Origin: Nitrospinales bacterium | Lineage (GTDB): Bacteria; Nitrospinota_A; UBA7883; JACRGQ01 | NCBI GenBank assembly: GCA_023248535.1 | Contig: JAHFEJ010000010.1 | Location: 1 to 55,707, forward strand | Reading direction: 5' to 3' | DNA length: 55,707 nt | In this document: one piece after another, positions 1 through 55,707 of the stretch | Layout: the number at the start of each line of letters is the position of its first letter | How positions within the stretch are numbered: the first letter of the stretch is position 1 | Notes under the pieces: generated by a model | Seen by the model: the letters and a program-made list of their open reading frames with translations, nothing else | Database searches by the model: none | What the model was told of the DNA's origin: nothing | Program-made: the position numbers and the translations under genes

Positions 1-246
1 AAATTTTTTCGCAAGGTCCGAGTAGCGGGCGATAACACCGCCGCCGTACCCGTCCAGATTCAGCACCGTGCCGGTCCAATAGTTGGTGTTGGTCTCGTAG
101 GACTGTTCCATTTGGCCAAGCAGCTGCTCGACCGCCGGTTTGCGTTCGGCGAGGGTCTTCAGTTCTTTGATGAAACTCGGCCACGGCCCGTTTTCCAGCT
201 CGTCCAGTTTAGGAGTACTTATTTTTATCTTCCACTTCTTCTTCAT
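1..246 (-). CDS. dsrA: Dissimilatory sulfite reductase alpha subunit, N-terminal fragment (cut by window edge)
   Basis: Reading leftward from ATG at 246 gives 82 codons without a stop before the window ends. The product has the DsrA N-terminal signatures LDELENGPWPSF and GYGGGVIARYSD, both typical of the siroheme sulfite reductase alpha subunit. A GGGAG ribosome site lies 7 bases before the ATG. DsrAB sits in the cytoplasm and, when found with DsrEFH, is expected to run oxidatively, making sulfite from DsrC-bound sulfur. The gene follows dsrH by 42 bases in the same operon. The siroheme/FeS cysteines lie beyond the edge, so the oxidative type is inferred from the neighbours and not from the active site. 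Confidence 0.9.
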   Translation of the reverse strand, partial: MKKKWKIKISTPKLDELENGPWPSFIKELKTLAERKPAVEQLLGQMEQSYETNTNYWTGTVLNLDGYGGGVIARYSDLAKKF

Positions 247-288
247 CTATTTCTCCCTTTTGGTTGGGTTAAAGCCAATCTCTTGCGT

Positions 289-582
289 TCATATCCAGGG
301 GCACACGTTCTGTTCCGCCACCAGATCAACAAATCCGGAATAATCCACCACCTGCACGCCGTCGATCAGCTTATCGATGCCGCGGGCTGCGATATCTTCC
401 TTCAGCGCATAGATGGCCCGCGCTTTGAGGGCGCTTTTTACAAACCCTTCCAGCGCGGTGCCTGCCTGCGCGCCATACACCCCGTCTTCGTAAAGAAGCA
501 CCGGGGCCTCCTTGCCCGCGAAACGGAGGCAGCTTCTCAGGTTCTCCGTTGTGAACGGCGATTTGTTAACGGTAAAAAGCAT
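289..582 (-). CDS. dsrH: DsrH (TusB-like) sulfur-relay subunit
   Basis: A 97-residue protein of the DsrH/TusB family, of normal length. It starts MLFTVNKSPF and has LRSCLRF, with Cys18 matching the conserved persulfide-forming Cys20 of Allochromatium DsrH. The C-terminal VVDYSGFVDL stretch is also typical. In known systems DsrE2F2H2 is a cytoplasmic hexamer that hands sulfur to DsrC for oxidation by reverse DsrAB. The start is supported by GGGGA 7 bases upstream. It is third in the dsrE-dsrF-dsrH-dsrA order. Family assignment is firm; the direction of sulfur flow is established knowledge for DsrEFH-bearing organisms and was not shown here. Confidence 0.93.
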   Translation of the reverse strand: MLFTVNKSPFTTENLRSCLRFAGKEAPVLLYEDGVYGAQAGTALEGFVKSALKARAIYALKEDIAARGIDKLIDGVQVVDYSGFVDLVAEQNVCPWI

Positions 583-594
583 CGTTCATCCCCT

Positions 595-996
595 TTAAAA
601 CGGCAGAATCACTTTCTGCGCACTGATAACGTTTGCTATCTCTTCCGCCTCAACCACCTCGACTCCGGTGATAAGGTCGGCTTCCGTGAGGCCGCGGGCT
701 TCCAGCGAGGCGCGGTCTGCATAAAGGTGTTCCACGCCATAAGGCTCCAGCACCTTGAAAGTCTTGGCGAATTCTTTGATTCCGATGCCTGTGGTATCCT
801 GCCCCTTTTTCAGGCAATATACGCCGTCATCCACGAAAGCGGCGGTGATCTCCTGCTCGTAAGCGGCCATGATGAGGATCACCTCAAGCCCTTCGTAGGG
901 GTAGATGGCGCCGTGCGGCGCTCTTTTGAAGATGAAGAGGAATTTCGTTTTCTCTTCGCTGGATTCTTCTTCATCACGGATTTCGTCGTCAGCCAT
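595..996 (-). CDS. dsrF: DsrF (TusC-like) sulfur-relay subunit with acidic N-terminal extension
   Basis: A 133-residue DsrF/TusC family protein with the motifs FKRAPHGAIYPYEGLE, DDGVYCLKKGQDT and ASLEARGLTEADL. ATG at 996 is chosen because GGAG lies 6 bases before it; a start at 1008 would run into dsrE. It begins one base after the dsrE stop, so translational coupling is likely. The first 17 residues are almost all acidic or polar (MADDEIRDEEESSEEK), an extension not in the Allochromatium protein I can recall. It forms the middle subunit of the DsrEFH hexamer that delivers sulfur to DsrC. Confidence 0.92.
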   Translation of the reverse strand: MADDEIRDEEESSEEKTKFLFIFKRAPHGAIYPYEGLEVILIMAAYEQEITAAFVDDGVYCLKKGQDTTGIGIKEFAKTFKVLEPYGVEHLYADRASLEARGLTEADLITGVEVVEAEEIANVISAQKVILPF

Positions 997-997
997 C

Positions 998-1357
998 TCA
1001 ATCTCCAAAAGTTATCAGGCGGTCGGCGTTTATCCCCAACTCGGTCAACTGTCCCAGACCCGAAATGCGAGACCCCGGTGCGAGGTTGCTTTCCGTTATC
1101 CCGCGGCGCTTTGCGGCGGCTATGCAAACGATGGCGTCGATCTTGTGTTTTTGGACAAGCTCGGACCAGCGCTTGCTGATATGCCGGTCATCCTGGGGAG
1201 GGGTCATCAGGCTGGTGGTGTTGTAAACGCCATCGTTGTAGAAAAATATGCCGGTTATCTCGTGCCCCTTTTTCAACGCCGCCTCCGTGAAGTGATATGC
1301 GCTGTCGGAAGCCTGGTGTTGATACGGCCCCTCAAGGATCAGTACGGCGAACTTCAT
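998..1357 (-). CDS. dsrE: DsrE (TusD-like) catalytic sulfur-relay subunit
   Basis: A 119-residue DsrE. The N-terminus MKFAVLILEGPYQHQASDSA is nearly canonical, TPPQDDRHI is present, and Cys78 in DAIVCIAA sits exactly where the essential sulfur-carrying Cys78 of Allochromatium DsrE does. ISGLGQL near the C-terminus is also typical. ATG at 1357 is preferred over ATG at 1369 because it matches the family start and has GGGGTG 5 bases upstream. It is the first gene of the dsrEFH-dsrA operon. In Allochromatium dsrEFH follows dsrAB; here it leads. Confidence 0.94.
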   Translation of the reverse strand: MKFAVLILEGPYQHQASDSAYHFTEAALKKGHEITGIFFYNDGVYNTTSLMTPPQDDRHISKRWSELVQKHKIDAIVCIAAAKRRGITESNLAPGSRISGLGQLTELGINADRLITFGD

Positions 1358-1389
1358 CCGGCACCCCATGTTGACTCGTTTTATCCAGC

Positions 1390-1441
1390 GGCTATGTTTT
1401 TAAGCCATAGCAGTTAATTAATAACAGGCAATATTAATGCC
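1390..1441 (-). promoter_or_regulatory. Leader of the dsr operon with two dyads
   Basis: Upstream of dsrE the strand holds a GCTATG/CATAGC hairpin (1391-1396 with 1406-1411) and a 15-base dyad GGCA-N7-TGCC (1427-1441) with an AT-only centre. The minus strand also offers a weak sigma70-like match, TTGGCA then TAATTA at 17-base spacing, overlapping the dyad. A dyad over a promoter suggests a repressor or activator site, but no binding protein is identified. This is inference from symmetry only. Confidence 0.3.
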
Positions 1442-1708
1442 AAGTTGCCGTCCCCATAATAATAGCTTTATCGCGGTGATGTCGCTTGTGTAATAAAGCT
1501 GGTAAGGCATGGAATGTATTCGATTTATTAATATTTAATAACCTGCGTTGCCATGCGGACATTTTGGCGGAATCGATGAAGGTGAAATATTGAAATATGG
1601 CATCAGTACCATATCTTCCTCCCTTATAACTCACCATTGTTATCGCCGGGCGGCATAACCGCAACGATGATCCACCGGCAATGTTTAAAGATGTTGGTCA
1701 TAAAAAAA
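1442..1708. other. Gap between fadL terminator and dsr leader
   Basis: About 270 bases with no gene I can support. On the minus strand there is a 25-codon reading frame (1612 down to 1535) whose ATG follows a strong AGGGAGG ribosome site at 5 bases. A longer overlapping frame of about 67 codons (to 1434) has no ribosome site and no protein-like features. Nothing else is recognised. Confidence 0.4.
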
Positions 1709-1732
1709 GGGAACCTGTTTTCACAGGTTCCC
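1709..1732 (-). terminator. Rho-independent terminator of the fadL gene
   Basis: Perfect 9-bp stem GGGAACCTG (1709-1717) and CAGGTTCCC (1724-1732) with a 6-base loop. Seven A residues at 1702-1708 give a U-run after the stem on the minus-strand RNA. It lies 25 bases beyond the stop of the FadL-family gene and separates it from the dsr operon. Confidence 0.88.
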
Positions 1733-1756
1733 AATTTAGGAGAGGGAGAATAGGAA

Positions 1757-3094
1757 TTACCGGAAGAGGTAGGTGACTCCCAAAACATAGGATGTGCCTT
1801 CCAGCGATATTTTATCGCCATAGGCCCCGGTGACGGTTTCCTTGGATATATTTTCATAGGCGAGCGAAAGCTGCCAATGAGTGCCGATGTTGGCGGTGCC
1901 GCCAAGCATGTAGTGGTTTTTCGCGACGGCCGGGAACGCCCAGTTTGACGAGGCGTTGGTGTTATCAATGGGCGAGCCGCCTGCGTTGTAACCGGCGCGG
2001 ATGAAGCCCATATCGCCAAGCTGATACTGTACGCCCACGGCGATAACCGTGACATCCTTCCAGCCCATGTTCATGTTCATGGCGGTTGCGGTTCCTATCG
2101 GGGCCCCGGTTGTTGCGCTGGCGGTATTGTAATCGCCTTCAAGGGTCAGGGTTTTCATGGTATCGGCGAATTTGATCACCTTGTAATCAGCAGTGATGGT
2201 GAGGCTGCTCATCGGATGGATCGCCACGCCCACCGCATATTGCGCCGGGAAGTTCATCCCAAGCGTGTAGGTGCCGTCCTTGCTTATGTACATGGTGGCA
2301 TTATCGGGCGAGTACATGACATCGCGCGCCTTGAGCCGGTATTGCATTTTGCCGAAGTTCTGCTGTGAGGCATAGTTGACACCGATGCTGACCACGTCAT
2401 TAATATCGTACAGCGCGCCAACGGTAAAGCCGTAACCCATCACCCCCGCGGGGGTTGAGAGGTCGACGCCGAACTGCCGGTCATAGTTGCCGGTTGTTGC
2501 ACTCTGGCTGGCCGGATCGTAAAACCACTGTTTCAGGCTTAACTGCTGGTAATCGACGTTAAGGGCTAGGCCCACCGAGAAGTTATCGGTGAATTTCTTG
2601 GCGAGTGCCGGGGCCATTTTCCAAAGCTGATATTGCGAGTAGATGCGCCCTTTGAAAACGCTGTTGTTGCCCAGCCCGGCCTGAAACGGCATCACATTTA
2701 TGGTGTCGTAATCCACCCCCATGCCGGAGACGATGAACATCCCGCCGCCGAAAAAGAGGGTCTGCTCGTCATTGACCGGTGCGCTCCAGCCCACCGCCGG
2801 AAGGAGGTACTGTTCGGAGCCGCCGTTTGTTGTTGAACCGCCTGTGCCGGTGAAATCCACCGATCGTTTGGGCATGAACAAACCGAAATCGTAGTCCGCC
2901 CGCGCGCCGATTTTTGTGAGGCCGGCCGGATTGGTCACGGCGGTGGTGGCATCGAACGGCGCGGCGGTAACCGCTCCGCCCATACCGGCGCCATAAGCGC
3001 CGACGGCCGCCAACTGGTGGCCGTTAGTGGCCCACGCTGTTCCGCCCGTAAACAGGAACGCCGCGGATAATAAACCGAGACCCAGTTTTCTCAT
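1757..3094 (-). CDS. OmpP1/FadL/TodX-family outer-membrane transporter
   Basis: A 445-residue protein with a signal peptide (MRKLGLGLLSAAFLF, cleavage likely after TAWA) and the family's N-terminal NPAG motif (VTNPAGLTKIG). The remainder alternates polar and hydrophobic residues as in beta strands and ends in an aromatic strand (YVLGVTYLFR). Family members form 14-strand barrels that pass long-chain fatty acids or aromatic hydrocarbons across the outer membrane. A GGGGGAG ribosome site precedes the ATG. It is monocistronic, with a promoter candidate at 3199-3228 and a clear terminator. Substrate is unknown, so I give no gene symbol. Confidence 0.88.
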   Translation of the reverse strand: MRKLGLGLLSAAFLFTGGTAWATNGHQLAAVGAYGAGMGGAVTAAPFDATTAVTNPAGLTKIGARADYDFGLFMPKRSVDFTGTGGSTTNGGSEQYLLPAVGWSAPVNDEQTLFFGGGMFIVSGMGVDYDTINVMPFQAGLGNNSVFKGRIYSQYQLWKMAPALAKKFTDNFSVGLALNVDYQQLSLKQWFYDPASQSATTGNYDRQFGVDLSTPAGVMGYGFTVGALYDINDVVSIGVNYASQQNFGKMQYRLKARDVMYSPDNATMYISKDGTYTLGMNFPAQYAVGVAIHPMSSLTITADYKVIKFADTMKTLTLEGDYNTASATTGAPIGTATAMNMNMGWKDVTVIAVGVQYQLGDMGFIRAGYNAGGSPIDNTNASSNWAFPAVAKNHYMLGGTANIGTHWQLSLAYENISKETVTGAYGDKISLEGTSYVLGVTYLFR

Positions 3095-3198
3095 TTTACT
3101 CCCCCATCAATGAAACCGTTTAGGTAACTCGCCTCCCGCCATACGGAAACCCGTCCAGCTGCTATCAATCCATCTGCGGGGGCTTTATACATTACTTG

Positions 3199-3228
3199 AG
3201 TATAAAACCTTCGTTATATAAAGCACAA
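3199..3228 (-). promoter_or_regulatory. Sigma70-like promoter for the FadL-family gene
   Basis: On the minus strand TTGTGC (3228-3223) and TATACT (3204-3199) are 18 bases apart, about 105 bases upstream of the ATG. The -10 matches 5 of 6 and the -35 is weak. Confidence 0.45.
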
Positions 3229-3448
3229 GGTATGCCAATATCCAAGGAGGTGGATGGTTTAAAATATCAGAAAGATCAAATAGTTATTACTGGGGATATT
3301 TTAGGAGTTTATTGATTATGGGAAGGATAGACCTCAATAATGGTATCGATACCTTATATTCAAAGGAAAGTCGACTGCGATGGTTTTGTTTGTTGTTCCG
3401 GCTTTTAACGGATAAAATGACTGCAACAACTTTTGCTTAGGAGGTAGT
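3229..3448. other. Gap upstream of the toxin-antitoxin pair, with a palindrome
   Basis: AT-rich gap between the divergent FadL gene and the antitoxin. It holds the perfect 12-base palindrome GGTATCGATACC at 3342-3353, about 95 bases before the antitoxin ATG and next to a TATATT hexamer (3355-3360). Type II antitoxins usually bind such sites to autoregulate, so it is a candidate operator. A 27-codon frame at 3232-3315 lacks a correctly spaced ribosome site and is not called. Confidence 0.35.
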
Positions 3449-3634
3449 ATGCCATCGGCACGGGAACAGATAGCGGAGATCATAAAAAAACTGCCTGAAG
3501 ATGCGACCTATGAAGAGATATTACGGGAGCTATCCTTTGAACGGATGATCCAAAGTGGAATGGCAGACTCCCGTGCGGGGAAAATTATCTCTAATCAGGA
3601 AATGCGGCACCGGATCGCCTTATGGCGGAAATAA
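3449..3634 (+). CDS. Type II antitoxin (small RelB/addiction-module type)
   Basis: A 61-residue protein beginning MPSAREQIAEIIKKLPED. It has the ATYEEILREL...ERMIQSGMADSRAGKIISNQEM pattern seen in the small antitoxins that pair with ParE/RelE toxins (degrading the 'LPEDAT-EEI' and 'G-AD-GK-IS-EE' blocks). An AGGAGG ribosome site precedes the ATG. It overlaps the toxin gene by 13 bases, as expected for a co-translated pair. No separate DNA-binding fold can be named by eye. The pairing is the main support. Confidence 0.75.
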   Translation: MPSAREQIAEIIKKLPEDATYEEILRELSFERMIQSGMADSRAGKIISNQEMRHRIALWRK

Positions 3635-3918
3635 GGTGGACCAACGAGGCGGAGATTTGGCTCAAGGATATTTACGAATACATAGCGCAAGATGATCCCG
3701 CCGCTGCAATAAAGGTTCTGGAGGGGATCTATGAAAAGGCGCAAGTTTTGATTTCGTTTCCGGAGACGGGTTATAAATACCGCCCAGAGCCGGAAGGCGA
3801 CATCCGCATTCTGTTGTACGGCCATTACCGAATTGCTTATTTGATCAGGAGCCAAAACACCATCGACATTCTCGGCGTTTTTCATGGCTCACTGGAGATA
3901 GACAGGTATTTTCCATAA
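3622..3918 (+). CDS. RelE/ParE-family toxin
   Basis: A 98-residue protein of the ParE/RelE toxin fold. It starts with WTNEAEIWLKDIYEYIAQDD, has the family's FPETGYKYRPE loop, the GHYRIAYLI strand and the terminal ILGVFHGSLEIDR. ParE members poison gyrase and RelE members cut mRNA on the ribosome; sequence alone does not decide which. The conserved late arginine of ParE proteins has weak equivalents here (LEIDRYF). It is downstream of and overlapping its antitoxin. Convergent uvrC lies 57 bases on. Confidence 0.82.
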   Translation: MAEIRWTNEAEIWLKDIYEYIAQDDPAAAIKVLEGIYEKAQVLISFPETGYKYRPEPEGDIRILLYGHYRIAYLIRSQNTIDILGVFHGSLEIDRYFP

Positions 3919-3974
3919 GCATCCCCATGCCGGGGATTATTTTCCAGTGCCCAACCTTCTGCCACAGCGAGCAG

Positions 3975-5777
3975 CTACAGTTTTTCGTGGATTTGGCGGG
4001 CGAGGGTTTCGCTGATGGAGAGCACGTTACGAATTTCTTCCACGCTGGCGTTTTTCGCCGCTTTCAACGAACCGAACGTCTTGATGAGCAGTTGCTTCCG
4101 CTTGGGGCCGACGCCGGCGACATCATCCACGCTGTGATGGAAGGCCTCCTTGCCGCGCGATGCGCGGTGGTACTGGATGGCGAAGCGGTGAGCTTCGTCG
4201 CGCAACCTTTGTAACATAAATTTTCCCGCGCTCTTTGCGGGGAAGGGGAGCGGCTCTTTGCGCCCCGCCAAAAATATCCGGTCGGTCTCGGGGTTGTTGC
4301 GGTCATCCCCTTTGGCGATGCCGATGATGGCCTGTTCCGGATGAAAGGGGAGGATCGCTTCGGCGGCGGCCGCCACTTGTCCCGCGCCGCCGTCTATCAC
4401 CATTAAATCGGGGAAACGTCCTCCTTCGTCCTTAAGCCTTTTGAACCTCCGCCGCGCCACTTCGGCGATCATGGCGTAATCGTCCGGCCCCTTGGTGGTG
4501 ATGCGGAACCGTTTGTAATCCTTTTTGCTCGCCGCGCCGTTGTGGAACGACACCAGCGAGCCGACCGCCGACACGCCGCCGGTATTTGAGATGTCGACCG
4601 CTTCCATTACCGTGGGCCACTGACTCATGCCGACGGTATCGCGTATCTCGCGCAACGCTTCCTTGAGCGATTCTTCCCCCTGCACAAAGGTTTCCAGGTT
4701 GAAGCGGGCGTTTTCCAGCCCCATCCCGATGAGCTGTTTTTTGCGCCCGCGATGGGGGAGAGTGATGGTGACTTTCTTCCCTTTCAGGGCGGAGAGCCAC
4801 TCGGCGATGACCTCCGCATCTTGCGGCATCACGCTCACCACAATTTCGGATGGCACCGCGAAGGCCGCGTTGTAAAACTGCTGGATGAAGGCGGCGCAAA
4901 GCTCGGCGGTATCGTCGGCTTTTTTCAGCGCGAAGTTTTGGTCGCCCGCCAGGCGGCCGCCGCGCACCATCATGATGCGCACGATACCGGCCCCCCCTTC
5001 GCAGAGACAGGCGATGTAATCCTCGTCCATATGCCCGGCGGCGTCGATGTTCTGCTTCTCGTGCAGCTCTTTGATGGCAAAAAACTGGTCGCGGATAAGC
5101 GCCGCCTGCTCATATTCGTGCCTTGCCGCCGCTTCCCGCATTCTCCTTTCAAGGTCATCCAATACTTCGCTGTCGCGTCCCTTCAGCAGCTTGGCTATCC
5201 GCTCCACCATCTGCGCGTACTCCTCCGGCGTCACTTTACCGGCGCAGGGGGCCAGGCACCGCTTCATTTGATAGTTGAGACAGGGGCGGCGCGTTGGGGA
5301 GTTGTCCAAAACATCGTTGCTGAGACGGATGGGGAATATGCGGTGGATAAGCTCACGCGCCACGCGCACCGCCTTGCCCGAAACGTATGGCCCGAAGTAT
5401 TGCGCGCCGTCCTTCAGCACCTTGCGCACCACTAGCAGGCGCGGGAACTTTTCGTTCGTGGTCAGTTTCAGGTAGGGGTAGGTCTTGTCGTCGCGCAGCA
5501 TCACGTTGTAGCGCGGTTTTTCCTTTTTGATGATGTTGTTTTCCAGTATCAGCGCCTCTATCTCGTTGCCGGTGACGATGAAATCGACCTTTTCCACCAG
5601 CGATACCATTACGGCGATGCGCGGCGTGTGATCGGCGGCGGGCTGGAAATAGGAGCGGACGCGGTTACGCAGGTTGATGGCTTTTCCCACGTAAAGGATG
5701 CCGCCTTCTTTGTCCTTCATCAGGTAAACCCCCGGCTGGGCGGGCATCTGGCTAATATCGGGCCTGTTTTCCGTCAT
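3975..5777 (-). CDS. uvrC: UvrABC excinuclease subunit C
   Basis: A 600-residue UvrC, the family's normal length. In order: GIY-YIG nuclease (GVYLMKDKEGGILYVGKA, residues about 15-95), a cysteine cluster region (CLNYQMKRCLAPCAG), the UvrB-binding UVR motif (EYEQAALIRDQ, about 215-245), the RNase H-like endonuclease domain containing AVDISNTGG and DLMVIDGGAGQ, and C-terminal helix-hairpin-helix motifs (VAGVGPKRKQLL). It makes both incisions around bulky DNA lesions in nucleotide excision repair. It stands alone on its strand and no uvrA or uvrB is nearby. Confidence 0.97.
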   Translation of the reverse strand: MTENRPDISQMPAQPGVYLMKDKEGGILYVGKAINLRNRVRSYFQPAADHTPRIAVMVSLVEKVDFIVTGNEIEALILENNIIKKEKPRYNVMLRDDKTYPYLKLTTNEKFPRLLVVRKVLKDGAQYFGPYVSGKAVRVARELIHRIFPIRLSNDVLDNSPTRRPCLNYQMKRCLAPCAGKVTPEEYAQMVERIAKLLKGRDSEVLDDLERRMREAAARHEYEQAALIRDQFFAIKELHEKQNIDAAGHMDEDYIACLCEGGAGIVRIMMVRGGRLAGDQNFALKKADDTAELCAAFIQQFYNAAFAVPSEIVVSVMPQDAEVIAEWLSALKGKKVTITLPHRGRKKQLIGMGLENARFNLETFVQGEESLKEALREIRDTVGMSQWPTVMEAVDISNTGGVSAVGSLVSFHNGAASKKDYKRFRITTKGPDDYAMIAEVARRRFKRLKDEGGRFPDLMVIDGGAGQVAAAAEAILPFHPEQAIIGIAKGDDRNNPETDRIFLAGRKEPLPFPAKSAGKFMLQRLRDEAHRFAIQYHRASRGKEAFHHSVDDVAGVGPKRKQLLIKTFGSLKAAKNASVEEIRNVLSISETLARQIHEKL

Positions 5778-5828
5778 GTAATTAATGATATAGCAAAAAG
5801 CGTTTGTGCCGTATGTTTGTCCCTGCTT

Positions 5829-5920
5829 GGTACCGCAGGTTTTAACCTGCGATTGTTTCTGACAGGAAACAAGAATGCTTGACCCTGACGGGCCAACAAC
5901 AGGTTAAAACCTGTTGTACC
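5829..5920. repeat. Compact palindromic element of three hairpins
   Basis: A 92-base intergenic element. Its ends are related inverted copies: GGTACCGCAGGTTTTAACCT at 5829-5848 and, on the other strand, GGTACAACAGGTTTTAACCT from 5920 down to 5901. Each end is itself palindromic (GCAGGTT/AACCTGC and CAACAGGTT/AACCTGTTG). Between them TTGTTTC (5853-5859) pairs with GAAACAA (5866-5872). A degraded piece of the motif (GCAGGTTAAAACC) recurs near 28498. This is REP/BIME- or MITE-like; no coding capacity. Confidence 0.6.
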
Positions 5921-5993
5921 GGGCTGAGGCCCCTTATCCGCAGTTTAAATTGATGTTAATCTTCTTGCGGGGGCATCACCTATCAGGTAATAT

Positions 5994-6857
5994 TTGAATT
6001 CAGGATATTTCTCGAAAAAACAGATAAATAAGGCCTTGAAACATATGGTTGTCAGCTTTTTGGTCAGGCGGGTGGAGTCGCTGGGCGGCTTTGCCATCTC
6101 CTCTGTGAAAAGCATCGGCAACATGGGTATCTTCATCGCCCAGACTCTTAAGTGGATGTCGCGCAGGCCTTTCCGCCTTCATGCCGCCGCCGAACAGATG
6201 ATGGAGGTGGGGGTTCACTCTTTGCCGGTCGTCTTTTTCACCGCGATGTTCACCGGTATGGTGCTGGCGCTGCAAAGCTTTACCGGCTTCAAAAGGTTCG
6301 GGGCCGAAAGCATGGTGGGAACCGTGGTGGCCCTTTCCATGACGCGCGAGTTGGGGCCGGTGCTGACCGCATTGGTGGTGACGGGGCGCGCGGGAAGCTC
6401 GATGACCGCGTCTCTCGGAACGATGCGCGTGACGGAACAGATCGACGCGCTCTACACCCTTGCGGCCAATCCGATAAAACATCTGGTGGTGCCGCGCGTG
6501 ATCGCGGGAACCCTCATGCTGCCGCTCCTCACCATCGTGGCCGATTTCGTCGGCATCATGGGGGGATTTACGGTGGGGGTGCTGCTTCTTTCCGCCAATC
6601 CGGTGCTCTATCTCGATAAGACGTGGGAGTTCATGGAGTACAACGACATCTTTTCCGGCCTTTTCAAATCGATGGTTTTTGGTTTCATCATCTCCATCGT
6701 GGGGTGCTATGAAGGGTTCTACACCGAAGGGGGCGCCGAAGGGGTGGGGAGCGCCACCACCCGCTCCGTGGTTCTCGGCTTCATGCTGATCTTCATCGCT
6801 AACTACATCCTCACGGCGTTGCTCTTCTCCAACAGTCACACCGGAGCGCACGGCTGA
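5994..6857 (+). CDS. mlaE: MlaE-type permease of an MCE lipid ABC transporter
   Basis: An inner-membrane permease of up to 287 residues, of the MlaE/YrbE/TtgD family. Visible features are the amphipathic entry helix, FTGMVLALQSF, and the family core SMTRELGPVLTALVVTGRAGSSMTA (split for length: MTRELGPVLTAL and GRAGSSM), followed by five or so membrane segments. The TTG at 5994 has AGGTAA close by; ATG at 6045 (giving 270 residues) is an equally good start. It pairs with the MlaF ATPase and MlaD-like MCE protein downstream to move phospholipid between the two membranes. Its TGA overlaps the ATG of mlaF. Confidence 0.9.
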   Translation: MNSGYFSKKQINKALKHMVVSFLVRRVESLGGFAISSVKSIGNMGIFIAQTLKWMSRRPFRLHAAAEQMMEVGVHSLPVVFFTAMFTGMVLALQSFTGFKRFGAESMVGTVVALSMTRELGPVLTALVVTGRAGSSMTASLGTMRVTEQIDALYTLAANPIKHLVVPRVIAGTLMLPLLTIVADFVGIMGGFTVGVLLLSANPVLYLDKTWEFMEYNDIFSGLFKSMVFGFIISIVGCYEGFYTEGGAEGVGSATTRSVVLGFMLIFIANYILTALLFSNSHTGAHG

Positions 6858-7633
6858 TGATCGACTGCATCGGCCTCCACAAGGCGTTCGGCTCCAAAAA
6901 GGTGTTGCAAGGGGTTGACCTGCACATCAATCGCGGCGAGAGCATGGTTATCATCGGCGGCTCCGGCACCGGGAAAAGCGTGCTGATCAAGCACATGATC
7001 GGGCTGTTGGAGCCGGATGCGGGCCGCGTACTGGTGGACGGCATAGAGGTGGGGGCGCAGGACGAGGACGGCCTCAACGAACTGCGCAAAAAATTCGGCA
7101 TGTTGTTCCAGGGGGCGGCGCTGTTCGATTCGCTCGCCGTGTGGGAGAATGTCGGCTTCGGGCTGATCGAGCACACGAAGCTGGACAATGCCGCCATCAT
7201 GAAGCGGGTGCGCGAGTGCCTGGAGATGGTGGGCATGAAAGATGTGGAATATCTGATGCCGAGCGAGCTGTCGGGCGGCATGAAAAAGCGCGTGGGGCTG
7301 GCCCGCGCCATCGCCATGAACCCCGAGATCATCCTTTTCGACGAACCGACCACCGGACTCGATCCGGTGATGGCCGATGTGATAAACGACCTCATCATCA
7401 AAACCACCCGCGCGCTGAAAGTGACCTCCGTCACCATCACCCATGACATGGTGAGCGCCAACCGGATAGCCGACCGGATCGCGATGCTCTACGAGGGGAA
7501 AATCGTTGCGATAGGGACGCCGGATGAGATAATGTTCAACCAAACCAACCCCGCCGTGAAGGAATTTGTTGAGATCGGCCGGATCATCCGGCAGACCGAA
7601 GCGGTGAAGGGCCGGCATATAGGAATGCAATAA
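6857..7633 (+). CDS. mlaF: MlaF-type ATPase of an MCE lipid ABC transporter
   Basis: A 258-residue ABC ATPase. Walker A is GGSGTGKSVL, the Q-loop is in GMLFQGAALFDSL, the signature is LSGGMKKRVGLARA, Walker B is IILFDEPTTGLDP, and the H-loop is VTITHDM. The GGMKKRV signature and FQGAALFDSL are typical of the Mla/Mkl subgroup. It energises lipid transport with the permease upstream. The ATG overlaps the mlaE stop by one base (TGATG), and the MCE gene follows directly. Confidence 0.94.
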   Translation: MIDCIGLHKAFGSKKVLQGVDLHINRGESMVIIGGSGTGKSVLIKHMIGLLEPDAGRVLVDGIEVGAQDEDGLNELRKKFGMLFQGAALFDSLAVWENVGFGLIEHTKLDNAAIMKRVRECLEMVGMKDVEYLMPSELSGGMKKRVGLARAIAMNPEIILFDEPTTGLDPVMADVINDLIIKTTRALKVTSVTITHDMVSANRIADRIAMLYEGKIVAIGTPDEIMFNQTNPAVKEFVEIGRIIRQTEAVKGRHIGMQ

Positions 7634-10313
<2,680 letters not shown>

Positions 10314-10338
10314 CACGGTCCCACTGGTGGATGCATAT

Positions 10339-10375
10339 AAACCACAGAGGCTCAAAGACGTGGTCAATTTTTTTT
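10339..10375 (+). terminator. Possible terminator after tgt, made from a dispersed repeat
   Basis: ACCAC (10341-10345) can pair with GTGGT (10360-10364) and is followed by eight T residues (10368-10375), in the gap between convergent tgt and the patatin gene. The stem is short. The sequence AAACCACAGAGGCTCAAAGA resembles the repeat arms at 30716-30875. Confidence 0.35.
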
Positions 10376-10384
10376 GCTCCCGAC

Positions 10385-11560
10385 TCAGGAGGATAACGGC
10401 TTGTTGTCCTTTTCGATGAACGATTCGATTTTCCCCTTTATTTTCCGCGCGTCTTCATATCCCAACTCAAGAAGTTTGGAGGTGTAAGAACGGTCATACG
10501 AAAGGTAGCTGATCAGTTCACCGCCCCGGCCGGGGCTGACGCCGATGCCGCGTAAAAGATATTTCAAAAAGGGGGGGAAATTGGCGAATTGGCCGGCCGC
10601 CAGTTCGCCAAGATCCACCGAAGGGTTGATGGTAAGCAGGTCAATGTGGCGCAGCCTGTCGGGATGTTGCCGGCGGACCTCCTCGGACATCCGCATGAGG
10701 CTCCGGTTCACGCGCTCGCACCGTTCGATATCCGATTCCAGCGAATCTGAAAAAATGGAATTCATCAACAATCCCGCGATATCGGCCATGTACACCCGGT
10801 GCATGGCACGCCGGTTGATCTCCAGCAGGTTGCGGTCGGTCAACTGGTGGCGGATGCCGATGGCGATTATTTTTTCCGCACCGATGTGTATGGCGGCGCT
10901 GAGCGGCGAGGTGAGGCGGACGCTGCCGTCGCCATAATAGCTGTCATCGATCTGTACGGGCGGAAAAAAGATGGGTATGGCGGCCGATGCCATCAAGTGG
11001 TCTATGGTGATATGCGCTGGGCGGGCCACCCGCTGGCTGCGCACCCAGTTGTCATCGGTGGTTTTGGCGTCGTAAAAGGTGATGTTGGTGCCGGTAAGGT
11101 AATTCGTGGCGCTTACCGCCACGCCTTTCAGGAGTCCTTTTTTGAGATTGAGCCGTATCGCGCTGAATACGATCTCTTCATGTAACAGCTTTTTAAGCGG
11201 CTTTGTATCGAGCAAAAAGCGCGTGGTGGGGCGGGTGATATTGCCGCCAAAGAGCAGGTCGTACAGCAGACGGACGCCGGTCCAGGCAAGCGATGGCATG
11301 TCGGCCTTGAAAATTCTGTCGTGGTGGAGGTTTTCCCAAACGGCCCACAATTTTTTTGCGGCCAGGTCGTGCCTGGCTATCCCGGCCGCGCAGGCAACCA
11401 CATTGATGGCCCCCGCCGACGCGCCGGAAAAAATGCTTACGGGGTTTGGCGATTCGGCATAGAGTTCGGAAATATAGCGGATAACCCCCGCCTGGTACGC
11501 GGCTCTGGCGCCGCCACCGGTCAAAACCATTCCTATGACCGGCTTGTTAACTTCTACCAT
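10385..11560 (-). CDS. Patatin-like phospholipase
   Basis: A 391-residue serine lipase of the patatin/RssA group. It has the oxyanion motif GMVLTGGGARAAYQAG, the nucleophile elbow GASAG (IFSGASAGAINVVA), and the second dyad residue in DGSVR (SYYGDGSVR). These form the Ser-Asp dyad. The enzyme probably cleaves acyl esters of phospholipids. No signal peptide is visible. It is downstream of rdgB by 17 bases on the same strand and probably co-transcribed. The substrate cannot be read from sequence. Confidence 0.9.
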   Translation of the reverse strand: MVEVNKPVIGMVLTGGGARAAYQAGVIRYISELYAESPNPVSIFSGASAGAINVVACAAGIARHDLAAKKLWAVWENLHHDRIFKADMPSLAWTGVRLLYDLLFGGNITRPTTRFLLDTKPLKKLLHEEIVFSAIRLNLKKGLLKGVAVSATNYLTGTNITFYDAKTTDDNWVRSQRVARPAHITIDHLMASAAIPIFFPPVQIDDSYYGDGSVRLTSPLSAAIHIGAEKIIAIGIRHQLTDRNLLEINRRAMHRVYMADIAGLLMNSIFSDSLESDIERCERVNRSLMRMSEEVRRQHPDRLRHIDLLTINPSVDLGELAAGQFANFPPFLKYLLRGIGVSPGRGGELISYLSYDRSYTSKLLELGYEDARKIKGKIESFIEKDNKPLSS

Positions 11561-11577
11561 AGGCCTCAGTGTAAAGG

Positions 11578-12132
11578 TTAAGCATTAATATTTTCAAAGT
11601 GTTTTTTAAGGTTATCGAAAGCGATTTTCCTGTGTGAAAAGCTGTTTTTCTCGATGGCGGTCATCTCCCCAAATGTGCGCGTATGGCCGTCGGGAATGAA
11701 TATTCTGTCCCACCCGAATCCGTTTTCACCGCGCACCGCATTGGCGATGGTGCCGGCCAGTTCTCCTTTGACCACCGTTATGCGGTGTCCGTCGTGACAG
11801 GCGGCAAAACATTGCGCCAGCGCGCGCCGGTCGGTTTCCGATTCGAGCATTTTGACGATGCCGGCGTTATCGACGGTTTTCTGGAACCATTTGATGAGTG
11901 CGCCGGGGAGGCCGTTCCACGCCAGGAAGACAAGGCCGGTGTCTTCCACAATAACGGGGCAACGGAGTTTTCGATATGCCTCTTCGGCCTTGTGGATGAT
12001 GAGGTCTTCGACATTGATGGTTTGAAGCTCTTCAAGATCGACGGCGGCCTGTTTGAGCGGTACGCCGAGTATCTCCGAGGCTTCCCGCAGTTTGTCCGGG
12101 TTGCCGGTGACGAACGTAAGCTTTTTAAACAT
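11578..12132 (-). CDS. rdgB: RdgB/HAM1-type dITP/XTP pyrophosphatase
   Basis: A 184-residue nucleotide-pool cleaner that hydrolyses dITP and XTP to monophosphates. The N-terminal TGNPDKLREA replaces the usual TGN-x-K-x-E block. DTGLVFLAWNGLPG, the glycine-rich GENGFGWDRIFIP and the late FSHRKIAF (SHR) match the family. ELxTIN and EDTGL frame the catalytic acids. Length is slightly short of the usual 195-200. It is the first gene of a two-gene unit with the patatin gene. Confidence 0.87.
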   Translation of the reverse strand: MFKKLTFVTGNPDKLREASEILGVPLKQAAVDLEELQTINVEDLIIHKAEEAYRKLRCPVIVEDTGLVFLAWNGLPGALIKWFQKTVDNAGIVKMLESETDRRALAQCFAACHDGHRITVVKGELAGTIANAVRGENGFGWDRIFIPDGHTRTFGEMTAIEKNSFSHRKIAFDNLKKHFENINA

Positions 12133-12222
12133 ACCGGTAATTTATACCCTCTAAGGAGCATAACCGCAAACTCATCGCGGCTGCCAAGATCATGGCCATC
12201 GAGCTACTAACTCTTTGGGGTG

Positions 12223-12231
12223 TGATATAAT
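12223..12231 (+). promoter_or_regulatory. Extended -10 promoter of the kinase/HD-GYP operon
   Basis: TGATATAAT, a perfect TATAAT (12226-12231) with a TGn extension, stands 73 bases before the kinase ATG. No convincing -35 is present, as is usual for extended -10 promoters. Confidence 0.5.
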
Positions 12232-12303
12232 TTATACAACGGATTGATAATCTCATGCCAAGGGGTTATCGTAATAAACATATAAGTCGCGGAGCAACGC
12301 CGT

Positions 12304-13305
12304 ATGATCGACCGGCTGACCGAACGGATATTCCGAATCCCCATCATTCATATTTTATGGATCAGCGTTACCTTCTCGGTGCTGATGTCCGCCGCCATCG
12401 TCGCCCCACTCAGCGTATATTTCCACGGGAAGGTGACAGCCGACTTTATGATCACGGGCACGGTGACATCGTTTTTTGTTTCAGCTATGGTGAGCTCGTT
12501 GATTGTCGCGTTCGTCCGCCATCTGCGCGCGGTCGAAAACCGGTTAAAGGCGGCGCTGGAGGAGGTACAGCGGGACCATGTCATTATGATGCGCTCACAG
12601 AAGCTGGCCGCCGTCGGCACTTTGTCGGCCGGCGTCGCCCACGAAATACTGAACCCGCTCAACATCATCAGCACCATATGCCAGGTATTGCTGCTGGACG
12701 AACGGCGCGGCCAGATACATGATCACCTGAACGAGATAATGATTCAAATACAGCGGGCGGCGAAGATCACCAACAGCCTTCGCATGTTCGCACGGGAGAA
12801 GAAATTCGACATATCGGCAGTCGATATTCATGCCCTTTTTGACCACACGGCGGGGCTTTTGGATCATGACCTGAACCTGGACAATATCTTCATCGACCGG
12901 CAATATGACCCCAACGCGCCGCTCATAATGGCGGACGCCGATCAATTGGCGCAAGTATTCATGAACCTGCTGACCAACGCGCGCGATGTGCTGAAACCCC
13001 GGCGCAGCGGCCTTATCACGGTTGCGACAAAGGTTCTTGATAACGGTATTGAATTCAGTTTCCGCGATAACGGGCCGGGAATGCCGGCGGATGTCGTCGA
13101 CCGTATTTTCGACCCGTTTTACACGACCAAGGAGCCGGGATCGGGAACCGGGTTGGGACTTTCCATCACTCACCGCATCATCGAAGATCACGGGGGAACC
13201 ATCAAAGCGGAAAGCCGGCAGGGCGAAGGTACATGCTTTACCATTTTCCTGCCGAAAGAGGGGAATCCACTGTTTCGGGACAAGAAGACGGATAAACCTG
13301 CTTGA
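12304..13305 (+). CDS. Membrane sensor histidine kinase with no large input domain
   Basis: A 333-residue kinase. Two membrane helices (about 15-38 and 48-70) leave almost no periplasmic part. Then come a short coiled linker, HisKA with phosphoacceptor His113 (GVAHEILNPLN), and HATPase_c with N box NLLTNARDVL, G1 DNGPGM, F box FDPFYTTK and G2 GTGLGLS. It is complete. Its stop TGA lies in the ribosome site (GAGG) of the receiver gene that follows, so the two are coupled. It probably phosphorylates one or more of the three downstream receivers. The signal is unknown and may be within the membrane. Confidence 0.93.
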   Translation: MIDRLTERIFRIPIIHILWISVTFSVLMSAAIVAPLSVYFHGKVTADFMITGTVTSFFVSAMVSSLIVAFVRHLRAVENRLKAALEEVQRDHVIMMRSQKLAAVGTLSAGVAHEILNPLNIISTICQVLLLDERRGQIHDHLNEIMIQIQRAAKITNSLRMFAREKKFDISAVDIHALFDHTAGLLDHDLNLDNIFIDRQYDPNAPLIMADADQLAQVFMNLLTNARDVLKPRRSGLITVATKVLDNGIEFSFRDNGPGMPADVVDRIFDPFYTTKEPGSGTGLGLSITHRIIEDHGGTIKAESRQGEGTCFTIFLPKEGNPLFRDKKTDKPA

Positions 13306-13316
13306 GGAAAATGACT

Positions 13317-13685
13317 ATGAAAAATGCTGTTAAGAAAATATTGGTGGTCGATGACGAATATTCCTTTTGCAAAAACCTGAAGGAATACCTTTTACGGCTG
13401 GGATACGAGGTAACGATTTGCATGAACGGCGAGCAGGCATTGGATCTGATAGGTGGGGAGAAGCCGGATCTGATGACGTTGGATATGCGGATGCCCGGCG
13501 TGAACGGCTATGACATCCTGGAAAAACTGCGGAAAGGAAATTCCCCCCTGAAGGTGGTAATCATCAGCGCCGTTGATACGCCGGAAATGGCGGAACAGTT
13601 GACCCGTTCCGGCGCTCATGCGGTGCTGCATAAGCCGGTCAATCTGGACATCTTGGCTCAAACGGTCAAAGAGCTGCTTGGGTAG
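13317..13685 (+). CDS. Single-domain response regulator
   Basis: About 122 residues from ATG 13317, chosen because GAGG lies 9 bases before it; ATG 13311 is possible. It is a stand-alone receiver with acidic pair VVDDE, phosphoacceptor Asp56 (LMTLDMRMPG), switch Ser in VVIISAVD and Lys in LHKPVN. There is no output domain. It closely resembles the receiver at 14968-15348 (shared PDL-TLD-RMPG-NGYDILE and HKPVN). It lies between the kinase and the HD-GYP gene. Confidence 0.93.
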   Translation: MKNAVKKILVVDDEYSFCKNLKEYLLRLGYEVTICMNGEQALDLIGGEKPDLMTLDMRMPGVNGYDILEKLRKGNSPLKVVIISAVDTPEMAEQLTRSGAHAVLHKPVNLDILAQTVKELLG

Positions 13686-13695
13686 GGGGCATACT

Positions 13696-14928
13696 GTGGC
13701 TGAATCGATTTTGGTAGTCGACGACGAGAAAAGGGAAGCCGAGGTATTGGCCTTCTTTCTTAAGGGCAAGGGCTTTACCGTAATTACCGCCGATTCGGGC
13801 GCCGCCGCGTTGGCCCAGGCGGAGCAGCACCGCCCGGAGACGGTGGTGCTGGATATCAAGATGCCCGGCATGGGCGGCCTCGAATGCCTTCCACGGATGA
13901 AACAGCAGTATCCCGCCACTGAGGTCATCATGGTTACCGCCGTGGGCGAAGCCGAAACTGTCATCGAATGCATGAAGGCCGGGGCGTTCGGCTATCTGAT
14001 GAAACCGGTGGACCTGCAGGCGCTGTACACGGAGATCATGAAAGCGCTGGAACACCGAGCGCTCATTTTGAAATTGAACGACTACCAAAAAAACCTCGAG
14101 CTGAAGGTGGAGGAGCGCACACGCGAAACGGTGGCGCTCAACCAGCGTCTTAAAGGGAATTTTCTCACCTCCCTCCGGATGCTGGTGAGCATACTGGAGG
14201 CGTACGACCCATACATCGGCGCGCATTTGCGGCGTGTGGCCCAGCTCAGCGGCGAGATCGGCAGGGAATTGAACATGACGCCGAAGGACGTTGCGGCGGT
14301 GGAACTGGCCGCGCTGTTGCACGACATCGGCACCGTTGCGCTTCCAGCGCGTTTGCGCACCGCCAGTTTCGCCGAGTTGACGCCGGAAGAGGTGGCGATT
14401 GTCCGGCAGCACCCGGTGTTCGCCCAAAACATCATGGAGAACGCCGAAGAGCTGGCCTTGCCGGCGCAAATCGTCCGCAGCCATCTGGAACACTTTGATG
14501 GCGGCGGATACCCGGACGGGTTGAAGAACGAACAGATACCGCTTGGATCGCGGGTGCTTGCCGTGGCCAACGCATACGATGAACTGGTTAACCGGCGGCG
14601 GTTCACTAACGAGCTGGTCGTTTCCGACGCGGATAAAAACATTTTTGCCATCAGCCAGATCGAGCGGCTCGGAGGCAAAAACTATGATCTTGCCGTGATC
14701 AGCGTTCTCAAGGAAGCGGTTGAGCGCCTTCGCCTTAAGACGCTCAACGCGGTAATGGTCGGGCTGAACAAACTCAAGCCCGGCATGATGCTGGTCGAGG
14801 ACATAAAGACGGCTGAGGGATTGCTGCTCCTGGCGCGGGGTCATCAGCTTACCGCGACACAGATAAACCAAATAAAGAGATTTTGCGATATGCATCTCAT
14901 TGAAGGGAAGTTTTTCATCCAAACATAG
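13696..14928 (+). CDS. Response regulator with HD-GYP domain (variant active site)
   Basis: 410 residues from GTG 13696, which has AGGGGG 6 bases upstream; frames further upstream overlap the previous gene. A receiver (about 1-120, Asp53 in VVLDIKMPG) is joined by a coiled linker (about 130-160) to an HD-GYP domain (about 165-330). HD-GYP proteins break down cyclic di-GMP. Here the LHDIG and GGGYPDG motifs are present. However, the Lys after HDIG is Thr (HDIGTVALP), the HHE motif is HLE, and the ADxYD aspartate is Asn (VANAYDEL). Activity is therefore uncertain. A tail of about 75 residues follows (GLNKLKPGMMLVEDI), like the PilZ-less tails of related regulators. Confidence 0.9.
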   Translation: MAESILVVDDEKREAEVLAFFLKGKGFTVITADSGAAALAQAEQHRPETVVLDIKMPGMGGLECLPRMKQQYPATEVIMVTAVGEAETVIECMKAGAFGYLMKPVDLQALYTEIMKALEHRALILKLNDYQKNLELKVEERTRETVALNQRLKGNFLTSLRMLVSILEAYDPYIGAHLRRVAQLSGEIGRELNMTPKDVAAVELAALLHDIGTVALPARLRTASFAELTPEEVAIVRQHPVFAQNIMENAEELALPAQIVRSHLEHFDGGGYPDGLKNEQIPLGSRVLAVANAYDELVNRRRFTNELVVSDADKNIFAISQIERLGGKNYDLAVISVLKEAVERLRLKTLNAVMVGLNKLKPGMMLVEDIKTAEGLLLLARGHQLTATQINQIKRFCDMHLIEGKFFIQT

Positions 14929-14967
14929 CGCTCGGCGAAAATGTTAAATTTAGCAGGGAGAAAAAGC

Positions 14968-15348
14968 ATGCAAAACATGAAAAAAGTGTTGATCGTGGAC
15001 GATGAAGGTTCCTTTGCCAATAGCCTGGAGGAATATCTTGAACGGGTCGGATTCAACGTCGGCATATGCACCGATGGCGCGCAGGCGTTGGATATCATAA
15101 GGGATGAAAAGCCGGATCTGATAACGCTTGATATACGCATGCCGGGCATCAACGGGTATGACATCCTCGAACATTTGGAGGGAAAGCCGGATAGCCCCAT
15201 TGTCGTGATCATCAGCGGTATTGATGCTGACGAAATGGAACAACATCTGTTGAAAATGGGCGCCAAGGTGGTCTTCCACAAGCCGGTTAATCTTACCGAG
15301 CTGGTGTTAAGCATGAAATTGTTACTCCTCCCTCCAGAGGAAACGTAA
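14968..15348 (+). CDS. Single-domain response regulator, paralogue of the one at 13317
   Basis: 126 residues from ATG 14968, with GGGAG 7 bases upstream. A complete receiver: VDDEGSF, phosphoacceptor Asp55 (LITLDIRMPG), Ser in VVIISGID, and FHKPVNL. Its pattern NGYDILE and HKPVN matches the receiver two genes upstream, suggesting a local duplication with the HD-GYP gene between the copies. It is the last gene of the kinase cassette. It may act as a phosphate sink or as an output to an unlinked partner. Confidence 0.92.
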   Translation: MQNMKKVLIVDDEGSFANSLEEYLERVGFNVGICTDGAQALDIIRDEKPDLITLDIRMPGINGYDILEHLEGKPDSPIVVIISGIDADEMEQHLLKMGAKVVFHKPVNLTELVLSMKLLLLPPEET

Positions 15349-15536
15349 GCGCGGATTCCGATAAGATATATTATGTATAGTACGATTCCGGGGTGTCCGC
15401 GGGCCGTTATAGGGGGCTTCAATGCTTTTGGTTATCCGGGAAATAAATGGATATTTTCCCCTTTCAGGGGCATCTACCCAATTAAGCGGCAACTCGCGCA
15501 GTCTTCAAAATGGCCCGGCTGGGTTGATCCCGGGAG

Positions 15537-15992
15537 TTACGGAAGGCTTTTTGGGCAAAGTTGACTTTTTTTGTAGACGATGCACAGAATACCAACGATT
15601 TCTTCTATTTCGAAGGTTTCATAATGCTTTAAGGCTCCAGCCCTCTTGGCTTCCTCGCTGGTTTTAGCGGCCGATGCGGTGCGCGCCACCAGGATGTAAG
15701 GCAAATTTTTGTGCGGCAGATATCGGCCCCTTCCCTCGCGCAAATGTTTCAGCAGGGCGATTGCCAATCCGGCTTCGTCGGGCGCAGCGATGTGTACAAC
15801 CAGCCCGAACTTGGTATTTGAGTCGAGCGCCGTGATCAGGGCGCGTTCATCGCATATTTGTTTGAAAAATATTGGGCAACTTTCCTTTCCTTTTTTGGTT
15901 ACGCAGTTGGCGATGAGATTTCCAATTTTAATATGAGATTCTTCAGGATGCAGGACAAGAATGCTCATGCAAGGCATTTTATCGCTTGGCAT
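15537..15992 (-). CDS. Receiver-like (pseudo-receiver) protein at end of chemosensory operon
   Basis: 151 residues from ATG 15992, with a perfect AGGAGG 8 bases upstream and only 25 bases after the receptor gene stop. It is not a clear family member. The layout resembles a CheY-like fold: strand MSILVLHPEES, a third strand FGLVVHIAAPDEAG, a fourth ending YILVARTAS and a fifth near ALKHYETFE. The Thr and Lys positions of receivers appear kept, but the strand-3 phosphoacceptor Asp and the N-terminal acidic pair are absent. It could be a phosphorylation-independent adaptor. The fold call is my inference from pattern. Confidence 0.6.
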   Translation of the reverse strand: MPSDKMPCMSILVLHPEESHIKIGNLIANCVTKKGKESCPIFFKQICDERALITALDSNTKFGLVVHIAAPDEAGLAIALLKHLREGRGRYLPHKNLPYILVARTASAAKTSEEAKRAGALKHYETFEIEEIVGILCIVYKKSQLCPKSLP

Positions 15993-16017
15993 TTTTTATG
16001 CCTCCTTTAAACGGGAA

Positions 16018-18195
16018 TTACGCCCAGTCTTCTTTGTGCAGGCTTATTTCCTTCGGGCCGCCATTGTTGGTTTCCACCTTGAAGCGGCCGATCATCGATT
16101 CCAGGCCGCCGGCGATCTTCGCCAGTTCCCCGGACGACGCGTTTATCTGCTGGATGCCGCTGTTGTTGTCGCCAACCGCCTTCGATATCCCCTGAATGTT
16201 CGACGATATCTCGTTCGTCCCCCTGGCCGCTTCGCCGGCGTTGCGTGCCGTTTCGCCGGCCCCCTTCGCCACTTCGGCTATCGATGACGCTATCGAATTC
16301 GCCCCCGCCGTAACCTCGGAGACGTTCTTCGATATCTCGTTGGCCGCCACCATCTGCTGGTTCACCACGTTGGTTATCACCCCCACGGCCCCGTGAATCT
16401 TGCCGATGATCTTGGCGATGTCGTCGATCACCCGCACCGCGCCGTTGGAGCTGTGCTGAACCCCCTCGATTTTCGCCGCGATCTCCTCCGCCGCCTGCGC
16501 ACTCTGGTTCGCCAGCTGTTTTATCTCATTCGCCACCACCGCGAAGCCGCGCCCCGCTTCCCCCGCCGACGCCGCCTCTATCGTCGCGTTCAGCGCCAAC
16601 AGGTTCGTCTGCTCCGCTATCCGCTTGATCATCTCCGTCACCTTCCCGATCTCATTGGCCGCGCCCCCCAGCGTCTGCATCGTCTCGCTGGCCGATTTCG
16701 ACAGACCCATCGCGTCGTTGGCCACCTTCGAGGTCTGCTCGCTGTTCCCCGCGATGTCCTTGATGGTGATCGACATCTCCTCGATCGCGCTGGCTATCGA
16801 ACTCATGTTCGCCGACATCTGCTCGGCGGTCGAGGCCACGGTGGATGAATTCGCGCTCGATTCCTCGGCCCCCGCCGCCATCGCGTTGATATTCGCCGAC
16901 AGCTGCTCCGTCGCGCTGGCCACCCCGGATGCCTGCGCGTTCATCTCTTCAGACCCGCTGGCAAGCTGCGACGATATCGCCGACATCTCTTCCGCCGAGG
17001 CGGCAAGCGTTTTCGAGTTCTGCCCGATCTCGACAAACATTTTTCTGAGATCCGCGACCATGGTATTGACGTTGCCGCCCAAAACGCCCATTTCATCCTC
17101 AGACACAACCGGCACTTCCTGCGTGAAATCGCCTTTGGCGATCTCCCCCATCACATATCCGGCATCTTTAACGGATTTGAGAATGCTCCTGGCAATCGAG
17201 ACCGCCACGATGAGGGTCATGGTCAACACCCCAAGGCTGACGACCAAGGTGAAAATAAGCGCGGTTTTGGCCTCTCTGGATTTCGTACCTGTCACTTTCC
17301 CAATTTCCGTTTTTAAATGCCCCGTGATCAGTTTTTTGTCAACCAGCTCCATTTTTTCAGTCTGAACCTTAACCCACTCGGCTGGATTAACATCGAAATG
17401 GCCTTCGTCAACTTTTGCTATGGCAAGTTCCCGGAACTGTTCGGATTTGGCCGTGCTGGGATCCTTAAGGACATCAAGAAGCACATCACGGTCATCTTTT
17501 GGCATCGCGGTCAAATAGATATTTTTGAAATTTTCCTGGGATTTGACGCACTCGATCAGATTCCGGTAGGTTCCGCGCGCAAACTTGTTGCTGGTAAAAG
17601 CGCCGCTGAGAATGGCTCGCTCCACCCCCATCGGCTCTTTGAACATCAGCATGGAGTAAAAACCGTTGAAATGGTAGGCAAGTTCCCCGTCTTCAAGGAG
17701 TGTCGGTATCTCCCCGATAATGTTAAGAAACAGGATGTCCGTGGTGGAATAGAAAATCATCGCATCGTTGAACGGCCTTGAAAGGGTGCTGATTTCCACC
17801 CTTTCATCTTCGAATTTACCGAGGCGTTCGATTGCCAGTTTGATGGTTGGCTCAAGATCCTGATCCTTGAAGTTGGCAAGGAAATCTTTGAATTTCTTAA
17901 TTGTGGCGTCCGTGACGTTCCGCTGGGCGTTCATCTCGGATTCGTATTTTGTTCCGGCGGAACTGAGGTAGATACCGCTTGCGTCGCGCTCCTTTTGTAT
18001 GGCGTCGGCAAGTTCATTAACTTCCAGCGCCAGAACGGTGAGTTCTCCCACATGGGCAATGGTTCTTACGTCTTTGATTTCCCCGACGATGCTGGCGGTA
18101 TTAAAACAAAGCAAGGCGACAAGCGCCGGAGCCAAAATTGCGCCGAGCTTGTACTTGATGGATAAATTGCCAAAATGCCTTAATATGGCCGTCAT
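16018..18195 (-). CDS. Methyl-accepting chemotaxis protein with NIT-type sensor (copy 1)
   Basis: 725 residues. Membrane helix about 16-38; periplasmic NIT-like domain about 45-305 ([37 protein letters not shown]); second helix about 315-340; HAMP about 340-395; then the cytoplasmic four-helix signalling domain with tip [23 protein letters not shown] domains are known or predicted to sense nitrate and nitrite. It ends [11 protein letters not shown] and has no NWETF-type tail. From MVADLRKMF to HK its DNA appears identical to copy 2, while the sensor half is clearly different. A promoter candidate lies upstream. Confidence 0.94.
16031..17063 (-). repeat. 1033-bp direct repeat, copy A (receptor signalling domain)
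   Basis: Apparently identical to 18524-19556 at constant offset 2493. It ends sharply at both sides: base 16030 differs from 18523, and 17064 differs from 19557. It encodes 344 codons of the receptor signalling domain. Confidence 0.93.
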
Positions 18196-18513
18196 CTTTT
18201 CGTTCCCCCCGAAACTTCGAAGTTGCTTTTCCGGTATCCCCTCCCCTGTGGGCGGAATGATGGATAATATACAATAGCGAACTCTTTATACCAACAAGAT
18301 TATTAACCCTTTTGCGGCATGGAAATTATTTTTTTAACAGGCATTGTATCTTATCGTGTCACTTTGTTTTAACCGACCCAATTCATTGTTTAGATAAGCG
18401 TTCCTCGCAGAACCAGTTGATTTTCGATTATTGAGGCCGGTTTGCGATATAGCTAAAAAGCAGGGCATGCTACGTGCCTGAATGAGGTGGTTTTTTGGGG
18501 ACAAATTTTATAG
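18196..18513. other. Gap between the two NIT receptor genes
   Basis: 318 bases without a gene. The part near copy 1 holds a sigma70-like promoter (separate entry). The rest, beyond the stop of copy 2, is AT-rich with no clear terminator stem or repeat. Confidence 0.5.
18266..18294 (-). promoter_or_regulatory. Sigma70-like promoter for the copy 1 receptor
   Basis: On the minus strand TTGGTA (18294-18289) and TATATT (18271-18266) are separated by exactly 17 bases, about 70 bases before the ATG. This suggests copy 1 and the pseudo-receiver can be expressed apart from cheA. Confidence 0.5.
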
Positions 18514-20688
18514 TTACACGGTGTCTTTGTGCAGGCTTATTTCCTTCGGGCCGCCATTGTTGGTTTCCACCTTGAAGCGGCCGATCATCGATTCCAGGCC
18601 GCCGGCGATCTTCGCCAGTTCCCCGGACGACGCGTTTATCTGCTGGATGCCGCTGTTGTTGTCGCCAACCGCCTTCGATATCCCCTGAATGTTCGACGAT
18701 ATCTCGTTCGTCCCCCTGGCCGCTTCGCCGGCGTTGCGTGCCGTTTCGCCGGCCCCCTTCGCCACTTCGGCTATCGATGACGCTATCGAATTCGCCCCCG
18801 CCGTAACCTCGGAGACGTTCTTCGATATCTCGTTGGCCGCCACCATCTGCTGGTTCACCACGTTGGTTATCACCCCCACGGCCCCGTGAATCTTGCCGAT
18901 GATCTTGGCGATGTCGTCGATCACCCGCACCGCGCCGTTGGAGCTGTGCTGAACCCCCTCGATTTTCGCCGCGATCTCCTCCGCCGCCTGCGCACTCTGG
19001 TTCGCCAGCTGTTTTATCTCATTCGCCACCACCGCGAAGCCGCGCCCCGCTTCCCCCGCCGACGCCGCCTCTATCGTCGCGTTCAGCGCCAACAGGTTCG
19101 TCTGCTCCGCTATCCGCTTGATCATCTCCGTCACCTTCCCGATCTCATTGGCCGCGCCCCCCAGCGTCTGCATCGTCTCGCTGGCCGATTTCGACAGACC
19201 CATCGCGTCGTTGGCCACCTTCGAGGTCTGCTCGCTGTTCCCCGCGATGTCCTTGATGGTGATCGACATCTCCTCGATCGCGCTGGCTATCGAACTCATG
19301 TTCGCCGACATCTGCTCGGCGGTCGAGGCCACGGTGGATGAATTCGCGCTCGATTCCTCGGCCCCCGCCGCCATCGCGTTGATATTCGCCGACAGCTGCT
19401 CCGTCGCGCTGGCCACCCCGGATGCCTGCGCGTTCATCTCTTCAGACCCGCTGGCAAGCTGCGACGATATCGCCGACATCTCTTCCGCCGAGGCGGCAAG
19501 CGTTTTCGAGTTCTGCCCGATCTCGACAAACATTTTTCTGAGATCCGCGACCATGGCGTTCACCGATCTACCCAAGGTTCCCACTTCATCCCGCGAGGTG
19601 ACCGGCACTTCGCGCGTGAAGTCCCCTTCCGCGAGGGATGAAACCACGCTCACCGTGTCATTCATGCTTGTGGTAAGCGCCCGCGCGATTGTAAGCGAAA
19701 CGAGAAACGTCGCCAGCATCGCCAACAGGGAGATAACCCAGGTGAAAACCAGGGCCGCCCTGCTTGCCGCCAACCTGCTATCGGTGACCCTGGTAAGCTC
19801 CTTTTGCAGATGACCGAGGATAACCTTTTTGTGAACCAGGTTTATCTTTTCCGTTTGAACCGCAAACCATTCCTTGGGATCCTTGCCAAAGCCCCCCGTC
19901 GCGGCCTTTTCAAAGGCGGCCGCCCGGAACTCTTCGGCTTTTTTCACCACAGGGTCTTTTTGATAATCAAGAAACGCATCCCGGTCGTCCGGCGCCATAA
20001 CGCTTAAATAGAACTTTTGAAAATTGTCCTGTGCCTGGATCACTTCAACCAGCTTGCGCTCCATGCCGGGAGCGAATTTATCCCCCGTAAAGGCGCCGTT
20101 CAATACGGCCCGTTCGATCCCCATCGGTTCCTTATAAAGTTGCAACGTATAAAAACCGATGAGGTGGGTTGCTATCTCGCCGTCGGAAATTAGTTCCAGC
20201 ATCCCGCCGATCACCTCGATGAAGGCGCGGTTGGTTCCCGAATAAAATCCAATGGCGTCCGGCATACTGATAGAAAGGGCGCTTACGGCGTTTCTTTTGT
20301 TTTTCAGATCGCCAGCCTTCTCCATGGCCGTTTTTATCCTGTCGTCCAGGTCCGGCTCCTTAAAGTCTTCCAGAAACTTTTTTAACGCCTCGATTTTTTC
20401 ATCGGTGGCTCCCCTTTGCGTTTCAAGCTCCGATTTGAAACTTTGTCCTTGCGAACCAAGGTACGCCGCCGTCATGCCGCGCTCTTTCTGCAACTCGTGC
20501 ACGGTGTCGCCGATGCCGTAGGCAAGGTCGCGCAATTTCATGAAATGATGTATGTCATTCAACGCGGCATTTCTTTCCACGATGCTGACGGCGGAGTAAT
20601 AGAGCAAGGCGATCAATGTGGGGGCGATAATGCCCGCCAACTTGTATCTAAGCGGAAGATTACCAAGAAAATTCCTGAAAAATCCCAT
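18514..20688 (-). CDS. Methyl-accepting chemotaxis protein with NIT-type sensor (copy 2)
   Basis: 724 residues from ATG 20688, preceded by GGGGAGGGG; a frame open further upstream (to 20844) lacks sense as coding. Architecture equals copy 1: membrane helix, NIT-like periplasmic domain ([36 protein letters not shown]), second helix near 315-340, HAMP, signalling domain. The sensor half shares only scattered identity with copy 1, whereas the last 344 codons before the tail appear identical in DNA. The C-terminal tail is HKDTV against HKEDWA in copy 1. It probably senses a related but different small ligand. Confidence 0.94.
18524..19556 (-). repeat. 1033-bp direct repeat, copy B (receptor signalling domain)
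   Basis: Second copy of the block at 16031-17063. Bounded inside the gene by MVADLRKMF at the 5' end and HK at the 3' end. The neighbouring receptor at 23127-25052 has only short identical runs, for example around 23695-23744. Confidence 0.93.
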
Positions 20689-20956
20689 GTCGTCAGCCCC
20701 TCCCCAGCCCAGTTGCTTATCGGCCGGCTCTCCAATCCGGCATTTTCGCTCCCTCGCGCATCCCAATAGCGCGGGAACTTCAACTGAATCGTAACACAAT
20801 TTGGCTATTTTAGGGGGGGGGGGATTGGTATGATAATGGCTCAAAACGACTCAGTTTGAATTTTCCTGAAAGTCTTTATGCAAACGTGTTGCGCCTGCCA
20901 TACATTTACAACGCCGGTTGGCTTATAGAGTTATTTTCAAACTGAAACGCCAACCG
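20689..20956. other. Gap between cheR and receptor copy 2, with a G11 tract
   Basis: 268 bases. A run of eleven G (plus strand, 20813-20823) lies about 125 bases upstream of the receptor ATG. The ribosome site is clear; no convincing promoter hexamers were found. Confidence 0.4.
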
Positions 20957-21859
20957 TTATTTTTTGACGGTCAATTTGGGGTCGGAACCGGTTCCGGCCT
21001 TGCGGGCACGGTGAAGGATTGTGCTCTTATGGGTCATCGATTCGAAATCCACCCCCATCCCTTGGACGTTTTCACACGCCCCCAACATTAAAAACCCCTC
21101 CGGGGAAAGCAACTGGTGCATTTGCCGCATGATCTTCCGCTTGGTCTCGTCATCGAAATAAATGAGAATATTGCGGCACAGGATCACATCAAATCCTCCC
21201 AGGGTGGTAAAAGGTTCGGTAATGTTTATCCTGCGGAATTCGATGATCGACCGCAGCTCGTTGCTGACCGCCCATCCCGAATCGGTTTTGGTGAAATATT
21301 TCGCGCGCCGCTCCGCCGAAAGGCCGCGGGCTATTTCCATATCGGAGTAGCAGCCGCCGATGGCCTGCGCCAGCACGCTGCTGGAGATGTCGGTGGCGAG
21401 GATATCAAAGTCCTCGAGAGCGACCCCCTTATGCCCGTTGGCCTTGACATGTTCGTGTATCAGCATCGCCAAGCTGTATGCCTCTTGACCGGTGGATGCG
21501 GCGGCCGACCAGATGCGCACCTTGGCGCCCCGCCGTTGGATCGCGCTCTTCTTGCGCTGGACGATCATCTGCTCCAATGCGGGCAACAGCGACTCCCTAA
21601 AAGTTTCAAACGGATGCCCGTCGCGGAAAAACGACGTTTCGTTTGTGGTCATGGCTTCAATAACCTCATCCCGCAGCCGGGGATCAGTGTTTATTTTCAA
21701 TTTATCGATAAGCCCCTGAAACGACCCGCCGCCGGCCGTCTTGGCCAGCCTGAAAAGCCGTTGTTCCACAAGGTACTGTTTTTCATTGCCGATGCTCAGG
21801 CCGCAGATTTTATATATATAACTGGTGAGCGCGGTGAATTCTTCCGGTTTCAACTTCAT
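20957..21859 (-). CDS. cheR: Chemotaxis protein methyltransferase
   Basis: A 300-residue CheR. The N-terminal helical domain (about 1-75) is followed by a SAM-dependent methyltransferase domain. Motifs are TNETSFFRD, the SAM loop IWSAAASTGQEAYSLAM, and DVILCRNILIYFD. It adds methyl groups to receptor glutamates, opposing CheB. The ATG overlaps the cheB stop by 4 bases (ATGA), so they are coupled. No tetratricopeptide tail is present. None of the three receptors here ends in the usual CheR-tethering pentapeptide. Confidence 0.96.
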   Translation of the reverse strand: MKLKPEEFTALTSYIYKICGLSIGNEKQYLVEQRLFRLAKTAGGGSFQGLIDKLKINTDPRLRDEVIEAMTTNETSFFRDGHPFETFRESLLPALEQMIVQRKKSAIQRRGAKVRIWSAAASTGQEAYSLAMLIHEHVKANGHKGVALEDFDILATDISSSVLAQAIGGCYSDMEIARGLSAERRAKYFTKTDSGWAVSNELRSIIEFRRINITEPFTTLGGFDVILCRNILIYFDDETKRKIMRQMHQLLSPEGFLMLGACENVQGMGVDFESMTHKSTILHRARKAGTGSDPKLTVKK

Positions 21860-22998
21860 GATGCTTTTCTCCTGCGGTCGACTTCCCGCTTAACCGCCTG
21901 GGGAATCTCCCCCAGCGGCAATATTTCATCCACGATGCCGGTGGCCACGGCGCTGCCCGGCATACCCCACACAACGCTCGATGCCTCGTCCTGCACAATG
22001 AGGTGGGTGCCGGCGCGCTTCAGGGGACCCGCCCCTTTCGCGCCATCGCTCCCCATGCCGGTGAGGATCAAAGTGATGTTATCGCCGTTATACACCGATG
22101 CGGCCGAGCGAAAGAGCACGTCCACCGAAGGGCGGCAGCCGTTTTCGGGAGGCTGGCCGTTGAGGCCGATGTTGATGCGCCCGGCATCGGTCCTGCGCAA
22201 CACCATGTGCATACCCCCCGGCGCGATATAGATGTGGTCGCCGCTGATTTCCATGCCATCGGTGGCCTCCACCACCGTATGGCGGCACTTGGCATTCAGG
22301 CTGGCCGCAAGCGAGGCGGTAAAAAGCGGCGGCATGTGCTGCACGATGAACATCGGCAAATCAACCGCCGCTGAAAGTTCCGGAAGCATGGTGGCAAGCG
22401 CTTTGGGGCCTCCCGTTGAAACGCCTATGAGCACCGCTTTCGCGGCGCCCGCCGGGACCGATTTGGGGCTGAAGGCGGGCGTCGCAGGTTTCGGCGGAGG
22501 AGGCGGCGGGGCTGGACGCGCGGCGGTTTGGCCTTCGGCACCCCCCTGCCTGATGAGCACTTTGCGTTTGAGGGTATATTGGCGGATCTTGGCGGTAAGG
22601 CTTTTTTTCAACCGGTCGCGGTTGGCTTCATGCCCCCCTTCATTCGGCTTTTCAATAAAGTCGAACGCTCCCGCCTCAAGCGCCTGGATCGTGGTATCCA
22701 TGCCGTATTTGGTGTGGGAACTGACCATAATAACGCCGATGCCGTATTGGGAGCCGCTGGTGGCATTGAATTCCTGAATTGCCTTCAACGCGTCAAGCCC
22801 GTTCATCACCGGCATTTCAACATCCATGGTGACCACGTCCGGCGGCACGGCGGCGGCTTTGATAAAATCAAGCGCTTTCGCGCCGTTCATCACCGATCCC
22901 ACGATCTCGATATCATTTTCCCCGCGCAATGCCTCTTCAACAAAGCGGCGGAATATAAGCGAATCATCAACGACGAGTACTTTTATTTTTTCTGCCAT
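21856..22998 (-). CDS. cheB: Chemotaxis response regulator protein-glutamate methylesterase
   Basis: 380 residues from ATG 22998, with AAGGATA just upstream; extending to 23040 adds an unlikely N-terminus. A receiver (about 1-125; VVDDSLIFRR, phosphoacceptor Asp in VVTMDVEMPVMNG) is joined by a proline-rich linker (PAPPPPPPKPATP) to the esterase domain. Catalytic triad parts are GVSTGGPKAL (Ser), VQHMPPLF (His) and GMGSDGAKG (Asp). It removes receptor methyl groups and deamidates them, giving adaptation with CheR. No cheD is nearby. Confidence 0.97.
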   Translation of the reverse strand: MAEKIKVLVVDDSLIFRRFVEEALRGENDIEIVGSVMNGAKALDFIKAAAVPPDVVTMDVEMPVMNGLDALKAIQEFNATSGSQYGIGVIMVSSHTKYGMDTTIQALEAGAFDFIEKPNEGGHEANRDRLKKSLTAKIRQYTLKRKVLIRQGGAEGQTAARPAPPPPPPKPATPAFSPKSVPAGAAKAVLIGVSTGGPKALATMLPELSAAVDLPMFIVQHMPPLFTASLAASLNAKCRHTVVEATDGMEISGDHIYIAPGGMHMVLRRTDAGRINIGLNGQPPENGCRPSVDVLFRSAASVYNGDNITLILTGMGSDGAKGAGPLKRAGTHLIVQDEASSVVWGMPGSAVATGIVDEILPLGEIPQAVKREVDRRRKAS

Positions 22999-23126
22999 TA
23001 TCCTTATCATTATAAAGAGCGCCTGCTGAAAACGCCACATTTTATGACATTTCCCCGGAAGGGATTCTCAGGCTCGCGCGCGGCTGTCAGGTTCCGGAAT
23101 GTGTCCCCTCGGCAACAGCTTTGGCT

Positions 23127-25052
23127 TCAGGCTCGTCCTTGGCCGTTGTTTTCCACCTTAAAGCGGGCAATCATTGCCTGCATTGAGCTGGCCATCTTCG
23201 CCAGTTCGCCGGACGACGAATTGATCTGCCGGATGCCGCTGTTGTTGTCCACAACGGCCTTCGATATCCCCTGTATGTTCGAGGAAACCTCATTCGCCCC
23301 GCGCGCCGCCTCGCCAGAATTCCGGCTTATCTCAGTCGCCCCCTTCGCCACTTCGGCTATCGAGCCGGCGATATCAACCGCCCCCTTGCTCACTTCCGAC
23401 ACGTTGCGCGATATCTCGTTCGCCGCCGCCGTCTGCTGGTTCACCGCGCCGGTAATGGTGCCCACCGACTCGTTGATCTTCCCGATGATGTCCGACACAT
23501 CCGAGATCACCTTCACCGCGCTGGTGGTGCTCCCCCGAACGCCGTCAATTTTTGCCGCGATCTCCTCGGCGGCCCGCGCGCTTTGGTTCGCCAGCTCTTT
23601 TATCTCGTTGGCGACGACCGCGAAACCCCTGCCCGCCTCGCCCGCGCTCGCCGCCTCGATGGTCGCGTTCAGCGCCAGCAGATTGGTCTGCTCCGCTATC
23701 CGCTTGATCATCTCCGTCACCTTCCCGATCTCATTGGCCGCCGCGCCTAGTGTCTGCATGGTATCGCTGGCGTTCTTCGACAGCCCCATCGCCTGACCAG
23801 CAACCTTGGACGTTTCATCGGCGCTTTTGGCCACTTCGCGGATCGACTGGGACATTTCCTCGACCGATGAGGCGATGGAGTGCATATTCGCCGACATCTC
23901 CTCCGCCGTGCCCGAAACGGTGGTGGCGTTCGCGCTTGCTTCTTCCACCGCCGCGGCCATGGAATTGATGTTCGCCGACATCTGCTCGGTGGCGGCGGCG
24001 ACACCGCCCGCCTGTTGCGACATCTGTTCGGAACTGGCCGAAAGCTGCGTCGAGACCGCCGAAAGCTCCTCGGACGAGGTTGCGAGGCTCTTTGAGTTTT
24101 GCCCCAGACCGGTGAATATGCCCCGCAGTTCGAAAACCATTTCATTGACGGCTCCGCCCAGTTCGGCTATTTCGTCTTTCCCCTCAACCGGCACCTCCTG
24201 CGTGAAATCGCCCGCCGCGATATCTTTCACGACGTTCACGGTGTTTCCAACCGACTTTCTGATATTTCGCGCGATGATGAACGCCAGAAGCTGGCCGGCC
24301 AAAGTGCCGACGATTGCGGTAAGTAAAACAAGCCATTTTGCGGACGTATAAGCTGCGGCCGATTCCTCTTCGGCTTGTTTCAACTGATCCTGGTAACGTT
24401 TTACCTGCTTGTCGAGAACCGACTCCATTTCGCCAACAAGCTTTCGGTTTTCATCCATCGAAACATGGACGGCCTTTAAATAATCCGTGCGCATTTTCAT
24501 GACCGCTGGCGTGACTGCGGCCGAGGCGATTTGAGTGGCGTCGATATCGGCGCACAGGACGAACACCTTTTTCACCCCTTCATAATAGGTATCGAACTTG
24601 GCATCAAATTCGCTCCACGTTTTCCTGGCTCCCTCGGATGACAACCCCTTTATTTTCTCTATCTTTTCCTTTAATCCCTTATGTTTATCATCGCGTTTTT
24701 GAACCCAGCCGGCATTGTTCGCCGCGTCGTATTCGATGATAAAGTTCTTTTCTATTCTTATGATATCCGTCATGCCGCTGGAAATGTCCAGCGTCAATGC
24801 CACCTTTTGCCCAATTCCCGTGTTGTATTCGACCTTCTCCTGAATGGCCGCCATTCTGTCCATGCTGACCGCCACCATTACAATGGAAACCAGCGCCAGA
24901 ACAACCGTGATCAACGTGAGTTTAGTCCCCATCCGCATATTCTTGAGGCCGAATCCGCCCTCTGCGCCACCGGTGGTAACAGACGGTTTCCGCGCGCCGG
25001 TGCGGCGCTCATCATTATGTTTTTTAATCGCAACTACTCTGTCCATTTGCAT
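23127..25052 (-). CDS. Methyl-accepting chemotaxis protein with helical (4HB-type) sensor
   Basis: 641 residues. A cytoplasmic N-terminal stretch of about 40 residues precedes the first membrane helix (about 45-65). The periplasmic part (about 66-270) is all helical, like 4HB/TarH sensors (DISSGMTDIIRIEKNFI). A second helix, HAMP ([20 protein letters not shown]) and a signalling domain with tip [20 protein letters not shown] follow. It differs from the NIT receptors in sensor class and in many signalling residues. It sits between cheW and cheB, 7 bases after cheW. Ligand unknown. Confidence 0.93.
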   Translation of the reverse strand: MQMDRVVAIKKHNDERRTGARKPSVTTGGAEGGFGLKNMRMGTKLTLITVVLALVSIVMVAVSMDRMAAIQEKVEYNTGIGQKVALTLDISSGMTDIIRIEKNFIIEYDAANNAGWVQKRDDKHKGLKEKIEKIKGLSSEGARKTWSEFDAKFDTYYEGVKKVFVLCADIDATQIASAAVTPAVMKMRTDYLKAVHVSMDENRKLVGEMESVLDKQVKRYQDQLKQAEEESAAAYTSAKWLVLLTAIVGTLAGQLLAFIIARNIRKSVGNTVNVVKDIAAGDFTQEVPVEGKDEIAELGGAVNEMVFELRGIFTGLGQNSKSLATSSEELSAVSTQLSASSEQMSQQAGGVAAATEQMSANINSMAAAVEEASANATTVSGTAEEMSANMHSIASSVEEMSQSIREVAKSADETSKVAGQAMGLSKNASDTMQTLGAAANEIGKVTEMIKRIAEQTNLLALNATIEAASAGEAGRGFAVVANEIKELANQSARAAEEIAAKIDGVRGSTTSAVKVISDVSDIIGKINESVGTITGAVNQQTAAANEISRNVSEVSKGAVDIAGSIAEVAKGATEISRNSGEAARGANEVSSNIQGISKAVVDNNSGIRQINSSSGELAKMASSMQAMIARFKVENNGQGRA

Positions 25053-25059
25053 AATCCCT

Positions 25060-25557
25060 TTATTGCTTTGTTTCTATGGATCCCAGGAATTTTCTGGCGT
25101 CCAACACCACCAGCAGGGATTGAGGCAGTTTGCAAACGGACTGAACCATGCCGGGGCCGCCCATTTTTTCCTGGCCGCCGCCGTCGATCCCTCCCGTTTC
25201 TATCTGGTCGCTTGAAATTTCCACCACATCGCCGATTTGATCCACCAGCACGCCGAACGATTCGCCGACGGTGGCTTTGAAGATGACCAGACAGCTCTTG
25301 CGGTCGATCTCCTTGCTCTCGAATCCGAGCATGGGGCGGAGATCCAGGATCAGGTATACCTGGCCGCGGATGTTCACATACCCTTTCACTTCGCGGGGGG
25401 CATGGAAAATGGGGGTGATGGCGACTTCGGGATGTATTTCCTTCACATCCAATATCTGAACGCCGAAAAGGCGTCCGGAAAGCCAAAAAGTGCAGAACTG
25501 CCGGTTCTGCACCACCGCCTTCTCCTTTTCGGATTTTTGTGCAGTAATGGTTTCCAT
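25060..25557 (-). CDS. cheW: CheW coupling protein
   Basis: A 165-residue CheW with the SH3-like doublet fold: FCTFWLSGRLFGVQILDVKEI, then YVNIRGQVYLILDLRPMLGF, then FGVLVDQIGDVVEI. It links receptors to CheA in arrays at the inner membrane. GGAGGAGG precedes the ATG. It lies 14 bases after cheA and 7 before the receptor gene. A short glycine-rich loop (GGIDGGGQEKMGGPG) is inserted before the last strand, which is slightly unusual. Confidence 0.95.
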   Translation of the reverse strand: METITAQKSEKEKAVVQNRQFCTFWLSGRLFGVQILDVKEIHPEVAITPIFHAPREVKGYVNIRGQVYLILDLRPMLGFESKEIDRKSCLVIFKATVGESFGVLVDQIGDVVEISSDQIETGGIDGGGQEKMGGPGMVQSVCKLPQSLLVVLDARKFLGSIETKQ

Positions 25558-25571
25558 GTTTTCCTCCTCCC

Positions 25572-28427
25572 TCAGTTCCTGCTGCCTACACCGGCGGACA
25601 TTACGGCCGCAACGGTGGAGAGCAACTGATCGCGGTTCATTTTCAGCTCATAATGGTCGAACCCGGCATCCTTGGCGCTTGTCCTGTCCTTTTCGTTGTT
25701 GAGCGCGGTGAGGGCGATGGCGGGGATGTCCTTTTGGCGGCTGCCGGCACGCAGGTTCTTAATAAACGCCATGCCGTCCATGACCGGCATCTGTATGTCG
25801 GAGATAACGAGATCGAAATCGCGGCTGGCCAGTTGGGCTAGCCCGTCCTGCCCGTTTTCGGCCACCATCACATCGTACCCCTCCGCCTCGAGATATTTTT
25901 TCACCAGACGGCGGAAGAAAGGGGAATCCTCCACGAGGAGTATTTTGCCGCCGGGCCTCCCGCCGCCGGAGGCGAACCACGAAGGCTCCGCTTTCCGGAT
26001 GATAGAATCGATATCCAGGAACAGCGTCATCTTATCCTTGATGATGGCGGTGCCGAGAAGCCCCTCTTCCGCATAGGATTCCGTGTTAAGTTCAACGGTG
26101 GTTTCGATGGTATCCAGCAGTTGCGAGACAAGCACTCCGAACGGGTGGCGCGCCACGCGCGGGATGATCAGGAACATCTCCTTTTTGTCCTCGGTGGGCG
26201 TGACCGCAAGGTACCGGTCCGGCCGCAGGATAAGGGTGGACTGCCCCTCTATGGTGATGTATTCGCGGCCGCCGATATGTTCGATGTTCTCCGTTTTGAT
26301 GGTCTCGATACGCTTGATAATGAAAAGCGGGGCCGCCAACTGCTCGGTGGGGCCGCTTTTGAACAGGAGCACCCGCTGCGTGTCCGTCGTGCGGAGCGTG
26401 CTGCGGTCCTGAATGGCTTCCTTGGCGCCGTCGAAGTTGACCCCGGCGTGGCGGGCCACCCCCTGCACGTCGAGGATAAGCGCCACGCGGCCATCCCCCA
26501 TGACCGTCGAACCGGCATAGCATCCAAGCGATTTCACGGCCGGATGCACCGGCTTCACCACGATCTCCTCGGTGCCGATGACTTTGTCCACCACCAGTCC
26601 AAAGGAGTTGTTCGACACATTCACCACGATGAAGTTAAGCGAATGGGGTTCCTGTGCCGCACCATCCTCGCCAGCCCCGGCGATATCGGCCAGGTATTTT
26701 TCCTGCCGCTGCCGGTTCTCTTCGGTGATTGACGAACGGTCGGCGCCGGTGAACGGTTTGTTGCGTTTCATCACTTCATCAAGCCGTACGATGGGAAGCA
26801 GTTTGTCGCGTAGCCGGTACACCTCGGTGTCCCCGGCGCATTCTATCTTCGTCGCAACATCCTTATCGTACAGACAGACCAACTCCTCCAGATTCACCTG
26901 CGGGATGGCATAGCGGTATTTGCCCACCAGCACGATCAGGCACGGGATGATCGCCAGCGTCAGCGGCAGCCGCATATGGACGGTGCTCCCCTTGCCAACG
27001 TGCGATTCGATGTCCAACGTGCCGCCCAGCCGCTCGATGCCGGTCTTCACCACATCCATGCCAACGCCGCGGCCCGATACGTCGCTCAGCTTCTCGGCGG
27101 TGGAGAAGCCGGGAAGCAGAATGAGCGAAATGATCTCTTTCTCGCCCATCTCGGCCAACTCGGCTTCCGTCTTCAATCCCTTTTCCAGCGCTTTGCGGCG
27201 GATCACTTCGGGATTTATCCCTTTGCCGTCGTCCACCATTTCTATGTTTATCTGGCCGCTGCGGTGATAGGCGCGCAGGCTCACCTTCCCGGCTTCTTTT
27301 TTGCCCGCCTTCACGCGGTCGGCGGGCATCTCTATGCCGTGATCGCATGAATTGCGCACCAGATGCGTCATCGGATCGGTAAGGGCTTCGAGGATGGTGT
27401 TATCCAGCTCCACGTCGGCGCCGGTGATGTCCAGCTCTATCTGCTTGCCCAGCTTCTGGCCGAGGTCGCGCACCACGCGGGTAAACCGGTTGAAGAGGTT
27501 GCCGATCGGCTGCATGCGGGTGGCCATGATGGTTTCCTGCAATTCGGAGGTGACGATATCAAGCCGCTGGATATTGGCGCGGCTGTTGGGATTGGAACGG
27601 TCCTCGGAAAGCAACTGTTGGTTGCGCACCAGAACCAGTTCGCCGGCAAGCTGCATCAGCTCGTCCAGTATGCTCAGTTTTATCCGGATCGTCTCCTGAC
27701 GCCGGTCGACAAATTCCGTCCGTTCACCTCTCCGCTCAACAAACGCCGGTTTTTCCTGGGGCGGGCCTGCCTGGGCTTGGCTTATACGCGCGGTGTCATC
27801 GGATGATGGGATCGGTTCCGCTTTGGCGGCGACGGCGCTTTTTTCCGCGGCCGCTTTTGCTTCCGCGAAAATACTGTCCATTGAAGGGTCGCCCGCCGCC
27901 GCGGCGGTGTTTATCCGGGCTGTATCGTTAAGCGATACCGCAGTGCTGGCGACAAAGGCATCCAGGCGCTCCACCACCTTGTCCCTGTTTTGATCTTTGA
28001 TCTTCTCGACCTCTGCCACCACGTTGCTGATGCCGCCCAAAATGAAAGTCTCCATGCGTGCGACCACATCGGTAATATTGTGACTGTTGCTGTTTGACAC
28101 GTCATCGATCATGCTGCGGATGCTGTCTATGGCCGCCAGCAGCGCGTCCACAAGGCCCGGCTTCATCGTCAGTTCCCCGGCGCGGAGCATCGAAAGAAGC
28201 GTTTCCCCCGCATGGGCCACCGCTTGCAGTTTGGTAAGACCCACAAAGCCGGCCGTCCCCTTGATGGTGTGCACCACGCGGAATATCTGGTTCACCGCAT
28301 CGATAAAACCGGCGCTCCCGGCCTGTTTTTCCAGGCCCAGAACGGCCTCTTCAACCGTTTCGAGATGTTCTTTTGCCTCGGTGACAAAATCATCCAGGAT
28401 CGACTGATCTGCAAACTGGTCTTCCAT
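25572..28427 (-). CDS. cheA: Hybrid CheA histidine kinase with two CheW-like modules and a receiver
   Basis: A 951-residue kinase. In order: HPt about 1-115 with phosphoacceptor His53 (VVHTIKGTAGF); a long linker; dimerisation helices about 240-305 (ILDELMQLAGELVLVRN); HATPase about 310-480 (LVRNSCDHGIE, DDGKGI, GRGVGMDVV); CheW-like module about 485-640; a second CheW-like module about 690-820 (LFIIKRIETI, FGVLVSQLLDTIE); and a receiver about 830-945 (ILLVEDSPFFRR, VISDIQMPVMDG). The fused receiver may take the place of a separate CheY or act as a phosphate sink. GAGGGGG precedes the ATG. It is the first gene of the operon. The architecture matches gliding/pilus or alternative-function systems better than a classic flagellar CheA. 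Confidence 0.95.
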   Translation of the reverse strand: MEDQFADQSILDDFVTEAKEHLETVEEAVLGLEKQAGSAGFIDAVNQIFRVVHTIKGTAGFVGLTKLQAVAHAGETLLSMLRAGELTMKPGLVDALLAAIDSIRSMIDDVSNSNSHNITDVVARMETFILGGISNVVAEVEKIKDQNRDKVVERLDAFVASTAVSLNDTARINTAAAAGDPSMDSIFAEAKAAAEKSAVAAKAEPIPSSDDTARISQAQAGPPQEKPAFVERRGERTEFVDRRQETIRIKLSILDELMQLAGELVLVRNQQLLSEDRSNPNSRANIQRLDIVTSELQETIMATRMQPIGNLFNRFTRVVRDLGQKLGKQIELDITGADVELDNTILEALTDPMTHLVRNSCDHGIEMPADRVKAGKKEAGKVSLRAYHRSGQINIEMVDDGKGINPEVIRRKALEKGLKTEAELAEMGEKEIISLILLPGFSTAEKLSDVSGRGVGMDVVKTGIERLGGTLDIESHVGKGSTVHMRLPLTLAIIPCLIVLVGKYRYAIPQVNLEELVCLYDKDVATKIECAGDTEVYRLRDKLLPIVRLDEVMKRNKPFTGADRSSITEENRQRQEKYLADIAGAGEDGAAQEPHSLNFIVVNVSNNSFGLVVDKVIGTEEIVVKPVHPAVKSLGCYAGSTVMGDGRVALILDVQGVARHAGVNFDGAKEAIQDRSTLRTTDTQRVLLFKSGPTEQLAAPLFIIKRIETIKTENIEHIGGREYITIEGQSTLILRPDRYLAVTPTEDKKEMFLIIPRVARHPFGVLVSQLLDTIETTVELNTESYAEEGLLGTAIIKDKMTLFLDIDSIIRKAEPSWFASGGGRPGGKILLVEDSPFFRRLVKKYLEAEGYDVMVAENGQDGLAQLASRDFDLVISDIQMPVMDGMAFIKNLRAGSRQKDIPAIALTALNNEKDRTSAKDAGFDHYELKMNRDQLLSTVAAVMSAGVGSRN

Positions 28428-28449
28428 TATCCCCCCTCAGTGCTATGAG

Positions 28450-28478
28450 AAATCAGCATGTTTTTACAAATCAGCGTG
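28450..28478 (-). promoter_or_regulatory. Paired direct repeats in the cheA leader
   Basis: AAATCAGCATG (28450-28460) and AAATCAGCGTG (28468-28478) are direct repeats 18 bases apart, 23-51 bases upstream of the cheA ATG. They could be protein sites or chance. Upstream, CCGTATACC (28530-28538) and GGTATACGG (28643-28651) form an inverted pair around the gap. Confidence 0.25.
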
Positions 28479-28651
28479 CCATTTCACGGTGTGGATAGCA
28501 GGTTAAAACCCAGTAACATCCCCATGCTTCCGTATACCCACTTTTTCCGTAGATTTTTATTCTACTATAAATAGCTATGAAATTCACTTGCGGCGAAACG
28601 TAAATGTAACCATATTGGGTTAAGCTGAAAAATGCGGTGAACGGTATACGG

Positions 28652-29593
28652 TTAGAATAACAGCAGGGAAATAGCAATCGCGCAAAGTGCGGTAACAGAG
28701 GCGGACCAATGCAATAATCGGCAGGCCTGGGCGATCACGGACGCATCCATCGGTTTTGTGCCGTCCCCCAGCCACGGCTTTTCTTTTAAAACGCCGCTGT
28801 ACTGGCTCGGCCCCCCCAGCCGCACCTCCAAGGCTCCGGCAAACGCCGCTTCGCCATGCGCGCTATTGGGGCTGGGATGCTTCAGGCGGTCGCGTAACCC
28901 CACCGCCATAGCCATCCGGCCATTAAATCCGGCCAGCCACGCCGAAATGCTGATGAGCACCAATGCAATACGCGCCGGGATGAAATTTGCAAAATCATCA
29001 ACCCACGCCGGAATCTTTCCAAAACGCTCGTACCGCTCGTTCCGGTAACCTACCATCGAGTCGCAGGTATTCACCGCGCGGTATGCCATCGCCAACGGCC
29101 CTCCCCCCAGCGCCGCGTAAAGCAGCGGGCTTATGAGGCCGTCCACGCTGTTCTCGGCCACCGTTTCGACCGTGGCGCGCGCTATCGCGGCCCTATCCAT
29201 CGGCGCGGTGTCGCGCCCCACGATCATCGAAAGCCCCTTTTTGGCCCCCGCATTGTCTCCCGCTTCCAGCCGGTTTTGTATTCCCCGCGCTTCGGCAACC
29301 AATGACGATGGCGATATGGCGCACCAGATAAGCAGTGCATCGCCGATAACCGCCAGGCTCCAATGTATCCGTTCCAACGCTATCAGCATCGCCAACGAAA
29401 GAATAAAAACCGCCCCCGGAGTAATAACGGCCAGCAACAATCCGCCAACCAACTCCAGCTTTAGGACGTTACGGTAGAAGCGTTCCTGCGCGGTTATGAA
29501 GTTGCCGATAAGGCGCACCGGATGCCACGCGGTGTGGGGGTCTTTAAGCAAAAGATCAAGAAGATACCCCAAACCTATTGCGAATGCGTGCAC
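28652..29593 (-). CDS. cbiB: Adenosylcobinamide-phosphate synthase
   Basis: A 313-residue inner-membrane enzyme of the CbiB/CobD family, normal length. Diagnostic stretches are DPHTAWHPVRLIG, ATVETVAENSVDGLISPL, AYRAVNTCDSMVGY and HPSPNSAHGEAAFAGAL. It joins aminopropanol phosphate to adenosylcobyric acid in the late cobalamin pathway. It overlaps the cobD gene by 19 bases. No cobalamin riboswitch was recognised nearby. Confidence 0.95.
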   Translation of the reverse strand: MHAFAIGLGYLLDLLLKDPHTAWHPVRLIGNFITAQERFYRNVLKLELVGGLLLAVITPGAVFILSLAMLIALERIHWSLAVIGDALLIWCAISPSSLVAEARGIQNRLEAGDNAGAKKGLSMIVGRDTAPMDRAAIARATVETVAENSVDGLISPLLYAALGGGPLAMAYRAVNTCDSMVGYRNERYERFGKIPAWVDDFANFIPARIALVLISISAWLAGFNGRMAMAVGLRDRLKHPSPNSAHGEAAFAGALEVRLGGPSQYSGVLKEKPWLGDGTKPMDASVIAQACRLLHWSASVTALCAIAISLLLF

Positions 29594-30651
29594 AAAACCC
29601 CTTTCAGAGCCGCAACCAAACGGGCGTTTTCACTTTCGGCACGTACCGCCACGCGGAACCAATATGCATCCAGGCCGTCGAAATTTCCACAATCACGGAT
29701 CAGGATTTTCTCCTTTGATAACAGGGCGGATTTCAACGCCGCCGCCGTGAGGGTTTTTGATTCGATTTCAACAAGCAGGTAATTCGCGGGGGTGGCAAAA
29801 ACCCGCAGGCCCGGAATCCCGCCCAAGGCCGCCGCCAGCCGGTCGCGCTGCCGGTTGATCTCCGACCGCATGGCCTCGTCGTTCATCCCCTCTTCCAGCA
29901 GTTTGCGGCAGATATACTCCGCCGCGCTGTTGAGCGTCCACGGCTCTTTGGCCGCTTTCAGTTTTTCCATGATCGGCGGCGGCGCGGCCGCAAAGCCCGC
30001 CCGCAGTCCGGGAATGCCGTAAAATTTGGTGAACGAGCGGAGAACCACCGCGTTCGGCGGAATGATAGGGAGTAATGTTGATGAAGGGGCAAAATCGGCG
30101 AATGATTCATCTATTAAAAATAGCGTACCCGGGTGCGCGGCTATGAAGCTCCTTAGCGCCGCCGGTTCCGTCACTGTGCCAGTCGGATTATTGGGGGTTC
30201 CTATGATAACGACATCAAACCGCTCTTGCAGCCGCTCAGCCAGTTTCGAGTAATCAAGGGCGAAGGCGTTATTTTTATGGAGATACATCCGCTCGACGGA
30301 AGCCCCGGCCAACCGGAGCGCATCGGCATAATCGGCATATGATGGAGCCACCACCAGCCCCTTTTTCATCTCCAGAACGCGCGGAACAAGGTAGAGAAGC
30401 TCGGTTGATCCGTTGCCGGGCAGAATTGCATCGGGGGAGATGGCGTAATGCTCCCCTATCAGTTTTCGCAGGTGGTGATATTCGGGGTCGGGGTAGTCGC
30501 CTATCTGCCCGGCGGATTCCGCCAGCCAAGCTTTAAGCTGGTTCCTATCGGTCATCCTGTTAACGCTGGCGCTGAAATCAAGCACTGATGAGGGGTCAAC
30601 CCCTGCGGCGAGAGCCGCTTCATATAGATTTCCGCCGTGTCCTTTTAGCAT
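29575..30651 (-). CDS. cobD: L-threonine-O-3-phosphate decarboxylase (PLP enzyme)
   Basis: A 358-residue class II aminotransferase-fold protein. The N-terminal HGGN (GHGGNLYEAA) separates CobD from HisC. DFSASVN, GNGSTELLYL, GTPNNPTG, DESFADF, the PLP lysine in RSFTKFYGIPGLR, and FRVAVR follow the family. It makes aminopropanol phosphate for cobalamin from phosphothreonine. The overlap with cbiB, the enzyme using its product, supports the call strongly. HisC is the only real alternative. Confidence 0.93.
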   Translation of the reverse strand: MLKGHGGNLYEAALAAGVDPSSVLDFSASVNRMTDRNQLKAWLAESAGQIGDYPDPEYHHLRKLIGEHYAISPDAILPGNGSTELLYLVPRVLEMKKGLVVAPSYADYADALRLAGASVERMYLHKNNAFALDYSKLAERLQERFDVVIIGTPNNPTGTVTEPAALRSFIAAHPGTLFLIDESFADFAPSSTLLPIIPPNAVVLRSFTKFYGIPGLRAGFAAAPPPIMEKLKAAKEPWTLNSAAEYICRKLLEEGMNDEAMRSEINRQRDRLAAALGGIPGLRVFATPANYLLVEIESKTLTAAALKSALLSKEKILIRDCGNFDGLDAYWFRVAVRAESENARLVAALKGVLCTHSQ

Positions 30652-31105
30652 AAAACAGGACTATGCTAACTCATCAGGAAGCGGTTTCGTTTAAAAAAAC
30701 AACTAATGGGCAATGAACCACAGAGACATAGAGGCACAGAGAACCTTTTTGTCATCCTGAGACGCAGGCGAAGGATCTCTTTCTGAAAGGGATTCTTCGC
30801 TGATGCTCAGAATGACAACGCTTGCGGCACTGGATGTTTTTCTCCGTTTCTCGTGTGTCTCTGAGACTCTGTGGTTATATCCATCCAGAAAAAGAAGAAA
30901 AAAAAAGAAGGCAACTTGGGGAGGGCGGTTAAACCGCTCACTGTTTGAGCCGGATCCGGTTACCCGCACACCCCGAAGGGTTTATCAGCGGCCGGCGTCT
31001 CGGTTCTCTTTATAACCCCTAGTCGTCTTCCACCACTAATATCGCAGATTGGCGGGCAAAAATCAATAGTTATTTTACAGTGAACAACAAGAAGAGCGGC
31101 GCAGC
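30652..31105. other. Repeat-rich gap upstream of cobD
   Basis: 454 bases with no gene. It holds the nested repeats (separate entry), a purine-rich A run near 30891-30906, and a palindrome GCGGTTAAACCGC near 30928. No cobalamin riboswitch core or B12 box was found on the cobD strand. Confidence 0.6.
30716..30876. repeat. Nested palindromic dispersed repeats
   Basis: Outer arms AACCACAGAGACATAGAGGC (from 30716) and, inverted, AACCACAGAGTCTCAGAGAC (from 30875 on the minus strand). Inside, GTCATCCTGAGACGCAGGCG (30751-) and, inverted, GTCATTCTGAGCATCAGCGA (from 30816 on the minus strand) form a second dyad. Both motifs are of kinds seen dispersed between genes in many genomes. A related outer-arm copy is at 10339-10364. 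Confidence 0.65.
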
Positions 31106-31846
31106 CTACTTCTTTTTTTCAGCTTTTTGCGCTTTGCCGGTGAGATGGATTTTGAATTCGGGGGTTTTGGGATCGTTCGAGCGGATGACGGCGAACTCGT
31201 TTATCTTTCCCGATTTTTCCGGCTTGTAAAAAAGGGTCAGTTCTATCTTCTTCCCCTTTTTGATCGGCCGTGCGCTCAACCGCACCCCCTCTTCATTCGG
31301 GGCATCTTCACCCGTCAGGAACAGATCACCATCCCCTTTGTTTTCGACGATGACTTTATAAAGGGCCGTTTCCCCCACTTTGAACGTGCCGAGGCGGACT
31401 TTGTCCGGCGTCACGCTTATGACAGGATCGGGAAGACTGATTTTCAGCGTTGCGGGATCAAGCGTCTCTATCTCCGCCGCGAGGGTAAGAACATGGCTCG
31501 CGCCCCCCCCCTCTTCAACCGTTATGGTGGACTCAAACAGCCCGGCGTGTCCCGCCGGATTGAATGTGGCGGCAAGCGTCCCCTTTTCTCCCGGCTGATA
31601 TTCGGTCTTTTCCGGTTTTGCGGCGGTGCAGCCGCACGAGGTTATCACGTTGGCAATGGTAACCGGCGCGGTTGATACGTTCTCAAAGGAAAATACAAAT
31701 ACCAGCGGCTCGATCTTTTGTATCCGCCCAAAGTCGTGCGCCGTCTGTTCGAATACAAGCCCCTCGGCGGCGGAAACCGGCGGCAACATCATCTGCGCCG
31801 CCAGCAAGCATAGCAGGGTAAATAACCCTGCCCCGGCAACCTTCAT
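31106..31846 (-). CDS. Secreted DUF1573-family protein
   Basis: A 246-residue protein with a signal peptide (LFTLLCLLAAQMMLPPVSAAE). Residues about 30-125 are a DUF1573 module: HDFGRIQK, FENVSTAPVTIANV and the hallmark TSCGCT. A second immunoglobulin-like module (about 140-235: VRLGTFKVGE, YKVIVENKGDGDL) follows, then a lysine tail. Family members are periplasmic or surface proteins of unknown function. It overlaps the upstream small secreted gene by 4 bases and so belongs to the pilus operon. A role in pilus or surface assembly is inference. Confidence 0.82.
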   Translation of the reverse strand: MKVAGAGLFTLLCLLAAQMMLPPVSAAEGLVFEQTAHDFGRIQKIEPLVFVFSFENVSTAPVTIANVITSCGCTAAKPEKTEYQPGEKGTLAATFNPAGHAGLFESTITVEEGGGASHVLTLAAEIETLDPATLKISLPDPVISVTPDKVRLGTFKVGETALYKVIVENKGDGDLFLTGEDAPNEEGVRLSARPIKKGKKIELTLFYKPEKSGKINEFAVIRSNDPKTPEFKIHLTGKAQKAEKKK

Positions 31847-32214
31847 TCGCCAGGCCCCTGCGCCACCTTAACCTTGACGGCCGTCATGGGGTCTTTAGCA
31901 TTTTCCTGCCGATACCGCACCCGTATGATGCTCCCTTTCCTGATCGACGAAAGTGACGTTCTCGAATCGTGCCAGTCATAAAAGGCCGTTCCTGAAGTAA
32001 CAATAAACGTGTGGCCCGATGCCACGAAACCGTCGGTGAGTTCCTTCTCGAAAATAAGTTCGAAGAAGCCGGATGTCCCCTCATCGCTTTCCGCCGGCGC
32101 CTGTTGTTGCACCGGTGACGATTTTGACGCTGCAAAGGAAACGCCCGTGAAGAGCGCGGTGGAACAGCACATGACCGCGATCATTGCCACAAAAATTGCC
32201 CGTTGACCGTTCAT
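31843..32214 (-). CDS. Small secreted protein in the pilus operon, unknown function
   Basis: 123 residues from ATG 32214, chosen because GGAGGG lies 5 bases upstream; a GTG at 32226 would sit in the ribosome site. Signal peptide FVAMIAVMCCSTALFTGVSFAA, then a mature part of about 95 residues with FELIFEKELTDGFVASGHTF and a small beta-rich end (GSIIRVRYRQENAKDPMTAVKV). Not a family I recognise. Its ATG overlaps the pilY1 stop (ATGA), so it is translated with PilY1. It might be a PilY1 partner or an OB-like periplasmic protein. Confidence 0.7.
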   Translation of the reverse strand: MNGQRAIFVAMIAVMCCSTALFTGVSFAASKSSPVQQQAPAESDEGTSGFFELIFEKELTDGFVASGHTFIVTSGTAFYDWHDSRTSLSSIRKGSIIRVRYRQENAKDPMTAVKVKVAQGPGE

Positions 32215-35200
32215 AATTCCCTCCACGCGATAATGCCGCTCTTGAGGTCCGAAGCGGTGTTGACGTTAATAACACTGGCTTGTCCCGTGCTCATCTGAAC
32301 ATAAGCCTTCGCGCCGGCTTCCCGCCCCGCATGTATCGCGATGCTGGATGCCATACCTACGCTGGAGGTAAGGCTCTTGCGCAATACAGTGGTGCCGCTT
32401 ACGCCGATCACTTGACTGGAGTTCGCACTGCCGGTTTCGTAATAAGTAGCATAAAACCAGCTGTTACCGCCCAATGCGCAAACATCGGCTTCGGGCACAA
32501 AGGTGGCGAAAAGCACAATGCCCCCGATCACAGTCGGCTTGTTCAAGGAGCGTTCGCGGGCAAGGGAGAAGTTCATGAACCACCCGTCTTTGGTGGCAAC
32601 GAGGCTTTTCAAGGCATTAAAGGTGGCGGCGCCGGTTACGCCGGTCACCGTATTCGCCGAGTCGGTGGCCACCACGGCGTTGGTGGTATCCACCAGGGTC
32701 GCCGAGGTGATTGCGGGAGTATAACTGCCCGCGGTATTCAGTGAACCCCATTTAGCGCATGTGGGGTTCCACGCGGCGGTGCTCCCCACCCAGCAGGGAT
32801 CTTTGATACCGTAAAAGGCCTGCTGGCTGGTGTCGGTTTTGTCCGCCGCATTGAGATATTTTCCCGTACCGAAAAATAGCCATAAATTTTTGCTGGAATC
32901 GGTTGAGGCCGCCGGGGCCGAGGTGATGTATTGCCCGGCCGGGTTGTCGTAAAAGTCATACATCTTCCAGTTGGCTGGATTGGTGTCGTTGCCGGCGGCA
33001 GTCGGATTGGTTATAAGGCGCCACATCCGCGAGTACCATATTCCGCCGGCGGTCTTGTAGGTCTCCCCTACATAGACGGCATCAGTGTTATAGCCCGTTC
33101 CGCCTGAGCCCCCAACCACCGGATTGGTGTTGGTGAAATCAATATCCACCGATATCGGGTCGGAGAAAAACGAGTTGGGATCGCTGATCGGGAAAGATGC
33201 CATTTTGGCGCCCGTTTTTATATTGATGACGAACAGGGTGGCGGTCTGGCTGGACGTGCCGTCATACAGCGGGGTGTAGGCGGCTTTCGGGCCGGTGCCG
33301 ACAACCGCGAAAAACTCGTCGCCGACTTTAACCACCGCCGGATAGGTCATGGCGAAGCCCAGCGTATTATCGCCCGGATTCCACTCCCACAGCGGCACCG
33401 GCACCGCGGGATCGGTTACGTCGACCGCAAAAAACGAAGAGCGCCATTTGCGCAGGTTCGCGGCCGCATCGCCATTTCCATCCACATCGTAGGAGGTATC
33501 GGTTATTTCGCCGCCGCCAAAGCGCATACCGCCGATCAATACCGTTTTCCAGTTGGGGGCCGCGGAGGTGCCGAAATTGATATCGCTTGTTTTCACTTTC
33601 ATGTCCACGTAATCGACATGCGGATATGAATTGTCAGTGAGCCATTTCAAGTGCGGCAGCAGGTTGTATGGTATATAGTCCCACACCTCATTGCCTGTGG
33701 TGGCATCGAAAGCGTGCAACATGCCGTCGTTGGCGCCGATATACACCATCGTTGTCCTGTTCTTTTGCGAATTGTACCAGGTTTGGTAACCGGCATCCTG
33801 ATAAAGGGCGCCGTAACTCTCTTGCGGCGCCCCCACCACCGTCGGCGTTGAGTGAATGATGTCGCCCAGCTTGTATTGATCGCCGCCGACATTGATGGTG
33901 CGGTCACGGTAACCGGCGACGGCGTTTCCACGCATCCAGTTGATCACGTTCGTCGCCTCCGCAACGGAAGAGGTGCGGAGGTACTTTTGCAGCGTAGCGG
34001 CATTCGCCGTGGTAAAATCCAGCTTCTCCCCGGCATCCACAACGCCGTTCTTGTTGACATCCACGAAGGTGAATATGTTGCGCGACGCGGCGGTTTTGGT
34101 GGTCAGCAATTCGCCCGCATCCCAATTGTAGTTGACGAAATTGGTGAGCGGCGTGGTGGCCGTGACGGTGGTTCCGCAATTGTTCACCGATCCGCTCAGC
34201 GTGTTAATGACCGTTTCATTGGCGACGGTATCGAAAGTGAAGCTGATGCAATTGTTATTCTTGTCGAGCAGCGAACCTTTGCTGTCGATCTTCAGCGAAA
34301 GAAGGTGGCCGATCCAGGTGATATCGCGCGAGCCGAGCGCATCGACAATGGTTTTGGACGGAAGGAAATACGCCTGGAATATATTCCCCGCGCCGCTGGC
34401 CGAAGTGGCGAGAACCGAAATGGCGGTACCGGACGATGCACGCTTGAGGATGTCGGTGAACGCGGCCATGATTTGGCTTTCCATTTCCTCCGCGCTATCA
34501 GCCGGGAAATAATTGTCCGCCTGCGGGGTGCCGTCCGGCAACGTTTTGGTCGTAGTGTGCCATTCACTCAAAAGATCGGGCGTATTGCTGCCGTTGGAGT
34601 CTATAAAACCGCCATTCTTGGCGGTATTGTTAAGGAGCGTTCTTCCCGCGGCGGTGGTGCCGAAAGTATAGACCGTATATATCGTCAGCACCTGTTTGCT
34701 GGCGATGTCGGCACGCAGGTCGGTGGTATGGGCGGTAAGCGCCACGGCGTCAAGCGTTCTTAAGCCTGCCGCCGGTATTACTGCCGGGGCCATATCGGAA
34801 AAATCGTCATCGGTCGGTTCGCCGTCTGTGATGATGATCACATAATTCTTGCCACAAGGAACCTTCATATTGGCATCACTGTAAAACAACGGGTCACCGG
34901 CGGTGCCATTGCCCACAAAATACCAGGCGGCTCCTACCCGCTTGGTGGCATCCTGCTGAAAGTAGCCCATTATTTCCCACAGCGTTTCGGCCAGAGGCGT
35001 CGCTGTTTTCGGGTTGGAATTGATTTCATAATTGCTGATGAATGTGGAGCTGTAGCCCGTTGCGGCGGTCTGCCCGATCGGCTCCACCACCTTACCGCCC
35101 GCCGCATTCGTCTCGAAGAACGTAAGGCCGAACCGGGCCTTGGTCGATATTTTTTGCACAATACCGGCCACGTCATTACTGACGAAGTCGTATGGTTCCT

Positions 35201-36344
35201 GGGCAACCTCCTTACGCACATAGACGCAGTATTTGTAGGTCACCGTTGTTGCGGAAACGCTGGTTGTAGTTCCGGTCAGGGTTAAATAGTATCCGGTGCC
35301 GGCGGCGGAAATGCTGATGGACGTAACGCCGCCTGTGCCGTTAACCGTCCCGACGGTGACGGTGGCGTCCCCGTTCCCGCCCGTAACGGAAAGAATGTCG
35401 CCGACAGTATAATTCGTTCCCGCGGTATTGACCGCGGCCGCGGTAACATTACCGCTGCTTGTGGTGAGTTTAAGGGTGCCAGTGGCATATCCCGTGCCGC
35501 CAGCGGTGATGGTCACGCCGGTAACACTTCCGCCAGCGCCTATCGACGAAACGGTGACGATGGCATTTCCCCCACCGCCCGAAATTTTAAGTTGATTCCC
35601 AACCACATATCCCGTGCCGGCGGCGCCGATCCCGGTAATGGCGGTAACCACGCCGGCGGTCGCGGTGATGTTCAGCTTGCATCCTGAGCCGGTACCGGTA
35701 ATGTTCAGTTTGCATCCTGAACCTATCGTTATTTTTTGTTTGACGACTTTCATGGTGGGACATGTTGGCCCTGCCGCGCCGGAAACAAAATCGCTAAGGA
35801 TGGAATACGTGTATTTATATGCCGCATCCGGGTTGAGGGGAGTGGTTAATGCCGGCAGCGTTGCCGTGAGGGTTATATGGGTTTGGGTGGATGCATAATC
35901 GCCACCTGCCGGTTGATGCGCTTTAATGGCCTGAAGACCTGCCACGGCGGGCCGCGAGACGGCAAGCCCCCCTACCAGCACTTTGCGGGCGATATCTATT
36001 TTGCGCATGGTGGCCCAGTTAAGAAAACTCCCCAACCAAACCCCGGCGGGGTCTATGACCCATTTGGGGTTTGCGGGATCTGTTGTGTTGTCATATGTAT
36101 AGTGAAGCGTTGGCGAAAAATAACCGCTATAAGAGGTGGCGCTGGCATAAGTCGCCGTGTACCCGAATTCGTTCATCGAGCCGGAGTTGTCCGCCAAAAT
36201 CATGATGTTCGGCAGAACGCTGTTGCTCATGAAAAACGGGGAATCGGCATACTCGGCCATCGTTTCAACGGCGGATGCGGACCGGGAAACGGCCAACACC
36301 ATCAAGGCAGCACAAAAAAAACGGGAAACATCCTTTATAAACAT
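32211..36344 (-). CDS. pilY1: PilY1-type pilus-tip adhesin with inserted repeats
   Basis: 1377 residues from ATG 36344 (AAGGTGG upstream; ATG 36365 is possible). Signal peptide, then a von Willebrand A-like domain with MIDAS DNSGS at Asp52 (ILADNSGSMNEFG) and IIITDGEPTDDDF. The C-terminal third is the PilY1 beta-propeller: GANDGMLHAFDATTGNEVWDY, KLGDIIHSTP, LFFGTGKYL. PilY1 sits at the tip of type IV pili and acts in adhesion, surface sensing and pilus extension. Inside the VWA region (about 35235-35740) lies a glycine-rich array of repeats related to GTGYxVGDxLxVxGG, plus a 33-base tandem duplication encoding GSGCKLNITGT. The insert is unusual. Confidence 0.93.
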   Translation of the reverse strand: MFIKDVSRFFCAALMVLAVSRSASAVETMAEYADSPFFMSNSVLPNIMILADNSGSMNEFGYTATYASATSYSGYFSPTLHYTYDNTTDPANPKWVIDPAGVWLGSFLNWATMRKIDIARKVLVGGLAVSRPAVAGLQAIKAHQPAGGDYASTQTHITLTATLPALTTPLNPDAAYKYTYSILSDFVSGAAGPTCPTMKVVKQKITIGSGCKLNITGTGSGCKLNITATAGVVTAITGIGAAGTGYVVGNQLKISGGGGNAIVTVSSIGAGGSVTGVTITAGGTGYATGTLKLTTSSGNVTAAAVNTAGTNYTVGDILSVTGGNGDATVTVGTVNGTGGVTSISISAAGTGYYLTLTGTTTSVSATTVTYKYCVYVRKEVAQEPYDFVSNDVAGIVQKISTKARFGLTFFETNAAGGKVVEPIGQTAATGYSSTFISNYEINSNPKTATPLAETLWEIMGYFQQDATKRVGAAWYFVGNGTAGDPLFYSDANMKVPCGKNYVIIITDGEPTDDDFSDMAPAVIPAAGLRTLDAVALTAHTTDLRADIASKQVLTIYTVYTFGTTAAGRTLLNNTAKNGGFIDSNGSNTPDLLSEWHTTTKTLPDGTPQADNYFPADSAEEMESQIMAAFTDILKRASSGTAISVLATSASGAGNIFQAYFLPSKTIVDALGSRDITWIGHLLSLKIDSKGSLLDKNNNCISFTFDTVANETVINTLSGSVNNCGTTVTATTPLTNFVNYNWDAGELLTTKTAASRNIFTFVDVNKNGVVDAGEKLDFTTANAATLQKYLRTSSVAEATNVINWMRGNAVAGYRDRTINVGGDQYKLGDIIHSTPTVVGAPQESYGALYQDAGYQTWYNSQKNRTTMVYIGANDGMLHAFDATTGNEVWDYIPYNLLPHLKWLTDNSYPHVDYVDMKVKTSDINFGTSAAPNWKTVLIGGMRFGGGEITDTSYDVDGNGDAAANLRKWRSSFFAVDVTDPAVPVPLWEWNPGDNTLGFAMTYPAVVKVGDEFFAVVGTGPKAAYTPLYDGTSSQTATLFVINIKTGAKMASFPISDPNSFFSDPISVDIDFTNTNPVVGGSGGTGYNTDAVYVGETYKTAGGIWYSRMWRLITNPTAAGNDTNPANWKMYDFYDNPAGQYITSAPAASTDSSKNLWLFFGTGKYLNAADKTDTSQQAFYGIKDPCWVGSTAAWNPTCAKWGSLNTAGSYTPAITSATLVDTTNAVVATDSANTVTGVTGAATFNALKSLVATKDGWFMNFSLARERSLNKPTVIGGIVLFATFVPEADVCALGGNSWFYATYYETGSANSSQVIGVSGTTVLRKSLTSSVGMASSIAIHAGREAGAKAYVQMSTGQASVINVNTASDLKSGIIAWREL

Positions 36345-36946
36345 CTGCCACCACCTTCTATACATTTGTAAGTTGCACGCACTGTTTTATCAGTATCGCC
36401 AATTGTAGTTTTTGAGTCGATCTGATAAAGCAGGCTAACGCTGCCCGATGTGCCGCTGCCTATACCTTCATAGCGGGCCGCGAACTCTGTTGACGAGCCG
36501 GGCGTCAGCTTGCTGCGTAAAAAGTCGATGTCGATTTTTGCGGTGTCGCCCATGATCGTCACGGTGGCGTTTGGGTTGGCGGTGGTATCCGGATTCAAGC
36601 CCGTGGCGCTGTTACCGTTCACGCCGGCGATCTCCCGCTCAAAATCGGTTTGGGTGCCGCCACCGGTGTTGGTGGTATTGACGTAGCTAAGATACGTGGC
36701 GGAGACGGTGTTCTTGTTGCCGATGGTGTCCCTGATAAGGCCGCTGGCAAATTCGATGCCGCCATCGGAAACATAGACGGTCTGCTGTTGCGTTTTGTAT
36801 TTACCGCTGATCCGCAACCCCTGGGTGGCGCTCATGATGGCGACGGTCGAGAAAACGGCCAGCACCATCATCACCAGCAGGGCAAGGATAAGCGCCGTCC
36901 CCCGCTCGTCCGCGGCGGGCACATACATCCGTTTCATGATACTCAT
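36335..36946 (-). CDS. pilX: PilX-like pilus assembly protein
   Basis: 203 residues from ATG 36946, which has AAGGAG 6 bases upstream. The PilX N-terminal module is clear: DERGTALILALLVMMVLAVFSTVAIMSATQG, split as RGTALILALLVMMVL and FSTVAIMSA, with no prepilin-type Gly-Phe-x-x-x-Glu site, as usual for this family. The body has few recognisable motifs. It functions with PilV, PilW and PilY1 as a minor-pilin priming complex. It overlaps pilY1 by 10 bases and pilW by one base. Confidence 0.85.
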   Translation of the reverse strand: MSIMKRMYVPAADERGTALILALLVMMVLAVFSTVAIMSATQGLRISGKYKTQQQTVYVSDGGIEFASGLIRDTIGNKNTVSATYLSYVNTTNTGGGTQTDFEREIAGVNGNSATGLNPDTTANPNATVTIMGDTAKIDIDFLRSKLTPGSSTEFAARYEGIGSGTSGSVSLLYQIDSKTTIGDTDKTVRATYKCIEGGGRCL

Positions 36947-37749
36947 CACTTGCTCCTTAAAACCACGCTGGTGGAAAAAATCTGAACCACGTTTTGCTTG
37001 GTAAGGTCGTGTGCCGTGCGCGTTTTGGCAAGAATGTATATCGTTACTCCCACCACATCGCTATAGTTGCGGCCGGAAACCGAGTTGTCCGGCAGTAAGG
37101 CCGTCGGCACACCGGCGGCGCCGCCGCACTTCAATGTGATCGAGGCCGCGCCGGGCGCGGCGGTCGCGGTAGCGCCGCCGGCCGCGCCGCACATGCTGTC
37201 TGTGAAGGCGTAGGCGCCGAAGCTGCCGGTTCTGAAATGGTAAATAAAGACGAGGTCTTGTATATCGGGATACTTTGGCGTCCACCCGCTTATGGCCCCG
37301 GTGGCCGGATCGATCAACGCCATCTCGATGCAGCTTGAATTGGCTGCCGAAGGATTGCAATTAGCCCCCGTAAACCGGAACGCGACCTTCTCATTACTGT
37401 TCATCGCCAGGTTGCCATCCGCATTGTCATCCATCGTGAAAAAGATCGATTTCGCGTCGGTCATCGCGTTCGTGGTGAAGCCGCCGGTGCTGTCTTTCAG
37501 CCCAAAAGTGCCGCTGGCCGCTTGGGTGGGGTTATACCCTATCTCGCGCACGAGGCGCGAAAGCCCCCCTATGGCGTTGCGGCCCGTGGTGACCATACCG
37601 GTCACTTTCTTCTCGCCGGAAAAGAGCTGGCTGTTCGACTGGAATATTTTCATGATCACAAGCCCGATGACCGAGCCGATGGCGACCGCCATTAATATCT
37701 CGACCAACGTCATCCCGGCGCGGCTGCGCAGCAGTGCTTTCATGGTCAT
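36946..37749 (-). CDS. pilW: PilW-like minor pilin
   Basis: 267 residues from ATG 37749. The short leader MTMKALLRSRAG is followed by a type III signal, AG/MTLVEILMAVAIGSV, cut by PilD before Met; glutamate +5 is present. A PilW-like body follows (GRNAIGGLSRLVREIGYNPT). Its ATG overlaps the pilV stop by 4 bases (ATGA). It is a minor pilin of the tip complex. Confidence 0.88.
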   Translation of the reverse strand: MTMKALLRSRAGMTLVEILMAVAIGSVIGLVIMKIFQSNSQLFSGEKKVTGMVTTGRNAIGGLSRLVREIGYNPTQAASGTFGLKDSTGGFTTNAMTDAKSIFFTMDDNADGNLAMNSNEKVAFRFTGANCNPSAANSSCIEMALIDPATGAISGWTPKYPDIQDLVFIYHFRTGSFGAYAFTDSMCGAAGGATATAAPGAASITLKCGGAAGVPTALLPDNSVSGRNYSDVVGVTIYILAKTRTAHDLTKQNVVQIFSTSVVLRSK

Positions 37750-38342
37750 TGCCCCTGCATCGCGGTGCTTACCACCGCGTAATTTTGTGCCGTTCCCTCC
37801 AGCCAGCCAACGACCACCGTGACGGTCTTCATCCCGGCTATCGGCAGATTGTCGCGCACAACCCATGCGGCTTGTGGCGTGGAGCTTAACACCAGCGGAA
37901 TCGCGCTGCCGTTTTGCGTATAATCCGGGTTGGCGAACATGGCCGCCGGATCGGTCAACGCATCATTTCCGGTGTAGGTGTTTACAAGCTGGGCGGGAAT
38001 AACATCGTCGGCGGTTCCAAGAACCATGTCGGCTCCGAGATTAAAGCCCCCCATAGACCGTATGATCTCGACCTGTTCCTGCGCCAAAGCGCTTGCCTGA
38101 ACAAATTTGTTGCTGTGCTTGTTCCCACCGATAATGGTAAAGGAAATTCCGGAAAGCGCCACCAGCGCTATTGAAAAAACAACGGATGCAACCAACACCT
38201 CAAGGATCGTGAAGCCCGCTTGCCCAGTTGATCGTATCAGGCAGAACATGTTTCTCACTGTAACCACCCGGAGTAAACGGTTATCGGCCACATCTTCCTT
38301 AGTATGGTTTCTCATTATAGCCATAGGGTTACACATTTTCAT
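37746..38342 (-). CDS. pilV: PilV-like minor pilin
   Basis: Up to 198 residues. The type IV prepilin site G/FTILEVLVASVVFSIALVAL is clear, with Glu+5, followed by the PilV-like QEQVEIIRSMGG. The leader length is unsure: the frame opens at 38342 with AGGTAA near, giving a 43-residue leader, while ATG 38249 would leave only 12 residues, as is typical. It is the first gene of pilV-pilW-pilX-pilY1. No FimT or PilE gene is in the cluster. Confidence 0.86.
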   Translation of the reverse strand: MKMCNPMAIMRNHTKEDVADNRLLRVVTVRNMFCLIRSTGQAGFTILEVLVASVVFSIALVALSGISFTIIGGNKHSNKFVQASALAQEQVEIIRSMGGFNLGADMVLGTADDVIPAQLVNTYTGNDALTDPAAMFANPDYTQNGSAIPLVLSSTPQAAWVVRDNLPIAGMKTVTVVVGWLEGTAQNYAVVSTAMQGQ

Positions 38343-38607
38343 TACCTAATTATGTGCATGGACTGTGCCATCACAACCACAATTATAAACCTGTAACATC
38401 AAACAGATGCAAAGGGTTTGTAAGGGAGCATTATTTGGAAGGTGCATTTTTGTGTACTATGCCAGCAATCATTGTCAATTGCCGTCTCCTTAAAACCCGG
38501 AAGAATATGGTGTGCAGCAAACATTGCCACATAAATCCCGCTGTGCCTGACAGCGCAGAAATGTTGGAAATGCTAGAATCGCAATATGCACCACACAGGA
38601 ACAGCCT

Positions 38608-39516
38608 ATGAACGTTATTGACGCGCACGTACACCTCATCACCCGCGCGATGGTGGATGACGCCGCGCAACGGTTCCGCACGCTCTACCCCTTCGCGCAT
38701 GATGCGGTGGAAAAACGCGCCGAACGGCTCTTCGGCAAGGAATTTCTCGGCTGGCTGGACGGGATCACCCTGCAACAGCAGGCAGCCGAATGGCTGCGCG
38801 CGATGGATGCAAACGGCGTGGAGCGGGCGGTATTCTTCCCCATCTCCGGGCGGCTGGAGGATATGCGCGATTTCGTCGCGCTGGCGCCGGACCGCTTTGC
38901 GGGCTACGCATTCCTGGACGATCCCGCCGCTGCCGATGCGCCGGAGCGGCTCCGCCGCGCCGTGAACGATTACCGTCTCGTTGGCCTCAAGCTCTACCCT
39001 TCCCTGCAGCTTTTCAACTGCTGTGACGAACGGCTTTTCCCGCTCTATGCGGAGGCGCGGTCGCTTTGCATCCCGATCACCTTCCATTTCGGCATCACCC
39101 ACGCCCCGGTGGCCGACTACCGCTACACCAATCCGCTCGATCTGCAACTGGTGCTGAACCTCTTCCCCGATCTCAACATCATCGCCGCCCACTTCGGCGC
39201 CGGTTTTTTCCGCGAGGTCTGCTTGCTCGGTTTTCACAACAGGAACATCCACCTTGATACGAGCGGCACCAACAACTGGCGCGATTACACCCCCGAACGG
39301 CTGCCGCTGGAGGAAATCTTCAAACGCGCCGTGGAAATCTACTCGGCGGAACGGATCGTCTTCGGCACCGACACGGTGATCCGCCCCGGCGCCGGCTACC
39401 GCTCGGCGATCAAAGAGGAGCAGATCGGCATCGTGCGCGGCTTGAAAATTTCAGCGGGGGAACAGGAACTGATTTTGCGCGGCAACGCCCATCGCCTGTT
39501 CTTCGGGAAACGGTGA
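38608..39516 (+). CDS. Amidohydrolase-2 family protein
   Basis: A 302-residue TIM-barrel metal-dependent hydrolase or decarboxylase-like protein. The metal motif HxH is in VIDAHVHLI; a barrel histidine is in PITFHFGITH; HFGAGFF carries another; and FGTDTV holds the late Asp. These follow amidohydrolase family 2. The substrate is unknown. It is monocistronic and divergent from the pilus operon with 265 bases between. The body shows no odd features. Confidence 0.85.
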   Translation: MNVIDAHVHLITRAMVDDAAQRFRTLYPFAHDAVEKRAERLFGKEFLGWLDGITLQQQAAEWLRAMDANGVERAVFFPISGRLEDMRDFVALAPDRFAGYAFLDDPAAADAPERLRRAVNDYRLVGLKLYPSLQLFNCCDERLFPLYAEARSLCIPITFHFGITHAPVADYRYTNPLDLQLVLNLFPDLNIIAAHFGAGFFREVCLLGFHNRNIHLDTSGTNNWRDYTPERLPLEEIFKRAVEIYSAERIVFGTDTVIRPGAGYRSAIKEEQIGIVRGLKISAGEQELILRGNAHRLFFGKR

Positions 39517-39628
39517 CTTCCCCATCCGGATTACTCTGTGTGGCGCGCGGGAAAAATCTTTGGCCCTTGTCGCTATGGACGAGCGTCGACAACTGAAAAA
39601 TCCATTTCGGGGGAAAGACTGAAAAAGT

Positions 39629-40135
39629 CTACCGCTTTTTCTTGGAAGGCTTTTTCGCGGCCGCTTTTTTCTTGGCCGGTTTTGACGCGGATTTCTTTTT
39701 TGCGGGTTTTGCCGGTTTTGAGACTTTTGGCTTTGTGGACGCCTTTGAAGGAATTGCACGAACTTTTTTTACCGGTTTTTCGGCCGCTGTTTTCTTCTTC
39801 TTTTTCTCGGGTACCGCGGGCTTGAATACAAAATTCGTTATATCCGCTCCGGGAGTAAGGCACTTGATTTTCCAGTTGCCAAACGAGGGATAAAGCTTCG
39901 TAAGCTGGTAAAGAACCTTCGCGTTGTCCATAGTGGTTTCCATGATGAGCTTGAACAACTCATTGAAATCGCTTTTTATCGGCAACAACTTTGCGTTGCG
40001 CAGATCATCGGCGTAATTTTCAAGGGTGAATCCGGAATACCGTGAATAAGAAACAAATTCGGATGCATGATCCCTGATATCCGCCTTGGAGAAGCGCGGA
40101 TTGCTAAGCTCAAGCTTTACAATCTTTTTACTCAT
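39629..40135 (-). CDS. Protein with a lysine/alanine/proline-rich histone H1-like tail
   Basis: 168 residues from ATG 40135; upstream codons to 40183 look non-coding. The N-terminal 110 residues are of no family I recognise (KLELSNPRFSKADIRDHA, FNELFKLIMETTMDN). From about 120 the chain is almost only Lys, Pro, Ala and Ser (KPAKPAKKKSASKPAKKKAA), as in histone H1-like or AlgP-like tails. Such tails bind nucleic acid without sequence preference. A DNA- or RNA-binding role is inference. It stands alone between a convergent gene and a terminator. Confidence 0.7.
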   Translation of the reverse strand: MSKKIVKLELSNPRFSKADIRDHASEFVSYSRYSGFTLENYADDLRNAKLLPIKSDFNELFKLIMETTMDNAKVLYQLTKLYPSFGNWKIKCLTPGADITNFVFKPAVPEKKKKKTAAEKPVKKVRAIPSKASTKPKVSKPAKPAKKKSASKPAKKKAAAKKPSKKKR

Positions 40136-40213
40136 TTTGAATAGTAAAAAGTCTAGCATAAGCAGAGCTTGGCCTGCAAACAATAATTTACATTATTTCA
40201 AATACAAAAAAAA

Positions 40214-40237
40214 GGACCGATGAAAAATCATCGGCCC
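40214..40237 (-). terminator. Rho-independent terminator of the XRE regulator gene
   Basis: On the minus strand GGGCCGATGA and TCATCGGTCC form a 10-bp stem with one G-U pair and a 4-base loop, followed by a run of eight U (plus-strand A at 40206-40213). It lies 38 bases beyond the regulator's stop. Confidence 0.85.
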
Positions 40238-40275
40238 TCTTACTGTAATGATATATCTAGTTGTTATAAGGACAC

Positions 40276-40659
40276 TTACCGGCCTTTGTGCCCCAAAACA
40301 GTATCGACAAAGTATTCAAGGGCTTCAATATCCTTGTCGGTCTTTTTGGCATAGATATCACGGACTTTCACCATTGCGTCGGCCAGCCGAAGGTTCCGCG
40401 CGCCGTACTGCGGGTTCTTTTCCGTCACCATCGGAAGATTCTCAATCTTTTCAAAGGCAACGCTCCGGCCGGTTAGCAACCAATCAAGGGAACAACCTGC
40501 ATACCGTTGTATTTTCAGGAGATTTTCATAGGTGGGAATTTTCCCCTTTTGCCAGTAGTATTGGAAAAGCCCTTTCTCAATACCAACTTTTTTCGACCAC
40601 GAGTATGGCCGATCGCTCTTCATCAGTATCTTAAGCCTGTCTTTGAATGTTTGCGCCAT
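40276..40659 (-). CDS. XRE/CI-type helix-turn-helix regulator
   Basis: 127 residues. The N-terminal helix-turn-helix (KDRLKILMKSDRPYSWSKKVGIEKG) and the SLDWLLTG motif are typical of phage CI-like and related regulators. The C-terminal half (about 75-127) is short and helical with no peptidase dyad, so SOS-type self-cleavage is unlikely. A dyad TAATGT-TC-ACATTA at 40702-40715 lies just upstream and could be its own operator. No phage gene is near, so it could be a relic or a domesticated regulator. Confidence 0.82.
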   Translation of the reverse strand: MAQTFKDRLKILMKSDRPYSWSKKVGIEKGLFQYYWQKGKIPTYENLLKIQRYAGCSLDWLLTGRSVAFEKIENLPMVTEKNPQYGARNLRLADAMVKVRDIYAKKTDKDIEALEYFVDTVLGHKGR

Positions 40660-41080
40660 TGATTAATCCCCACAAAAATTGTCCGATAATAAGCAGCCTA
40701 CTAATGTTCACATTAATTCCTAATGATTTGGATATTAAATGATATTTTGAATGTGTGCAATATAAATTATTTCAATTACGCACAGATTCATAAGCAATAC
40801 CAGCTATTTGACAGATAATAAATGACATACATGTACGATATATTATGGTTTTATAGTGATATAAATATTTTATATGGCATATTTTCATCCATACCGCAAA
40901 GCTAGCATTATTCTTGGAATACCACTTTAGGGTTACGCTTGATACAATATTTCTCATTCTATATATAAGTTATTTTATAAGTATGGGCTTGCTAGCATAT
41001 ATTGCCATATGGCATCATCAGCTTATATCGTGAATTTATTATTCCCATCTCGGCCGTTTTTAGAATAATCTCTGTGCATC
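40660..41080. other. AT-rich gap with short palindromes
   Basis: 421 bases, much richer in A+T than neighbours. It has the dyad TAATGT-TC-ACATTA (40702-40715), the palindrome TACATGTA near 40830, and the perfect palindrome TGCCATATGGCA (41003-41014) 67 bases before thiL. No coding frame with a ribosome site. It may be an insertion scar or a regulatory region shared by the divergent genes. Confidence 0.55.
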
Positions 41081-42028
41081 ATGAAAGAATTTGAGCTGAT
41101 AAAATACATCCGCAAAACCTTCCAAGAAAACAATCGAAAAAAAAACCTTCTAGTCCCTATTGGTGATGATTGCTCGGTGCTTGTCCCGCCAAAAGGGATG
41201 GCACAGGTGACTACTATTGACTCCCTCGTTGAGGGAAACCATTTTTCGAGCAAGTATTTCACGCCCCGGGAAATAGGCCGCAAAGCATTACGGGTTAATC
41301 TGTCAGATCTCGCTTCCATGGGCGCCCTCCCCCCCTATTATGCATGGCTGGTTTTCGCTATTCCCTCCAATTATTCAGATACATCCATCATGGGCATTCT
41401 TGCCGGGGTCAAAGAAGATTGTAAGCGCTATGATGTGACTCTTGCCGGTGGCAATATAACCGGCTCGGCCGAATTCCAAATTCACCTCGCCCTATCAGGC
41501 TGGGTAAAACCCCGAAAAATGCTTACCCGTTCCGGTGCGCGTCCAGGCGATCACATTTTTATCACGGGAACTATCGGGGCATCCACCCTCGCCTATCAAC
41601 AGTTCAAGGCAGGTAAACGCCCCTATCCTTGGTTGGTGAAACGATGGGCCAACCCGGAGCCAAAACTCGGGATAGGAATATTCCTCGCCGAAAACAAGCT
41701 GGCCACAGCTTGTATCGATGTAAGCGACGGTGTTTTTCAGGATCTCGGGCACATTATCAAGGCATCCAATGCGGGGGCCGAACTATTTTGGGAAAAGCTG
41801 CCAATTTTCCCGCGCCTAAAAAAATTGAATCCGACACCCCAGATGATCGGGTTCGGTGAAGATTATGAACTGCTCTTTACGGTAAGCCCCCGTAACCTGA
41901 AAAAGCTGAAACCTCTCTCTCTTCAGATCACGGAAATTGGAAGAGTAACAAAACACGGGTTAAAAGTTTATAGTTCCAACGGAGAGGAAATTAATGCAAC
42001 CAACATTGGCTTCAGTCACTTAGCATAA
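41081..42028 (+). CDS. thiL: Thiamine-monophosphate kinase
   Basis: A 315-residue ThiL, which phosphorylates thiamine monophosphate to the active cofactor. Motifs: IGDDCSVL, DSLVEGNHF, LRVNLSDLASMGA, TRSGARPGD, DVSDGVFQDLGHI and GEDYELLFT. The usual GGDT is GGNI (LAGGNITGS), changing a metal-binding aspartate to asparagine. The ATG has only a weak ribosome site. Codon use and AT-rich upstream sequence differ a little from nearby genes. A thiamine-binding protein gene is 4.7 kb downstream. Confidence 0.92.
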   Translation: MKEFELIKYIRKTFQENNRKKNLLVPIGDDCSVLVPPKGMAQVTTIDSLVEGNHFSSKYFTPREIGRKALRVNLSDLASMGALPPYYAWLVFAIPSNYSDTSIMGILAGVKEDCKRYDVTLAGGNITGSAEFQIHLALSGWVKPRKMLTRSGARPGDHIFITGTIGASTLAYQQFKAGKRPYPWLVKRWANPEPKLGIGIFLAENKLATACIDVSDGVFQDLGHIIKASNAGAELFWEKLPIFPRLKKLNPTPQMIGFGEDYELLFTVSPRNLKKLKPLSLQITEIGRVTKHGLKVYSSNGEEINATNIGFSHLA

Positions 42029-42178
42029 ACGTATGCAATTATATTTCATCACGTTACCACTATATAGGGCATCATTTCCAAACCTTACCACAACATATTG
42101 ATTTGGCTCTTTACTTATTCCCTCTATCCCGATAGAATAAACCAATAATTTCGTAAAGATTAGGGGGGTTCTGCCGAA

Positions 42179-45100
42179 ATGTATTTTAAGAGCTTGGAAA
42201 TCTCCGGTTTCAAATCCTTTGTCGACCACACAAATATCACATTTGGCGAGGGGCTTACCGGTATCGTCGGCCCCAACGGCTGCGGTAAAAGCAATATCTC
42301 CGATGCCATCCGCTGGGTATTGGGCGAGCAACGCCCCAAAATGCTCCGTGGCGCCTCGATGCAGGATTTTATTTTTAACGGTTCATCGGGACGAAAGCCG
42401 TCTGGCATGGCGGAAGTTTCCATTACCATTGCCGAAATCCAGGGGATGGTTAAAAAACCAGAATTGGCGGAATTTGATGAAGTTACCGTTACTCGCCGCC
42501 TCTACCGGAGCGGTGAATCCGAGTACCTCATCAACAGAACGCCATGCCGTCTAAAGGATGTGGTGGATCTCTTCCTTGATACCGGGATATCGACCAGAGC
42601 CTTCTCAATCATTGAGCAGGATCAGGTGCAGCGGATTGTTACCAGCAAACCGGAAGACCGCCGCTTTATCATTGAAGAAGCCGCCGGCATTATGAAATAC
42701 AAACACCAGCGTCAGGACGCGCTGAATAAAATGCAAAACGCCGCCACCAATCTTTCGCGTGTATCCGACATAATCAACGAGCTTGAGCGGCAGCGCAACT
42801 CGCTCAAACGGCAGGCTGGCAAAGCGGAGCGCTACAAGGCGGCGCGCAGCGAAGCTAACCGGCTGATGTTGGCGACCAGTGCCGATGAGTGGCGCAACCT
42901 CAACGCGGCCGAAACTTCGTTGACGGGTGAAATAAGCCGGCTGGAGGAAGCGCGCGCGTCAATGGACACGGATATTGCCACCCGGCGCAACAACCAAGCC
43001 ACGTTACAAAGCTCCATAAACGAATTGGCGGAAAACATTTCCCATTTGAAGGAATCGGAATACCAGATCGGAAGTTCCATCGAGCGCAACCAGAGCAAGA
43101 TAACAGTGTTCACCAATCAGATGGACGAGGCGGAACGCACGGTGGAACGCCTGGGCGGGGAAACGATGGAGATCGACCGCCGTCTTGAATCCTTGCAACA
43201 TGAAATGCGGGAGAAATCGGAAGAACTGGCCAACCTTGAGGCGCGGCTGGAGCAAAAGAACGACGAGATGAGCCGCAAGCGGAAAGACCTTGCCGCGGTG
43301 CAGGAAGAGATCACGGCAATCGCGCGGGAAATTTCCTTTTCCGAACGCGAAGCCCTTGGCGCGGCCGGCCGCCTCTCACAAGCCAACTCGGCCCTTGCAT
43401 CCCACCGTACCCGCGTGGAGATGCAGGAGAAACGCGCCGCCCACATCGAGCGGGAACGCACCGAAGCCGAGGCCGCGCGCGACGGCAACGTGTTGCAGCG
43501 GGATGAAAAATTCAGCCAGTTAGCCGGGCGCGAAGAACGCTTCACTACCCTGCAAAACGAGTTTGCGGGCCTGACTGAGCGGAAAAACAGCCTTGTTCAA
43601 CAGCACAGAGAAAAAGAAGCGTCGATTAACGAAGCAACAACCCGTATCACCCAGCTTAAAGCGCGGCGGGAATCGCTAAGAGAAATTGACGAGAAGAATG
43701 AAGGATTTCAGGAAGGCATTCGCCGCCTGCTCAAGCTGAAAGCGGAAAATAACAGTGTGGCATCACGTCTTAAAGGCTCGCTGGCGGACCGGTTGAAAGC
43801 CGACGCACGCATAGAAACCGCGCTCGAAACCGTGTTAGGGGAAAAACTGCAGGCGCTCATCACCGCCGAGCCTTCCGAGGCGGTGGCCGCCATTGAATTG
43901 CTGCGTGAAGGGAACATGGGACGCGGCACCTTCCTTCCCCTCGCCGATGGCCGCAACGGAATGTCCGCTCCGTCCCTTGTGGGGCATGAGGGCGTTATCG
44001 GTTATGCCGCCGATCTGGTGAACACCGATGACGAACTCAAGCCTCTCGTGCACCGGCTGCTACATGAAGTTGTCTTTGTGGAAAATATCGACTCGGCCCT
44101 GCGCCTGCACAAAGCGCTTGGCGTTACCTGCGTGACTTTGCGCGGCGATGTGCTGGACCGGAGCGGCCTCATCTCAGGCGGCTCAACCGGTTCCGCGGCC
44201 GGGGGTATCCTGCAACGCAAACGGACAATCGAGGAACTGGCCGCCGCCATCGGCGAGAATGAAATCAGTCTCGCCGCACTGAACGGGCAGATGCGTGAAA
44301 TACTAGCGCAGCTTGCCGCGGTTGAACAGGCCGCCAGTGAAAATGCAAAGGCTTTAAAAGGGGAAGAACTCCACCTCGTCCACGAGCGGAAAGATATTGA
44401 AGGGTTGGATAATGAACTCAAACGCCAGCAGCAAAGGCTCGAGGCCTTGAGCGCGGAAGCCGCCGCACTTGCGCTTGAAAAAGAAAGCCTGGCGCGTGAA
44501 ATTGAAAAGGGAGAAGCCTCCATCGCGGAAATTAACCGTGTGAAGGCGGAACTCGATAAAGAAATCGAAGCCGCCCGCGAACGCCAGAACGAAGCCCGCC
44601 AACGCTTAACCGGCATCCAACAGGATGCAACCGAAACCGAAGTCGCGCTCACCTCACTGCGAGGCGAGAAGAATATGGCTCAGGCCGACAAAACGCGGCT
44701 GGAAAATTCCCAGAAAGAAAGCTATAGCCGCATCGGAGCCGTCCGCGCCGAAATAGAGGCGGCCAACCGGCGTAAAAAAGAATTGGAAGATTCCATTGCC
44801 GGCCTGAAGGATGAAATTCACGAAAACCTTGACCGGCGGCATGCCCTATCCGGCCAATTGCAGAAACTGGGGGAGAAACACGAATCCTTGCGCAGCGAAC
44901 TGGAAAAGCTGGACGAGGAAGTGCGCAATCATGCGGCAACGCTGGAACAGGCACGCGAATCGCTGAGCGAATCAAAACTGCGCCACAGCGAAACCGTTCT
45001 TCGAATGCAGACGCTGGCGGACCGGGCTATCGAATACGGCCTTACCATGGATGAAATCACAGCCTTTGATACCGCCGAAATAAATATTGAAGAAAGCCAG

Positions 45101-45775
45101 GCGCGCCTGCTGGAACTCCGCGAGCAGATCGCCAAGATTGGCGATGTAAACCTGGAAGCCATTGAAGATTTCCGCCAGGTGGAGGAGCGGGTCAATTTTC
45201 TCACCGCTCAACGCGACGATCTTTTGAAGTCCATCGAAGGGCTGCAAAAAGTGATCGACAAGATCAACCACACCACCAAGCAGCTTTTCGAGGATACGTT
45301 CGTGTTGGTTCGGGATAATTTCAAGGAGTTGTTTGTCCGCCTTTTCAACGGCGGTGAAGCAGACATGGTGCTGACCGACGAAAACAATGTATTGGAAAGC
45401 GGGATCGAGATTATCGCCCGCCCTCCCGGCAAAAAGCGCCAACCGCTTACGCTGCTTTCGATGGGAGAAAAATCAATGACCGCCGTCGCCGTGCTCTTCT
45501 CTGTTTTCAAGGTAAAGCCTTCGCCTTTCTGTCTCCTTGACGAAGTTGATGCGCCGCTCGACGACGCCAATATCGGACGCTTCAAGGGAGTGCTGCGGGA
45601 ATTCACCGACCGCACGCAATTTTTGGTCATCACGCACAATCAAAAGACCATGGCTTTTGCCGACCGGCTTTATGGTATCACCATGCAGGAACCCGGCGTA
45701 TCGAAGATCCTTTCCGTTGACTTGGTGGATACTGAAGACTCAAGCCGCGACCGGCTGCAACTGGTACACGCCTAG
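42179..45775 (+). CDS. smc: Chromosome segregation protein SMC
   Basis: 1198 residues, the normal length. Walker A GPNGCGKSNISDAIRWVLGEQ (residues about 32-52; written in part as PNGCGKSN) opens the N-terminal head. A coiled coil of about 330 residues, a hinge (about 520-680, ending VLDRSGLISGG), the return coil and the C-terminal head follow. The head has Walker B FCLLDEVDAPLDDAN. The ABC signature is LLSMGEKSMTA where LSGGEK is usual. The protein condenses and segregates chromosomes with ScpA and ScpB, which are not in this window. It has a G-rich ribosome site. Confidence 0.97.
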   Translation: MYFKSLEISGFKSFVDHTNITFGEGLTGIVGPNGCGKSNISDAIRWVLGEQRPKMLRGASMQDFIFNGSSGRKPSGMAEVSITIAEIQGMVKKPELAEFDEVTVTRRLYRSGESEYLINRTPCRLKDVVDLFLDTGISTRAFSIIEQDQVQRIVTSKPEDRRFIIEEAAGIMKYKHQRQDALNKMQNAATNLSRVSDIINELERQRNSLKRQAGKAERYKAARSEANRLMLATSADEWRNLNAAETSLTGEISRLEEARASMDTDIATRRNNQATLQSSINELAENISHLKESEYQIGSSIERNQSKITVFTNQMDEAERTVERLGGETMEIDRRLESLQHEMREKSEELANLEARLEQKNDEMSRKRKDLAAVQEEITAIAREISFSEREALGAAGRLSQANSALASHRTRVEMQEKRAAHIERERTEAEAARDGNVLQRDEKFSQLAGREERFTTLQNEFAGLTERKNSLVQQHREKEASINEATTRITQLKARRESLREIDEKNEGFQEGIRRLLKLKAENNSVASRLKGSLADRLKADARIETALETVLGEKLQALITAEPSEAVAAIELLREGNMGRGTFLPLADGRNGMSAPSLVGHEGVIGYAADLVNTDDELKPLVHRLLHEVVFVENIDSALRLHKALGVTCVTLRGDVLDRSGLISGGSTGSAAGGILQRKRTIEELAAAIGENEISLAALNGQMREILAQLAAVEQAASENAKALKGEELHLVHERKDIEGLDNELKRQQQRLEALSAEAAALALEKESLAREIEKGEASIAEINRVKAELDKEIEAARERQNEARQRLTGIQQDATETEVALTSLRGEKNMAQADKTRLENSQKESYSRIGAVRAEIEAANRRKKELEDSIAGLKDEIHENLDRRHALSGQLQKLGEKHESLRSELEKLDEEVRNHAATLEQARESLSESKLRHSETVLRMQTLADRAIEYGLTMDEITAFDTAEINIEESQARLLELREQIAKIGDVNLEAIEDFRQVEERVNFLTAQRDDLLKSIEGLQKVIDKINHTTKQLFEDTFVLVRDNFKELFVRLFNGGEADMVLTDENNVLESGIEIIARPPGKKRQPLTLLSMGEKSMTAVAVLFSVFKVKPSPFCLLDEVDAPLDDANIGRFKGVLREFTDRTQFLVITHNQKTMAFADRLYGITMQEPGVSKILSVDLVDTEDSSRDRLQLVHA

Positions 45776-45782
45776 GCCTCTC

Positions 45783-46229
45783 ATGAATATCCGGTTCACC
45801 GCCGCAACGCAGGCGGATGAACCGGCTATCCGGATTCTCCTCAAGGATGCCGGGTTGCCGCATGAGGATTTTGCGGCTCACCTTTCATCGTTCATTACGG
45901 CCAAAGATGGCGATACACTTGCTGGCGCCGTTGGAATGGAAGCGTATGGTCCGGCCGCGCTAGTCCGATCGCTTGCGGTCGCTGTGCCGTTTCGCGGGGC
46001 GGGCATTGGCGGCATGCTTTACGAACGCATTGAACAGCAGGCACGCGGCAGCGGCGTGCACACGCTTTATCTTTTGACACAAACCGCGGAACATTTTTTC
46101 ACGAAGCGTGGTTACCGCATCGTTAAAAGGGGAGATGCGCCGGTGGCATTGTGGCAGACCGCGGAATTTTTATCACTTTGCCCGGCCAACGCTATCTGCA
46201 TGAAAAAGGAAATTCGTCAAGCACCTTGA
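45783..46229 (+). CDS. GNAT acetyltransferase, ArsN2-like
   Basis: 148 residues from ATG 45783, 7 bases after smc; frames open further upstream overlap smc. GNAT fold with acetyl-CoA loop VPFRGAGIGGML. The pattern GLPHEDFAAHL, MEAYGPAALVRSLAV, LYLLTQTAEHFFTKRGY and FLSLCPANAICMKK matches the ArsN2 group linked to arsenic resistance. No ars genes are nearby, so another amine substrate is possible. The coding end forms half of a terminator stem. Confidence 0.8.
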   Translation: MNIRFTAATQADEPAIRILLKDAGLPHEDFAAHLSSFITAKDGDTLAGAVGMEAYGPAALVRSLAVAVPFRGAGIGGMLYERIEQQARGSGVHTLYLLTQTAEHFFTKRGYRIVKRGDAPVALWQTAEFLSLCPANAICMKKEIRQAP

Positions 46230-46235
46230 CGAATT
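46211..46235 (+). terminator. Terminator overlapping the acetyltransferase stop codon
   Basis: Perfect 11-bp stem AATTCGTCAAG (46211-46221) and CTTGACGAATT (46225-46235) with a 3-base loop; the TGA stop is within the second arm. The U-run is interrupted (CTAAAAAAATATTTTTTT follows), so strength is uncertain. Confidence 0.6.
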
Positions 46236-46262
46236 CTAAAAAAATATTTTTTTCATCACACG

Positions 46263-46290
46263 TTGACAATAAACAGATATTTGCTACCAT
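46263..46290 (+). promoter_or_regulatory. Sigma70 promoter for fis
   Basis: Perfect TTGACA (46263-46268) and TACCAT (46285-46290) with a 16-base spacer, about 80 bases before the fis ATG, just after the terminator. Confidence 0.55.
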
Positions 46291-46369
46291 TACATTCATA
46301 CTCCGTGTCGAATTGGGGAGTTGGAGTGGTTGGTTCGCAGTTTCATTTTCCGCGGGTGTTTTTTCATTT

Positions 46370-46603
46370 ATGACGAATACTATTGATGACGTCCTTAACC
46401 GGGCGCTTAAAGAGCATTTATCGAAAATGCGTTCAGTGCCCAACGGGCATCTGCACGGCATGATCATGGGCGCGGTTGAAAAATCATTGCTCAAAATGGT
46501 GATCAGCGAAACTGATGGAAACCAGTCGGACGCCTCTCGCATCCTTGGCATCAATCGCAATACGTTGCGCAAAAAAATTAAAGAATATCGCCTGGAAGTG
46601 TGA
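46370..46603 (+). CDS. fis: Fis-family DNA-binding protein
   Basis: 77 residues from ATG 46370; a longer frame to 46151 overlaps the acetyltransferase and terminator. The C-terminal helix-turn-helix (NQSDASRILGINRNTLRKKIKEYRL; in part ASRILGINRNTLRKKI) is the Fis/HTH_8 type. Similar small proteins are Fis-like nucleoid proteins or the DNA-binding ends of NtrC regulators; here the gene is stand-alone. An 80-base leader follows a good promoter. Confidence 0.88.
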   Translation: MTNTIDDVLNRALKEHLSKMRSVPNGHLHGMIMGAVEKSLLKMVISETDGNQSDASRILGINRNTLRKKIKEYRLEV

Positions 46604-46719
46604 CGGAAAAGGAAATGACTCTGTCAATTCTCCTTTTCATGCACGAAAACCCCGCGCGGCTAATGGTTTTGCTGCTTTTCTTTCTGCTGGTATAGTCCAC
46701 CGTATTATCTGGAGGATAC

Positions 46720-47028
46720 ATGGTATTGCTCGAATTCAGCATGACGCCGCTAGACAAGGGCGAAAGTGTAAGTGAATACGTTGCCCGCTCCGTTGACATC
46801 ATTGACAAAAGCGGCCTCCCCTACCGGCTCAACCCCATGGGAACGGTCATCGAAGGGGAATTTGACCAAGTAATGGGTGTGGTAAAAGAATGTTTTGAGC
46901 GGATGTCGCGGGATTGCGGACGCATCTCCACCACAATCAAAATCGATTATCGCAAAGGGAAATCGGGTCGGCTCGATTCCAAGATAGATAGCGTTAAAAA
47001 ACGTCTTGGCCGCGACATCAAAAGCTGA
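46720..47028 (+). CDS. MTH1187/YqgV-type thiamine-binding protein
   Basis: A 102-residue small ferredoxin-like protein of the old DUF77 family: MVLLEFSMTPLDKGESVSEYVA, RLNPMGTVIEGE and DQVMGVVKECFE. Structures of family members bind thiamine. GGAGG precedes the ATG. It has no operon partner; the nearest thiamine gene is thiL. Confidence 0.85.
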   Translation: MVLLEFSMTPLDKGESVSEYVARSVDIIDKSGLPYRLNPMGTVIEGEFDQVMGVVKECFERMSRDCGRISTTIKIDYRKGKSGRLDSKIDSVKKRLGRDIKS

Positions 47029-47061
47029 TACCCATTAATCAGGCAAGGCGGACAACGGCAA

Positions 47062-47616
47062 TTAAAACGGCCGTTTGAGGGCAATCAAGTTCAGGAATTC
47101 GGAACGGGTGCGGTTGTCCGACCGGAATATGCCGAGCATTGAGGATGTGACGGCATAGCTGTTTTCTTTCTGCACTCCCCGCATGCACATACAAAGATGC
47201 CGGGCCTCCATAACCACGCCGACCCCCTGTGGCTTTACATGGTTGCGGATGGTCTCAGCGATTTGAGTGGTGAGCCGTTCCTGCACCTGCAACCGGCGGG
47301 AAAATGCTTCCACCAGCCGGGGGAGTTTTGAAAGGCCAATGATTTTACCGTTTGGGATATAGGCGATGTGGGCTTTGCCAAAGAACGGGAGCATGTGGTG
47401 TTCGCACATGCTGTAAAACTCTATGTCTTTGACCAGCACCATTTCATTGTAGGTCTCGTCAAAAAGCGCTTCGTTAATAAGCGCATCGATATCGACGCTA
47501 TAGCCGGAGGTCAGGTACTTTAGGGATTTTTCAACCCGCTTGGGGGTGTCACGCAATCCCTGGCGATCGGGGTCCTCCCCGATGGCACGCAGGATGTCTC
47601 TAACGGCCTTTTCCAA
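47062..47616 (-). CDS. folE: GTP cyclohydrolase I
   Basis: 184 residues, the normal short form. It makes dihydroneopterin triphosphate for folate (or a related pterin). Zinc ligands are in [10 protein letters not shown] and [30 protein letters not shown] and RSEFLNLI complete the family picture. The start is TTG 47616, since no ATG is in range. It lies downstream of the HU gene on the same strand by 50 bases. Confidence 0.96.
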
Positions 47617-47666
47617 TATGGTTTCCCCAGTGGTCGGTTGCCCGCGAAAAGTGCGCGAACCGGAGG

Positions 47667-47942
47667 TCAGGTGTTTACCGCGGCTTTAAAATATTTGCCG
47701 GCTTTGAAGCGCACAACCTTGCGGGCGGTAATGTTCGCCTCTTCTCCGGTTTTGGGATTGCGGCCAACCCGTTCCTTTTTCTGGCGCACCTGAAAAGAAC
47801 CGAACCGCCGCAGAATGACGCTGTCTCCACTTCCGAGGGTTTCTTTTACAAGCGATATGATCGTTTCAACGGCAAGCTCGGCTTCCGGCTTTTGAAGTCC
47901 CGCCTGTTCCGAAATTTTATTAACGATGTCGATCTTGGTCAT
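47667..47942 (-). CDS. HU/IHF-family nucleoid protein
   Basis: A 91-residue HU/IHF protein. It starts [16 protein letters not shown] and has the arm and signature [24 protein letters not shown]. The order of residues in this signature leans to the IHF-alpha side, but a single copy near dxr might be HU. It bends DNA as a dimer. Its gap to dxr is 64 bases, so it could be read with the rpsB operon. Confidence 0.94.
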
Positions 47943-48006
47943 GCCATCTCCTCAATATTGAAACGATTACCAAAGTATATAGCATACTTCCCGGCGGCGC
48001 ACAAAC

Positions 48007-49173
48007 TCAAATCCGCCGCCGTCCCCGGCAAAGCGCATGCGCATGTGCGCGTGCCGCTACATCGGCTTCAATCACCGCACCCAGGGTTACCGTGCGCGCG
48101 TCCGGTATTTTGTCCATCGTCTTCTCAATGATACGGGGAATATCGATATAGAGGATATTTCCCGCCAAAAACTCTTCCACCGCCACTTCGTTAGCGGCAT
48201 TCAAAGCGGCTGGAACAACCCCTCCCCTTCGTAGTGCCTCGTAAGCAAGCCGCAAGCAGGGGAACCGTTTTGTATCTGGAGGAAAGAAATCGAGCCGTCC
48301 CACATCGGCCAACGAAAGCGGGGCCAACCGGGGCGCGGGCCAGCGGTCGGGATAGGAAAGCGCATACGCTATCGGCACCCGCATATCGGGGAGGCCGATC
48401 TGCGCCATAATGGAAGTATCCACAAATTCGACCATCGAGTGAATAATGCTCTGGGGATGTATGACCACCTCTATCCGTTCGGCCGGCATATTGTAAAGCC
48501 AGCGGGCTTCTATTACCTCAAGCCCCTTATTCATCATGGTGGAGCTGTCTATGGTAATTTTGCGCCCCATTTTCCAGCGGGGATGTTTGAGCGCCTGGGC
48601 AACGGTTACTTTTTTAATTTCCGCCGCGGTCGCGCGCAAGAATGGTCCACCGGAGGCGGTCAATATCAACTTGTTGACCCGTTCACGCGGTTCGCCATTG
48701 AGGCACTGCCAAATGGCCGAATGTTCGCTGTCGATGGGAAGCAATTGAGCGCAATGTTTGCGCGCGGCAGCCATCATGATCGAACCCGCCATAACCAACG
48801 GCTCCTTGTTGGCAAGCGCCACCCGTATTCCCTGTTTTATGGCGGTCAGGGCGGGAATAAGCCCCGCAGCACCGACTATGGCAGATACCACCACATCCGG
48901 CTTGAGCGCTTCAACCAATTCCGCAGCTCCATGCGGGCCGGCAAATAAGCGGGTTGACGGGTGTACCAATGCTTTCAACTCTTTCCACGCCACTTCGTGG
49001 ACGATTGCCGCCTTTTTCGGTTTGAATTCTTTAATCTGTGCGGCAAGTTCCCCCACATTGCTTTGCGCGGCGAGACCCACCACTTGAAGTTTTTCGGGAT
49101 TGGCGCGCACCACATCAAGGCAGTTCTTACCGATGGAACCGGTGGAACCAAGAATGAGTACCTTTCGTTTCAC
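48007..49173 (-). CDS. dxr: 1-deoxy-D-xylulose 5-phosphate reductoisomerase
   Basis: A 388-residue DXR, the second step of the MEP isoprenoid pathway. Motifs: NADPH site LGSTGSIGKNCLDV, LANKEPLV, metal and substrate motifs DSEHSAIWQCL and SGGPF, KMGRKITIDSSTMMNKGLEVIEARWL (in part DSSTMMNKGLE), and the flexible loop region HPQSIIHSMVEF. Overlaps cdsA by 4 bases. Usually followed by rseP in proteobacteria; here HU follows. Confidence 0.97.
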   Translation of the reverse strand: MKRKVLILGSTGSIGKNCLDVVRANPEKLQVVGLAAQSNVGELAAQIKEFKPKKAAIVHEVAWKELKALVHPSTRLFAGPHGAAELVEALKPDVVVSAIVGAAGLIPALTAIKQGIRVALANKEPLVMAGSIMMAAARKHCAQLLPIDSEHSAIWQCLNGEPRERVNKLILTASGGPFLRATAAEIKKVTVAQALKHPRWKMGRKITIDSSTMMNKGLEVIEARWLYNMPAERIEVVIHPQSIIHSMVEFVDTSIMAQIGLPDMRVPIAYALSYPDRWPAPRLAPLSLADVGRLDFFPPDTKRFPCLRLAYEALRRGGVVPAALNAANEVAVEEFLAGNILYIDIPRIIEKTMDKIPDARTVTLGAVIEADVAARAHAHALCRGRRRI

Positions 49174-49958
49174 GATACGCGGCCGGTCAACGCAAGAAAG
49201 ATATAATAGACTGGCGTGGTGAGCATCAAGGCATCGGCGCGGTCCAGCAGGCCGCCGTGCCCCGGCAAAATAGAGCCGGAATCTTTAACGCCAAAGCTCC
49301 GTTTAATCTGTGATTCGGCCAAATCCCCCACGGGGCCGACGATGCCACCTATAATTCCCGCTCCCAAAACAAGCCCGATTCCCGATTGTGGAAAAAACAA
49401 CAAGTTGCACAAGCCAGCCAGCGCAATAGCCGATACCACCCCGCCAGCGAGGCCTTCCACCGTTTTACCTGGCGAGATGGCCGGGGCCAGCTTTGTCTTT
49501 CCGAAAGTCCGGCCAATATAATATGCGCCGATATCGGCGCCCCATGTGGCGGAACAGATCAGGAGGAATTGTTGTGCCCCGTTTTCCTCCATCCTGATCA
49601 ACAGGGGAGCGCTGAAAGCAAGCCCGACATAGATAGTGCCGAATAATGTATAAACAACGGGATCAAGGCCTTTTTCGGCCACTTCCAGTGCGGTGAAAAG
49701 AAACGCAGCCAGGATAAAGACCAAAACCATGTACGCCACATAGTGTGAACTGATAAATGCCAATGGTATTAAAAGAGCGGCAACGAGGCCGCGCACCTTC
49801 AGGACGGGAATTCCTTTGTTCAACGCCATCCGTGCATATTCGAGAAAACAGATGGCGGCGGCGATTTCAATCATGACCGTAAAAACAGTTATCGGCGCTG
49901 AAAGAATGGCGTATATGAAGAGCGCGGCCAGGATTGAGGCGGTAATGATCCGTGTCAT
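49170..49958 (-). CDS. cdsA: Phosphatidate cytidylyltransferase
   Basis: A 262-residue inner-membrane enzyme that makes CDP-diacylglycerol for phospholipid synthesis. It has about seven membrane segments and the family end SQIKRSFGVKDSGSILPGHGGLLDRAD (in part KDSGSILPGHGGLLDR). GADIGAYYIGRTFGKTKLAP is also typical. It is coupled with dxr (ATGA overlap). Confidence 0.96.
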   Translation of the reverse strand: MTRIITASILAALFIYAILSAPITVFTVMIEIAAAICFLEYARMALNKGIPVLKVRGLVAALLIPLAFISSHYVAYMVLVFILAAFLFTALEVAEKGLDPVVYTLFGTIYVGLAFSAPLLIRMEENGAQQFLLICSATWGADIGAYYIGRTFGKTKLAPAISPGKTVEGLAGGVVSAIALAGLCNLLFFPQSGIGLVLGAGIIGGIVGPVGDLAESQIKRSFGVKDSGSILPGHGGLLDRADALMLTTPVYYIFLALTGRVS

Positions 49959-49979
49959 ATCATCCCTTCTCCGCGGCCG

Positions 49980-50759
49980 TCAAGACTTTGAACCGCCCGC
50001 AAGCGGATTCAACTGATCGCCGGAAAGGCCAAACCGCCGTTCCCTCTTTTGAAACGCCAAAACCGCTTGCAAAAAATCTGTGCCCTGAAAATCCGGCCAC
50101 AGCACATCCGTGAACCATAATTCGGCGTAGGCGATTTGCCATAAAAGAAAGTTGCTGATTCGCTGCTCGCCGCTTGTCCGTATCAGAAGGTCTACCTCCG
50201 GCAATCCCGCGGTATCCAGATGTCCGCTGATTGTTTCCTGATTAATGGCCTCGGGGTCGAGAGCGCCGCTTTTTACTTTCCGCGCGATGGCCTTCACTGC
50301 GCCCTCCAGTTCCGCCCTTCCGCCATAACTGAGCGCCAGGGTCAGCACGGTTCCGGTGTTGTTTTTTGTCGAATCCTTGACCTGGTTGATACAATCAATT
50401 GCGGCGGCGGGAAGCTCCGCCGTACGGCCGATGGTATTGAACCGGATGTTGTTTTCCACCATCCGCATCATTTCCTTCATAAGATATTCTTTGAGGATAT
50501 CCATTAGTGCCGAGACCTCGTTAGGGGGGCGCTTCCAGTTCTCAGTGCTGAAGGAATAGAGCGTAAGAGCGGGCAGCTTGATCTCGGAAGCGAGGGAAAC
50601 GATGCGGTCAACGGTGGTGACGCCGGCGCGGTGGCCGAAAATGCGGGGCATCATCCGCCGCTTGGCCCACCGGCCATTGCCGTCCATCACGACGGCTATA
50701 TGACGCGGCAAGCGGGTGTGATCGATGGCGTTCCAAAGCGCGGCTTCCGCCGGGGTCAC
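49980..50759 (-). CDS. uppS: Isoprenyl (undecaprenyl) diphosphate synthase
   Basis: 259 residues starting at GTG 50759, with GGAG about 9 bases upstream. A cis-prenyltransferase making the undecaprenyl carrier for cell-wall synthesis. The active-site motif HIAVVMDGNGRWAKRR, LYSFSTENWKRP, and the late DLLIRTSGEQRISNFLLWQ and YAELWFTDVLWPDF are canonical. Three bases separate it from frr. Confidence 0.97.
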   Translation of the reverse strand: MTPAEAALWNAIDHTRLPRHIAVVMDGNGRWAKRRMMPRIFGHRAGVTTVDRIVSLASEIKLPALTLYSFSTENWKRPPNEVSALMDILKEYLMKEMMRMVENNIRFNTIGRTAELPAAAIDCINQVKDSTKNNTGTVLTLALSYGGRAELEGAVKAIARKVKSGALDPEAINQETISGHLDTAGLPEVDLLIRTSGEQRISNFLLWQIAYAELWFTDVLWPDFQGTDFLQAVLAFQKRERRFGLSGDQLNPLAGGSKS

Positions 50760-50762
50760 CGG

Positions 50763-51320
50763 TCAATTCTCCATTACTTCTTTTTCTTTATTATGCACAA
50801 TGGAATCAACCTTGGCGACATGTTCGTCGGTAATCTTCTGGATACGCCCTTCGATTTTCTTTTCTTCGTCCTCTGAAATCTCTTTGTTTTTCAGCTTGGT
50901 TTTGACTTTGTCCATCGCGTCGCGGCGGATATTGCGGATGGCCACTTTGTTTTCCTCGCCGATCTTCTTCACCATTTTCACCATTTCCTTGCGGCGCTCT
51001 TCGGTGAGGGGTGGCATGTTGAGACGGATCACCTTGCCGTCATTCTGCGGGGTGATGCCGAGATCGGATGTTTTAATCGCTTTCTCAATGGCTGACATGG
51101 CGGAAACATCCCACGGCTGAACCACGATAAGACGCGGCTCGGGCGTGCTGACGCTTGCCATCTGCTTTATTGGCGTCTGAGTGCCGTAGTAATCAACATG
51201 AATCGTGTCCAGCAGGCCCGCGGACGCCCGCCCGGTGCGGATGCCGGCCATTTCCTTCTGCAGAAGCGAAATGGTGGTTTCCATCTTCTGTTTAGCCTCG
51301 TGCTCGATAGTGGCTCCCAT
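50763..51320 (-). CDS. frr: Ribosome recycling factor
   Basis: 185 residues from ATG 51320, which has AAGGGG 8 bases upstream and matches the usual start. Core GIRTGRASAGLLD, VDYYGTQTPI and PPLTEERRKEMVKMVKKIGEE are canonical. With EF-G it splits ribosomes after termination. It lies two bases after pyrH. Confidence 0.97.
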   Translation of the reverse strand: MGATIEHEAKQKMETTISLLQKEMAGIRTGRASAGLLDTIHVDYYGTQTPIKQMASVSTPEPRLIVVQPWDVSAMSAIEKAIKTSDLGITPQNDGKVIRLNMPPLTEERRKEMVKMVKKIGEENKVAIRNIRRDAMDKVKTKLKNKEISEDEEKKIEGRIQKITDEHVAKVDSIVHNKEKEVMEN

Positions 51321-51322
51321 AA

Positions 51323-52043
51323 TCAATTTCCCCTTACAATCGTGCCAATCGGTTCGCCGCAGATAACCCTTTTTATATTACCTTTTTCAAACAGGTTGAA
51401 AACGATAATCGGCAGTTGGTTGTCCATGCAGAGGGATATAGCCGCGGCATCCATCACGTTAATGCCATTTTTCAGCACATCAATGAACTTAAGCTCGGTA
51501 TACTTGCGGGCGGTTTTGTCTTTGAGGGGATCTGCGGTGTACACGCCATCCACTTTGGTTGCTTTAAGAATCACTTCCGCGCCGATCTCCATCGCGCGCA
51601 GTGACGCGGTGGTATCAGTGGTAAAATAAGGGTTGCCGGTCCCACCCGAAAAAATCAGAACCCGTTTTTTTTTCCAGATGCCGGACCGCGCGGCGGCGGA
51701 CAAACGGCTCCGCCACCTGAGACATGGTAATAGAGGTCTGCATCCGGGTTTCGGCGCCCATCTGTTCGAGGGCGCTTTGCAGCGCCAAGCCGTTGATGAC
51801 GGTGGCGAGCATACCCATGTAATCAGCGGTGGTCCGATCGATGCCGGCCGCCGATGCGAGGGATCCCCGGAGGATGTTTCCGCCGCCGATAACGACAGCG
51901 ATCTCCGCCCCCATATCCTGAACCTCTTTTATCTCTTTGGCGATTTCCCGCACGGCGTCGTACAGAACCCCCTCTTTTTGGGCTCCGGCCATCGATTCGC
52001 CAGTCAGCTTGAGCAATATCCTTTTATATTTTAACTGGCCCAT
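51323..52043 (-). CDS. pyrH: UMP kinase, split by a frameshift in an A9 tract
   Basis: The gene reads from ATG 52043 in one frame through [31 protein letters not shown] and [16 protein letters not shown]. It then meets nine A (minus strand, 51673-51665) and runs to an early stop at 51615. The rest ([34 protein letters not shown], to 51323) is in the next frame. Removing one A rejoins the frames to a normal 239-residue UMP kinase ([17 protein letters not shown]). UMP kinase is essential for UTP and CTP, so a sequencing error, or slippage rescuing expression, is more likely than a dead gene. It has its usual tsf-pyrH-frr place. Confidence 0.93.
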
Positions 52044-52050
52044 CGGCGGC

Positions 52051-52647
52051 TCAAGATTCCCCGAGCTGGTAGCGGACAAAACGGCGGACGATAATATTCT
52101 CGCCAATCTCGCTGATCTTCGCCTTGACAAGCTCCTCGATGGTGATGTCGGGATTTTTGACGAATTTCTGCTTCAAAAGACAGCTTTCCTCGTAAAACTT
52201 GGAAATACGTCCATCCACTATTTTGGCGATCACCGCTTCCGGTTTGCCGGATCCTTTAGCCTGTTCGGCAAGTATCGACCGTTCCCTTTCCACCACATCC
52301 GCGGGAACCTCATCGGGATTCACATACGCGGGCCGCACGGCGGCAATATGCATGGCGATATCTTTGACCATTTCCTGGAATTTTTCATTGCGAGCCACAA
52401 AATCGGTTTCGCAGTTTACTTCCAGCATGACACCGATTTTTGCCCCGCCGTGGATGTAAGAATAAATTATCCCTTCCGAAGTGGCGCGGCCGGCCTTTTT
52501 GGCGGCCTTTGAAAGACCCTTTTTGCGAAGGTAGTCGATTGCCGCCTCCATGTTGCCTTTGGTCTCGTTCAAGGCCTCTTTGCAATCCATAATCCCAGCG
52601 CCGGACCGTTCGCGCAGATCTTTTACCAGTTCCGCGGTAATAGCCAT
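52051..52647 (-). CDS. tsf: Elongation factor Ts
   Basis: A 198-residue EF-Ts, the short form. N-terminal VKDLRERSGAGIMDCKEALNE (in part LRERSGAGIMDCK) is canonical, as is LEVNCETDFVARNEKF. It recharges EF-Tu with GTP. It sits between rpsB and pyrH, 2 bases after rpsB. Confidence 0.97.
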   Translation of the reverse strand: MAITAELVKDLRERSGAGIMDCKEALNETKGNMEAAIDYLRKKGLSKAAKKAGRATSEGIIYSYIHGGAKIGVMLEVNCETDFVARNEKFQEMVKDIAMHIAAVRPAYVNPDEVPADVVERERSILAEQAKGSGKPEAVIAKIVDGRISKFYEESCLLKQKFVKNPDITIEELVKAKISEIGENIIVRRFVRYQLGES

Positions 52648-52649
52648 AG

Positions 52650-53453
52650 TTATTTCTCCTCTCCCTTATCTCCACTTGCCTTCACCAGACGTGCCGCTTC
52701 GCGTGCCGCCTTTGCCGACTCGGCTTTCGCCGCTGCTTCTTCCTCGGCTTTCTGGCGGCTGCGTTTGGCTTCCTGTGCGCCTTCGATAATGGCATCGGCT
52801 ATTGTGGAAACCACCAGACGGATCGAGCGGATCGCGTCATCGTTGGCGGGAATGATATGGTCGATCCCCTCGGGGTCGCAGTTGGTGTCGACCATTGCTA
52901 TGATTTTAATACCCAGCCGTTTGGATTCATGCAGGGCGATAGCCTCTTTCTTGGGGTCGATAATGAAAACCACACCAGGCAGCTTGGTCATGTTCTTGAT
53001 GCCGGAGAGGTTTTTCTGGAGCTTCTTCATTTCGCGTTCAAGGCTCTGCACTTCACGCTTGGGCAACACTTCAAACAGGCCACCTTCGGACATGCGCTCC
53101 AACTCCAGCAAGCGGTCAATGGATTTGCGGACGGTCTCAAAGTTTGTCAGCATTCCGCCAAGCCAGCGGTTGGTGACGCAGAATGCGCCACAGCGGGCGG
53201 CTTCTTCTTCCACGAGGAGCTGCGCCTGTTTCTTGGTGCCGATAAAAAGAAAGTTTTTCCCTTCGGCGGCCGCTTCGTACGCCGCCTTGATGGATCCCTG
53301 GAAAAGCTTCAGAGATTTCTGAAGATCGATGATGTAGATGCCGTTGCGCGCGCCAAAAATATACGGTTTCATCTTTGGGTTCCAGCGCTTGGTTTGATGC
53401 CCGAAATGCGATCCCGCTTCAAGCATTTGTTTCATGGTGACTGTTACGTTCAT
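52650..53453 (-). CDS. rpsB: 30S ribosomal protein S2
   Basis: 267 residues with the S2 signatures [19 protein letters not shown] (in part [13 protein letters not shown]) and [14 protein letters not shown], and [19 protein letters not shown]. The C-terminus has an alanine/lysine-rich tail of about 40 residues. AAGGAGA precedes the ATG. First gene of the operon. Confidence 0.98.
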
Positions 53454-53809
53454 AAAAAAATCTCCTTCATAGGGTTGTTCAACCGCCCGGGTTTGAAGGT
53501 GTCAGCGGCCATGCCGCACCCTATTGCCTTCATAAACCTTTACCGGGCGTGATATTTACCCACCCCCCGCGTAATGCGGTGGATGAAACTAGCCGTTGAT
53601 TGTATCAAATAATCAAGAAAATAAACGGTTATTTTTTCTTTTATATTAATTTCGCGTTATTCCCCAAAACACCCTGAACAGCGATAACCGCCGGGACGGA
53701 TTTCAAAGTTTCACCAATCCCTCCTGCACCCCGCCATATTCGGGCGTTGACAGAGTGCAACCCTATCACTTAGCATCGTTGAAACCGAATTATTATAATA
53801 GGAGAACAT
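53454..53809. promoter_or_regulatory. Divergent promoter region of rpsB and tolQ
   Basis: 356 bases without a gene. For rpsB, TACAAT on the minus strand (53604-53599) is a good -10 with a poor -35, leaving a leader of about 140 bases that holds short hairpins but no riboswitch I recognise. For tolQ, TTGACA (53747-53752) and TAGCAT (53771-53776) are 18 bases apart. Confidence 0.4.
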
Positions 53810-54532
53810 GTGGGAGCAAACACAGTGGCCGCAACCAGCCACCAATCGGTCATCGACATGGTCTTGGCCGCCGGTTCCGTTGCTAAAGGGGTGCTTGTTT
53901 TCCTGCTTTTGTTCTCCATTATCTCTTGGGCAATTATGATTTTCAAATGGATTTCCTACCGCCGCATTCACGGAGAAAATGCCGCTTTCAACCGGATTTT
54001 CAATAAAAATAAAAGCTTGGATAGCATTTTCAGCGCAAGCAAGAACATGCACACAACAAGTTCCATCGCCCGCGTCTTTCTGGCTGGCTATGCTGAATTT
54101 GAAAGCGAATTCCGCGCTTCCGGATCCGCCACACAGATGGAAGAAAACCGCCGCTTTTTCCTGGAAAAAATCGATGGCATTGCCCGCTCGATGGAACGCG
54201 CCACGGCCCAGGAGGTAACCATTCTCGAACGCTATCTTTTCTTCCTTGCCACGGCAGGAGCCACAGCGCCGTTCATAGGTCTTTTTGGCACCGTGTGGGG
54301 AATAATGGAGTCTTTCCGGTCTATAGGCCTTACCTCGTCCGCCAATATCGCGGTAGTGGCCCCCGGTATTGCCGAAGCGCTGATCGCCACGGCCGCCGGC
54401 CTCATTACCGCTGTACCCGCGGTCATTGGTTACAACTATTTCGTTCAACAAACAAAAGTCTTTGGCACCGAAATGGACAACTTCACCCTCGATTTCCTAT
54501 CACTGATCGAAAAGAATTTTGTGAAGCGCTAA
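53810..54532 (+). CDS. tolQ: TolQ/ExbB-type proton channel protein
   Basis: 240 residues from GTG 53810 with GGAG 5 bases upstream; an ATG at 53808 is in another frame. Three membrane segments (about 20-45, 145-170, 185-210), with the MotA/TolQ/ExbB core GLFGTVWGIMESFRSIG and IAEALIATAAGLITAVPAVIGYN (in part EALIATAAGLITAVPA). It pairs with TolR or ExbD to use the proton gradient for envelope tasks. The usual tolR is not next; a convergent ATPase gene overlaps its last bases. It may be tolQ or exbB. Confidence 0.9.
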   Translation: MGANTVAATSHQSVIDMVLAAGSVAKGVLVFLLLFSIISWAIMIFKWISYRRIHGENAAFNRIFNKNKSLDSIFSASKNMHTTSSIARVFLAGYAEFESEFRASGSATQMEENRRFFLEKIDGIARSMERATAQEVTILERYLFFLATAGATAPFIGLFGTVWGIMESFRSIGLTSSANIAVVAPGIAEALIATAAGLITAVPAVIGYNYFVQQTKVFGTEMDNFTLDFLSLIEKNFVKR

Positions 54533-55707
54533 ACAGCGGGCATCTTCCGCCGCGCCACCGTTCGTATCAGTTCCAGGCTTGCCATCACTCCCACCCCCGC
54601 CACAAGGCAAATGAACCAGCCGCCCGCATCAGGCGACTGGAAACCAAACATCCGCCGTAACCATGGCACATATATCACCAAAGCCAAAAAAGCGGTTGCC
54701 CCGCCGCAGAGCCACCAGAGGGATTGATTGGGATTTTTAAAGTCTTGCACGATGCTTTGCCCCAACGACCGGTTGGCAAAAATCAACCCGACCGTTGAAA
54801 TAAGCAATGTAATAAAAGAAAAGGTTCTTGCTTCTTCCACACCCGCCCCGCGCAAAAGCGCCAGACCAAATACCGCCAGCACCACGGCAAACACCGCGCC
54901 CCCAAACAAGGCGCTTATCAGAACCAACCGGCGGTTGAAAAGGGGTTCGCCGGTGCTGCGCGGAGGGCGTTCCATTATCCCTGCCTCCTCCGGCTCCCTC
55001 TCGAAGACGATGGAACAGGCGGGATCGATAATCATTTCCAAAAAAACGATATGAACCGGCATGAAAATAAGTGGCATACCGAAAAATGCAGGAATCATTG
55101 CCATCCCCGCTATGGGAACATGAACGGCAATGGTAAAAGCCATAGCCTTTTTTATGTTGTCGTAAATACGCCGCCCCGACCGAACCGCCGCCACGATGGA
55201 TGAAAAATCATCGTCGGTCAGAACCAGCGCCGCCGCTTCGCGGGCCACATCGGTGCCACGCCCTCCCATCGCGATGCCGATATGAGCGCTCTTTAGTGCG
55301 GGGGCGTCATTCACGCCATCGCCGGTCATCGCCACTATCTCCCCGTTTTTTTTAAGGGCATCGACAATGCGTAATTTCTGTTCGGGAACCACACGCGCAA
55401 AGACGGTTACCTGCTCAATCCGTCGTGCCAGCGTTTCATCATCCATCGCCTCCAGTTCGGCACCGGTAACACACCGGCCGGATTCAACAAGGCCGATGGC
55501 GCGGGCAACGCTCTTGGCCGTTTCAGGGTAATCGCCGGTAATCATCATTATCCGTATCCCCGCCCGGCGGCATTCGGCCACCGACGCTGACACCGCAGGC
55601 CTTACCGGATCGGTAAAACCGGCAAGCCCCACAAACGCCAGCTCGAAATCATGCTGGTCATCCGGGAGGGCCGCTTCGCCAATGACCCCCTTGGCGATCC
55701 CCAGCAC
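54529..55707 (-). CDS. P-type cation ATPase, C-terminal part (cut by window edge)
   Basis: 392 residues without the N-terminus, which lies beyond the right edge. Visible: GLAGFTDPVRP, the TGD motif (MITGDYPETA), the hinge MTGDGVNDAPALKSAHIGIAMG (in part MTGDGVNDAPALK), then membrane segments with VFLEMIIDPACSIVFERE and a final pair near the C-terminus. This matches the calcium/other cation group IIA-like ATPases of bacteria. The phosphorylated DKTGT is outside the window. Its stop overlaps tolQ's. Confidence 0.92.
   Translation of the reverse strand: MLGIAKGVIGEAALPDDQHDFELAFVGLAGFTDPVRPAVSASVAECRRAGIRIMMITGDYPETAKSVARAIGLVESGRCVTGAELEAMDDETLARRIEQVTVFARVVPEQKLRIVDALKKNGEIVAMTGDGVNDAPALKSAHIGIAMGGRGTDVAREAAALVLTDDDFSSIVAAVRSGRRIYDNIKKAMAFTIAVHVPIAGMAMIPAFFGMPLIFMPVHIVFLEMIIDPACSIVFEREPEEAGIMERPPRSTGEPLFNRRLVLISALFGGAVFAVVLAVFGLALLRGAGVEEARTFSFITLLISTVGLIFANRSLGQSIVQDFKNPNQSLWWLCGGATAFLALVIYVPWLRRMFGFQSPDAGGWFICLVAGVGVMASLELIRTVARRKMPAV

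Follow-up and report, generated by a model that had tools for sequence, protein, structure and literature searches.

An identical 1033-bp signalling block in two tandem NIT chemoreceptor genes of a Nitrospinales bacterium, probably the product of recent gene conversion

How do many different chemoreceptors remain compatible with a single CheA/CheW array as their sensors drift apart? The question arises with a contig of a Nitrospinales bacterium (JAHFEJ010000010.1, assembly GCA_023248535.1), of which the 55,707 nucleotides analysed here are referred to as the window. Two neighbouring receptor genes in the window share the DNA of their signalling halves and differ in their sensors. The features concerned are the following.

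16018-18195, minus strand: receptor gene 1 (P0001, 725 aa), with NIT sensor, HAMP and MCP signalling domain
16031-17063, minus strand: signalling block, first copy (agrees with the second at 1033/1033 bp)
17064-18195, minus strand: receptor 1 sensor and most of HAMP (S1 type); orthologues in G002:C117 (85% aa) and G007:C297 (64% aa)
18196-18513, minus strand: intergenic region between receptors 1 and 2; about 130 bp upstream of S1 are also kept upstream of S1 in G002
18514-20688, minus strand: receptor gene 2 (P0002, 724 aa, start ATG at 20688), with NIT sensor, HAMP and MCP signalling domain
18524-19556, minus strand: signalling block, second copy (agrees with the first at 1033/1033 bp)
19557-20688, minus strand: receptor 2 sensor and most of HAMP (S2 type); orthologue in G003:C16 (59% aa); 44% aa to S1
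20957-21859, minus strand: cheR (Pfam CheR, PF01739)
21856-23040, minus strand: cheB (Pfam CheB_methylest and Response_reg)
23127-25052, minus strand: third receptor of the cluster, P0003, with a 4HB-type sensor; the block of this gene shares 73-75% identity with the repeat, without homogenisation between them
25060-25557, minus strand: cheW (Pfam)
25572-28427, minus strand: cheA (Pfam; Hpt, dimer, HATPase, CheW and receiver)

The two receptor genes lie in tandem, head-to-tail on the minus strand, directly downstream of cheA-cheW-mcp(P0003)-cheB-cheR. Both open reading frames are intact, and each contains the Pfam domains NIT (PF08376; 125.6 and 174.1 bits in the two receptors, cut-off 24.9), HAMP (42.0 and 44.9 bits, cut-off 25) and MCPsignal (PF00015; 112.9 and 113.9 bits, cut-off 34.6), as well as the 15 residues of the conserved MCP hairpin tip. 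By sequence, both are methyl-accepting chemotaxis proteins with a NIT sensor of the nitrate/nitrite type. The length of receptor 2 is counted from the ATG at 20688, as opposed to the mechanical start of the reading frame, a TTG at 20844. A run of 11 C on the minus strand (20813-20823), which could be variable in length, separates cheR from receptor 2 and lies about 125 bp ahead of the receptor 2 start codon. Right behind receptor 1 on the same strand is a 151-aa open reading frame (15537-15992) with GGAGG ahead of its start; it had no match in Pfam or NCBIfam, and is likely the last gene of the same operon as the receptors.

An earlier note on this DNA had described the repeat as identical, with sharp ends inside both genes and with sensors and HAMP only partly similar, and each of these points was borne out. 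Aligned base by base, 16031-17063 and 18524-19556 form a maximal exact match of 1033 bp with 0 mismatches; taken at face value, the assembly sets a 95% upper bound of 0.29% on the true divergence. Just upstream of the blocks, in HAMP and sensor, identity falls to 45-68% per 50 bp, the sequences being homologous yet diverged; just past the 3' ends it is at background (about 25%) and the sequences are unrelated. The block thereby spans from the last few HAMP residues (MVADLRKMF...) to 4-5 codons short of each stop, and the protein tails beyond it differ, EDWA in one and DTV in the other, the latter end reading ...EISLHK and then DTV. Such identity is far beyond chance. In a survey that took up to 20 kb per contig from 120 contigs (1.75 Mb out of 2.87 Mb in the genome), the block is the longest exact repeat; the second longest, of 316 bp, lies in another tandem MCP pair (contig C83), and the remainder are three repeats of 130-154 bp plus contig-end overlaps of about 120 bp. 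A plasmid search for close DNA relatives returned only an Azospirillum MCP covering 6% of the query, and this comparison gave no sign of a mobile element.

The sensors have a history of their own. With HAMP included, the two window sensors are 55% identical to each other in DNA; that of receptor 1 is 82% identical to its counterpart in G002 and 66% to that in G007, which belongs to another genus, and that of receptor 2 is 69% identical to the G003 sensor. In the sensor tree, all branches of which are well supported, receptor 1 groups with its G002 and G007 orthologues and receptor 2 with its G003 orthologue, and an AU test rejects receptors 1 and 2 as sister sensors (p-AU 4.4e-54). S1 and S2 are thus old paralogues, each with an orthologue in another genome. 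The tree of the segment conflicts with that of its flanks, and paralogues of the same genome are joined in the block only (AU tests, both at this locus and at a second one described below).

The same conflict is seen at silent sites, a comparison that the earlier note had called for and that came out in favour of its gene conversion reading. Between receptors 1 and 2 the sensor is saturated for synonymous change (pS 0.75), whereas the block has changed at 0 of 244 synonymous sites, giving a dS of 0. Between sensor orthologues of different species, by contrast, block dS is 0.44 (receptor 1 against G002, 387 nt) and 0.71 (receptor 2 against G003, 129 nt); the three-way comparison is confined to these lengths, as the contigs of both orthologues end within the block. 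Selection for an unchanged protein does not by itself explain the identity, because silent sites are unchanged as well. The simplest reading is that one block was replaced by the other after the species split. Over its first 129 nt, moreover, the G003 S2 block has 84% identity to the repeat and 80% to the G002 S1 block, and no other paralogue exceeds 69%; this short stretch suggests that the genus had already gone through a previous round of homogenisation.

The pattern is not confined to this pair. A second tandem MCP pair lies in the same genome, G000, on the minus strand of contig C83 (L159, 8868-12696). Its MCP signalling domain is clearly different from that of the window receptors, and its sensors are of the 4HB type, below the Pfam cut-off. 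The last ~950 bp of the two genes are 95-96% identical (316 bp of them exactly) and the sensors 53% at the nucleotide level. The orthologous pair in a sister species (G001:C37) has the same gene order, with blocks 95.0% and sensors 49% identical. Across these four genes, each sensor pairs with one in the other species, and each block with its neighbour in the same genome. Trees that hold the two G000 sensors together are rejected (p 4e-63), as are those that unite the block orthologues (p 1.7e-5 and 3e-20). Block dS is 0.19 and 0.15 within the two genomes, as opposed to 0.54-0.56 between orthologues and to 1.6-2.5 outside the block. Therefore, homogenisation has occurred separately in the two lineages. 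In a further genome, contigs G003:C48 and C34 both stop, at their starts, inside a block of the C83 type, the first 234 and last 53 bases being present and the middle missing; a repeat of that block in G003 too would be expected to give such ends. In G007, contig C319 opens with the closing 118 bp of a preceding receptor's block, which has 1 mismatch (99%) to the contig's own block end, and similarity stops there.

Could the assembly have produced the repeat in the window, as the earlier note allowed? On this account the graph would have collapsed two similar but non-identical signalling halves (or those of differently related strains) and the same consensus would have been printed twice. Contig ends overlap exactly by 118-121 bp, as is characteristic of short-read de Bruijn assembly with k about 120, so the 1033-bp repeat was probably unspanned by single reads or pairs and the contig follows a loop in the graph. 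Apart from the window block, no exact repeat over 316 bp occurs inside the sampled contigs, and contigs of relatives stop inside these blocks (G003:C16, G002:C117, G007:C46/C319 and G001:C14/C88); contig ends inside blocks number at least 7 in the relatives against about 2.7 expected (Poisson p 0.02), a crude post-hoc count to be taken as a hint only. However, the middle segment (17064-18523) runs into the block on either side, which requires at least two copies, since a single copy cannot give all four junctions. A collapse would still need near-identical copies, and the C83 copies, distinguishable at 96% and hence separately assembled, show the same pattern. We therefore consider the artefact unlikely. 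What stands of the mis-assembly alternative is a limit on the literal word "identical": both copies pass through one collapsed node, so a few true differences could have been merged and the middle unit could be other than single. What falls is the notion that mis-assembly by itself created the repeat.

Two biological alternatives fare worse. The tandem, head-to-tail layout and the shared domain order would suit a recent duplication of a whole receptor, followed by fast divergence or replacement of one sensor; yet each sensor type has orthologues of its own in other species (for S1, also in another genus), so that both are older than the block identity, and their synonymous sites are saturated while those of the block are unchanged, which leaves this account hardly credible. 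Very improbable, too, is the capture of a ready-made signalling end by a sensor that lacked one, that is, domain shuffling rather than replacement of a homologous end. Mismatched sensors and blocks do occur elsewhere: the receptor at L055 (G007:C319, 1-2183) combines a P0003-type 4HB sensor with a signalling block of the NIT-receptor kind, and the blocks of P0003 and G007:C319 are rejected as sisters (p 1.3e-6). It may be a chimera or a converted gene in another genus. However, HAMP and a signalling end in the same arrangement are already present in the S1 and S2 orthologues of G002, G003 and G007, so that replacement is simpler, and the tract ends coincide with loss of homology. The fusion of a fixed signalling end to a new sensor, offered by the earlier note beside gene conversion, is for these reasons disfavoured.

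Recent gene conversion, within a recurring concerted evolution of signalling halves, is the best explanation, and we hold it with high confidence given the conflict of sensor and block trees, the block dS of 0 and the recurrence at C83 and in the sister species. The starting point is two old tandem paralogues, both NIT chemoreceptors of one che cluster. On this view one signalling half was very recently overwritten with the other over about 1 kb, probably by homologous recombination between the neighbouring copies. On both sides the tract stops where homology is lost: within HAMP on the upstream side, the sensors beyond being too divergent for recombination, and a few codons short of the stop on the downstream side; we infer a RecA-dependent conversion between neighbours whose ends were set by lost homology. 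Since the closest grouping of the repeat is with the block of the S1-type receptor in G002, receptor 1 is slightly more likely to have been the donor and receptor 2 the recipient. Recurring in this manner, the process would hold neighbouring receptors of one genome to similar signalling halves, with their sensors diverging as separate genes do. A benefit from uniform coupling to the shared CheA/CheW/CheR/CheB, with the receptors locked to one array, is plausible.

A broader proposition can be put forward only tentatively: tandem receptors in this Nitrospinota genus might consist of sensor genes plus a continually recopied output module, with repeated and possibly GC-biased conversion within each pair, such that sensors diversify without drift in array coupling. 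Third-codon-position GC is 0.80-0.84 in the homogenised blocks (window and L159) against 0.60-0.70 in their sensors; however, it is likewise high (0.79-0.80) in the non-homogenised block of P0003, and block GC is thus no demonstration of GC-biased conversion. Nor is homogenisation universal in Nitrospinota clusters, as in the tandem receptors from G015, G016 and G011 no shared block exceeds 80% identity in DNA. In another genus, a tandem of NIT receptors (L074, G006:C29, 6581-9835) has sensors with 83% DNA identity, and its contig stops before the second signalling half; this pair is a younger duplication.

Direct repeats of 1 kb should also permit loss of the 2493-bp unit that carries the receptor 1 sensor. 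Blocks of this kind are places where a draft genome can break or collapse, and trees built from full-length MCPs mix two histories.

Regarding known systems, the sensors resemble NasR, a NIT-domain nitrate regulator of solved structure (PDB 4AKK). The receptor 2 sensor matches it with E 3.5e-12, and a Glu-Arg pair that aligns with NasR E175/R176, the predicted residues of the nitrate pocket (PMC7496416), is retained in both. Nitrate or nitrite is the putative ligand of the window sensors; within the pocket, the check covered this residue pair. Unlike NasR, which has an ANTAR RNA-binding output and neither HAMP nor MCP, the window receptors place NIT in a membrane receptor with HAMP and MCP output. 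No match to NarG-type nitrate reductase or nitrite oxidoreductase exceeded the cut-off in six genomes, and we therefore draw no metabolic link.

As for the shared signalling halves, no general account of gene conversion or concerted evolution in chemoreceptors was found in a search of openly accessible papers. The closest parallel is Campylobacter jejuni, in which the signalling domains of Tlp2, Tlp3 and Tlp4 are identical and the identity of their sensory regions is only ~30%, and in which the tree of Tlp signalling domains follows the genomes and that of the sensors does not (PMC9769880); recombination between the conserved 3' halves of Tlp genes has been proposed as a cause of large inversions (PMC6433261). 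Common to both cases are several receptors per genome with identical signalling domains and sensors of low identity. The Campylobacter receptors, however, have dCache sensors (dCache_1) and come from Campylobacterota, whereas those of the window, from Nitrospinota, carry NIT in place of dCache_1, are immediate tandem neighbours in a che cluster and show no large inversion. The window pair thus evolves like the Tlp2/3/4 group and, on domain content, falls outside it. Concerted evolution by gene conversion between neighbouring paralogues in general gives the same excess of within-genome over between-genome likeness in one sharp-bordered segment; here, in contrast, the segment matches a functional module, the output half of the receptor, and excludes the rest of the gene. 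This is the same kind of phenomenon as in Campylobacter, now in tandem receptors of a different phylum that carry different sensors. Two unrelated tandem pairs with concerted evolution of their signalling halves, in more than one species, offer a natural test, outside Campylobacter, of how receptors keep to one array as their sensors diverge.

Follow-up and report, generated by a model that had tools for sequence, protein, structure and literature searches.

Type IV pili carry PilY1 as their tip adhesin; the protein is also a proposed force sensor and is variable in its N-terminal half. Adhesive and mechanosensing roles have been assigned to this variable N-terminal part (PMC9109919, PMC11891296, PMC9210963; here and below, PMC numbers refer to the available portions of those papers), and the DxSxS motif of its VWA region is named in one of these studies (PMC9210963). 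In Streptococcus sanguinis, lectin or VWA domains grafted onto pilins adapt type IV pilus adhesion (PMC9109919). Small beta additions are also described in phages, whose virion proteins carry Ig-like accessory domains that have been proposed to make weak contact with the cell surface (PMC9230969). In the tail sheath protein gp18 of phage T4, domain I (residues 98-188) is a six-stranded barrel with a helix that is inserted into domain II (PMC3004832). This domain protrudes, lies outside the inter-subunit contacts and binds the retracted long tail fibres (PMC3004832).

The pilY1 gene discussed here lies in a window of 55,707 nucleotides, the whole stretch of DNA that was analysed, and is the sole PF05567 match in its source genome, G000 (2.87 Mb in 132 contigs). 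The gene and its neighbourhood are as follows.

32211..36365, minus strand: pilY1 coding sequence, an ORF of 1384 amino acids (PF05567, T4P_PilY1, 81.8 bits, cut-off 28.1)
32775..33869, minus strand: C-terminal PilY1 beta-propeller, residues 833-1197 (PF05567; 3HX6, PilY1 of P. aeruginosa, E 3.6e-29)
36177..36191, minus strand: DNSGS (residues 59-63), a DxSxS motif of the MIDAS type, where the putative VWA region starts (from the translation)
36335..36949, minus strand: PilX-like minor pilin (PilX_N E 5e-4, 20.4 bits, below the cut-off of 25.5)
36946..37866, minus strand: PilW-like minor pilin, named by gene order only (N_methyl E 2.8e-4, 20.8 bits, just below the cut-off of 21.2)
37746..38342, minus strand: PilV-like minor pilin, named by gene order only (N_methyl E 7.7e-6, 25.7 bits, over the cut-off of 21.2)

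The protein has the marks of the PilY1 family: its propeller scores over the Pfam cut-off, and minor pilin genes adjoin it, the three genes upstream having pilin-type N-termini. No NCBIfam entry matched it at E ≤ 1. The VWA region gave no Pfam VWA match at E ≤ 1 either; DNSGS can be read at residues 59-63, where the relatives inspected also have DxSxS.

A glycine-rich array in this VWA region had been noticed at 35235-35740 in the original prediction. The array is real, and we place it at 35262-35729, with ends set by eye and accurate to a few residues. Three profiles were used to describe it. Profile A1 has 10 rows, all from the bacterial family of the window, and profile A5 has 9 rows from that family, 8 viral rows and 1 from a MAG. 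Since A1 and A5 include modules of the family and are biased to that extent, profile A7 was built separately: 15 of its rows are viral and one comes from a Chloroflexi MAG contig of 5 kb (L082), so that it is phage-type and not strictly phage-only. The parts of the insert are as follows.

35262..35729, minus strand: whole insert, residues ~213-368, in the hairpin loop between KVVKQKI and TVTYKYCVYVRKE (empty-site alignment, 10 homologues)
35691..35723, minus strand: copy 1 of a 33-bp duplication (GSGCKLNITGT), supplying an additional first strand (219-223 in the model)
35658..35690, minus strand: copy 2 of the 33-bp duplication (GSGCKLNITAT), the first strand of module A
35493..35690, minus strand: module A, residues 226-291 (phage-type profile A7, E 3.7e-12)
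35295..35492, minus strand: module B, residues 292-357 (phage-type profile A7, E 7.7e-17)

The turns GTGY, GTGY, GTNY and GTGY occur at residues 250, 290, 316 and 356, in pairs that are 66 residues apart. Because of these four GxGY/GxNY turns, we read the insert as two modules of 66 residues with two turns each. The earlier proposal of three to four units was therefore right about repetition and not about the count, the two modules being more regular than independent units. At an offset of 66, the self-identity of the insert is 0.33, as against 0.133 +/- 0.035 in shuffled sequences, and the observed value was reached in 0 of 5000 shuffles. The modules align without gaps in this register, 23 of 66 residues being identical. 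The tandem copy of 33 bases encoding GSGCKLNITGT had also been predicted, and it stands: the two copies are identical at 28 of 33 positions, whereas the best identity of adjacent 33-mers was 24 when the codons of the gene were shuffled 500 times. A chance repeat is unlikely.

The insert is missing from the other PilY1 proteins compared. Ten homologues were aligned, nine from the family of the window (G001-G007, G009 and G010) and the more distant G044; the homologue from G007 is a fragment of 296 residues that covers the loop. Plain MAFFT with the insert in place scattered the loop residues of the relatives into the insert, and an empty-site alignment was used instead. Once residues 213-368 are removed, KVVKQKI and TVTYKYCVYVRKE on either side match both strands of the hairpin in the relatives, and none of the ten has the insert, including all three homologues from the same genus. 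PF05567 matches were found in 69 of 385 genomes, 50 of them over the cut-off, and only in G000 does the matching ORF also match the module. Within the family, G008, the eleventh genome, is without a PF05567 match, so that the insert is present in one of the ten genomes that have the gene. The block is almost certainly a loop insertion in PilY1. These results uphold the earlier view that the repeats are not part of standard PilY1, and close homologues do not share them throughout, which would have spoken for the opposite. They also bear on whether the block is a normal VWA loop: the alignment does place it in a hairpin loop, whose length differs among genera, and it shows the 156 residues as extra within that loop.

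The same results could also point to a tolerated passenger, that is, to harmless self-folding beta modules that spread through the loops of exported proteins and have no adhesive role in PilY1. The insert is found in one of ten family genomes, and is missing in three homologues of the same genus, at a loop that varies in length anyway. This is the main rival to an adhesive role, and further evidence on it is given below.

Cys202 and Cys380 (35760-35762 and 35226-35228) flank the insert, and no cysteine stands opposite either of them in the ten relatives. Disulphides at the base of the insert, between these two residues and Cys218 and Cys229 in the duplicated strand, are conceivable, but this is a guess.

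Several searches connect the modules with phage virion proteins. Against PHROGs, residues 231-297 of PilY1 match the head-closure family Hc2 (E 5.7e-5). Among viral structure models, the top match of the insert is the tail sheath protein of Sinorhizobium phage phiM9 (E 3.8e-5, rmsd 1.8 A, 68 columns, 43% identity), which is also the sole match at E ≤ 0.001; structural proteins of cyanophages and other phages come next, from E ~0.007 upwards. The module in the phiM9 sheath (51 bits) spans residues ~99-167 and comes after LRLLRV, which corresponds by eye to the LRVVRV ahead of domain I in T4-type sheaths. When profile A5, made of 18 modules, was compared with eight gp18 domain I sequences, hhalign gave 95.1% (E 3.2e-8) over 45 columns. 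A re-run gave 92.6%, whereas 200 column-shuffled profiles gave at most 2.2%. The narrower family profile A1 gave a weaker 82.4%. Eight of the 18 modules match PF22639 (Gp18_dom_I) at E ≤ 1, the best at 9.7e-5. A search of solved structures with A5 put the KP1 sheath first (E 0.0034), with T4-type gp18 entries at a weak 0.04-0.15. In VIA-align, the first four rows are sheath proteins, aligned over residues ~98-158 at low Z scores (2.7-3.7), an unrelated methyltransferase being next at 2.6; against 3FOA, Z is 3.5 and the rmsd 2.4 A over 50 residues. A search of named phages and plasmids with the insert by tblastn came back empty, perhaps because the low-complexity filter masked the query. Taken together with the best match of A7 over all genomes, which is the insert itself, these results support the likeness to phage proteins that had been suggested at the outset. 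The module is related, in a core of ~45 residues, to gp18 domain I and to add-on modules of other phage virion proteins, and it is very probably of the phage virion kind.

The insert is gp18-domain-I-like by this common core, and is not a member of Gp18_dom_I. It is not filed there because PF22639 does not match the insert at E up to 10 (nor module A alone at E ≤ 1), the VIA-align Z scores are low, Foldseek against the PDB found nothing at E ≤ 0.001 with either structural model, and the solved-structure search with A1 pointed to the tailspike Dpo31 (E 1.1e-4) and not to gp18. The Pfam family is described within tail sheath proteins, and the host here is PilY1. The cut-off of Gp18_dom_I (27 bits) was reached by no scanned module or module-bearing protein, so such inserts are easily missed; nearest was a protein of the window's family, L122, with 26.4 bits.

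The profile comparison also bears on whether the insert is a chance G/T/V-rich sequence of low complexity or an assembly error. Its 156 residues do include 36 G, 33 T, 16 A and 16 V, Tandem Repeats Finder (score 30) reported nothing at the 33-bp copy or elsewhere in the insert, and the GC content is 59.2% as against 55.2% in the rest of pilY1. Composition would be retained in shuffled columns, yet the match to gp18 domain I is lost in them, so the order of the columns matters. As to assembly, the frame stays open across 468 bp within a 55.7-kb contig, and third-position GC is 64.1% in the insert and 67.6% in the rest of the gene. Either of these explanations is highly improbable.

The fold of the modules was predicted with two AlphaFold2 models. 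In model 1 (mean pLDDT 65) the insert was aligned with viral and MAG modules, and block means of pLDDT for module B are 80-87. Model 2 covers PilY1 residues 34-690. Its alignment is without PilY1 relatives because no PilY1 was confirmed in viral contigs; its mean pLDDT is 46, and most of the protein outside the modules is unmodelled. In this model, module B is again well predicted, with block means of 84-94 (residues 294-353), and module A has block means of 62-83 (residues 234-293), which is moderate confidence only. The strands predicted for module A are 230-236, 239-247, 258-263, 266-275 and 281-287, and those for module B are 297-303, 306-314, 324-327, 334-341 and 347-354. Both modules are thus predicted to be all-beta with five strands each, and neither has a helix or a sixth strand.

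How the modules are distributed was surveyed in 385 genomes, 11 from the family of the window and 374 others chosen as a spread. With A1 at E ≤ 0.001, six of the 385 genomes had matches, all among the 11. A5 at E ≤ 0.01 matched ten, namely seven of the 11 (G002 at E 0.0014 only) and three of the 374 (E 0.003 or worse). With A7, 11 genomes matched, six of the 11 and five of the 374, the latter at E 7.6e-4 or worse; the Fisher p of 4.6e-8, and that of 8.9e-7 without G000 (5/10 versus 5/374), are too small because the genomes are treated as independent while relatives are not. The best A7 match in the entire set is module B of the PilY1 in the window. The modules are therefore present in six to seven of the 11 family genomes, and weakly in at most five of the 374 others.

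The proteins that carry the module vary. The viral scan covered eight module-bearing viral host proteins, and some phage proteins have up to five modules. PHROG 460 (Hc2), 6005, 9703 and 438 are the families matched by most modules. An Hc3-type neck protein (L072) contains the module, as do two proteins with matches to Hc3 and to an amidase family (L077 and L096), a protein of a virion structural family (L063), a baseplate wedge protein resembling gp6 (L067) and a sheath-like protein (L084; Gp18_domIII_N 18.4 bits, below the cut-off). L059 matches no family, and L062 and L116 are matched only around the module. In the bacterial family, the hosts other than the tail-fibre-like protein described below have a signal or lipobox-like start in all six cases in which the N-terminus is visible (by eye). 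In G001, the module lies within the last rhodanese domain of a lipoprotein; the empty-site homologue in G002 is identical at 151 of 261 residues without the module, and ~16 adjoining residues are also unmatched. G005 has three modules in an NHL-repeat protein, and both G005 and G010 have modules in large lipoproteins with Fn3-like segments (by eye; Pfam fn3 E 0.24 in the G005 protein). G007 and G008 have them in small lipoproteins. PHROGs at E ≤ 0.01 matched none of the module-bearing bacterial proteins L033, L122 and L123. That modules of the same kind sit in functionally unrelated proteins is a further point in favor of a passenger.

In G000 itself the module is also found in a protein of 320 residues (L036 5930-6892), called tail-fibre-like because its G011 homologue adjoins a lysozyme-like ORF (by eye). 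The G011 homologue is an empty site, identical at 75 of 214 residues, and the PHROGs match of the L036 protein is confined to the module. With empty sites known for both this protein and the rhodanese lipoprotein, the module looks portable, a point for the explanation favored below. Prophage origin was considered for this third G000 copy and rejected: the gene lies amid genes for ATP synthase, a ribosomal protein and others (by eye) on a 14-kb contig, with no prophage visible. It is just downstream of a lipoprotein gene with RCC1-like repeats (L036 5930-9156, minus strand; by eye).

Some of the other host genes have features of their own. The 1206-residue lipoprotein of G005 (L122 2638-6255, minus strand) has six module matches among its Fn3-like segments. 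The rhodanese lipoprotein (L034 4038-6329, minus strand) has an Fn3 segment at residues ~300-395 (Pfam fn3, 27.4 bits), and it has at least 24 matches in G000 and at least 27 in G001, many spanning the Fn3 segment only. In a Rubrivivax MAG, an array of GSGYxxAP-type repeats lies inside a multicopper-oxidase-like protein (L080 2307-8042, plus strand; by eye). It is a further cellular protein bearing phage-like glycine-rich modules, and it shows that arrays of this type are not limited to the family of the window.

The age of the spread was approached by comparing the codons of identical residues, the expectation for all genomes being taken from the codon usage of the PilY1 in the window. Between modules of different genes, agreement is mostly near or below expectation, the largest excesses being 15 versus 9.3 (NHL2 and the Fn3-like protein of G005) and 20 versus 14.7 (PilY1 module A and the G001 rhodanese protein). 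Within one gene, and between the lipoproteins of G007 and G008, copies clearly exceed expectation, with 43 versus 20.4 at the extreme. The two PilY1 modules are saturated, with 12 codons the same versus 10.0 expected. A recently mobile in-frame DNA element is rejected on the cross-gene values, in which no recent step of mobile DNA is visible. Because of this pattern, spread among genes looks old, or due to separate captures, the recent part being local duplication.

A phase- or strain-variable array that alters the length of the adhesin through slippage was also considered. The 33-bp imperfect tandem copy would suit such an array, and so would the related small lipoproteins (L035 4725-5585 and L018 1420-2088), in which module number differs between genera: G008 has one module, and G007 has no fewer than two complete ones plus the beginning of another, the contig ending within the gene. 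In PilY1, though, modules A and B are too diverged for frequent slippage, in residues as in codons, and only the 11-residue strand copy looks recent. Slippage is very unlikely as the explanation of the insert.

How then might the insert have arisen, and what might it do? Phage genes are the probable source of the modules, and these would then have spread long ago, or been captured repeatedly, within the bacterial family, local tandem duplication being more recent. In PilY1, each module would fold by itself and stand out from the hairpin, leaving the VWA core intact. The extra exposed surface at the pilus tip would add weak contacts or lengthen the adhesive head. The original prediction had likewise suggested that the repeats could extend the adhesin or alter binding, and this would remain the preferred view. 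The likeness to gp18 domain I is the reason that an exposed accessory surface is the best reading. The insert is thus most likely, by analogy, an exposed accessory knob that alters the contacts of the pilus tip; the cell, it seems, has equipped its gripping device with a decoration of phage type. Against a mere passenger are two points. Two modules with conserved turns have been kept in frame in spite of saturated codons, which suggests that the fold was retained, and gp18 of T4 uses its related, exposed domain for docking (PMC3004832). A passenger with no adhesive function is accordingly rather unlikely in our estimate, and an adhesive role may be given slightly better than an even chance. 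The explanation that we favor as a whole, and hold to be reasonably probable, is a phage-derived, two-module loop insertion that gives PilY1 an exposed accessory surface at the pilus tip. A broader version is tentative: the family would have domesticated a phage virion decoration as a part that can be grafted into loops, setting it several times into unrelated exported proteins, and it would give PilY1 a new surface for binding next to its VWA domain.

A phage-type module in the variable half of PilY1, with insert-free relatives at hand, amounts to a natural experiment on the gain of surface by an adhesin. The pattern across the family can likewise be tested as an instance of a virion accessory module turned into a reusable part of cellular proteins. 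Among the matches listed in a literature search of titles and abstract openings, in which subscription journals are thinly covered, no description of a phage module inside PilY1 was found.

In comparison with known systems, the PilY1 of the window shares with that of P. aeruginosa (3HX6, C-terminal part) and with PilY1.3 of M. xanthus the propeller, a putative N-terminal VWA region with DxSxS and adjoining genes of pilin type. Such an insert is unmentioned for these proteins in the available portions of the papers on them (PMC9210963, PMC9109919, PMC11891296). In S. sanguinis, additions to the pilus are whole domains at the C terminus of minor pilins, whereas here the addition is a phage-type module in a loop of PilY1. 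The phage Ig-like domains are likewise small beta add-ons, but the only match of the module to Ig-like families is a weak one (BIg21, E 0.038, in 1 of 18 modules). The GxGY/VGD modules of phage virions are closer, although they often have GxGA or GxGL where PilY1 has GxGC (by eye). With gp18 domain I (PF22639; 3FO8, 3FOA), the insert has in common the 45-column core, which runs strand, GSxY, VGDxIxV, strand, GxIxxI. In T4 too this is an exposed domain set within another domain, and the phiM9 module sits at about that place (by eye). Unlike gp18 domain I, the module of the insert has 66 residues and not 91, comes as a tandem pair, has five strands and no helix in the model, and resides in a bacterial adhesin.
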